NCBI GenBank assembly: GCA_013153605.1
Contig: JAADED010000035.1
Location: 1-36,954, forward strand
Source of the DNA: Chlorobiota bacterium
Lineage (GTDB): Bacteria; Bacteroidota; Bacteroidia; Flavobacteriales; Flavobacteriaceae
Reading direction: 5' to 3'
Length of the DNA: 36,954 nt
Shown here: piece by piece, positions 1 through 36,954 of the stretch
Layout of the letters: every line of letters begins with the position of its first letter
Position numbering within the stretch: position 1 is the first letter of the stretch
Translations under genes and position numbers: made by a program
Notes under the pieces: generated by a model
Told to the model about the DNA's origin: nothing
Database searches by the model: none
Seen by the model: only the letters and a program-made list of their open reading frames with translations

Positions 1-178
1 ACTCCAAGCTGTAACTTTCGGTGGAAAGGTCCACTTTGGCTTCGGTGAGGTCGGCCTTGAATTTGTCGGCGTCAAACCGGCCGTCTTTGTCAAAATATTC
101 GGGAAAATACCGGCGGAGGATTTCCGTTCGTTGGTCCAAGGGCTTGATTTGTCCGGTGATTTTTTCTTCGCGGGGCAT
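1..178 (-). CDS. Site-specific DNA-methyltransferase (type III Mod-like), N-terminal fragment
   Basis: Reading leftwards from an ATG at 178-176, an open frame of 59 codons runs off the window edge, so only the N-terminus is present. It begins MPREEKITGQIKPLDQRTEI and continues with a YFPEYFDKDGRFD segment and a VDLSTESYSLE segment. From memory, this FP-x-x-FDKDG / ESYxLxW pattern matches the N-terminal region of type III restriction-modification Mod subunits (N6-adenine methyltransferases) in Bacteroidota. The catalytic DPPY and SAM-binding motifs would lie outside the window, so the call rests on the leader alone. The stretch just upstream (180-235) is very AT-rich. A Res helicase-nuclease partner would be expected further left if this is a complete system. 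Confidence 0.55.
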   Translation of the reverse strand, partial: MPREEKITGQIKPLDQRTEILRRYFPEYFDKDGRFDADKFKADLTEAKVDLSTESYSLE

Positions 179-233
179 TGTAAATTTTTTTGGATATTAA
201 AATTAAAAAATTTAATTTGAAAATAAAGGTTTT

Positions 234-845
234 TTATGCCGTCCCCGCAAACACATATCCTCCGAAGTAGGTTTTGAGAATCCGAAAAGAGGGAAAGCGG
301 CGGGTTGCCGTCCGGGGTACGGGTCGGGTGCAATCCGATGCGGCCAAAAGGTTTACGATCCTTGCAATCACATTCGGGCGGGGGCAATACCAATCCAATA
401 TTCCGAGGCGGCCTCCGGGGGCAATCAGATTTCGGGCAAGGGCCAGGGCTTCTTTCCAATGCGGGATGACGGTGAGGGCCAGCTCGAAAGATACAATGTC
501 GTACGTTTCGGGTAATCCGTGGCGGCGAAAGAAGGCGGCATCGGCCGTAGCCGCATCGGCTTCAAGAAAACGGACGTTTGTCAGGCCCGTGCGTTGGACT
601 CGTCGCCGGGCGCGCTCAAGCATGCGCGGGGAGATATCTGTACACACGATTAATCCCCTTCCTTTTAAATAGTGTTCATAAAGGGGAATCGAAAGGCCGG
701 TACCGCATGCGGGAAGTAAAATGCGGCTTCCGGGGCGAGGGTTTAAAGCATGCACCAAATCCTTTCGCGGCCGGCGATAAAAGAATGCGGTCGCACCGTC
801 ATACAAAGGAGCGATCAGGTCATACCAATCCCGTGGATTTTTCAT
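234..845 (-). CDS. Class I SAM-dependent methyltransferase (UbiE/Methyltransf_11-like)
   Basis: The 203-residue protein starts MKNPRDWYDLIAPLYDGAT, the usual opening of small UbiE-like methyltransferases. Motif I, the SAM-binding glycine loop, is ILLPACGTG at about residues 42-50. An acidic residue follows in IVCTDIS (motif II), and a DIVSFELAL segment fits motif III. A cysteine sits in the glycine loop where alanine or glycine is more usual (DxGxGxG written here as PACGTG). The substrate cannot be told; ubiquinone/menaquinone-type, lipid or small-molecule methylation are all possible. The gene lies upstream of, and co-directional with, the type III Mod-like gene, 55 nt away, but a functional link is not established. 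Confidence 0.75.
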   Translation of the reverse strand: MKNPRDWYDLIAPLYDGATAFFYRRPRKDLVHALNPRPGSRILLPACGTGLSIPLYEHYLKGRGLIVCTDISPRMLERARRRVQRTGLTNVRFLEADAATADAAFFRRHGLPETYDIVSFELALTVIPHWKEALALARNLIAPGGRLGILDWYCPRPNVIARIVNLLAASDCTRPVPRTATRRFPSFRILKTYFGGYVFAGTA

Positions 846-906
846 GATTCCAAATTACGATTTTTTGGCCCACGGAAGCGGTCCACCACCTTTGCGGGGA
901 ATTGCG

Positions 907-914
907 TATCTTTA
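907..914 (+). promoter_or_regulatory. Possible -7 box upstream of capA-like gene
   Basis: TATCTTTA matches the Bacteroidetes -7 consensus TAnnTTTG at 7 of 8 positions. It lies 26 nt before the ATG at 941. No TTG was seen at the usual -33 distance. This placement argues against the TTG codon at 902 as the start of the following gene, because that codon would lie upstream of the box. Confidence 0.35.
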
Positions 915-940
915 AGGGTCGGATTTTGAATTTTTTGCTT

Positions 941-1990
941 ATGCGCATGCGACTCTCGGCCCTGGCGGCCGCTTGGTTTTTGTGGGCTGCCGCCTTCGGC
1001 CAATCTTCGGATACCCTCACCCTGGTAGCGGTGGGAGACATTATGTTGGGCACCAATTATCCCGCCGGATATTTACCGCCCGGCAACGATTGTCGTCCCT
1101 TATTGGAAGAAGTAAAACCCTACCTCCGCGATGCGGATGTTACTTTCGGCAATTTGGAAGGTACTTTCAGCGACAATCCGGCGCCTTATGCCAAGTCTTG
1201 TTCGAATCCCCGTTGGTGCTACCGCTTCAGCATGCCCGAAAAATATGTGCAATGCCTTACCGATGCGGGGTTCGACATACTCAATATGGCCAACAACCAC
1301 GTGCACGATTTGGGAACGTACGGCAAGCGCAATACCATGCGGGTGCTTCGGGAAGCGGGTTTGCGATTTATGGGCGTATGCGAACGGCCCACCGATACTT
1401 TCACGGTCAAAGGGGTGAAGTTCGGGTTTGCCGGATTTGCACCCAACAGCGGCACCTGTTCCATTAACGACTATCGAAAAATGGAAGAGACCGTCAAAAA
1501 ATTAAAAGAAACCTGTGACATCGTGGTGGTGTCCTTCCACGGGGGAGCCGAAGGGAGCAAATATCAGCACGTACCCAAAAAGACGGAATATTTTCTGGGC
1601 CAAAATCGGGGAAACGTGTACGAATTCGCCCACCGGGCAATCGATGCGGGGGCCGACCTGGTCATCGGTCACGGGCCTCACGTCACCCGGGCGGTGGAAA
1701 ATTACAAAGGCAAGCTCATTGCTTACAGCTTGGGCAATTTTTGCACCTACAAACGATTCAACATCCGCGGACCCAACGGGATTGCTCCCATTTTAAAAGT
1801 ATATTTGGACAAAGAGGGCAATTTTTTGGAAGCACGCATCATTCCCGTTTATCAGGACGAAAACAGGGGCACCCTGATCGACCCCCAAAAGCGGGTGATC
1901 GAAAAAATCCGCACCTTGACCGCCGAAGATTTTCCCCATACGCCGCTGGTCATCACCGATGACGGCCGCATATTGCCCCGAAAAGAATAG
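941..1990 (+). CDS. CapA family protein (PGA_cap metallophosphoesterase fold)
   Basis: A 349-residue secreted protein. It opens with a signal peptide (MRMRLSALAAAWFLWAAAFGQ). The PGA_cap fold follows: VAVGDIMLG (metal-binding GD), FGNLEGTFS, NMANNHVHDLG (the NNH signature), VVSFHGGAEG, and IGHGPHVTRAVE followed by AYSLGNF. The family is named for CapA of Bacillus poly-gamma-glutamate capsule synthesis, but no capB, capC or capE neighbours are present, so capsule synthesis is not implied; a periplasmic phosphoesterase role is the cautious reading. I chose the ATG at 941 (947 is also possible) because it gives a clean signal peptide and sits after a possible promoter. Only 3 nt separate its stop from mtaB, which suggests co-transcription. 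Confidence 0.85.
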   Translation: MRMRLSALAAAWFLWAAAFGQSSDTLTLVAVGDIMLGTNYPAGYLPPGNDCRPLLEEVKPYLRDADVTFGNLEGTFSDNPAPYAKSCSNPRWCYRFSMPEKYVQCLTDAGFDILNMANNHVHDLGTYGKRNTMRVLREAGLRFMGVCERPTDTFTVKGVKFGFAGFAPNSGTCSINDYRKMEETVKKLKETCDIVVVSFHGGAEGSKYQHVPKKTEYFLGQNRGNVYEFAHRAIDAGADLVIGHGPHVTRAVENYKGKLIAYSLGNFCTYKRFNIRGPNGIAPILKVYLDKEGNFLEARIIPVYQDENRGTLIDPQKRVIEKIRTLTAEDFPHTPLVITDDGRILPRKE

Positions 1991-1993
1991 CTT

Positions 1994-3301
1994 ATGCGGG
2001 AAGGGCCTCCCAAAAAAATTGCGTTTACCACCCTGGGATGTAAGCTCAATTTCGCCGAAACGTCGGCCATCGCTTCTCGTGTGCGTACGCACCGGCGTAC
2101 CGACTTTTCCGAATCGGCCGACGTGTATGTGGTCAATACGTGTACCGTCACGGCCAATGCCGAGCGTAAATTGCGCGAACTGGTGCGGCGTGTCAAAAGC
2201 CGAAACCCGGAAGCCAAAGTAGTGGCCATCGGCTGCTTCGCCCAACGGGATTCCGAGGCGGTGGCCGCCATCGAAGGGGTGGATTTGGTATTGGGCATGG
2301 CCGAAAAATACCGGTTGCCCGAACTCCTGCCCGCCCTCGAACGGGGTGAATTGCCCCGGATTCTTAATGAAAAATCTCCGTCGGAAGCCGGATTTTTTCC
2401 CGCTTATTCGGCCGGCGACCGCACACGGGCTTTCCTCAAGATTCAGGAAGGGTGCGATTATCCTTGCACCTATTGCGTGATACCCGCTGCCCGCGGTAAA
2501 GGGCGCAATCCCACGGTGGAGGAGATTGTGGCTCAGGCCGAAGAAATCGCCGGACGCGGCATTCGGGAAATCGTCCTGACGGGTGTCAATATCGGGACCT
2601 TTCGCGACCGGTCGGGTCCTCGGGAGCGACGATTTATCGATTTGATTCGGGCGTTGGATCAGGTGGAAGGTATCGACCGCTATCGCATATCGTCCATCGA
2701 ACCCAATTTGCTCACCGACGAAATCATCCGTTTCGTATTGAAAGAATCCCGAGCTTTTTTACCCCATTTTCATATTCCGCTTCAAAGCGGGAGCAACGAA
2801 ATATTGGGACGCATGAAGCGCCGATACAGGCGCGAGCTGTATGCCGATAAAGTGCGAAAAATTAAGGAATTGAACCCCGATGCGGCCGTGGGGGCCGACG
2901 TGATCACGGGCTTTCCCGGCGAAACGGACGAACTCTTTCGCGAAACTTATGCTTTTTTGAAGGAGTTGCCCGTCAGTTATTTGCATGTATTTCCTTATTC
3001 GCCCCGTCCCGGCACCGAGGCTTCCCGTATGAAAGGTCAGGTGCCGCGGGCCGAAATCAAACGGCGGAGTGCCCTTTTGCGCGAATTGTCCGACCGCAAA
3101 CAAATGCTTTTTATCCAAAGCCAGTTGGGCCAAGTGCGGCCCGTATTGTTCGAGCAAACTCCTTCGGACGGCCGCCTGGCGGGATGGACCGACAATTACA
3201 TACGCGTGGTTCGTCCTTTTCGTAAAGATTGGATTAACCGCATCGTTCCCGTCCGGTTGGACCGCGCCGACGGCCTTACGGTTTTAAGTGAAAACGCATG
3301 A
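1994..3301 (+). CDS. mtaB: tRNA (N6-threonylcarbamoyladenosine(37)-C2)-methylthiotransferase MtaB
   Basis: A 435-residue radical-SAM methylthiotransferase that converts t6A37 to ms2t6A in ANN-decoding tRNAs. The N-terminal UPF0004 domain carries the three auxiliary 4Fe-4S cysteines, C16 (TTLGCKLNF), C50 (NTCTVT) and C81 (AIGCFAQ). The radical-SAM core has the CxxxCxxC motif GCDYPCTYC at C154, C158 and C161, followed by AARGKGRNP. LTGVNIGTF, ISSIEP and PLQSGSNEIL match the MtaB/MiaB family. A C-terminal TRAM-like region follows. TTLGCKLN with NTCTVT favours MtaB over MiaB or RimO. The stop overlaps the next gene in an ATGA. Confidence 0.93.
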   Translation: MREGPPKKIAFTTLGCKLNFAETSAIASRVRTHRRTDFSESADVYVVNTCTVTANAERKLRELVRRVKSRNPEAKVVAIGCFAQRDSEAVAAIEGVDLVLGMAEKYRLPELLPALERGELPRILNEKSPSEAGFFPAYSAGDRTRAFLKIQEGCDYPCTYCVIPAARGKGRNPTVEEIVAQAEEIAGRGIREIVLTGVNIGTFRDRSGPRERRFIDLIRALDQVEGIDRYRISSIEPNLLTDEIIRFVLKESRAFLPHFHIPLQSGSNEILGRMKRRYRRELYADKVRKIKELNPDAAVGADVITGFPGETDELFRETYAFLKELPVSYLHVFPYSPRPGTEASRMKGQVPRAEIKRRSALLRELSDRKQMLFIQSQLGQVRPVLFEQTPSDGRLAGWTDNYIRVVRPFRKDWINRIVPVRLDRADGLTVLSENA

Positions 3302-3984
3302 ACCGAAAAATATATATTCTCCCCGGATTAGGGGCGTCCACCGATATCTACCGCGCCTTGCGATTTCCGGCGGGCTATGAAATCGTGCCGGTGGAGTGGA
3401 TCATGCCCCGCCCCGACGAGTCTCTTTCGGCATATGCCAAGCGGCTGGTGGAGCGCTACCGCATCCGCCCCGGCCAGGTGTTGATGGGAATGTCGTTCGG
3501 CGGGATGATGATCAACGAAATTTCCCGATTGGCGGAGCCCCGGAAAATGGTGTTTATCTCCACCGTCAAAACTTCCGAAGCCTTTCCACCCTGGTTTAAA
3601 TGGGGGCGGGCCGTGCGGATTTGGAACCGCTTGCCCTACGGCCTGATCGTTCATCCTTTGCGCACCGCGCGATTTATGCCCGTGAAAGTGGTACGCAAGC
3701 GATTGCTTTTATACGAGCGTTACCTCTCCATCCGCGATCCCGAATATTTCAAATGGGCCATTCGCCAAATTCTCTTTTGGAACCGGGACATGCCCCCATT
3801 TCCCTATTTGCATGTACACGGCACTCGCGACAGGGTATTTCCCATGAAGTATCTGAAAGGTGACGTGGTGCCCGTGGAAGGAGCCGCCCATTTGGCTCTG
3901 ATGACCCATCCTCATCGCATCGGCCCGGTGGTGCGGCGGTTTCTTAAAGTGCCTCATTTGTCGGGCGTGCAACAGCGAAGGTAA
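3298..3984 (+). CDS. Alpha/beta hydrolase
   Basis: A 228-residue cytosolic alpha/beta-hydrolase. The nucleophile elbow is GMSFGG with Ser66. A catalytic aspartate fits HGTRDRVFP (about D178) and the histidine fits EGAAHLALMTHP (about H198), so the triad is complete. The N-terminal YILPGLGAST is the oxyanion-hole strand. There is no signal peptide. The start ATG overlaps the mtaB stop (ATGA), indicating translational coupling, though the substrate is unknown and no link to tRNA thiomethylation is evident. The 3' end overlaps the convergent SDR gene by 31 bp (3954-3984), so the last residues (about 10) are encoded in DNA that codes on both strands. Confidence 0.8.
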   Translation: MNRKIYILPGLGASTDIYRALRFPAGYEIVPVEWIMPRPDESLSAYAKRLVERYRIRPGQVLMGMSFGGMMINEISRLAEPRKMVFISTVKTSEAFPPWFKWGRAVRIWNRLPYGLIVHPLRTARFMPVKVVRKRLLLYERYLSIRDPEYFKWAIRQILFWNRDMPPFPYLHVHGTRDRVFPMKYLKGDVVPVEGAAHLALMTHPHRIGPVVRRFLKVPHLSGVQQRR

Positions 3985-4994
3985 ACCTCGGCCAATTCCT
4001 TTAAGGCTTCTTCGGGAGGGATGAATTCATAATCGAATTCCCGCCGGGCTTTGGAGCTGTCGTAAGTTTCGCTTCCCCACAGGGCGTCCAAAGCTTCTTT
4101 TTCCACCGGTGCGAGTTCCGTGAATTTTCCCGTGAGGCGGGCAAGGGTATTATATATAGGTAATAAGCCCCCGACAATCTTTCGTGGTAACCGGTAACGG
4201 GGCGGCGGCACGCCCAAAGTGTCGGCCAAAAGGTACAACATGTCTCTTACCTGCATGTGGCCGCCGTTGAGGATGTAGCGTTCGCCCGAAATTTGTCGCT
4301 CGATGAGGCGGAGGATGATTTCCGTCACGTCCCGCACGTGTACATACCCGGTGGAGCCGTCGGTATAAAAAGGGAGGCGTCGCCGGTACAGGCGATCGAC
4401 GGTTTGCCCTAGGCCCCGGTCGTAATAAAAAGGGCTTACGATCACCGAAGGGTTGATGACGGCCGCCCGGAGTCCTTCTTCCATGCCCCGCCAAACTTCC
4501 ATTTCCGAAAGAAATTTGGTGGCTCCGTAGGTGGTGTGAGGCACCGCCCATGTCCATACGGCCCGTTCCGTTTTGGGAGAGCGGTTTCCGCCCAGGGCCG
4601 CTATCGAACTGATGTGTACCAAATAGGAAGTGCCGCTGTCGAGGGCGGCATTGATCAGGTGGGCGGTTCCTTCCACGTTGGTGCGGTACATCTCTTTTTT
4701 GTCCCGCGGAGAAAAAGAAATTTTAGCCGCACCGTGGACGATCACCGGCGCTTGGGGGACGATGTCGAATACAAAGCAAGGATCCGCCGTGTCGCCTTGA
4801 ATCCAACGGATGCGGTCGAATGCCGGCTCGCTTCCGTAAAACCGAAAGAGGCGCCGAACATGCTCTTTGCCTTTGGGATTCCGGTAAACGGCCAATACGT
4901 CGAATCCCCGCTCGGCCAGCCGGCGTAACAAATGGCCGCCCACCATGCCGGTGGCGCCCGTCACCAATACGGGACCGGGAAGCGGAGAATTCAT
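3954..4994 (-). CDS. NAD(P)-dependent epimerase/dehydratase (extended SDR)
   Basis: A 346-residue extended short-chain dehydrogenase. The Rossmann motif is VTGATGMVGG (G13, G16, G19). A HGAAKISFSPRDK segment corresponds to the NNAG strand, HISSIAALG contributes the catalytic Ser130, and YGATK gives Tyr156 and Lys160. Closest in style to the NAD-dependent epimerase/dehydratase group acting on sterol-like, flavonoid-like or nucleotide-sugar substrates; the substrate is not deducible. It lies 16 nt downstream of the OmpH-like gene on the same strand and probably shares its transcript. Its 3' end overlaps the convergent hydrolase gene. Confidence 0.85.
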   Translation of the reverse strand: MNSPLPGPVLVTGATGMVGGHLLRRLAERGFDVLAVYRNPKGKEHVRRLFRFYGSEPAFDRIRWIQGDTADPCFVFDIVPQAPVIVHGAAKISFSPRDKKEMYRTNVEGTAHLINAALDSGTSYLVHISSIAALGGNRSPKTERAVWTWAVPHTTYGATKFLSEMEVWRGMEEGLRAAVINPSVIVSPFYYDRGLGQTVDRLYRRRLPFYTDGSTGYVHVRDVTEIILRLIERQISGERYILNGGHMQVRDMLYLLADTLGVPPPRYRLPRKIVGGLLPIYNTLARLTGKFTELAPVEKEALDALWGSETYDSSKARREFDYEFIPPEEALKELAEVYLRCCTPDK

Positions 4995-5010
4995 GCCGGA
5001 GAAAGAAAGC

Positions 5011-5526
5011 TTATTTTTCGGCGGCGTTCAAAGCCTCGATAAATTCTTTGGTGATGTTTTTTTCTTCTTTGCCGTATGCCACGCCCGCCAGCTCGCTTCG
5101 TGAAAAGATATAGGTGTAGCCGTGGGTTTTACCGTACTCTTCCACAAAGGCTTTGAGCTTGTCGGTGGCTTCCTGGGAGGCGCGGTTAAAATCTTCCTGG
5201 AGGCGGTTGAATTCCTGTTGCTGAAGCAATTGAAGGTTTTGTTGTTCGGCCAGGAGTCGGTTATATTCCTGTTCGGCCTTTTTGGGGCTCATGCGGCGGC
5301 TTTTTTGCTGAAATTCCTGCCATTGTTGTTGGAGGGCCAGCCCCAGGCTGTCGTATTTACGGGTGAAGGCTTCCTGTTTGGCTTCGAATTCTTTTTGAAT
5401 GTCTTTCATCAATTTGTATTCTTTCACCACTTCGTTCAAATCGATGTAAGCGGTTTTTTCCGGTTCGGGTTGACGGCAAGCGACGGCCATCCACAGGATC
5501 AGGGGAAGCAACAAAATTTTTTTCAT
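5011..5526 (-). CDS. OmpH/Skp family periplasmic chaperone, probable lipoprotein
   Basis: A 171-residue protein beginning MKKILLLPLILWMAVACRQ. The AVAC could serve as a lipobox, with Cys17 lipidated. The mature part starts TAYIDLNEVVKEYKLMKD, the usual opening of OmpH/Skp proteins, and continues as a long charged, Gln-rich helix (about residues 35-130) that would form the coiled-coil tentacle. It ends with the short YIFSRSELAGVAYG strand pair typical of the family. Skp-like proteins hold outer membrane proteins in the periplasm for BamA. Unusually, no bamA neighbour is present. The -7 box at 5544-5551 sets this start. Confidence 0.8.
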   Translation of the reverse strand: MKKILLLPLILWMAVACRQPEPEKTAYIDLNEVVKEYKLMKDIQKEFEAKQEAFTRKYDSLGLALQQQWQEFQQKSRRMSPKKAEQEYNRLLAEQQNLQLLQQQEFNRLQEDFNRASQEATDKLKAFVEEYGKTHGYTYIFSRSELAGVAYGKEEKNITKEFIEALNAAEK

Positions 5527-5543
5527 CTTTCGAGGGTTTGGCC

Positions 5544-5551
5544 CAAAGATA
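5544..5551 (-). promoter_or_regulatory. -7 promoter box for the ompH-like gene
   Basis: On the minus strand the sequence reads TATCTTTG, a perfect TAnnTTTG, 17 nt before the ATG at 5526. It directly follows the T-tract of the hpf terminator, so termination and re-initiation are packed into about 35 bp. Confidence 0.6.
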
Positions 5552-5575
5552 AGAAAAGCGCCCGAAATCGGACGC
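5551..5575 (-). terminator. Intrinsic terminator downstream of hpf
   Basis: On the minus strand, GCGTCCG pairs with CGGGCGC (7 bp, one G-U) around an ATTT loop, followed by TTTTCTT. It begins 8 nt after the hpf stop at 5583. Confidence 0.55.
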
Positions 5576-5582
5576 CGAGGGA

Positions 5583-5876
5583 TCAGGAATGTTTTTTGGA
5601 TTTCTCTTCGCGCAACATGCGCTTGAGCACGTCATACACCAGGTCGGTGGCTTTTTCGAAGGTTTCGGCATCGCGGCTGGCCACCAGGGTATTGCCGCTC
5701 ACGCGTATGCGTACTTCCACCGTTTTGTCGTTACGCGGTTTATTGTTTACCTTCAGATACACGTCGGTTTCCACGATGCGGTCGTTGAATTTTTCCAATC
5801 GCGAGAGTTTTTTCTCGATAATGGCCAGACGTTTGGGTTCGGCCTCGAAATTGACGGGATGAAATTGGATTCTCAT
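5583..5876 (-). CDS. hpf: Ribosome hibernation-promoting factor, HPF/YfiA family (short form)
   Basis: A 97-residue protein of the sigma-54 modulation / RaiA family. It begins MRIQFHPVNFEAEPKRLAII, has the central ETDVYLKVN-(x)n-KTVEVRIRVSGNTLVA strands, and ends with the ATDLVYDVLKRMLREEK helix. It lacks the C-terminal dimerisation domain of long HPF, so it is the short form expected to bind the 30S decoding centre in stationary phase. It is 18 nt downstream of the Xer gene and presumably co-transcribed with it. The order rpsU-xer-hpf is a recurrent one in Bacteroidota. Confidence 0.88.
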   Translation of the reverse strand: MRIQFHPVNFEAEPKRLAIIEKKLSRLEKFNDRIVETDVYLKVNNKPRNDKTVEVRIRVSGNTLVASRDAETFEKATDLVYDVLKRMLREEKSKKHS

Positions 5877-5894
5877 GGCATCGGGTTTTTGGGG

Positions 5895-6785
5895 TTATTT
5901 TTTCTTTGCCCGCGGATGGGCTGAGGCATATACGCGTTTGAGTTCGGCCAGTCCCGCATGGAGGTAATGTTGGGTGGCTGCCAGGCCTGCATGACCCAAC
6001 AGCTCCTTGATGGTGTGCAAATCGGCACCCCGGTTGAGGAGGTGGGTGGCAAAAGAGTGCCGCAACAGGTGGGGGCTGCGTTTTTCTTTGGCACTCACCG
6101 CCCCCAGGTGGCGGGATACCAGCCGATGGACGAATACGGGATACATTTTGCGGCCCTTGTCCGTGAGGAAAAAGGCCGGATGGGAGGGGCGCGGCCATTG
6201 TTTGTCCCGCGCTTCCTTATAGGCGCGCAAAGTGTCGGCCAAATCGGGAAGGAGGGGGATCAGCCGCTCTTTGTTACCCTTGCCGCGAATGCGGAGGCGC
6301 ATATTGTCCCAATCGACGGCGTCGTCGGTCAGGTCGATGAGTTCGGCCCGTCGCATGCCCGTGTCGTATAAAGTTTTGAGAACCGCCAGGTCGCGGAGGC
6401 CCGAAAAAGAGCGGTCGTAAGGTAGGGTGTCCAATAAAAGGCGGGTTTCCTTTTCGGAGAGGGGGACGCGTTGCTTTTTGGCGGTTTTGAGTCCCGGAAT
6501 GCCCGCGGCGGGATTGGAGGACAAAACGCCGGTTTTAATCAGGAATTTGTAAAAACTCCTCACCGCCGTCAGCTTCCGGTTCACCGAGCGGGGGTCCAAC
6601 CCTTCGGAAGAGAGGTACACCACCCATCGCCGGATGTCTTTGGGCCCGGCCTCCAACGGGGATTTGCCCCGCGCATGGCGCAAAAAACGGGTGAAGCTCT
6701 CCAAATCGCGCCGGTAGGCGTCGGCCGTCAGGGGAGAATAGTGGCGCTCTTTCAGCAAATATTCGATGAAACGATCAACTGCCAT
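5895..6785 (-). CDS. xerC: Tyrosine recombinase XerC/XerD family
   Basis: A 296-residue tyrosine recombinase. The N-terminal SAM-like core-binding domain spans about residues 1-95. The catalytic domain carries Arg145 (DTGMRRAEL), the GKGNKER lysine (172), HLLRH (His239, Arg242), GHAGL (His265) and the nucleophile Tyr274 in QHYLH. All catalytic residues are present and the length equals the Xer housekeeping enzymes, so chromosome dimer resolution at dif is the likely role rather than phage integration. Position beside rpsU and hpf supports the housekeeping reading. XerC and XerD cannot be separated confidently by eye. Its ATG sits directly after the rpsU terminator hairpin. Confidence 0.85.
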   Translation of the reverse strand: MAVDRFIEYLLKERHYSPLTADAYRRDLESFTRFLRHARGKSPLEAGPKDIRRWVVYLSSEGLDPRSVNRKLTAVRSFYKFLIKTGVLSSNPAAGIPGLKTAKKQRVPLSEKETRLLLDTLPYDRSFSGLRDLAVLKTLYDTGMRRAELIDLTDDAVDWDNMRLRIRGKGNKERLIPLLPDLADTLRAYKEARDKQWPRPSHPAFFLTDKGRKMYPVFVHRLVSRHLGAVSAKEKRSPHLLRHSFATHLLNRGADLHTIKELLGHAGLAATQHYLHAGLAELKRVYASAHPRAKKK

Positions 6786-6827
6786 AAATAAAAATACAAG
6801 CCAATTTACAAAACCGGCTTGTATTTT
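6786..6827 (-). terminator. Intrinsic terminator between rpsU and xer
   Basis: AAAATACAAGCC (6791-6802) is perfectly complementary to GGCTTGTATTTT (6816-6827): a 12-bp stem with a 13-nt loop. On the minus strand it is followed by a T-rich run ending in TTTATTT at the xer ATG (6785-6783). It lies 24 nt downstream of the rpsU stop. The xer gene must be read through this hairpin or start within it. Confidence 0.75.
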
Positions 6828-6851
6828 CCAAACGTTACACGCCCGGAGGGC

Positions 6852-7049
6852 TTATTCCTCCATTTGGCGCTTGAGCTCGCGATAACGTGCACGAAGCAAT
6901 TGTTGACGGCGGCGTTCCGAAGGTTTGGTGTAATGCATGCGTTCGCGAATTTGTTGCATCATCTTCACCTTGTTGAACTTCCGCTTGAAGCGCTTCAGTG
7001 CACGATCGATGGATTCTCCTTCTTTTACGGGTATGATCAACATATGCAC
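6852..7049 (-). CDS. rpsU: 30S ribosomal protein bS21
   Basis: A 65-residue, strongly basic protein with the bS21 signature: MLIIPVKEGESIDRALKRFKR at the N-terminus (after MH), then KFNKVKMMQQIRER and a C-terminal KPSERRRQQLLRARYREL. bS21 binds the 30S platform near the anti-Shine-Dalgarno end of 16S rRNA, which is notable in a phylum where SD sequences are rarely used. It has its own promoter upstream and a strong terminator downstream. Confidence 0.95.
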   Translation of the reverse strand: MHMLIIPVKEGESIDRALKRFKRKFNKVKMMQQIRERMHYTKPSERRRQQLLRARYRELKRQMEE

Positions 7050-7066
7050 CTATGATTTTCGAATGG

Positions 7067-7098
7067 CAAAATTACAAAAAGCGTTCCTTTTTATCAAA
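7067..7098 (-). promoter_or_regulatory. rpsU promoter (TTTG-N20-TAATTTTG)
   Basis: On the minus strand, a -33 TTTG (plus 7095-7098) and a perfect -7 TAATTTTG (plus 7067-7074) are separated by 20 nt, matching the Bacteroidetes sigma-A consensus TTG-N19-ish-TAnnTTTG. The -7 box lies 18 nt before the rpsU ATG. This is the best complete promoter in the window. Confidence 0.75.
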
Positions 7099-7185
7099 TT
7101 TTTGTTTTCTCGGCTTTATAAGGCGTATCGATTGGGGCATAAATTTTGTTTATGACCATCGGCATATTTTACCCGAAAATTGATT

Positions 7186-7193
7186 TAATTTTG
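7186..7193 (+). promoter_or_regulatory. -7 box for the 128-residue secreted protein gene
   Basis: TAATTTTG is a perfect -7 match, 21 nt before the TTG start codon at 7214. No TTTG lies at the normal -33 spacing. Confidence 0.45.
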
Positions 7194-7213
7194 TAACGCA
7201 AATCCGGCGTAAA

Positions 7214-7600
7214 TTGACCCGCATTGTCAGCCATATTCTGATCTGGAGTTTTCTTCTCTCGGCCGCCCACTGGCATGCCGCCGAATGGGAAGGTTTGAAG
7301 TATTTTGCTTCCAATGCGTGGGAACACTTGCGCGCCGGGGACAGTCTTTGGGATTTTCTCCAAAAACATTACGGCGACCCCGACACGGTGGCCCGCCATT
7401 ATCAAGATAAACATCCGGGCGAAAAACCGCCCGCCAAAAAACCTCATCACGACATTCATTTAACCGATGCGGCCCTGATTTATTTTCCTTCCGTGGTGCC
7501 GCCGGTCAAACCCCGTCTTTCCGCAAAAAACTTCCTATATCGCTCAACCTACACTTCTATTTGCGTTCGGCGTTGTGTAAAGCCGCCCGAAGCGGCCTGA
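7214..7600 (+). CDS. Small secreted protein of a heavy-metal efflux locus (unknown function)
   Basis: A 128-residue open frame starting at a TTG (MTRIVSHILIWSFLLSAAHW), with a signal-peptide-like N-terminus. The mature part contains WDFLQKHYGDPD and a KHPGEKPPAKKPHHDIHL segment. It resembles, in layout only, a poorly characterised family of small secreted proteins encoded just ahead of CzcA-type transporters in Bacteroidota (a helix, an F-x-D/E-F-x-x-x-HY motif, then a short hydrophobic strand). The histidines in HWHAAEW and HHDIH could bind metal, which is inference. The start codon is chosen because no ATG exists upstream and a -7 box lies 21 nt before it. Confidence 0.55.
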   Translation: MTRIVSHILIWSFLLSAAHWHAAEWEGLKYFASNAWEHLRAGDSLWDFLQKHYGDPDTVARHYQDKHPGEKPPAKKPHHDIHLTDAALIYFPSVVPPVKPRLSAKNFLYRSTYTSICVRRCVKPPEAA

Positions 7601-7615
7601 AGTCCGCATCTTCGC

Positions 7616-7633
7616 TTTAACCTTCACCTTTTT
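7616..7633 (+). repeat. Short hexamer array, TTTAAC-type
   Basis: TTTAAC, CTTCAC and CTTTTT follow one another as degenerate hexamers. On the opposite strand the same type of hexamer reappears at 7735-7770, so two inverted arrays flank about 100 bp of AT-rich non-coding DNA upstream of the czcA-like gene. Confidence 0.35.
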
Positions 7634-7734
7634 CGGTTGGGGGTTAAAGGAAAGACCTTTTGTATCAATTATTAAAAAATCTTCGGAAACATATTCGTTT
7701 TCTTTCGAAGACGAACTTTCTTCCATAAACCATA

Positions 7735-7770
7735 GTTAAAATTATAGTTAAAATTAACGTTAACGTTAAA
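7735..7770. repeat. Hexanucleotide array 13 bp upstream of the czcA-like start
   Basis: Six consecutive hexamers read GTTAAA, ATTATA, GTTAAA, ATTAAC, GTTAAC and GTTAAA. The last ends 12 nt before the ATG at 7783, so it would lie in the promoter or 5' UTR. No TAnnTTTG box was seen in 7601-7782; otherwise this 182-bp gap holds only AT-rich sequence. Confidence 0.6.
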
Positions 7771-7782
7771 GTCCAAACAAAA

Positions 7783-10700
7783 ATGCTCGAAAAAATCATA
7801 TCCTACAGCGTCAGGCACAAACTGATCGTGTTGCTGTTGACGGCCGGTCTGGTGATTGCGGGTTTGTATGCCATGTTTCACATCCCGCTGGGAGCCGTGC
7901 CGGACATTACCAATAACCAAGTGCAAGTGATCACCACCACGCGCGACCTCTCGGCCGAAGACGTGGAGCAATTTATCACTTATCCCATCGAATTGGAGAT
8001 GAGCAATTTGCCGGGCATTCAAGAAATTCGCTCGGTATCCAAATTCGGCTTGTCGGTGGTGACCTTGGTATTCGAAGACCGCATGGGCACCTATTTGCCC
8101 CGCCAGCTTATTGCCGAAAAACTCCAGGGTTTGGGCGAAAAAATGCCCGCGGGCGTGGATCCGCCCCAAATGGGACCCATCACCACGGGGTTGGGCGAAA
8201 TTTACCAATACACCCTCGAAGTGGAACCCGAATACAAAGACCGCTACGATTTGATGACGCTCCGCACCATTCAGGATTGGATCGTCAAGCGGAACCTCTC
8301 GGGCATCCCGGGCGTGGTGGAAGTCAATACCTGGGGCGGAAAGCTCAAGCAATTCGAAGTGGCCCTGGACCCTCAAAAATTGCGCGCCCTCGGCGTGACG
8401 GTGGCCGAAGTGTACCGCGCACTCAAAGAAAATAACGGCATTGCCGGCGGAGGATATATCGAAAAAACCAATAAAACCTATTTTATCCGAAGCGACGGCT
8501 TGGTGCGCGACTTGGAAGATATCAAGCAAATCGTGGTGAAAAAAAACGGCGAAGTGCCCGTGTACATAAAGGATGTGGGTGAAGTGCGCTACGGCTATGC
8601 CACCCGCTTCGGTGCCATCACCGGAAACGGCGAAGGCGAAAAGGTCATGGGCCAAGTGATGATGCTCAAAGGGGCCAACGTGAGCGAGGTAATCAAAAAC
8701 GTGAAAAAACGGGTGGCCGAAATCTCCAAGTCCCTTCCCGAAGGGGTGTATATCAATCCCTTCCTGGAACGAACGGAATTGCTCAACAAAACCACCCTTA
8801 CCATTGCCGAAAACCTCATTTTGGGAAGTATCATCGTTACTTTGGTGGTGCTCCTCCTGTTGGGCAATTGGCGGTCGGCGCTGGTGATTGCTTCGGTGAT
8901 TCCCCTGTCGTTGCTGTTCGCCCTGACCATGATGTACATTTTCGGAATCGACGCCAACCTTATGAGTTTGGGTGCCATCGACTTCGGCATCATCATCGAC
9001 GGGGCGGTGATTATCGTGGAGTTCATCGCCTTCAAAGTGGCGCTCGAACGTGCCCGCCTACTCAAAAAGAACAAGGAGGACTTGCGTGAAGCATTGGACG
9101 AAATCACCATCCGCTCGGCATCCAAAATGATGCATTCGGCCGTTTTCGGCCAGCTCATCATTATCATCGTTTTCATACCCATTTTGGCTTTGCAAGGGGT
9201 GGAGGGAAAAATGTTCAAGCCCATGGCTCTGGTGTTCATTTTCGCCTTGATCGGCGTAATGATTTTGGGTCTCACTTATTTGCCCGTAATGTCGGCATTG
9301 GTGTTGAAACCCGAAGAAGAAGGTAAATCCAATTTTTCGAAAAAATTGTTGGCGGTGTTGACCAAGTGGTATGAGCCGATCGTGCGATTTGCATTGGCAC
9401 ACAAAAAATTGGTTTTGGGCGTAGCCACCGCCCTCTTGGCCGTCTCAATTTGGATTTTTACCACCTTGGGAGGCGAATTCGTGCCCACATTGGACGAAGG
9501 GGATTTCGTGATTCAACCGGTGCTTAAAACGGGTACGTCGCTTCAAAAAACCATCGAAACCACCACCAAAATCGAAAAAATTTTATTGGAATTTCCCGAA
9601 GTGGAACAAGTGGTAAGCCGGATCGGAGCCGCCGAGGTGCCCACCGACCCCATGTCCATGGAAGATGCGGACATTATTATCAAACTCAAACCCCGCAAGG
9701 AATGGGTGACCGCCGAAACCAAAGACGAACTGGCGGATAAATTTAAGGAAGCCCTCAGCGTATTGCCGGGAATCGAATACGAGTTTACCCAACCCATCGA
9801 AATGCGGTTCAATGAATTGATTTCTGGAACCCGTTCCGATGTGGCCGTAAAAATTTACGGCGAGGATTTAAATACGCTGAACGTGATTGCCCACAAAATC
9901 AAGCGTAAAATCAAAGACATTCCCGGTGCGGCCGATATTACGGTGGAAAAAGTGGCGGGCTTGCCCCAGATGAAAATCACCTTGTTGCGCGACCGGCTGG
10001 CCGCATACGGCATCAATGTGGAAGATGTGAACAAAGTGATTTCCGTGGCGTTGGGCGGATTGCCGGCGGGAGAGGTATTCGAAGGCGAAAAGCGGTTCGA
10101 CTTGGTGGCCCGCTTCGACCGGAGCAAGCGTCAAAATTTGGACGATTTGCGTCAAATTCCCGTCAACTTGCCCGACGGCCGTCAAATTCCGCTGGAAGAG
10201 GTGGCCCGTGTGGAGCTGGCCGAAGGGCCGGCCAAAATCTCGCGCGACGCCACCAAGCGGCGCATCAGCATCGGAGTGAACGTGCGCGACCGGGATTTGG
10301 AATCGGTGGTCAAAGACATTCAGGAAGTGATCGAGAAAGAAATCAAACTTCCGCCCGGTTACACCATTACGTACGGCGGCCAATTCGAAAATTTGCGATC
10401 GGCCAAGAAACGTCTCCTTTTGGTGGTGCCGGTGGCCCTTATTCTAATATTTATAATGTTGTATTTCGCTTTCGGGTCCGTCAAATTGGCCGCTCTGATT
10501 TATACGGCCATCCCTTTGGCCACCATCGGAGGTATTTGGGCCCTGTGGCTGCGGGATATGCCTTTCAGCATCTCGGCCGGCATCGGCTTTATCGCCCTGT
10601 TCGGCGTGGCGGTGCTCAACGGTATCGTCTTGATCGAACATTACAGGGAACTGCACGACAAATACGACGATATGACCGAGTTGATCATTCAAGGCTCCAA

Positions 10701-12120
10701 GGACAGAATGCGTCCCGTGTTATTGGCCGCTCTTGCGGCAATAGGCGGGTTTATCCCCATGGCCGTATCCCAATCGGCCGGTGCCGAAGTCCAAAGGCCG
10801 CTGGCCACCGTGGTGATCGGCGGTTTGTTTTCCGCCACCCTTTTGGCTTTGTTGGTGATCCCCGTGCTTTATGCTTGGTATGTGCGTCCTCCGCGTCGCA
10901 AGCGCCGCCGACTGGGCGGAGGTAAGGGAGCGGCGGCCGCGGTAGGCGTTTGGCTGGTGTTCCTTATGCCCGCCTGGGCCCAGGAAGGGCAATGGAACGC
11001 CTTTCTGGACAGCCTTCGCCAACGCAACCCCGATTTGCGGATGGCCGAAGCCTCCCTCCGGGCGGCCGAAGCACGTAAAGGATTGGTTTGGGAAACGGAA
11101 AAAACCGATATTTCGATGGAATCGGACCCCACCAATCCCGACCCGGCCAACGATTATCCGTACAAAACCTTTACGGTCGAACAGGGATTCAAATTTCCCT
11201 CTTGGTATGTGGCCCGAAAAAAGGAGGCCGACGCCGCCTACCGCCGGGCCGAAGCCGATTATACCCTTTCCGTTCGCCGCATCATGCGGGACGCCTCGCT
11301 GGCTTATTTCGCCTACCGCTATCATTCGGCTTTGGAAGATTTGCTCGTTCGTTTGGATTCCCTGTATGCCACGTTCGAGCGGGCGGCTTCACGGCGGTTC
11401 GAACTGGGCGAATCCAATCGATTGGAATACCTCAACGCACGGGCCAAGCGCAAGCGTATTGCATTGGAGCTCGAACAAGTCCGTGCCGCGTTGGATAAGG
11501 ATAAGCGGCTGTTGGCTCGTTATCTCGATTACGACGATCCCGGCCGGTTGGAATGGATCAAGGGCGATTTGGCTCCCCTATCGGGACAACCGGAACCCGA
11601 TGCGCAAATTTACCGCATCCGGGCCGAAGCGTCCGCCGCCAGTGCGCTTTACGGCTGGAAAGCGGCCCGCCGCAACCTGTTGCCCGATTGGTATGTGAGT
11701 TATTCCTACGGCAACAATTTTTTACCCGGACATTCCTCCTATACCGCTTATGCGGTGGGGTTGCGCATCCCTTTGTTGGACGGAAGTTCGCGCGCCCGCG
11801 CCCGAGAGGCCCGCTGGCAATACGAAGAAGCGCAAACGGCCGCCGGCGTGCAGGTGCGGCAAGCGGAAACCGCCTTGGCAGGAATCCGGCGCGATTGGGA
11901 ATGGTGGGAAGCCAAATTGAACTATTACCGACGTGAAGGCAACGACATGGCCCGCCAATTATACGATACCGCCCGCAAAGCGTGGGAAGCGGGAGAAATC
12001 GATTATTTGCACTACGTGCAAACTTTGGAAAACGCCATGGATATCGAAAAAGGATATCTCGAGGCGGTCAAAGGATATAACGAGGCCCTGGTTCGCCTCC
12101 GCTTTTTTGTGATCGATTAA
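7783..12120 (+). CDS. czcA: CzcA-family heavy-metal RND transporter fused to a TolC/CzcC-type outer membrane factor
   Basis: A 1445-residue fusion. Residues 1 to about 1040 are a complete HME-RND inner membrane pump: periplasmic loops, twelve membrane segments and, in TM4, GAIDFGIIIDGAVIIVE with D400, D406 and E413. That signature corresponds to the CzcA proton-relay residues and favours Zn/Co/Cd over Cu/Ag. After the last TM, a basic stretch (KRRRLGGGK), a hydrophobic stretch (AAAAVGVWLVFLMP) and AWA|Q at 1066/1067 look like an internal signal peptide. Residues 1067-1445 are an OEP/TolC-type helical protein (LGESNRLEYLNARAKRKR, LRIPLLDGSSRAR, a coiled-coil tail ending LVRLRFFVID). CzcA-TolC fusions are known in Bacteroidota. 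The adaptor gene follows after 28 nt, so one transcript would encode the whole tripartite pump. Confidence 0.92.
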   Translation: MLEKIISYSVRHKLIVLLLTAGLVIAGLYAMFHIPLGAVPDITNNQVQVITTTRDLSAEDVEQFITYPIELEMSNLPGIQEIRSVSKFGLSVVTLVFEDRMGTYLPRQLIAEKLQGLGEKMPAGVDPPQMGPITTGLGEIYQYTLEVEPEYKDRYDLMTLRTIQDWIVKRNLSGIPGVVEVNTWGGKLKQFEVALDPQKLRALGVTVAEVYRALKENNGIAGGGYIEKTNKTYFIRSDGLVRDLEDIKQIVVKKNGEVPVYIKDVGEVRYGYATRFGAITGNGEGEKVMGQVMMLKGANVSEVIKNVKKRVAEISKSLPEGVYINPFLERTELLNKTTLTIAENLILGSIIVTLVVLLLLGNWRSALVIASVIPLSLLFALTMMYIFGIDANLMSLGAIDFGIIIDGAVIIVEFIAFKVALERARLLKKNKEDLREALDEITIRSASKMMHSAVFGQLIIIIVFIPILALQGVEGKMFKPMALVFIFALIGVMILGLTYLPVMSALVLKPEEEGKSNFSKKLLAVLTKWYEPIVRFALAHKKLVLGVATALLAVSIWIFTTLGGEFVPTLDEGDFVIQPVLKTGTSLQKTIETTTKIEKILLEFPEVEQVVSRIGAAEVPTDPMSMEDADIIIKLKPRKEWVTAETKDELADKFKEALSVLPGIEYEFTQPIEMRFNELISGTRSDVAVKIYGEDLNTLNVIAHKIKRKIKDIPGAADITVEKVAGLPQMKITLLRDRLAAYGINVEDVNKVISVALGGLPAGEVFEGEKRFDLVARFDRSKRQNLDDLRQIPVNLPDGRQIPLEEVARVELAEGPAKISRDATKRRISIGVNVRDRDLESVVKDIQEVIEKEIKLPPGYTITYGGQFENLRSAKKRLLLVVPVALILIFIMLYFAFGSVKLAALIYTAIPLATIGGIWALWLRDMPFSISAGIGFIALFGVAVLNGIVLIEHYRELHDKYDDMTELIIQGSKDRMRPVLLAALAAIGGFIPMAVSQSAGAEVQRPLATVVIGGLFSATLLALLVIPVLYAWYVRPPRRKRRRLGGGKGAAAAVGVWLVFLMPAWAQEGQWNAFLDSLRQRNPDLRMAEASLRAAEARKGLVWETEKTDISMESDPTNPDPANDYPYKTFTVEQGFKFPSWYVARKKEADAAYRRAEADYTLSVRRIMRDASLAYFAYRYHSALEDLLVRLDSLYATFERAASRRFELGESNRLEYLNARAKRKRIALELEQVRAALDKDKRLLARYLDYDDPGRLEWIKGDLAPLSGQPEPDAQIYRIRAEASAASALYGWKAARRNLLPDWYVSYSYGNNFLPGHSSYTAYAVGLRIPLLDGSSRARAREARWQYEEAQTAAGVQVRQAETALAGIRRDWEWWEAKLNYYRREGNDMARQLYDTARKAWEAGEIDYLHYVQTLENAMDIEKGYLEAVKGYNEALVRLRFFVID

Positions 12121-12148
12121 TCAACCTTTATTTAAATCCGTTTTACCT

Positions 12149-13369
12149 ATGAAAACCGTCATTCAAATTTTTAAATATTCGTTTTTTCCCCGGTTGATGC
12201 CGGGCATTCTCGGCCTGATTTTGTGGGCCGGATGCAACCGTACGGACGGAGAAAAAGTCCGTCAAGCTCCCTCCGAGTCCCGATCGGAAATGGAAAAGGA
12301 GAAAGAAGAGGATCAAATCGTGGTGATTACACCCGAACAATTTGAAGCCAACGACATGGCTTTGGGTACCGTCGAAGAACGGGAATTCGCCGATTTCATT
12401 CACACCAACGGCATTATCGGCGTGCCTCCGGCCAATCGGGCGGCGGTGAGTCCCGTGTACGGGGGATACGTGAAAGACGTTCGTTTGCTTGATGGGGATT
12501 ACGTTCGCAAGGGGCAAGTATTGTTCACCCTCCGAAATCCCGAGTATCTGGAATGGCAACAGCGTTACCTCCAGCTCAAGGAACAAACGGCGTACCTCAA
12601 AGCCGAATATGAACGTCAGAAAAAGTTGTACGAAGAGCAAATCAGCTCGGCCAAAACCTACCTCAAGGCCCGCGCCGATTACTATACCGCCAAGGCCGAA
12701 AAAGAAGCGCTGGCCAAAAAGTTGCGCATGGCCGGCATCGATCCCGCGTCTTTATCGGAACAAAATATCCGGTCGGTGATTGCCGTGCGGGCACCCGTAT
12801 CGGGCTTCGTATCGGATTTGGATATCGAAAAAGGGGCATACATCGAACCGGCCCACATGGCCATGGAAATCCTCGATCCTTCGCACAAACATGCGGAAAT
12901 CAAGGTGTTCGAAAAAGATATTCATAAACTGAAAAAAGGCCAGATCTTCGAGTTCAATTTGCCCAATCAACCCGAAAAAATTTATACCGGAAAAATTTTC
13001 CTCATCGGCAAGAAGGTGGACCCCGAAAAGCGGTTCGTCAACGTGCACGGGCATATCGACCGCGAAAAGGAAGCCCGGGAATTGCTACCCGAAATGTTTA
13101 TCGACGTGCGCATCATTCATAACCGGTACCGCGCGCAAGCTTTGCCCGAAACCGCCCTTTTGGACGAAGGCGACGTGTATTTCGTACTGGTCAAAAGGGG
13201 AGAACGGGACGGCAATTTGATTTTCGAGAAGGTGTACGTGAAGCCCGGCAAGCATTATCGGGGATACGTGGAAATTTTGGAACCCCGGTTTACCCCTCAA
13301 GATACGATCTTGGTGCGCGGCGGCTATTTCCTGTCCGGTGCCGGCGAAGAGGGCGGTCATGCCCATTAA
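12149..13369 (+). CDS. czcB: Heavy-metal efflux periplasmic adaptor subunit (CzcB/CusB-like), lipoprotein
   Basis: A 406-residue membrane fusion protein. The N-terminus ends in a lipobox, ILWAGC, with lipidation expected at Cys29, followed by a highly charged linker. The order is as in HlyD/CusB adaptors: a barrel strand (FIHTNGIIGVPP), a lipoyl half (VSPVYGGYVKDVRLLDGDYVRKGQ), a coiled-coil hairpin (about 135-190), the second lipoyl half (IAVRAPVSGFVSDLDIEKGAYIEP), a beta-barrel and the membrane-proximal domain. It would link the CzcA trimer to the TolC-like component. The protein ends GGHAH. Its TAA overlaps the convergent murB stop in the palindrome TTAA (13366-13369). Confidence 0.9.
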   Translation: MKTVIQIFKYSFFPRLMPGILGLILWAGCNRTDGEKVRQAPSESRSEMEKEKEEDQIVVITPEQFEANDMALGTVEEREFADFIHTNGIIGVPPANRAAVSPVYGGYVKDVRLLDGDYVRKGQVLFTLRNPEYLEWQQRYLQLKEQTAYLKAEYERQKKLYEEQISSAKTYLKARADYYTAKAEKEALAKKLRMAGIDPASLSEQNIRSVIAVRAPVSGFVSDLDIEKGAYIEPAHMAMEILDPSHKHAEIKVFEKDIHKLKKGQIFEFNLPNQPEKIYTGKIFLIGKKVDPEKRFVNVHGHIDREKEARELLPEMFIDVRIIHNRYRAQALPETALLDEGDVYFVLVKRGERDGNLIFEKVYVKPGKHYRGYVEILEPRFTPQDTILVRGGYFLSGAGEEGGHAH

Positions 13370-14397
13370 TCCTCCGGGGGCGGGGGGATGACCCTTACCT
13401 CCCGCTCCAGGCGGATGCCGAATTTGTCTTCCACATCGCGGACGATATCTTGCGAGAGGCGGTAAATTTCGCGTCCGGTGGCCCCTCCGTAATTGACCAG
13501 CACCAGGGCCTGGCGGGGATGAACGCCGACATCGCCGCGGCGGTAGCCTTTCCATCCCGCTTTTTCGATCAACCAGCCGGCGGGAATTTTGTAGCGCCCG
13601 TCGGGAAGGGGATAGGCGGGCATGTCGGGATACCGGTTCGAAAGGGAGCGGTAGGCATCGGCGTCCACCACTGGATTTTTAAAAAAACTACCCGCATTGC
13701 CGATTCGGGCGGGGTCGGGTAATTTACGCCTCCGAATGGCCGAGACCGCTTCGAATACGTCGAGAGGTCCGGGTCGGACGATGCCCCGGCGTTCCAATTC
13801 CCGCCGCAACGAGCCGTAGTCGGTGAGGGGAGTGCCGTTTTTGCGCAAGCGCAACCGAAGGAAAGTAATCAAAAAGCGGTCCCTGTATTCGGGCTCTTTA
13901 AAAATGGAATGACGGTATCCGAATCGGCATTCTTCGGCACGGAAGGTCCTGAAGCGGCCGGTTTGAAAATCGTAAGCCTTACAGCTTTCCAGCACGTCGG
14001 CGATTTCCCGCCCGTATGCGCCTATGTTTTGCACCGGTGCCGTGGCCGCTTTTCCGGGAATGAGGGCCAGGTTTTCGATTCCGCTCCATCCCCGGCGGAC
14101 GGTTTCTTCCACCACGTCGTGCCAGCGTTTGCCTCCCGGAATGTCCAAAAGGATGTCATCTCCCCTTTCTTCGAAGCGAATGGGGCCGTCCGCATCCAAA
14201 TGAATGACGGCACCGTCAAAATCGTCCAAAAAAAGGATGTTGCTTCCTTCGCCCAAAAACAGGATGGGCATGCCCCGGGCCGCTTCGGCCGCCGCCTCCG
14301 ATTCGTCGGGAGATTCCAGGCGGATATACCGGCGGGCCTTGACATCCAGCCCGAAAGTGTTGTGCCGCTTGAGCGAATAATGTTCGCGAACTTCCAC
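13366..14397 (-). CDS. murB: UDP-N-acetylmuramate dehydrogenase (MurB, type I)
   Basis: A 343-residue flavoenzyme that reduces UDP-GlcNAc-enolpyruvate to UDP-MurNAc in peptidoglycan synthesis. The FAD-binding region shows FLGEGSNILFLD and IPGKAATAPVQNIGAYGREI. The substrate-binding FGYRHSIFKE and the catalytic serine motif GNAGSFFKNPV identify the E. coli-like type I enzyme. The start is a GTG (no ATG fits the family N-terminus VREHYSLKRHNTFGLD), overlapping the TAG stop of the upstream aminotransferase gene by 1 nt as TAGTG, which implies translational coupling. Confidence 0.93.
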   Translation of the reverse strand: MEVREHYSLKRHNTFGLDVKARRYIRLESPDESEAAAEAARGMPILFLGEGSNILFLDDFDGAVIHLDADGPIRFEERGDDILLDIPGGKRWHDVVEETVRRGWSGIENLALIPGKAATAPVQNIGAYGREIADVLESCKAYDFQTGRFRTFRAEECRFGYRHSIFKEPEYRDRFLITFLRLRLRKNGTPLTDYGSLRRELERRGIVRPGPLDVFEAVSAIRRRKLPDPARIGNAGSFFKNPVVDADAYRSLSNRYPDMPAYPLPDGRYKIPAGWLIEKAGWKGYRRGDVGVHPRQALVLVNYGGATGREIYRLSQDIVRDVEDKFGIRLEREVRVIPPPPED

Positions 14398-15590
14398 TAC
14401 CGGGCGTTATAGGCTTTGAGAGCCTTTTCGAGGATTTCCACCGAACGTTCCAGGTCTTTGGTATTCAGGACGTAGGCAATACGTACTTGTTTTCGTCCCA
14501 GGGCGGGATCCGAATAAAAACCGCTGGCGGGGGCCACCATCACCGTTTCGCCCTTATCGTCGAACTCCGAGAGCATCCATTTGGCGAATTCGTCCGCATC
14601 GTCCACCGGCAATTCGGCCATCAGGTAAAACGCTCCTTTGGGATAGCCGATTTTCACCCCTTCGATGGCCGATAAGCCTTCGATCAAAATATCGCGCCGT
14701 TTTTTATACTCGCCGATCACTCGGTCGAAATAACTTTGGGGCGTGTCCACCGCCTCTTCGGCCAATATTTGTTCCAATGCGGGAGGGCTCAACCGGGCTT
14801 GGGCGAATTTAAGAACGCTCTTCATCAGGTCTTTGTTTTTGCTCACCACGCAACCGATGCGGGCGCCGCACATGCTGTACCGTTTGGATACCGAATCCAC
14901 CATGATGCCGTGGGCTTCCATGCCCGGTTCGTGGAGGATCGACCGGTGGCCGCTACCTTCATAAATAAATTCCCGATACACTTCGTCGGAAATAATGAAG
15001 ATATCGTGCTTGAGCGCCAGCTCCCGGAGTTTGGCCACCTCTTCCCGCGTGTACACATATCCGGTGGGATTGGACGGGTTGCTGTAAAGGATGGCTTTGG
15101 TGCGGGGCGTAATCACTTTTTCGAATTCTTCCACGGGCGGTAAGGCGAAATTGCGATCGATGGAGGAGGGAATGGGCACCACCTTCACCCGATACATGGT
15201 CACGAAGCTGTTGTAATTGGCGTAATAGGGTTCGGGGATGATGATTTCGTCCCCGGGGTCGGCGATGCTTCCGATGGTGAACAAAAGGGCTTCGGATCCT
15301 CCCGTGGTGACGATAATGTCTTCGGGCGAGACGTCGATGCCGTGACGTCCGTAATATTCGGCCAATTTGGCGCGGTAGCTGTCGGTACCTTGCGATTTGG
15401 TGTAAGCCAGTACTTTCAAATCAATTTCCTTCAGCTTGCGCCGCACGTTTTCGGGGGTTTCGATATCGGGCTGGCCGATGTTGAGGTGATAGATTTTGAT
15501 GCCCCTTTTTTTGGCTTCGTCGGCATAGGGTACCAGTTTGCGTATGGGCGAAGGGGGCATCCGGTGCGATAATTCCGATAATCGGGGCAT
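14397..15590 (-). CDS. Pyridoxal-phosphate-dependent class I/II aminotransferase (aspartate aminotransferase-like)
   Basis: A 397-residue fold-type I aminotransferase. Recognisable motifs: YHLNIGQPDIETP, YTKSQGTDSYR, VTTGGSEALL, SNPSNPTGYVY (substrate/PLP Asn), IISDEVYREF (PLP Asp and Tyr) and VDSVSKRYSMCGARIG with the Schiff-base Lys236. Substrate preference (aspartate, aromatic or branched) cannot be fixed by eye. I start at the ATG at 15590 because MPRLSELSHRMPPSPIRKLV is the usual family N-terminus and the GTG at 15608 falls inside a -7 box. It forms a coupled pair with murB. Confidence 0.88.
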   Translation of the reverse strand: MPRLSELSHRMPPSPIRKLVPYADEAKKRGIKIYHLNIGQPDIETPENVRRKLKEIDLKVLAYTKSQGTDSYRAKLAEYYGRHGIDVSPEDIIVTTGGSEALLFTIGSIADPGDEIIIPEPYYANYNSFVTMYRVKVVPIPSSIDRNFALPPVEEFEKVITPRTKAILYSNPSNPTGYVYTREEVAKLRELALKHDIFIISDEVYREFIYEGSGHRSILHEPGMEAHGIMVDSVSKRYSMCGARIGCVVSKNKDLMKSVLKFAQARLSPPALEQILAEEAVDTPQSYFDRVIGEYKKRRDILIEGLSAIEGVKIGYPKGAFYLMAELPVDDADEFAKWMLSEFDDKGETVMVAPASGFYSDPALGRKQVRIAYVLNTKDLERSVEILEKALKAYNAR

Positions 15591-15607
15591 AAGACGGGGT
15601 TTTGGCA

Positions 15608-15623
15608 CAAAGTTACAAAATTA
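15608..15623 (-). promoter_or_regulatory. Two abutting -7 boxes for the aminotransferase-murB operon
   Basis: On the minus strand TAATTTTG (15623-15616) is followed immediately by TAACTTTG (15615-15608); both fit TAnnTTTG perfectly. The downstream one lies 17 nt before the ATG at 15590, giving a 5' UTR of roughly 10 nt. They may be alternative start sites. Confidence 0.55.
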
Positions 15624-15701
15624 CCCGTTGCGGTGGCTTCGATTTATTGGTGCGGTATTTGTTCTCCTTCATTTCCGCATGCCCTTCTCCGGCGAATGTC
15701 G

Positions 15702-15709
15702 TAACTTTA
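15702..15709 (+). promoter_or_regulatory. Possible -7 box for the AsmA-family gene
   Basis: TAACTTTA matches TAnnTTTG at 7 of 8 positions and lies 20 nt before the ATG at 15730. This supports that start rather than an upstream one. Confidence 0.35.
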
Positions 15710-15729
15710 CGTCCAAAGCGAGCCGTGAA

Positions 15730-18504
15730 ATGAAAAAATTTATAATTGCCGTTCTTGCTATCCTTTTTATTATAGTAGGCCTCATTGTGGCCGCTCCTTT
15801 GTTTTTTAAGGACGACCTCGTTCGTGCGGTCAAAAAGGACCTCAACCGCCGCCTTACCGCCCGGGTGGATTTCGGCGACGTAAAGGTGAGCCTGTGGCGG
15901 AGCTTTCCCGACCTCTATGTGGAGGTGCGCGATTTCGTCATCGACAGCACGGGACCCGAGCATAACCTTACTTTGGCGTCGGTGGACCGCTTCGGTCTTA
16001 CGATGGACTTGCTCAAACTTTTCAAAGGAGCCAAAGAGATCAAATCCGTGGAAATGCAAGGGGCGAAATTTCATGTGTATGTCTCTCCCGAAGGCGAGGC
16101 CAATTACGATATCATGGCCGAAAGCGAAGAAGAAACGTCCGAAGAGGAATCGGGTGATCTGGAGTGGGAAATCCGAACGTTCACGGCCCGCGACGTGCAA
16201 GTGGATTACGAAGACGAATCGATGGATATGGCCCTTCAGATCCGAGGGTTGAACCATGAAGGGCGCATCCGCTCGGCCGAAGGCCGCTACTTCCTCACGG
16301 GCGAATCCGAAGCCGAAGAAGTGGATTTTTATTTCGACGGCACGGGATATTTGCGCCGTGTGCGCACCCGCATGACCCACGACATTACTGCCGACGGAGA
16401 TTGGAGCCGCTATCGCTTCAACCGCATCGATGCCCGTCTTAACGGATTGCCCTTGGAAATGCAAGGGGAAGTGGCGTTGGAAGACAAAGGGGTGTTTACC
16501 GACCTATCTTTTCGAGCTCCCGGCGGGTCGCTGGCCGATTTTATGACCTTGGTACCCGCCGAATATATGCCTTCGCTTCCCGAATTGGATATTCGTGGCG
16601 ACGCCCGGTTGGAAGGTTTTGTCAAAGGATGGCAAACGGATTCGCTTTATCCGGCCTACCGCGTGGATTTTGCGGTGGAAAAAGGACGCATCAAAGGTAA
16701 AGATCTTCCGGCCGCGGTTGAAAATATTTCGGTACGTACCCTGGTGGATTTTCCGGGCGGTCCCGATTTGGACGCCACCGTCATCGACATGCCCGACATA
16801 AGCTTTTCCGTCAAGGACCATTTCGCCCGCGGTTCGCTCGAAATACGCCGTCCTCTGACCGATCCTTGGGTGCAAACGGCGTGGAAAAGCAAGTTGGACC
16901 TCTCGGCGTTCAAGGATGCTTTGCCTTTGGAAGGCGTGCGCCGGTTGGAAGGCCGGTTGGATGCCGATTTTGCGGTCAAAGGACGGGTGTCGGATATGGA
17001 AGCCGGCCGTGCCGACAAGGTGGATGCCCGAGGTTATTTTGCGGTGGAAAAATTTGCTTACGAAGCCGATTCCTTACCTTGGCCCGTGCAAATTCCCCGC
17101 GGACGTTTGAACTTCACGCCTCTGGCCCTCGAAGTGGCGCCCACCCGGATATTGGCCGGAAAAAGCGATTTCGAAATCCGCGGCAAGGTAACCAATTACC
17201 TGGCTTATGCCATGCAAAAAGATTCGGTCCTCCGGGCCCGTATCGATTCCCGATCCGCACTGATCGATTTTAACGAGTTGAGCGGAGCCGCACCCGACGA
17301 AACCGGAGAAGAGGAAGAAGAAACGGCCGCCGCACCCCGCATTCCCTCGGATTTGGACATCACCGTGCGCGCAACGGCCGACCGATTGATTTTCAAAAAT
17401 ATGGATTTGCGAGACGTGCAATCCCTCATCGAAATCAAAGACCGGAAGGCTTCCCTCACCACCTTGCTGATGAAAGCGTTCGGCGGTAAAATGGAATTGA
17501 CGGGTCTTTACGACACTTCCGGCGATACGCCTTATTCGCGTCTGGATTTGCAACTCCGCAATGCCCGCATCGACGAATCGGCCGAGAGTTTGAGTTATAT
17601 GAAATATTATACTCCTCTCTTGACCCGCATCCGGGGGCAATATGACATGGAATTCGGCGTGGGCACGGCATTGGACAGCTTGCTGAACCCCGTATTTTCC
17701 ACCACCGATGCCCGGGGATTCGTCCGATCGGGCCAAATCACGGCCGGAAAGATCGAGTTTTTTGAACGGGTGGCCGATTTGCTCAAGCTCCAAGCTTTAT
17801 CAAACCCCCGCATCGATCGTGTGGAAGCCGGATTCACCATCGAAAAAGGAAATTTGGGCATCAAACCCTTTGATTTTCGTATCAGCGGCATTCCTTCGAA
17901 GCTGGGCGGCACCGTTCGGTTGGACCGCACGTTGGATCTCACCTGGGATATGCGCATTCCTTTGAAAATGTTGGGCAATCGGGCTACGGAATGGGTGTCG
18001 CAATTCAAAGGACAATTGGACGCATTGGGTTTACCGCTCGATCAAATCGATACCGTGTACGTCACGTTGAAAATTACCGGAAATGTAACGTCTCCTTCGA
18101 TCAAACCCGTGTTTAGCAAAGGCACCGGCAAGCAAGGATTGACCGCTACCGTGAAGGAAGCCGTCACGGCGGTGGTGGACCAAAAAATCGACGAAGCCAA
18201 AGAAAAAGCCGCCCTCGAAGCCGAAGCCCTGATCCGGGAAGCCGAAGCGCGGGGCGATGCCTTGATCCGCGAAGCCGAAGCCGCCGCCCGGGCCTTGCGC
18301 GAAGAGGCCGAACGCCAGGCCGCCCGGCTGGAAGCCGAAGCCAAAGATCCCATCTCCAAAATGGCAGCCAAAAAGGCGGCCGATAAAATTCGAAAAGAGG
18401 CCGACAAAAAAGCGCGGCAATTGGTGGAAAAAGCCCGAGCCGAAAAGCAACGTCTGATCGAAGAAGCCCGCCGCAAGGCGGCAACCCTGACGGGAGAAGA
18501 ATAA
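15730..18504 (+). CDS. AsmA family protein with long C-terminal coiled coil
   Basis: A 924-residue protein. One N-terminal membrane anchor (MKKFIIAVLAILFIIVGLIV) is followed by the AsmA opening: RAVKKDLNRRLTARVDFGDVKVSLWRSFPDL. A long repetitive beta-rich region follows and ends in an AsmA_2-like block (VRSGQITAGKIEFFERVADLLKLQ, IDRVEAGFTIEKGNL). These proteins are thought to be bridge-like lipid transporters between the inner and outer membranes. About the last 110 residues (from AVVDQKIDEAKEKAALEAEA) are an Ala/Glu/Arg-rich coiled coil. An acidic insert, EEEEETAAAP, lies near residue 525. The next gene, mutS2, starts 29 nt on but has its own promoter box. Confidence 0.85.
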   Translation: MKKFIIAVLAILFIIVGLIVAAPLFFKDDLVRAVKKDLNRRLTARVDFGDVKVSLWRSFPDLYVEVRDFVIDSTGPEHNLTLASVDRFGLTMDLLKLFKGAKEIKSVEMQGAKFHVYVSPEGEANYDIMAESEEETSEEESGDLEWEIRTFTARDVQVDYEDESMDMALQIRGLNHEGRIRSAEGRYFLTGESEAEEVDFYFDGTGYLRRVRTRMTHDITADGDWSRYRFNRIDARLNGLPLEMQGEVALEDKGVFTDLSFRAPGGSLADFMTLVPAEYMPSLPELDIRGDARLEGFVKGWQTDSLYPAYRVDFAVEKGRIKGKDLPAAVENISVRTLVDFPGGPDLDATVIDMPDISFSVKDHFARGSLEIRRPLTDPWVQTAWKSKLDLSAFKDALPLEGVRRLEGRLDADFAVKGRVSDMEAGRADKVDARGYFAVEKFAYEADSLPWPVQIPRGRLNFTPLALEVAPTRILAGKSDFEIRGKVTNYLAYAMQKDSVLRARIDSRSALIDFNELSGAAPDETGEEEEETAAAPRIPSDLDITVRATADRLIFKNMDLRDVQSLIEIKDRKASLTTLLMKAFGGKMELTGLYDTSGDTPYSRLDLQLRNARIDESAESLSYMKYYTPLLTRIRGQYDMEFGVGTALDSLLNPVFSTTDARGFVRSGQITAGKIEFFERVADLLKLQALSNPRIDRVEAGFTIEKGNLGIKPFDFRISGIPSKLGGTVRLDRTLDLTWDMRIPLKMLGNRATEWVSQFKGQLDALGLPLDQIDTVYVTLKITGNVTSPSIKPVFSKGTGKQGLTATVKEAVTAVVDQKIDEAKEKAALEAEALIREAEARGDALIREAEAAARALREEAERQAARLEAEAKDPISKMAAKKAADKIRKEADKKARQLVEKARAEKQRLIEEARRKAATLTGEE

Positions 18505-18508
18505 TGTC

Positions 18509-18516
18509 TATTTTTG
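18509..18516 (+). promoter_or_regulatory. -7 box for mutS2
   Basis: TATTTTTG is a perfect TAnnTTTG match, 17 nt before the GTG start at 18534, just after the stop of the AsmA-family gene. Confidence 0.5.
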
Positions 18517-18533
18517 ATTAAAACTCGCGCCTC

Positions 18534-20684
18534 GTGTTTGTGCATCCCAAAGTGCTGGCCGATCTGGAATTCGACCGCATCCTCGAAGAAATAGCCTCCC
18601 GCGCCCGTACCCGCCCGGCACGGGAAACCATCCGCGCATTGCGCCCCGCCTCCTCATACGAAGAAGTGGAAGAAGCATTACACGAAACCGACGAATATCT
18701 CAAGGCCCTGTTGAGCGGCAATCGCTTTCCCGAAGACGAATTCACGCCCATGGGCGAAGAGCTCCAGAAATTGAGGGTCGAAAATTATTTTTTGGATGCC
18801 GAGGCTTTGTTGGAAGTGGCCCGCATGCTGGATTTGGTGCGCGCATGGCATCGTCATTTACAAACGTTCGGCCCGGAATATCCCGTCATTAACCGCCGGT
18901 TCGCTTCTCTCACCCCCTTGCCCGCTTTGGTGCGCGAAATAAGGGGAAAAATTCTTCCGGGTCCCGAAATCAAGGACAACGCTTCGCCCGAATTGGCCCG
19001 CATACGGGAGCAAATCCGGGAAGTGAGGCGGGAAAGGGACACCCTTTTTGCACGAATGCGCAAACATTACGAACAAAAAGGATACCTGGACGAAATCGGC
19101 GAGAGCTTCATCGACGACCGCCCCGTGTTGGCGGTCAAATTGCCTTACGCCAAACATTTGGACGGCGATTATGCCGGTACTTCCCGCACGGGCAATATCG
19201 TGTTTATGGAACCGGCCGAAACCGTGCCGCTCACCCGCCGGTTGAGGCGCCTTCATGCCGAAGAAGAAGCCGAAATCATTCGCATCCTCAAACGTTTGTC
19301 CGACGAGGTGCGGGCAAATCTGGACGAAGTCCTTCGTCAGGAGGCTTTTTTGATTCACATGGATGCCGTACGGGCCAAAGCCCTGTTTGCCCGGGATACC
19401 GACAGCAGCCTTCCCGCGCCCGATCGCGAAGGGGAATTGGTGCTCAAAGAAGCCTATCACCCGTTGCTCCTGTTGGAAAACCGAAAGCGGGGATTGCCGG
19501 TTATTCCCCAAGACATTCGTCTCACTCCGCGGCGGCGCATCCTGGTGATTTCGGGTCCCAATGCCGGGGGCAAATCCATCACCCTCAAAACGGTGGGATT
19601 GTTGCAATTGATGTTTCAATCGGGATTGCTGATTCCCGTTCATCCCGATACGCGCCTTCGATTTTTCGAAAAAATCCTTACCGACATCGGCGACCACCAA
19701 TCCATCGAAAACCAATTGTCCACCTACAGCTACCGGCTCAAAAATATGAAGCTCTTCCTTCGCCTGGCCGATAAAGACACCCTCTTTCTCATCGACGAAT
19801 TCGGTTCGGGTTCCGACCCGGATTTGGGCGGTGCCCTGGCCGAAGTCTTTTTGGAATTGTTTAACCGCCGCGGGGCATACGGCGTGATTACCACCCATTA
19901 CAACAATTTGAAATTATTGGCCGAAAAATTGGACGGCACCGTCAATGCCCACATGGCTTTCGATTTGCGCCGCTTGGCGCCGCTGTACAAATTGCGCATC
20001 GGAGAGCCGGGGAGTTCTTACACTTTTGAAGTGGCCCGAAAAATCGGCATTCCCGAACATTTGATCGGCAAGGCGCGGAAAAAGGTGGACCGCAAAAAGG
20101 TGGAATTCGACCGCACTTTGGCCCATATGCAAGAAAAAATGCGGCAATTGGAAAAAGAAATCGACCGCTGGAAGACCAAACGGCAAGAGTTGGAAAAACA
20201 AATCGCCGAATACCGCGAAAAGGAAATAGGCCTTCTTAAAAAACTCAATGCTTTCCGAGAATTGTACGAGCAGGATCGCCAAGTGTGGGAGAACGGCCGT
20301 AAGATGAAGGAGTGGCTCGAAAATTTCCGTCGCCACGGCGACCGGCGCAAGATGTGGCGCGATTTTATCAAATGGGCCGAAAAAACGCATCTCAAGCAAG
20401 TGGAATCCTCCTCTCCGCCTTCGCCCCGCCGGCTGGAGAAAGCCCGAAAAGAAGTACGGGAAGTGATTCGCCGCGAAGACGTGCGCCGCAAGTTGGAAGA
20501 AGCCCTCATCGAACATTCGGATTACAAACCGGCGGTGGGCGATCGCGTGGTATTGGCCGGAAGCACTTCCGAAGGCGTGATTACGGGCATCAAAGGGACG
20601 GTGGCCACGGTAAATTACGGCAAATTTACCGCCGAAGTTCCTTTGTCGGACTTGCGGCCGGCGAAGAACTCTTCCGCTCAGTGA
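18534..20684 (+). CDS. mutS2: MutS2 family ATPase lacking the Smr nuclease domain
   Basis: A 716-residue MutS2-type protein starting at a GTG (MFVHPKVLADLEFDRILEEI). The core and clamp regions come first, then the ATPase domain with Walker A GPNAGGKS (341-348) and Walker B LFLIDEFGSGSDP (about 415-427), followed by a GAYGVITTHYNNLK helix. A long coiled coil spans about residues 515-600. A C-terminal small barrel ends VGDRVVLAGSTSEGV to VPLSDLRP and stops at NSSAQ. Canonical MutS2 proteins continue to nearly 790 residues with an Smr endonuclease domain, absent here; shorter forms occur in Bacteroidota. Proposed roles are recombination suppression and rescue of collided ribosomes. Confidence 0.88.
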   Translation: MFVHPKVLADLEFDRILEEIASRARTRPARETIRALRPASSYEEVEEALHETDEYLKALLSGNRFPEDEFTPMGEELQKLRVENYFLDAEALLEVARMLDLVRAWHRHLQTFGPEYPVINRRFASLTPLPALVREIRGKILPGPEIKDNASPELARIREQIREVRRERDTLFARMRKHYEQKGYLDEIGESFIDDRPVLAVKLPYAKHLDGDYAGTSRTGNIVFMEPAETVPLTRRLRRLHAEEEAEIIRILKRLSDEVRANLDEVLRQEAFLIHMDAVRAKALFARDTDSSLPAPDREGELVLKEAYHPLLLLENRKRGLPVIPQDIRLTPRRRILVISGPNAGGKSITLKTVGLLQLMFQSGLLIPVHPDTRLRFFEKILTDIGDHQSIENQLSTYSYRLKNMKLFLRLADKDTLFLIDEFGSGSDPDLGGALAEVFLELFNRRGAYGVITTHYNNLKLLAEKLDGTVNAHMAFDLRRLAPLYKLRIGEPGSSYTFEVARKIGIPEHLIGKARKKVDRKKVEFDRTLAHMQEKMRQLEKEIDRWKTKRQELEKQIAEYREKEIGLLKKLNAFRELYEQDRQVWENGRKMKEWLENFRRHGDRRKMWRDFIKWAEKTHLKQVESSSPPSPRRLEKARKEVREVIRREDVRRKLEEALIEHSDYKPAVGDRVVLAGSTSEGVITGIKGTVATVNYGKFTAEVPLSDLRPAKNSSAQ

Positions 20685-21370
20685 GCACCCCACCAAGCCA
20701 GCACGAAAGCCGCCAGAATGACCGCCAGCTTCTTGAGGGGTAAGCGGTGGTCGCGATCGCTTTCGAAAATGATCACCGTGCTGATATGGGTGAGAATACC
20801 CGCCACAAAGGCCGAGACATATACTTTATGCGTTTGTAGAAAATGCACGTGCTCACCCGCCCAGGCCCCCAAAGGGCTCATGAGGGCGAACAGCACCACC
20901 GCGGCCAAAGTTTTTCGCCAATCCTTCCATGCTTGCATGGCAAAAGTGGCCACAGTGAGAGCGATGGGAAATTTATGCACCAGGATGGCGTGGAGGTAGG
21001 CATGCGAGTGCAATTGATGAACCGGCAACCCTTCGGTGAAGGCATGAAGGAATAATCCCAGCAAGGCGCCGGCCGAAAGGATATGGTCGTGATCGTGGGT
21101 ATGCCCGTGCTCCAATCCCGACGAAAAATATTCCAATAACAACTGGAAAACCAATCCCGCCAGAAGAAAGAATCCCGCCGTGCGGCAAGATACCTCTCCC
21201 GCGGCGCAAGGGCCGTAAATTTCGGGTAACAGGTGAAACACAATCACCGCAAAGAGGTAGGCGCCGCTAAAGCTCACCAAGTAGGGGAGCCATCGGGGAC
21301 GCTTGCGCATCCACAGGGCGGCCAGGCCGCCGGCCAAGACGGTTCCGATCAAAAGGATATAATCGCTCAT
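20678..21370 (-). CDS. ZIP family divalent metal transporter
   Basis: A 230-residue, roughly eight-TM protein. ZIP metal-site residues are visible: H46 and E50 in FHLLPE (TM2), H109 and E113 in LHAFTEG (TM4), and H132 in HKFPIALT (TM5). A His-rich cytoplasmic loop, EHGHTHDHDH (about 87-96), sits between TM3 and TM4, as in zinc/iron ZIPs. It would import Zn2+, Fe2+ or Mn2+. Its stop overlaps the convergent mutS2 end by 7 bp, and its ATG overlaps the upstream TPR gene stop (ATGA), so the two minus-strand genes are coupled. Confidence 0.88.
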   Translation of the reverse strand: MSDYILLIGTVLAGGLAALWMRKRPRWLPYLVSFSGAYLFAVIVFHLLPEIYGPCAAGEVSCRTAGFFLLAGLVFQLLLEYFSSGLEHGHTHDHDHILSAGALLGLFLHAFTEGLPVHQLHSHAYLHAILVHKFPIALTVATFAMQAWKDWRKTLAAVVLFALMSPLGAWAGEHVHFLQTHKVYVSAFVAGILTHISTVIIFESDRDHRLPLKKLAVILAAFVLAWWGAH

Positions 21371-23142
21371 GGTAAAGCATGTTTTGATTCGGACAAGCGG
21401 CGGAACGCTTCGCGCGCTTCGTCAAATCGGTAACCTTGGGGGTAATCCGTGATCAGGCGTTGGAGGTAAGCCTTGGCCCGGGCCGGGTCGCCGTAACGGG
21501 CTTCCAATATGCCCAGCCGGTATAGGGCTTCTTCGCGGTAAATTTTATCTCGCTCGAATTCGAGCAATTTTTTCCACAACGGCCCGGTGGCCGCTTCGTC
21601 TCCCGCTTCTATCAGGAGGAGGGCTTCCAAATAGACCAGGTCGTCGTACAACGGCGAAGCATTCAGGGTGTCTTGCAACCGCCGGATTTTGGCCAATGCT
21701 TCGTGATGGCGTCCGGTGTAATAGTCATAATACACGTCGGCAAAGGCGCGCAAATCCCGCTGAAGGGTATCGCCCGGGCGGCGGTGGGCTACAATCAGGT
21801 AGTCCAACCGGAGGGCGTCGTTGGCGATTTTTTTGTCGGTGGCTTTTTTCAATGTTTTCAACAGGCGGTGGGCCCAATCGAAATCACCCTCGAAGAACGA
21901 GGCCAACGCGGTTTTGTACAGGGCGCGGTAGGCGATTTCTCCCCCGTGTACGTCTTCGCGCAAGAGGGTATATTCGATGGCGGCGGCCGAAGGGCGGCGG
22001 TCCCAGAGGAGGGCGTCGGCTTTTTTCTCGCGCCACAACGGATTGCGGGAGCGGCGGGCCAAGCTGTCGGCCAGCCGGCGGGCGGCGGCATAATTGCGGC
22101 GATAGTTCAAAAGACGGTCCAAAATCAATTCGTACACCCTGTCTTGCCAGGGGCCGGGCGGCATGGATCGGGCTCTTTGTTTCCATATTCGGATCAAATC
22201 GGCACTATCCGAAGAAGGTTGTACGGACTCCAGCCGAGTGCGTAACCATATCAACCTGGCGTACACCGGGCGGGAAGGGGAGGCGTGTTTCTCGGCATAA
22301 TCCAAAATCACTGCCGCCGAAGCGGGATCACCTTCGTTTAAGGCCTTAGCCGCCAAATCCGCCAATTCCTCGGGGCGGGCCAGCCCTTGCATGTGTAACG
22401 CCCGCAATTGGGCGAAAGCGGCCCGGAAATTTTTTTCCCGCGTATAAATCCATTCCAATATGCGCAACCATGCCGGCCGCGGCGATTCGCGCAAGCGGCG
22501 GATCAGGGTTTGCTTGAAAATGCGGTTGTAAGTGTTTTCCGGGTCGTCGGTCAGGTAGCGGGACAAAAAACTTTGGATATAGTGGAAATAATTTTCGTTC
22601 AACTTCAATGTTTCCGCATAAGCTTCGGCCATCAGTTCGGGTTTGCCCTGTTCGGCGTAAATGTGTCCTTTTTGTAAATATATGTAGGGCGTTTCTTCCC
22701 GGCTTGCGGCCGCCTCCAGCAAAAGGAGCGCTTCGTCCAGGTAGTGGTAATTTTTGAGGCGATATACTAAATTTCCTACACGGGCGGGTTGTTGTTCCAC
22801 CGCCCGGCGCATGCGTTTCAGGATTTCGCGGGCCGCGGCTTCGTCGCCCCGGAGGCGTGCCAAATGATAGCGGTCGGCATCCAGGGAGGGAAGTCGTACG
22901 ACGGCGGCATGGCGTTCGATCCACCGGCCGGCCGAGGCGTAATCTCCTTTTTGCAAATAAATTTTAAGGGCTCCTTCATACACTTGTCGATTATATCGAC
23001 CCCGGCGCTCGAACCAAGTTTCGTACAGCGCCAGCGCCTTGTCCGTCTCCCCGGATTTGGCGTATCGGGCGGCCGTTTCCAAATCTTGCGAAAAAACCGG
23101 AAACCACCACAAAAAAATCACTCCCGCAAGTACCCTTTTCAT
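21367..23142 (-). CDS. Tetratricopeptide repeat protein, secreted or periplasmic
   Basis: A 591-residue helical repeat protein with a cleavable signal peptide (MKRVLAGVIFLWWFPVFSQ). TPR-like units are visible near the N-terminus (AARYAKSGETDKALALYETWF), near the middle (PYIYLQKGHIYAEQGKPELM) and near the C-terminus (ALYRLGILEARYGDPARAKAYL). It has the form of scaffold or gliding/lipid-associated TPR proteins of Bacteroidota, but no specific function can be assigned. The ATG at 23142 is preferred to a GTG one codon upstream. It is the first gene of a pair with the ZIP transporter. Confidence 0.75.
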   Translation of the reverse strand: MKRVLAGVIFLWWFPVFSQDLETAARYAKSGETDKALALYETWFERRGRYNRQVYEGALKIYLQKGDYASAGRWIERHAAVVRLPSLDADRYHLARLRGDEAAAREILKRMRRAVEQQPARVGNLVYRLKNYHYLDEALLLLEAAASREETPYIYLQKGHIYAEQGKPELMAEAYAETLKLNENYFHYIQSFLSRYLTDDPENTYNRIFKQTLIRRLRESPRPAWLRILEWIYTREKNFRAAFAQLRALHMQGLARPEELADLAAKALNEGDPASAAVILDYAEKHASPSRPVYARLIWLRTRLESVQPSSDSADLIRIWKQRARSMPPGPWQDRVYELILDRLLNYRRNYAAARRLADSLARRSRNPLWREKKADALLWDRRPSAAAIEYTLLREDVHGGEIAYRALYKTALASFFEGDFDWAHRLLKTLKKATDKKIANDALRLDYLIVAHRRPGDTLQRDLRAFADVYYDYYTGRHHEALAKIRRLQDTLNASPLYDDLVYLEALLLIEAGDEAATGPLWKKLLEFERDKIYREEALYRLGILEARYGDPARAKAYLQRLITDYPQGYRFDEAREAFRRLSESKHALP

Positions 23143-23217
23143 CACGTTATCAAAAAGTTAAAAAATTTGGCATGCAAATTGGACTTTTTAAAGCGGAAAC
23201 CCCGAAAAACAGCGGTC

Positions 23218-23361
23218 ATGAATTTAGCCGAAAGATATAAAAAACTCAAGTCAAAAGCCAATCGCCTTCTGAGAGAAGGGCTGGTCCACGAATATGTCAA
23301 AATCCTGGCCGAACTCACGCGGGTGGAATCCAAATTGCTCACGGCCATGCAAGCCAATTGA
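23218..23361 (+). CDS. 47-residue charged protein, unknown function
   Basis: A small open frame encoding MNLAERYKKLKSKANRLLRE then GLVHEYVKILAELTRVESKLL and ending TAMQAN. The sequence is a two-helix, Lys/Leu/Glu-patterned peptide. It starts with ATG at the intergenic side of a divergent gene pair and ends 54 nt before the DUF2147 gene. Amphipathic periodicity and the clean ATG support it being real; small proteins of this look are common in Bacteroidota, but I recognise no named family. Confidence 0.5.
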   Translation: MNLAERYKKLKSKANRLLREGLVHEYVKILAELTRVESKLLTAMQAN

Positions 23362-23415
23362 CCTTTGGCGGATTCAAAAAATCTCCTTAAATTGTTAACA
23401 CTAAAAACCGGAGCT

Positions 23416-23850
23416 ATGAAAAAGTTCATTCTTTTCTTCGCCGTGATGGCGGCCGCATGGAGCGTGCATGCCCAGGATGAAATCGTGGGTAAATGGAAAA
23501 CCATTGACGACGAAACGGGTGAAGCCAAATCCATTATCGAAATTTACAAGCAAGACGGCAAATATTACGGCAAAATCGTCAAGCTTCTTTCCGAAAAAAA
23601 CAAAGACGGCATTTGTCGTACCTGTGAAGGCAAGTTCGCCAACAAAAACATTATCGGTCTGGTAATTCTCAAGGATTTGGAATACGATGCCGACGACAAG
23701 GAGTGGGAAGGCGGCACCATTCTGGATCCCAAAACGGGCAAGGAATACAGCGTGTACCTCAAACTCGAAAGCCCCGACAAGCTGAAAGTACGCGGATACA
23801 TCGGCTTTTCGCTCATCGGCCGGACCCAATATTGGTATCGCGTCAAATAA
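23416..23850 (+). CDS. DUF2147 domain-containing secreted protein
   Basis: A 144-residue protein with a signal peptide (MKKFILFFAVMAAAWSVHAQ). DUF2147 follows: EIVGKWKTIDDETGEAKSIIEI, YYGKIVKLL, ILKDLEYD, EGGTILDPKTGKEYSVYLKL, KVRGYIGFSLIGRTQYWYRV. The fold is a small beta-barrel of unknown function, exported to the periplasm or surface. Two cysteines lie in GICRTCEGK and may form a disulphide or bind metal. Its stop at 23850 directly abuts the convergent MBL-fold gene. Confidence 0.85.
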   Translation: MKKFILFFAVMAAAWSVHAQDEIVGKWKTIDDETGEAKSIIEIYKQDGKYYGKIVKLLSEKNKDGICRTCEGKFANKNIIGLVILKDLEYDADDKEWEGGTILDPKTGKEYSVYLKLESPDKLKVRGYIGFSLIGRTQYWYRVK

Positions 23851-24642
23851 TCATATGTGAATGCGCAATCCGTCGTAAGCCGGCATGACCGGGACGGGAA
23901 GCCGGCGGCGGCGGATTTCTTCTTTTACTTCGGCCCATTTGCCCATCCAATGGCTGATGTGGGTGAGGTAGGCGCGTGCGGGACGGGTTTGGTCGATAAA
24001 TTCCAGGGCTTCGTCCAGATTGAAATGCAAGGGGTGAGGCTTGCGGTGCAAGGCGCTCACCACCAATACCGTGTCTTTATCGATGGCTGCCCGCGCGGGC
24101 TCGGGCACTTTTTTGACGTCCGTCAAATATACCAATTTCCCGATGCGATACCCGGTGACGGGCATGTCGCCGTGCCATGCCCGGAGGGGCGTAACCCGGT
24201 TGGCTTTGGTATCGAAGGGTTTGCCCGCTTCCAGGGTGATAAAGCGGTATTCGGGCGCCCCGTGGTATTGAGGTTTGCCCGACGCGGGGAAGAGGTAGTC
24301 GAAATGCTTGCGAATCCCTTCGAAAGTGAATTCTTCGGCATAAAAATGAAGGGGACGCCGGTCCATGGCATAATAGACGGCCCGTGTCTCGTCCAGCCCG
24401 CCGATGTGATCGAAATGGGGATGGGTGAAAAGAAAACTGTCGATGCGCGTGATGCCGTGGGTGAGGCATTGCGCCCGAAAATCGGGACCCGCGTCGATGA
24501 GAATGTGTTCGCCGGCGCTTCGAACGAGCACCGAAGTGCGCAAGCGTTGATCCTCGGCCGCTTCGGAGCGGCATACGTCGCACGTGCATCCCAATACCGG
24601 CACTCCCAGCGAGGCGCCCGTTCCCAAAAACAATACTTCCAT
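23851..24642 (-). CDS. MBL-fold metallo-hydrolase (PhnP/RNase Z-like)
   Basis: A 263-residue beta-lactamase-fold hydrolase. It begins [24 protein letters not shown], whose GCTCDVC cysteines match the structural zinc site of PhnP-like proteins. The metal motif HPHFDH is present in LFTHPHFDHIGGLDE, and LIDAGPDF precedes it. VYLTDVKK and LTHISHWMGK supply the later ligands. A cyclic phosphodiesterase or nucleotide-processing activity is plausible by family, but there is no phn operon. Its ATG overlaps the queA stop as TAATG, so it is probably translated with queA. Confidence 0.82.
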   Translation of the reverse strand: MEVLFLGTGASLGVPVLGCTCDVCRSEAAEDQRLRTSVLVRSAGEHILIDAGPDFRAQCLTHGITRIDSFLFTHPHFDHIGGLDETRAVYYAMDRRPLHFYAEEFTFEGIRKHFDYLFPASGKPQYHGAPEYRFITLEAGKPFDTKANRVTPLRAWHGDMPVTGYRIGKLVYLTDVKKVPEPARAAIDKDTVLVVSALHRKPHPLHFNLDEALEFIDQTRPARAYLTHISHWMGKWAEVKEEIRRRRLPVPVMPAYDGLRIHI

Positions 24643-25691
24643 TACAAAATCAGCATGGCGTCTCCGTAGGAATAGAACCGGTATTTTTCTTCCACCGCAA
24701 TTTTATAGGCTTTCATGATGAGGTCGTATCCGCCGAAAGCGGCCACCAACATGAGCAAAGTGGATTTGGGAAGGTGGAAATTGGTGATCAATGCATTGGG
24801 AATTTTAAAATCGTAAGGCGGGTAAATGAATTTGTGCGTCCACCCTTTGGTGGGCACCACCCGTCCCGATGCCGACACCGCCGATTCGAGGGCACGCACC
24901 ACCGTGGTGCCTACCGCGGCCACCCGTTTGTTCTCGTCCAGAGCTTTGTTGATGATGTTGGCGGCTTCTTCCGAAATTTCGAAATATTCGGAATCCATTT
25001 TGTGTTTGGCCAGATCTTCCACTTCCACCGGGCTGAAGGTTCCTATACCCACGTGGAGCGTGATTTCGGGCAAAAGCACGTCTTTGTATTCCAACCGCTT
25101 GAGTAATCGTTTCGAAAAATGGAGTCCCGCGGTGGGAGCGGCCACGGCGCCTTCGCGTTTGGCATACACCGTTTGGTAGCGCTCTTTGTCGAATTCTTCC
25201 TCTTCGCGTTTGATGTATTTGGGCAACGGGGTTTTGCCCAGTTCGTTGAGGTGTTTGCGGTACTCTTCGTAAGGCTCGTCGTTGAGAAAGCGGATGGTGC
25301 GACCCCGCGAGGTGGTGTTGTCGATCACCTCGGCCACCATTTCGCCGTCTTCGCCGAAGAACAATTTGTTGCCTATACGGATTTTGCGGGCCGGTTCCAC
25401 CAGTACGTCCCACAGGCGGGTTTCGGGATCCAACTCGCGCAAGAGGAAAATTTCGATCTTGGCGCCCGTCTTTTCCTTGGTTCCGATCAAACGGGCGGGA
25501 AATACCTTGGTGTTGTTCAATACCATCACGTCGCCGGCTTCGAAATAATCCACGATGTCCTTAAAGATCCGGTGTTCGATTTCTCCGGTATCTCGGTGGA
25601 CAACCATCAGGCGGGATTCGTCTCGTAAGTCGGCGGGATATTCGGCAATAAGTTCTTTGGGTAAGTGATAATCGAATTCGGATAATTTCAT
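24642..25691 (-). CDS. queA: S-adenosylmethionine:tRNA ribosyltransferase-isomerase
   Basis: A 349-residue QueA. It transfers and isomerises the ribosyl group of SAM to 7-aminomethyl-7-deazaguanine at tRNA position 34, giving epoxyqueuosine. The sequence begins [20 protein letters not shown], then has [55 protein letters not shown] and [18 protein letters not shown]. The start is set by the ATG at 25691, just downstream of a complete promoter; an in-frame upstream extension would overlap that promoter. Confidence 0.95.
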
Positions 25692-25710
25692 AGAAACGCT
25701 TTTCCGGGTG

Positions 25711-25742
25711 CAAAGATAGCAAATCCGAGGGGCCTTTGTCAA
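25711..25742 (-). promoter_or_regulatory. queA promoter (TTG-N21-TATCTTTG)
   Basis: On the minus strand a -33 TTG (plus 25740-25742) and a perfect -7 TATCTTTG (plus 25711-25718) are spaced by 21 nt. The -7 box lies 20 nt before the queA ATG. Confidence 0.65.
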
Positions 25743-25870
25743 GTGATTTAGCGCCGGTTAGAGCCCTCGCCCCCACGCAAGGAGCGCTTCGTTCCCCATG
25801 AATTGCCGTTTTTTCGAAGAAAAAATTCTTAAAAACCGACTTACCTCGCCGGTAGTATAAAAATTATTCT

Positions 25871-25878
25871 TATTTTTA
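25871..25878 (+). promoter_or_regulatory. Possible -7 box for the GCS2/CBS gene
   Basis: TATTTTTA matches TAnnTTTG at 7 of 8 positions and lies 29 nt before the ATG at 25907. No TTG is seen at -33. Confidence 0.3.
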
Positions 25879-25906
25879 GGGCTTTAATTGAAAAAATACA
25901 CCGGCC

Positions 25907-27814
25907 ATGGGAGATTTTAACGTCACCAAAGCCAATTCGCCGGAGGAAATCGCCAAGTTTACCAAGTATTTGCTCCGCGACGTGCAAGCTCTCGAATACA
26001 TGTTGAAAAACAACTGGTTCGACAGCGGCGATACCCATATCGGGGCCGAACAGGAATTTTGTTTGATCGACGAAAATTACAAACCTTATCCCCACAACCT
26101 GGAAATCATCGCCGAAGCCAACATGGACAATTTGAGCCCCGAGCTGGCCAAATTCAACCTGGAAACCAACGTTACCCCCCAAAAATTTACGGGCAAAGCC
26201 CTCTCCAACATGGAGAAGGAAATCCTCACCGACCTCAACAAGGTGCGCCAAGTGGCCAAAAAACACAAGGCCGACATCATTATTACGGGCATTTTGCCTA
26301 CCATTCGAAAATTCGACGTGGAGAGCGAAAACATCACCCCCATTCCGCGGTATTTCGCCTTGATGGACGCTCTCAAGGAAATGCGGGGCGAGGAATTCAT
26401 CATCAATATTTCGGGCATCGACGAGCTGAACATGAAATTGGACAGCGGGTTGATCGAAGCGGCCAATACGGGTTTTCAGGTCCATTTGCAAGTGAGTCCG
26501 GCCAATTTCGCCAAGCGCTACAACATCGCCCAAGCCATTGCGGGCATCGTGTTGGCGCCCGCCGTCAATTCGCCCCTGCTTTTCGGCAAACGCCTGTGGC
26601 GCGAAACGCGGATCGCCCTGTTCCAGCAAGCCATCGACACCCGGGTGAGCAGTGAGCATATCCGCGACCGCTACCCGCGCGTGACCTTCGGTACCAAGTG
26701 GGTGGAAGAATCCATCCTCGACATTTACAAGGAAGACATCATTCGCTATCGCGTATTGCTGGGTGCCGAAATTCCCCACGACAGCCTGGAGTACGTCAAG
26801 CAAGGCAAGGTGCCCATCCTTAAAGCCCTGACGGTGCACAACTCCACCATTTATCGTTGGAATCGTCCCGTGTACGGGATTTCGCCCAACGGCAAGCCCC
26901 ATTTGCGCATCGAAGCGCGTATGTTCCCGGCCGGCCCCTCGGTGGCGGACGAAATGGCCAATGCCGCCTTCTGGCTGGGATTGATGGAAGGATATTTCAA
27001 CCGAATCGACGATATCCGCAAGTACGTTAAATTCGAAGACGTCAAAGACAATTTCTATTCGGCCGCTCAAACGGGATTGGGTAAACGTTTCAAATGGTTC
27101 AACGGCAAATCCTACTATGTGGACGATTTGATTCTCAACGAAATGCTGGATGTGGCCCGCGAAGGATTGGAAGCCCGCCAAATTGATAAAGAAGACATCG
27201 ATCATTACTTGGGCATCATCCGCGAGCGGGTGAAGAAGTCCCAAACGGGTGCGTCGTGGCAACTCAATACCTTCTCCAAATTCCGGGATTCGGCTTCGCG
27301 CGAAGAAATCATGACCTTGCTCACCTCTTCGTCGGTCAAATATCAGAAAAAAGACATCCCGGTGCACAAGTGGAAGCTCCCCAAAATGAAAGAGCTGGCC
27401 CACTGGCATCCCAGCCAATTGTTGGTGGAAGAGGTGATGGAAACCGACGTCCTGTCCGTGCAGCCCAACGATATCGTGGACCTGGTGGCCGACATGATGG
27501 ATTGGGCCAAATTGCGTTACGTGCCCGTGGAACATCCCAACGGCGAGTTTGCGGGGCTGGTAACGGCGCGAAGCATCCTCAAATATTTGCGGCAAGCCAT
27601 TCACGAAAAAGAATACCGCGATTTGCGGGTCAAAGACCTGATGATTACCGACCCCATTATCATCGAACCTTACGAGCAACTCAAAAAGGCGGTGGAACTA
27701 ATGGCCGAAAACAATATCGGAAGTCTGCCGGTGGTGCATAAGGGCAAGCTGGTGGGCATGCTGACCGAAACCGAATTTTTCCACTTGAGCCGTCGCCTCT
27801 TTAACCGCCTCTGA
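25907..27814 (+). CDS. Glutamate-cysteine ligase-like (GCS2) protein with C-terminal CBS domain pair
   Basis: A 635-residue cytosolic protein. Residues about 40-490 resemble the GCS2 / carboxylate-amine ligase fold: [61 protein letters not shown] and [14 protein letters not shown]. Acidic residues of GAEQEF and NLETN would bind Mg-ATP. Two CBS domains follow: [14 protein letters not shown] through [13 protein letters not shown], then [14 protein letters not shown] through [16 protein letters not shown] pairs usually sense AMP, ATP or SAM, so the enzyme may be adenylate-regulated. Whether it makes gamma-glutamylcysteine or another gamma-glutamyl product is unknown, and no gshB is nearby. Confidence 0.78.
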
Positions 27815-27834
27815 GGGGGTGCGGGCGAAAGCCG

Positions 27835-27842
27835 TATATTTG
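27835..27842 (+). promoter_or_regulatory. -7 box for tyrS
   Basis: TATATTTG is a perfect TAnnTTTG match, 16 nt before the tyrS ATG at 27859. It separates the tyrS transcript from the upstream CBS gene. Confidence 0.55.
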
Positions 27843-27858
27843 CACAAAAAAGAGGCCG

Positions 27859-29148
27859 ATGGATTTTTTCGAGGAGCTCCAATGGCGAGGGTTGATTCAC
27901 GATTACATCCCCGGAACGGACGAGGCGCTGAAAAAGGAAAAATTGACCGGATACGTGGGCTTCGACCCCACCGCCGATTCTTTGCATGTGGGCAATTTGG
28001 TGCCCATAATTTTGCTCATGCACTTCCAACGCCACGGGCATAAACCGCTGGCCGTGGTGGGCGGCGCCACCGGCATGATCGGCGATCCCTCGGGCAAATC
28101 GGCCGAGCGCAACCTGTTGGACGAAGAGACCCTCCGCAAAAACGAGGAAGGCATCGCCCGCCAGCTTCGGCGCTTTCTCGACTTCGACTCCGGGCCCAAC
28201 AAAGCCGAGCTTCTCAACAATTACGATTGGTTCAAGGACATGGGCTTTATCGATTTTGTCCGCAACATCGGCAAGCATATCACGGTCAATTACATGATGT
28301 CCAAAGATTCGGTCAAAAAGCGGCTCCGTCCCGAATCCGACAACGAGGGCGGCATGTCGTTTACCGAATTTACCTACCAGCTCATGCAAGGTTATGACTT
28401 CCTCCATCTGTACCGCACCAAAAATTGCACCTTGCAAATGGGCGGTTCGGACCAATGGGGCAACATCACCACGGGCACCGAGCTGATTCGCCGCATCGCC
28501 CGGGGCAAAGCCTATGCCCTCACGGCTCCGCTGATCACCAAATCCGACGGTTCCAAATTCGGAAAGACCGAAAGCGGCAACGTATGGCTGGATCCCGCCC
28601 GCACGTCGCCTTACAAATTTTATCAATATTGGATCAATGTCAGCGACGAGGATGCGGAGAAGTATATCAAGATTTTTACCTTTTTGGATAAAGATACCAT
28701 TGAAAAGCTCATTGCCGAACACCGGGAGGCGCCCCATCGCCGGCTATTGCAACGCACGTTGGCGGCCGAAGTGACCCGTATGGTGCATGGAGAAGAAGCC
28801 CTTCGCAAAGCCGAAGAAGCTTCGCAAATCCTTTTCGGCAAGAACGTGACCGAAGCATTAAAAAATTTGGACGAACGTACCCTGTTGGAAGTGTTCGAAG
28901 GCGTCCCTTCGGGCGAATTGCCGCGTAACCTTTTGGACGAAGGCATGGACATTCAGCAATTGCTGACGGCCAGCGGTTTTCTCCCCTCGGGGAATGAAGC
29001 GCGCCGGGCGCTCAAGGAAAATTCCGTATGGGTCAACAAGTCCAAAGTGGGGCCGGGATACAAAGTGACTCCCGCCGACCTGATTCGCGATAAATATGTG
29101 CTCCTCCAACGGGGCAAGAAAAAATATTTCCTGGTTAAATTCGTGTGA
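27859..29148 (+). CDS. tyrS: Tyrosyl-tRNA synthetase
   Basis: A 429-residue class Ic aminoacyl-tRNA synthetase. [19 protein letters not shown] carries the HIGH-like HVGN (43-46). The tyrosine-binding region reads [24 protein letters not shown], and the KMSKS-like loop is KFGKT (233-237). A C-terminal S4 domain (about 365-429: [20 protein letters not shown]) binds the long variable arm of tRNA-Tyr. Length and motifs match the standard bacterial TyrS. The stop overlaps the next ATG as TGATG. Confidence 0.96.
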
Positions 29149-29876
29149 TGGCCTCTTCCCGCGTTGTCGTGATTCCCACCTATAACGAAGCGGAAAACAT
29201 TACGGACATCATCCGCGCCGTAATGGAATTGCCCCGCCCTTTCGACGTGTTGGTGGTGGACGACAATTCGCCCGACGGCACGGGCAAGCTGGTGGAAGAA
29301 GCGGCCCGCCGCTATCCGGGAAGGGTGCATTTGTTGGCACGCCCCGGGAAGGAAGGGTTGGGCAAGGCTTATATCGCCGGTTTTCGCGAAGCTTTGGCCC
29401 GCGGCTACGAATACATCTTCGAAATGGATGCCGATTTCTCCCATAACCCCGCCGACTTGCCCCGCTTGGCCGACGTGTTGGAAAAGGAGGGGTGCGACGT
29501 GGCCATCGGCTCGCGCTACATTACGGGCGTAAACGTGGTGGATTGGCCCCTCTCGCGGGTGTTATTGTCCTATTTCGCTTCGTGGTACGTGCGGCTGGTC
29601 ACGCGCATGCGCATACACGACACCACTGCCGGATTCGTGGGATATCGCCGCAAGGTATTGGAATCCGTTAATTTCGACGATATTCAATTTACGGGTTACG
29701 GATTTCAAATCGAAATGAAGTACCGGGCTTGGAAAAAGGGCTTTTGTATCAAGGAAATTCCCATTATTTTTATCAATCGTCAAAAAGGAGAGTCCAAATT
29801 GCACGGCGGCATTATTACCGAAGGAATGTGGGGAGTGCTCAAATTGCGGTGGAAAAGTTTGATCGGCAAGTTATGA
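29148..29876 (+). CDS. Polyprenol monophosphomannose synthase-like glycosyltransferase (GT2)
   Basis: A 242-residue soluble GT2 enzyme of the dolichol-phosphate mannose synthase group. It opens VVVIPTYNEAENITDII, has VLVVDDNSPDGTG, and the metal-binding EMDADFSHNP. GSRYITGVNVVDWPLSR and DTTAGFVGYRRKVLE match Dpm1-type enzymes. It would transfer mannose (or a similar sugar) from a nucleotide sugar to a polyprenyl phosphate at the inner membrane face, for lipoprotein, O-glycan or lipid glycosylation. No C-terminal membrane anchor is present. It overlaps tyrS by 1 nt and the next gene by ATGA. Confidence 0.87.
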   Translation: MASSRVVVIPTYNEAENITDIIRAVMELPRPFDVLVVDDNSPDGTGKLVEEAARRYPGRVHLLARPGKEGLGKAYIAGFREALARGYEYIFEMDADFSHNPADLPRLADVLEKEGCDVAIGSRYITGVNVVDWPLSRVLLSYFASWYVRLVTRMRIHDTTAGFVGYRRKVLESVNFDDIQFTGYGFQIEMKYRAWKKGFCIKEIPIIFINRQKGESKLHGGIITEGMWGVLKLRWKSLIGKL

Positions 29877-30274
29877 GAGCCGTATTTTACATCGGAATTT
29901 TGTTGATGCTTCTGGTTTCATGCCGCGGAGGGCGCCAAGAAATTCCTTCGGATGTGCTTCCTCCTCAGCGCATGGCCGAAGTCATGGCCGATTTGCTCGA
30001 AGCCAAAGAACTGGCCGTTCAGCGAGCGGGCCGGGTGGATACATTGGACCTGAATTTGGAGGCCATGGTATGGCAAACCCACGGTATCGATTCGGCGATG
30101 TTTGCCCGGAGTTTGCGTTACTATGCCGCCCGTCCCGATTTAATGGAAGTCACTTACGTGCGCGTGGTGGACATCTTGCAAGCTCGCGTGGATTCTTTGG
30201 ATAAAATCCGCCGCGCCGAGCGCCCGCAAGATACATTGAAACCCAAAATTCCGCCGGGATTTTTGTCTCGTTAG
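29873..30274 (+). CDS. DUF4296 domain-containing lipoprotein
   Basis: A 133-residue protein. MRAVFYIGILLMLLVSCRGG is a lipoprotein signal with Cys17 in LLVSC. The mature part, VLPPQRMAEVMADLLEAKEL then YYAARPDLMEVTYVRVVDILQARVDSL, is the DUF4296 pattern found almost only in Bacteroidota. Function unknown. It follows the Dpm1-like gene with an ATGA overlap, an arrangement I recall from related genomes. The stop shares TTAG (30271-30274) with the convergent thiI stop. Confidence 0.85.
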   Translation: MRAVFYIGILLMLLVSCRGGRQEIPSDVLPPQRMAEVMADLLEAKELAVQRAGRVDTLDLNLEAMVWQTHGIDSAMFARSLRYYAARPDLMEVTYVRVVDILQARVDSLDKIRRAERPQDTLKPKIPPGFLSR

Positions 30275-31455
30275 GAGGGAAGCGCCCGGAAACGTTCGAT
30301 TTTTTCCAACGCCCTATTGATCAGACTGTCCGCATCCAGCCGGGCCCATTGGCTTTCCACGTAGGAGAGGTTTGCCCTGGTCTCGGGACGTTTGGGCGTA
30401 AACAATGCACAGGCGTCGTCGTGGGGGCGAATGGAAATGTCGTAAGTGCCGATTTCGCGGGCGGTGCGAATCACCGATTTTTTGTCTTCGGCCAGCAAGG
30501 GGCGCAACACCAATCGGTCGGTGACGGCCTGGATGGCGTGCATGTTTTCCAGCGTTTGCGATGCCACCTGTCCCAACGAATCGCCCGTAACCACGGCGCG
30601 TATGCCTTCGTCTTCACCCAGCCGCTCGGCGATTTTGAGGAAAAAGCGGCGCAACAGGATCAGCCGCAATTTGGAGTCCGTCCGTTCGGCGATGGCTTGT
30701 TGAATCTCCAGGACGGGAATAAAATATACGTCCATAGGTCCGTGGATGCGAGCCAGGGTGCGGGCCAAATCTTTGACTTTGTCGATGGAGCGGGGCGATG
30801 TTTTGGGTACCGAATGGAAATGAAGGGCCGTCAGAGCCAGCCCCCGTACGGCCGCTTTATAGGCCGCTACCGGCGAATCGATGCCCCCGCTCAGAAGTAC
30901 GTAGGCCTTGCCCGACGAACCCACGGGAAGGCCTCCCACCCCTTGCACTACGTCGGCATAAATGAAAGCTTGTTCGGGACGCACCTTCACATGCAAGGTC
31001 CAAGAAGGGTTTTCCAAATTCACTTTGGTGCCGTATGTTTCCACCAAAGCCGCTCCCACCCGGGCGGCCAGTTCGCGTGAGGTGAAAGGTTTGTGTTTGT
31101 CCACCCGCTTGACCGTGACCCGGAAATCGGGTTTGTCCTCGATTTTTCCCCGGGCATAGTCCACTGCCGCTTCGGTAATAATTTCGGGTTCCGGCGCCAC
31201 GCTTCGCACCAGATAAAATTGGGTGATGCCGGGAGTGAAGCGGAGACGTTCCTTGATTTTTTCCCAAGCGGAGGCGTCCAAAGGTTCGCGTACTCGGATG
31301 AATATGCTTCCGCCCCGGACGCGTTCGATTTCCAGGAGACGGCCGAAATCGGCGAGTTTTTCTTTCAGATTTTTTTTCAATTGCCGCACAAAAAAACGGC
31401 GATTATCTCCTTTGAGGAAAATTTCTTCGAAATTCACCACGATCATTTCCTTCAT
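30271..31455 (-). CDS. thiI: tRNA uracil 4-sulfurtransferase ThiI
   Basis: A 394-residue ThiI that installs 4-thiouridine at tRNA position 8 and may also supply sulfur for thiamine. Order: ferredoxin-like domain (MIVVNFEEIFLKGDNRRFFV), THUMP domain (about 60-165, VTVKRVDKHKPFTSRELAARVG), and the PP-loop adenylation domain with VLLSGGIDSPVA (SGGIDS 189-194). DDACALFTPKRPETRA carries the family cysteine. The C-terminal rhodanese domain of the E. coli enzyme is missing, as in many Firmicutes and Bacteroidota. I start at the ATG at 31455, which overlaps the upstream stop as ATGA; a second ATG three codons later is possible. Confidence 0.92.
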   Translation of the reverse strand: MKEMIVVNFEEIFLKGDNRRFFVRQLKKNLKEKLADFGRLLEIERVRGGSIFIRVREPLDASAWEKIKERLRFTPGITQFYLVRSVAPEPEIITEAAVDYARGKIEDKPDFRVTVKRVDKHKPFTSRELAARVGAALVETYGTKVNLENPSWTLHVKVRPEQAFIYADVVQGVGGLPVGSSGKAYVLLSGGIDSPVAAYKAAVRGLALTALHFHSVPKTSPRSIDKVKDLARTLARIHGPMDVYFIPVLEIQQAIAERTDSKLRLILLRRFFLKIAERLGEDEGIRAVVTGDSLGQVASQTLENMHAIQAVTDRLVLRPLLAEDKKSVIRTAREIGTYDISIRPHDDACALFTPKRPETRANLSYVESQWARLDADSLINRALEKIERFRALPS

Positions 31456-32531
31456 TTCCCCGTGTGTTTTAAGAAATCTTGGATTGTCCACTTGCCGGTG
31501 ACGGTGGCGTTTTCCAAATGCATGACGCCCGCCCGGGCGCGAAGCATGGTTTTGAGCACGGTATGATCCATCCAATTGAGCGGAGTGTCCATGGCACGGG
31601 ACCAACGTTCCAATTTGGGGGTGTCGGCCGAGGTAATCACGTAATATTTGGCTTTTTGTTCTTTGAAATACTGAAGAATGCGGGTCAGGCGTTTATAATC
31701 TTCGTCGGTGAGCCGGTCGGGATGTACCAAAAGGATCAGCCAGGCCGAAGGGGCGCTTAATACCTCGTCGGTAATGTCGCCGCGCTCGCTGTCGATGTAA
31801 AAGCCGGCAATTTCGGGTGGCCTGCCTTCGCTTACCGTCACGGTTTCATGCTTGACGAATTCGGCTCCCGGGATGCGCCAGGGCGCTTCGGACGTGCTGA
31901 ACCGGCGGACTTCGCCGTTCACTTTGTAGTACCACACTTCTTCGAAAACGTAATCATCCTCCGAGGCCATCCCTTCGCGTATGTTTTTGCCTACGGCATA
32001 AGGGGTGAACTCTTTCAGGGGCAAATGGCGCACGGCTCGCACGGCGAGGAAAAGAGCCAAAACGGGAAGGGTATATGCCGCCATGCGAAGGAATTTAGGA
32101 GACCGGGAAGGGGCGCGGGGAGCGGTGCGCATCAAAAAAAACAACAGGACCAAATAAATTATGTTTTTCCAAAATGTTTGCCATGGCGTGAGCTTGAGCG
32201 CTTCGCCGAAACATCCGCAATCGGTTACTTTGCCCGTCACGGCCGAAAAGCCGGTGAGAAAAAGAAAAAATACCGTCAAGGCCGTGAGAACTTTGAGGGT
32301 CTGTCGAAGCCGGTAGCCTAATAGGAGCCACCACCCCAAAGTCCATTCCAATACCACCAGGAAAAGGGCAAAATATAGGGCATAAGGCGTGAGAAAATCC
32401 AATCCCAGCACTTGGAAATATTCTTCCATTTTATATTGGGTGCCCACGGGATCCGCCAATTTCACGGCTCCCGCAAAGATGAAATTTACAGCCAGGAAAA
32501 GACGAACCGCGTGCCATAAAATGTTTTTCAT
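31452..32531 (-). CDS. DoxX/MauE-type membrane protein with C-terminal thioredoxin-like domain (BT_3928 family)
   Basis: A 359-residue protein. Residues 1-160 form four membrane helices of the DoxX/MauE type (LFLAVNFIFAGAVKLADPVG opening) with TDCGCFGEAL (C105, C107), a motif shared with MauE-like redox membrane proteins. Another membrane segment follows (about 148-163). The C-terminal part (about 275-359: LILLVHPDRLTDEDYKRL, AKYYVITSADTP) looks like a thioredoxin-fold domain without a CxxC. It matches the Bacteroidota BT_3928 family in layout. A role in disulphide or quinone redox chemistry is inferred. It is coupled to thiI by an ATGA overlap. Confidence 0.78.
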   Translation of the reverse strand: MKNILWHAVRLFLAVNFIFAGAVKLADPVGTQYKMEEYFQVLGLDFLTPYALYFALFLVVLEWTLGWWLLLGYRLRQTLKVLTALTVFFLFLTGFSAVTGKVTDCGCFGEALKLTPWQTFWKNIIYLVLLFFLMRTAPRAPSRSPKFLRMAAYTLPVLALFLAVRAVRHLPLKEFTPYAVGKNIREGMASEDDYVFEEVWYYKVNGEVRRFSTSEAPWRIPGAEFVKHETVTVSEGRPPEIAGFYIDSERGDITDEVLSAPSAWLILLVHPDRLTDEDYKRLTRILQYFKEQKAKYYVITSADTPKLERWSRAMDTPLNWMDHTVLKTMLRARAGVMHLENATVTGKWTIQDFLKHTGK

Positions 32532-32553
32532 GCCTTCCGGTTTGAGCTCGGGA

Positions 32554-32561
32554 TAAAGATA
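32554..32561 (-). promoter_or_regulatory. Possible -7 box for the DoxX-type gene and thiI
   Basis: On the minus strand TATCTTTA matches TAnnTTTG at 7 of 8 positions, 22 nt before the ATG at 32531. No convincing -33 element was seen. Confidence 0.35.
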
Positions 32562-32604
32562 CGCAATTTCGACCAGCGGAAGGAGATAAGTGTAATTTTT
32601 GTAA

Positions 32605-32631
32605 CAAAAAACCGCCTTCCGAAGAAGGCGG
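32605..32631 (-). terminator. Intrinsic terminator of the S74 protein gene
   Basis: CCGCCTTC (32612-32619) and GAAGGCGG (32624-32631) form a perfect 8-bp GC-rich stem; on the minus strand the loop is TTCG, the extra-stable tetraloop, followed by TTTTTTGTT. It lies 25 nt downstream of the stop at 32657. Confidence 0.85.
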
Positions 32632-32656
32632 CTTAAGAGCGGTTATTACTTGAATT

Positions 32657-34681
32657 TTATCGGTTCAATTTTTCTTCCAACCGCCGCATGCGTTCCTTGA
32701 GGGCGCGGATTTCTTCCCGCTGGGCTTGGATGAGTTTTTGTTGTTCTTGCATGGCGGCCGTCAGGATGGGGATCAGTTCGGAGTAGTGCACCGTCCACAA
32801 TTCCCTTTGTTCGTTTTTCGGTTTGTGCACCGCTTCGGGCACTACTTTATAGAGGTCTTGGGCCAGAAATCCGTAACTGCGTTCGCCGTCTTCCGATATT
32901 TCGAAACCTCGAATTTCTCCCGTTTCCTTATCCTCCACAAAACGGGTATTGTGTTGGAAATATCCCACCGGACGGAGGAGACTCAATTTCTCCAGCGCAT
33001 TTTCCACCGGACGGATGTCCGATTTGATGCGGGCGTCGGAGTATTCCACCCATTCGCGAGCGGCGCCTTTGCCTATTTGCGCGTTGTCGTCATTGGCAAG
33101 CGTGAGGGCATAATCCACATTAGAGGTATTGATGGACACTTGCCCCCTTTGATTGGTAAAGAACCTGACCGTCCCTCCGTCGGCATTCATATAAAGGGTG
33201 GCGGCCGCATCATTGTTCATGGAAATGATTTCGTTGTTGTCGATTTCCAAATGTTGGCCGTCCAGCGATCCGATTACCAAATCGGCGGGATTGTCGAGGG
33301 AATTGGCTCCCCCGTCGATGCCTCCGGTAAGCTGGAGGAATCCTTGGGCCACCAGAACCCGTCCCGGTTCGTGGTTGAAATACACCACTTCGCCCCCGTC
33401 GATTTGAAGGTAGAGTGTCGAGGGAGTGCCGGCATCGTCCATGGCGATGATTTCGTTGTTGTCGATTTCCAAATGGAGGCTGTCGGTTTCGCCGATGATC
33501 AAGGAGGCGTAGGGCGCGGCGCTGTTGGTACCCGCATCGAAATCGCCCCGGATTTGCAAATATCCTTTATTGATGTCCACATATCCTGTGTCCAAGTCGA
33601 AGAAAAGCACTTTTCCTCCGTCGGCTTGGATGCCCAGGGTGCCGGCCGTTTCGGCATCGGAGAGGGCTTCGATTTCGTTGTCGTCCAATTCCAGGTGCAA
33701 ACCGTCGGCGGGACCGATGCGCAAGTCGCCGTATTTATCGGAGTTCAGGCCCGCATCATAATGGTGAACGATTTCGATGGAAGCGTCGCCGTAAATTTTC
33801 ATGGCCGTAAGCCCGTCGTCCCATACACCCGATTGGAGGGCGGTGATGAAGGAAATGGCCGTGTCGTCGGCATTGCGGTTGTCGGCCAGGATCAACACTT
33901 GCTCGGATTCCTGGGTGAGGTCGCTTCCGTTGTCGATAGCATCCATCAAGGCCAAATATCCGTGTTCGCCTCCCGATACCGCGGTGAGCCCGTCACCGGA
34001 AAGGATCACCAGGTTGCCCGTGGTGCGGTTGGTGTCGGCATAATATTGCACCATGGGATGACGGGCCGGCGATACGCCTCCCAAGAGGCGGCCTTTGGAG
34101 AGGTCGGCTTCGCCCGAGAATCCGAATTTGGATTGATTGAAATATACCGCTCCGCCGAAGGCGTTCACATACAAAGCGGCTGCCTCGCCGTCATTGACCA
34201 CTTGGATTTCGTTGGCATCCAAAAACATTTTGGTGCCCGTATCCGGGGCGGCGTTGTTTTCGAAAGCAATGCCTCCGTTTTCGGCGTCGGTGGTTCCGCC
34301 CACGTCGCCCAGTCCCGACACGGTGAATTTATGCAAGGGTTCGGAAGTGCCTATGCCTACATTTCCCGTAGGTAGGCTGTACATATCGTCGCCCGACACT
34401 TTCCAATCTCCGTCGTTTTTGCCGAAAGGCAACCATTGCGTGCCGTCGTAATAATAAAATTGATTGTCGTCGGTGACGAATACCGTCAATCCCGTCGAGG
34501 GAGAACCTCCGGCAATGGCATCCCGTTGGGCGGCCGTCATGCGGGGTATGAGCACGCCCCGTTCGGTGGATACCACGTCCAACATGGCGTCGTCGGCCGG
34601 CGCGTTGCCGGAATCGTTTACGGCCACTTGGCTCCAGCTCCATAGCGGCCAGAGAAGCAAAAGAAGGGGTAGTTTTTTCAT
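32657..34681 (-). CDS. Secreted tail-fibre-like protein with C-terminal peptidase S74 (intramolecular chaperone) domain
   Basis: A 674-residue exported protein with a signal peptide (MKKLPLLLLLWPLWSWSQ). The N-terminal part has a surface-protein pattern seen widely in Bacteroidota (LDVVSTERGVLIPRMTAAQR, FYYYDGTQWLPFG, GNVGIGTSEP). The middle has about four repeats of roughly 70 residues built on HLEIDNNEI followed by LYxxxDGGxVxFF. The end is an S74 / endosialidase-type chaperone domain: YSDARIKSDIRP supplies the Ser548-Lys553 pair used for self-cleavage in phage tail spikes, then RSYGFLAQDLYKVVPEAV, HYSELIPILTAAM and a trimerising coiled coil. No phage genes are nearby, so this is likely a cell-surface trimeric fibre. 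I chose the ATG at 34681 for its signal peptide. Confidence 0.82.
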   Translation of the reverse strand: MKKLPLLLLLWPLWSWSQVAVNDSGNAPADDAMLDVVSTERGVLIPRMTAAQRDAIAGGSPSTGLTVFVTDDNQFYYYDGTQWLPFGKNDGDWKVSGDDMYSLPTGNVGIGTSEPLHKFTVSGLGDVGGTTDAENGGIAFENNAAPDTGTKMFLDANEIQVVNDGEAAALYVNAFGGAVYFNQSKFGFSGEADLSKGRLLGGVSPARHPMVQYYADTNRTTGNLVILSGDGLTAVSGGEHGYLALMDAIDNGSDLTQESEQVLILADNRNADDTAISFITALQSGVWDDGLTAMKIYGDASIEIVHHYDAGLNSDKYGDLRIGPADGLHLELDDNEIEALSDAETAGTLGIQADGGKVLFFDLDTGYVDINKGYLQIRGDFDAGTNSAAPYASLIIGETDSLHLEIDNNEIIAMDDAGTPSTLYLQIDGGEVVYFNHEPGRVLVAQGFLQLTGGIDGGANSLDNPADLVIGSLDGQHLEIDNNEIISMNNDAAATLYMNADGGTVRFFTNQRGQVSINTSNVDYALTLANDDNAQIGKGAAREWVEYSDARIKSDIRPVENALEKLSLLRPVGYFQHNTRFVEDKETGEIRGFEISEDGERSYGFLAQDLYKVVPEAVHKPKNEQRELWTVHYSELIPILTAAMQEQQKLIQAQREEIRALKERMRRLEEKLNR

Positions 34682-34721
34682 AAATGGTAAAATTTTAAAT
34701 AAGGAACAACATTTTGATGGA

Positions 34722-34729
34722 CAAAGATA
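34722..34729 (-). promoter_or_regulatory. -7 box for the S74 protein gene
   Basis: On the minus strand TATCTTTG is a perfect TAnnTTTG, 40 nt before the ATG at 34681, supporting that start over a longer one. The rest of the 282-bp gap up to 34963 is AT-rich and shows no other clear signal. Confidence 0.55.
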
Positions 34730-34963
34730 TGGCAAAATTTCGGGGAAAAAATGCGGAGTTTTCAACAAAGATTGTTATAAACGGATGATTTTCAAAAAAA
34801 TCAAGTTTCTCCTTGATAAATTTTTTAAAACTTTTTATTTGGCAAACTATTTTAACATAAATTCGGAATCGAAAGGATTTTATTCCTTCCCGGAAATTTC
34901 TCCTTTGTCGGGGTAAAGAAGCGGGAATTATCGTAAATTGGATAACAAAAAAAATATTCGGAT

Positions 34964-36148
34964 ATGAAAGACGATCTCTTTCGCGGCCGGCGTACGGCCG
35001 AAGTCCATGCGGGCGATATCAAAGACCAATTCGGCAGTGTGGTTACGCCCATTTATCAAACTTCCACTTTCGAATTTCGCGATGCGGATCACGGTGCCCG
35101 CCTGTTTGCGGGAGAAGAAGACGGATTTATTTACACCCGAATCGGCAATCCCACCGTGACTTCGTTGGAGAAAAAATTGGCGGCTCTCGAAAACGGGTAC
35201 GATGCCATCGGATTCGCATCGGGCATGGGGGCGGTATCGGCCCTGTTCGCTTATTTCCTGGGGCAGGGAGACCATATCATCAGCACGGATGCGGTGTACG
35301 GCCCGTCGCGGGGAATTTTGGAAACTTATTTTAAAAAATTCGGAGTGCAAGCGGATTTTATCGATACATCCGATCCCTTTAAGGTGGAAGAATACATCCG
35401 TCCCAATACCAAATTAATTTACATAGAAACCCCCACCAACCCCACCATTAAGCTCACCGATATCGAACAAGTGGCTTCCATCGCCCATCCGTACGGAATA
35501 CCCGTGGCGGTGGACAATACCTTCTCTTCGCCCGTGTTGCAAAATCCGTTGGACCTGGGGGCGGATATCGTTTTGCATTCGCTTACCAAGTTTGTGAACG
35601 GCCATGCCGACGCGGTGGGCGGAGCCTTGATTACCAAAGACGATACGCATTACAAGGGCTTGCGCAAAACCATGGCTTATTTCGGCGCCAATATGGACCC
35701 GCATCAGGCGTATTTGGTTTATCGGGGAGCCAAAACCTTGAGCCTCCGCGTGCTCAAAGCCCAGGAAAATGCCGGAATCGTGGCCGAATTCCTGGAGCAA
35801 CATCCCAAAATCGGATGGGTGAAATATCCCGGCTTGAAATCGCATCCCCAATACGATCTGGCTCAAAAACAAATGAGAGGCCCGGGAGCCATGATGAGCT
35901 TCGGCGTCAAAGGGGGATTGGAAGCGGGTAAACGGCTGATGAACAATGTGAAGTTGGCCAAATTGGCGGTATCTTTGGGCGGTGTGGAAACCCTCATTCA
36001 ACATCCCGCCTCCATGACCCATGCGGGTATGAGCGAAGAAGCCCGACTGGCCGCCGGCATCACGCCCGATTTAGTGCGCTTTTCGGTAGGGATCGAAGAC
36101 GTGGAAGACATCATCGCCGATTTGGAGCAAGCGTTGGAGAAAATTTAA
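34964..36148 (+). CDS. Cys/Met-metabolism PLP-dependent enzyme (trans-sulfuration family)
   Basis: A 394-residue fold-type I PLP enzyme of the cystathionine gamma-synthase / gamma-lyase / methionine gamma-lyase group. Family motifs: EVHAGDIKDQFGSVVTPIYQ, YTRIGNPT, FASGMGA, VDNTFSSPVLQNP, and HSLTKFVNGHAD with the Schiff-base Lys209. Tyr112 in DAVYGPS is the conserved catalytic tyrosine, but the cysteine that methionine gamma-lyases carry two positions later is proline here, so gamma-lyase on methionine is less certain. Cystathionine gamma-lyase/synthase or a sulfhydrylase remain possible. It appears monocistronic. Confidence 0.87.
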   Translation: MKDDLFRGRRTAEVHAGDIKDQFGSVVTPIYQTSTFEFRDADHGARLFAGEEDGFIYTRIGNPTVTSLEKKLAALENGYDAIGFASGMGAVSALFAYFLGQGDHIISTDAVYGPSRGILETYFKKFGVQADFIDTSDPFKVEEYIRPNTKLIYIETPTNPTIKLTDIEQVASIAHPYGIPVAVDNTFSSPVLQNPLDLGADIVLHSLTKFVNGHADAVGGALITKDDTHYKGLRKTMAYFGANMDPHQAYLVYRGAKTLSLRVLKAQENAGIVAEFLEQHPKIGWVKYPGLKSHPQYDLAQKQMRGPGAMMSFGVKGGLEAGKRLMNNVKLAKLAVSLGGVETLIQHPASMTHAGMSEEARLAAGITPDLVRFSVGIEDVEDIIADLEQALEKI

Positions 36149-36182
36149 ATCCCCGGTGAAAATTTCCTAAAAGGGATTTTTT
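36147..36182 (+). terminator. Possible terminator after the PLP enzyme gene
   Basis: AAATCCC and GGGATTT pair over 7 bp with a loop of about 19 nt, followed by TTTT. The left arm overlaps the stop codon. The long loop makes this a moderate call. Confidence 0.4.
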
Positions 36183-36218
36183 GCCTCCGGCTTTTTTTCA
36201 ACGAATAATTTTTTAGTG

Positions 36219-36286
36219 GATTAGTGAGGTAATGATTTAGTGAAAGTTAATTTTTTAATTGATTAGTGAGGTAGTGATTTAGTGAA
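36219..36286. repeat. 26-bp direct repeat, two copies
   Basis: The first copy (36219-36244) and second copy (36261-36286) differ at one position. Each starts GATTAGTGAGGTA and ends GATTTAGTGAA, itself made of degenerate TTAGTGA heptamers. They are separated by 16 bp of AT-rich sequence. Confidence 0.8.
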
Positions 36287-36467
36287 TGAGTGTGATGGAA
36301 GGGTGATGCATTGCGGTTCGGTTATGATTGAATTTATACCGTAAAGATGAAAGGTCGCGATGCGAAATATGAAACCCTAAAGTAAAACCTGGGGATGAAA
36401 TGATCGAAATCTTTAAGGCGGTTTTATTTAAATGAAGATTTTAGCCCCGAGGACGGTACTCCACCAT

Positions 36468-36578
36468 CATTCTCAGTGAAGCGAGCGAGGAATCTCGGAA
36501 AGGACTTTTACTTTGACATTTACTTTGACCAGATAAAATCGATTGAGATTCTTCCTCCCTTCGGTCGTCAGAATGACA
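36468..36578. repeat. Composite inverted-repeat element, copy 1
   Basis: Left arm 36468-36496 ends GAGGAATCTC; right arm 36545-36578 begins GAGATTCTTCC and ends GAATGACA. The 48-bp spacer contains four hexamers (TTTTAC, TTTGAC, ATTTAC, TTTGAC) at 36506-36529. This copy is the most diverged. Confidence 0.7.
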
Positions 36579-36583
36579 ATTCC

Positions 36584-36697
36584 GTGTCATGCCGAGGGAA
36601 GCGAAGCGACGAGGAATCTCGGAAAGGAATTTTACTTTGAGGTTTACCTTTACTAAATAAAATGAATCGAGATTCCTCACATGCGTTCGGAATGACA
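36584..36697. repeat. Composite inverted-repeat element, copy 2
   Basis: Left arm 36584-36620 begins GTGTCATGCCGAGGGAAGCG and ends GAGGAATCTC; right arm 36669-36697 begins GAGATTCCTC and ends TTCGGAATGACA. Inner ends pair perfectly over 10 bp and outer ends over 10 of 11. The 48-bp spacer has the hexamers TTTTAC, TTTGAG, GTTTAC and CTTTAC (36630-36653). Confidence 0.8.
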
Positions 36698-36741
36698 AAT
36701 CCCTCTCATTCCCGGAAAAATGCATGGGCAAGGAATTGGCG

Positions 36742-36860
36742 GTGTCATGCCGAGGGAAGCGACGCAAGGAGCGACGAGGCATCTCAAAAGAACTTTAACC
36801 TTAACGTTTACGTTTACTGAATGAAATGATTGAGATTCCTCACATTCGTTCGGAATGACA
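36742..36860. repeat. Composite inverted-repeat element, copy 3
   Basis: Left arm 36742-36785 begins GTGTCATGCCGAGGGAAGCG and carries an extra ACGCAAGGAGCG insertion; right arm 36832-36860 begins GAGATTCCTC and ends TTCGGAATGACA. The 46-bp spacer has the hexamers TTTAAC, CTTAAC, GTTTAC and GTTTAC (36794-36817). Confidence 0.8.
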
Positions 36861-36886
36861 AACTACTATAATAAAAACGGTAGTAA

Positions 36887-36909
36887 GCTAATGGCGAAGG
36901 GCTAACGGC
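36887..36909 (+). repeat. GCTAAnGGC direct repeat
   Basis: GCTAATGGC (36887-36895) and GCTAACGGC (36901-36909) lie 5 bp apart, followed by TAAAAGC. Similar GCTAA/GGC strings are seen between genes in other Bacteroidota, from memory. Confidence 0.4.
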
Positions 36910-36925
36910 TAAAAGCTTTTTCTTT

Positions 36926-36954
36926 GAGATTCCTCACATGCGTTCGGAATGACA
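36926..36954. repeat. Right arm of a fourth composite element, at the window edge
   Basis: This 29-bp sequence is identical to the right arm of copy 2 (36669-36697), including CACATGCGTTCGG. No matching left arm precedes it within the usual distance, so it is either a solo arm or the start of another arrangement continuing past the window. Confidence 0.75.

Follow-up and report, generated by a model that had tools for sequence, protein, structure and literature searches.

The last ~490 bases of the window, the whole stretch of 36,954 nucleotides analysed here, carry a cluster of small non-coding repeats that is probably a BIME-like mosaic array of CGTC-type REP dimers enclosing a separate hexamer repeat, now passive or mobilised by an enzyme. 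The basic unit of this array is a short hairpin in which a TGTC/CGTC tag precedes an ATTCC/GGAAT stem with a variable loop, and CTC forms the tail. These units are paired head to head, tags outward, like those of the CGTC superfamily. In this species, the dimer encloses a block of about four CNTTDA hexamers, which stands in place of the 10-25 bp spacers prevailing in its sister species or of the spacers found in Hymenobacter and Flavobacterium.

Organization of the array and its copies in the genome

The window is contig C84 of a draft genome of 97 contigs and 1.62 Mb, ~96% complete. The cluster consists of three elements and one solitary right arm. In each element, the left arm spans ~30-43 nt and the right arm 29-34 nt, on either side of a 46-48 nt spacer, for a total of 111-118 bp. 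Each arm runs from a TGTC tag through the two matching halves of a five-base stem, separated by a variable loop, to a CTC tail. The features are as follows:

36467-36578, plus strand: element 1 (left arm 36467-36496, spacer 36497-36544, right arm 36545-36578)
36505-36528, plus strand: hexamers of element 1 within the spacer, CTTTTA CTTTGA CATTTA CTTTGA
36585-36697, plus strand: element 2 (left arm 36585-36620, spacer 36621-36668, right arm 36669-36697)
36629-36652, plus strand: hexamers of element 2, ATTTTA CTTTGA GGTTTA CCTTTA, two of them diverged, assigned from sequence and alignment
36743-36860, plus strand: element 3 (left arm 36743-36785 with an ATGCC/GGCAT stem, spacer 36786-36831, right arm 36832-36860)
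36793-36816, plus strand: hexamers of element 3 within the spacer, CTTTAA CCTTAA CGTTTA CGTTTA
36864-36954, no strand: assembly fork, 91 nt found again without a mismatch where contig C88 starts and where contig C80 ends
36926-36954, plus strand: fourth right arm, at the contig end
7754-7771, minus strand: hexamer repeat not included in a dimer, shortly before the ORF starting at 7783

The original prediction of three elements plus a right arm at the edge, with spacers of 46-48 bp, is borne out, the spacers of elements 1, 2 and 3 being 48, 48 and 46 bp long, and the run of four hexamers is kept in all three elements. The exact junctions GAGGAATCTC...GAGATTCCTC, which had been described as common to the elements, are confined to element 2. 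Element 3 carries GAGGCATCTC. The left arm of element 1 is truncated (CATTCTCAG...) and lacks the TG of the tag, and its right arm is of the ATTCT/AGAAT type (GAGATTCTTCCTCCCTTCGGTCGTCAGAATGACA), unlike that of element 2. The cluster stops at position 36954, the contig end, where the assembly fork cuts the array. The array runs on beyond the window, since the last 91 nt of the contig recur exactly where C88 begins and, in reverse complement, where C80 ends. A 42-bp tandem repeat (1.9 copies, GATTAGTGAGGTAATGATTTAGTGAA type) is found at 36206-36286, between the gene of a Cys/Met enzyme and the array.

Genome-wide, ten full elements were identified in five intergenic clusters (three each on C84 and C42, two on C26, and one each on C88 and C7). 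A search with the tag-end pattern, allowing up to one mismatch, yielded 29 matches in the genome versus 3 for the reversed control pattern; element copies thus exceed chance. Solitary arms are common: they occur inside the five clusters and on eight further contigs, many of them at the end of a contig. Because repeats of this kind break assemblies, the true copy number may be higher than counted. With ten copies in five clusters, the whole element has spread, either by itself or as part of longer segments. Different clusters also share linker sequences located outside the dimers.

Pairing within arms and independence of the hexamer block

The tag takes the form (T/C)GTC, with TGTC in nine of the ten dimers of this genome and CGTC in the Hymenobacter copies. 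Three stem variants were found, ATTCC/GGAAT, ATGCC/GGCAT and ATTCT/AGAAT; the AT...AT at the stem foot is invariant, giving the stem a complementary A-T start. In the ten dimers, the left and right arms are often different variants, and such mixed dimers offer a clean test of which pairing is maintained. Within arms, the stem pairs in 99% of cells, with 8 doubly changed (compensatory) cells and none of 500 shuffles as good, the covariation events being few since the copies are related. Between arms, pairing extends to 86% of cells, with no excess over shuffles. At three variable bases, complementary arms were counted in 17/19 cases in this genome (6.7 expected) and in 35/38 across the genus (20.2 expected). 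As judged from these sequence comparisons, each arm is maintained as its own hairpin. Covariation within but not between arms argues that the element is a head-to-head REP dimer rather than one designed long hairpin. Folded alone, the left arms are no more stable than shuffles, which weakens the argument for separate hairpins. In the genome G005 (L156, L307-L313), the arm loops hold nested palindromes such as TTCCGGCGCATGCCGGAA between the common tag and tail.

The idea that whole elements fold as long hairpins was upheld as far as thermodynamics is concerned, as they fold better than shuffles (z from -2.9 to -4.7). We rejected it as a maintained structure, given the lack of covariation between the arms. 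The strong fold arises because the element contains two inverted copies of one family.

The hexamers conform to the consensus CNTTDA, most often in four units. Searching for at least three units, with overlapping matches counted separately, we obtained 39 pattern matches in this genome, 99 in G002, 39 in G004, 3 in G001 and 1 in G006; four further species of the genus had none, and almost all other genera had 0-1. The repeat is therefore abundant in three of the nine species of the genus examined and almost absent outside it. Four units were found in 45 of the 77 arrays examined, allowing single mismatches at the ends, and 67 of 68 arrays checked are intergenic according to mechanical ORF calls. 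The hexamers occur in many different contexts, mostly outside the dimers. The hexamer block is thus an independent intergenic repeat of the genus and not specific to the element, contrary to the initial view of the hexamer-bearing spacer as the unusual part of the element. As the hexamers are independent of the dimers, the composite is a mosaic of two repeat families.

In this genome, G001 and G004, the hexamer block can come 7-9 nt after the CTC end of an arm; in G002, it is more often found ahead of a tag. The junction of arm and hexamers occurs in three species and probably predates the one studied here. We also considered whether the CTC side of the arm is invariably the one that bears short tandem repeats. 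This holds in the genome under study, with periodicity scores of 5.2 inside and 2.7 outside, but fails across the genus (2.9 versus 3.4).

The hexamer copy on the minus strand near position 7783 is part of a hexamer/dodecamer run of the same repeat family at 7734-7772, ~10 nt before the ATG at 7783. The ORF that follows (7783-12117, 1445 aa) combines an RND efflux pump (PF00873) and an outer-membrane efflux domain (PF02321) in one protein. In G004 and G006, several hexamer copies likewise precede an ORF start by 8-16 nt and are oriented relative to it as at 7783.

Distribution of the arms and possible modes of spread

Facing arms 36-60 bp apart were detected in at least 120 stretches of species genomes. 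Among the matches listed, these are mostly from Hymenobacter and Flavobacterium, with other hosts including Prevotellaceae, Chloroflexi, WOR-3, Hydrogenedentota and Verrucomicrobia, among others. A small number of the less frequent facing-arm matches are devoid of the tag and may be due to chance. Arms paired at this spacing are thus found elsewhere, in many Bacteroidota and in some other phyla, and the assignment of the arms to REP-like intergenic repeats of a kind widespread in bacteria is supported. The spacers are lineage-specific, with palindromic GCGTGCTGACG... in Hymenobacter and CGCAAGTAGCTC... in Flavobacterium, and in sister species of the genus they are 10-25 bp long in 30 of 33 dimers. 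A related genus has the arm sequence seen in Flavobacterium, from which Flavobacteriaceae is the probable family of the genome under study. Single arms also match 85 stretches of contigs classed as viral (L192-L276), some of them in several copies; these contigs may be true phages or misfiled host DNA.

The family was probably founded by an enzyme acting on the arm hairpins that is now absent from the genome or undetected in it. In the past, a REP-type enzyme would have processed the arms in trans, as single-strand hairpins. With this enzyme missing or undetected, recent growth would have proceeded by recombination and duplication among the repeats. The linkers common to several clusters point to the duplication of array segments, and the present growth of the array is likely to occur mostly by recombination among repeats, a step for which the common linkers are the single line of evidence. 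Any effect on mRNA ends or DNA structure would be a by-product. As for the locus itself, the array is absent downstream of the Cys/Met enzyme gene at the orthologous position in G004, G002 and G006, where the next gene differs too, so that this is not a clean empty site. As candidate transposases, we listed 39 arm-flanked ORF regions, judged from their translation starts alone; several are duplicated and many are on viral contigs.

A modest chance is left to a related scenario, in which the (T/C)GTC REP dimers of the genus are spread by a non-Y1 enzyme and carry an independent hexamer block, mostly of four units, that is itself a distinct small repeat or a protein-binding array.

It appears unlikely that the dimers are active REPINs, mobilised whole by a RAYT, a Y1 tyrosine transposase, in the way put forward for Pseudomonas. 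Head-to-head dimers and the absence of target-site duplications fit this mode of spread, and so does the distribution of Y1 genes in a survey of the phylum. In this survey, 51 of 296 genomes have arms, and Y1 genes are present in 44 of these 51 genomes versus 163 of the 245 others (p 0.004). This association may stem from genome size, common ancestry or a role in the past, and in view of it a RAYT may have been involved. However, seven of the 51 arm-bearing genomes have no Y1 match, including G086, G257 and G273, which are 99-100% complete. Likewise, the REP-associated tyrosine transposase that the original prediction had proposed to look for was not detected: a PF01797 search, positive in five control genomes, retrieved no Y1 transposase from the genome under study or from seven of eight relatives, keeping in mind that the gene may be missing from a fragmented draft assembly at 96% completeness. 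A minus-strand tyrosine recombinase ORF of the XerC/XerD type (5895-6785; PF00589, PF02899) is present in the window, with no link to the repeats here.

A functional RNA, with a hairpin pair at transcript 3' ends, or an array of protein-bound hexamers is rather improbable. The good fold of whole elements, the predominance of four hexamers and the intergenic location of nearly all hexamer arrays would suit such roles, but the arms do not covary with each other, the hexamers occur in many different contexts, and the orthologous position in G002, G004 and G006 is devoid of the array. Moreover, an Rfam search over 34000-36954 gave no match at E up to 1, and a terminator scan revealed no terminator-like site. 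That the arms are the terminal inverted repeats of a MITE, one of the options in the original prediction, moved by the DDE transposase of a full-length relative, is highly improbable, because, even though inverted repeats do bound a 111-118 bp non-coding multi-copy element and the inverted symmetry often reaches a few bases past GTCAT, target-site duplications of at least four bases are not in excess (12 of 185 dimers versus about 13 expected), solitary arms are common and covariation is found inside the arms and not between them.

Relation to described repeats

The reading of the cluster as an array of CGTC-type REP dimers can be compared with published families. CGTC REPs have a CGTC or TGTC tag outside the stem, a complementary AT at the stem foot, a stem of 8-9 pairs, a loop of 4-5 and usually a CCA tail; they form head-to-head dimers with spacers of 20-100 bp, Bacteroidetes are among the phyla in which they were reported, and no dedicated transposase is known for them (Di Nocera et al. 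2013, PMC3733652). The arms described here share with them the tag, the AT stem foot, the head-to-head dimers (with spacers of 46-48 bp in this genome) and the absence of a dedicated transposase. They differ in having five outer pairs with a longer variable loop, a CTC rather than CCA tail, and a spacer that contains an independent hexamer repeat. Given the differences in stem length and tail, they are placed beside the four published CGTC families as a related variant rather than within one of them. The hairpin pairs are thus a lineage-specific form of a kind of repeat known from many bacteria. The literature leaves open which agent moves CGTC-type REPs (PMC3733652), a question to which this genus of small genomes is well suited, with abundant arms, heterodimers that reveal the maintained pairing, and most species without a detected Y1 gene.

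The likeness to enterobacterial BIMEs is in architecture: both are intergenic clusters of facing REPs with conserved extra motifs, and here five mosaic clusters with common linkers and solitary arms were found. Unlike for BIMEs, a REP transposase gene was not detected in this genome. REPINs with their RAYT (PMC3116915) similarly consist of an inverted pair of REP-like sequences of about 110 bp in several copies, but their tag is GTAG instead of TGTC, and the Y1 transposase was not found in the genome under study. The hexamer repeat demonstrates that what lies between the arms of a REP dimer may belong to another repeat family, so that such an element needs dissecting before being called a unit.

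A literature search for the arm sequence, similar Bacteroidetes repeats and STRR-like repeats, mostly limited to papers outside subscription, found no earlier description. The short tandemly repeated sequences (STRR) of cyanobacteria are short-period tandem blocks in intergenic DNA. Compared by description, the hexamer block is likewise a short-period intergenic tandem, with a period of six and mostly four units. Heptamer runs (TTAGCCG, GGATTTA) and octamer runs (GTTAAATC) are also recurrent in the genus. In the genome under study, solitary ATGCC/GGCAT arms on C11, C87, C49, C94, C61, C17 and C39 (L317-L323) are followed by octamer runs (AGTGAAAG type) and then by other palindromes.
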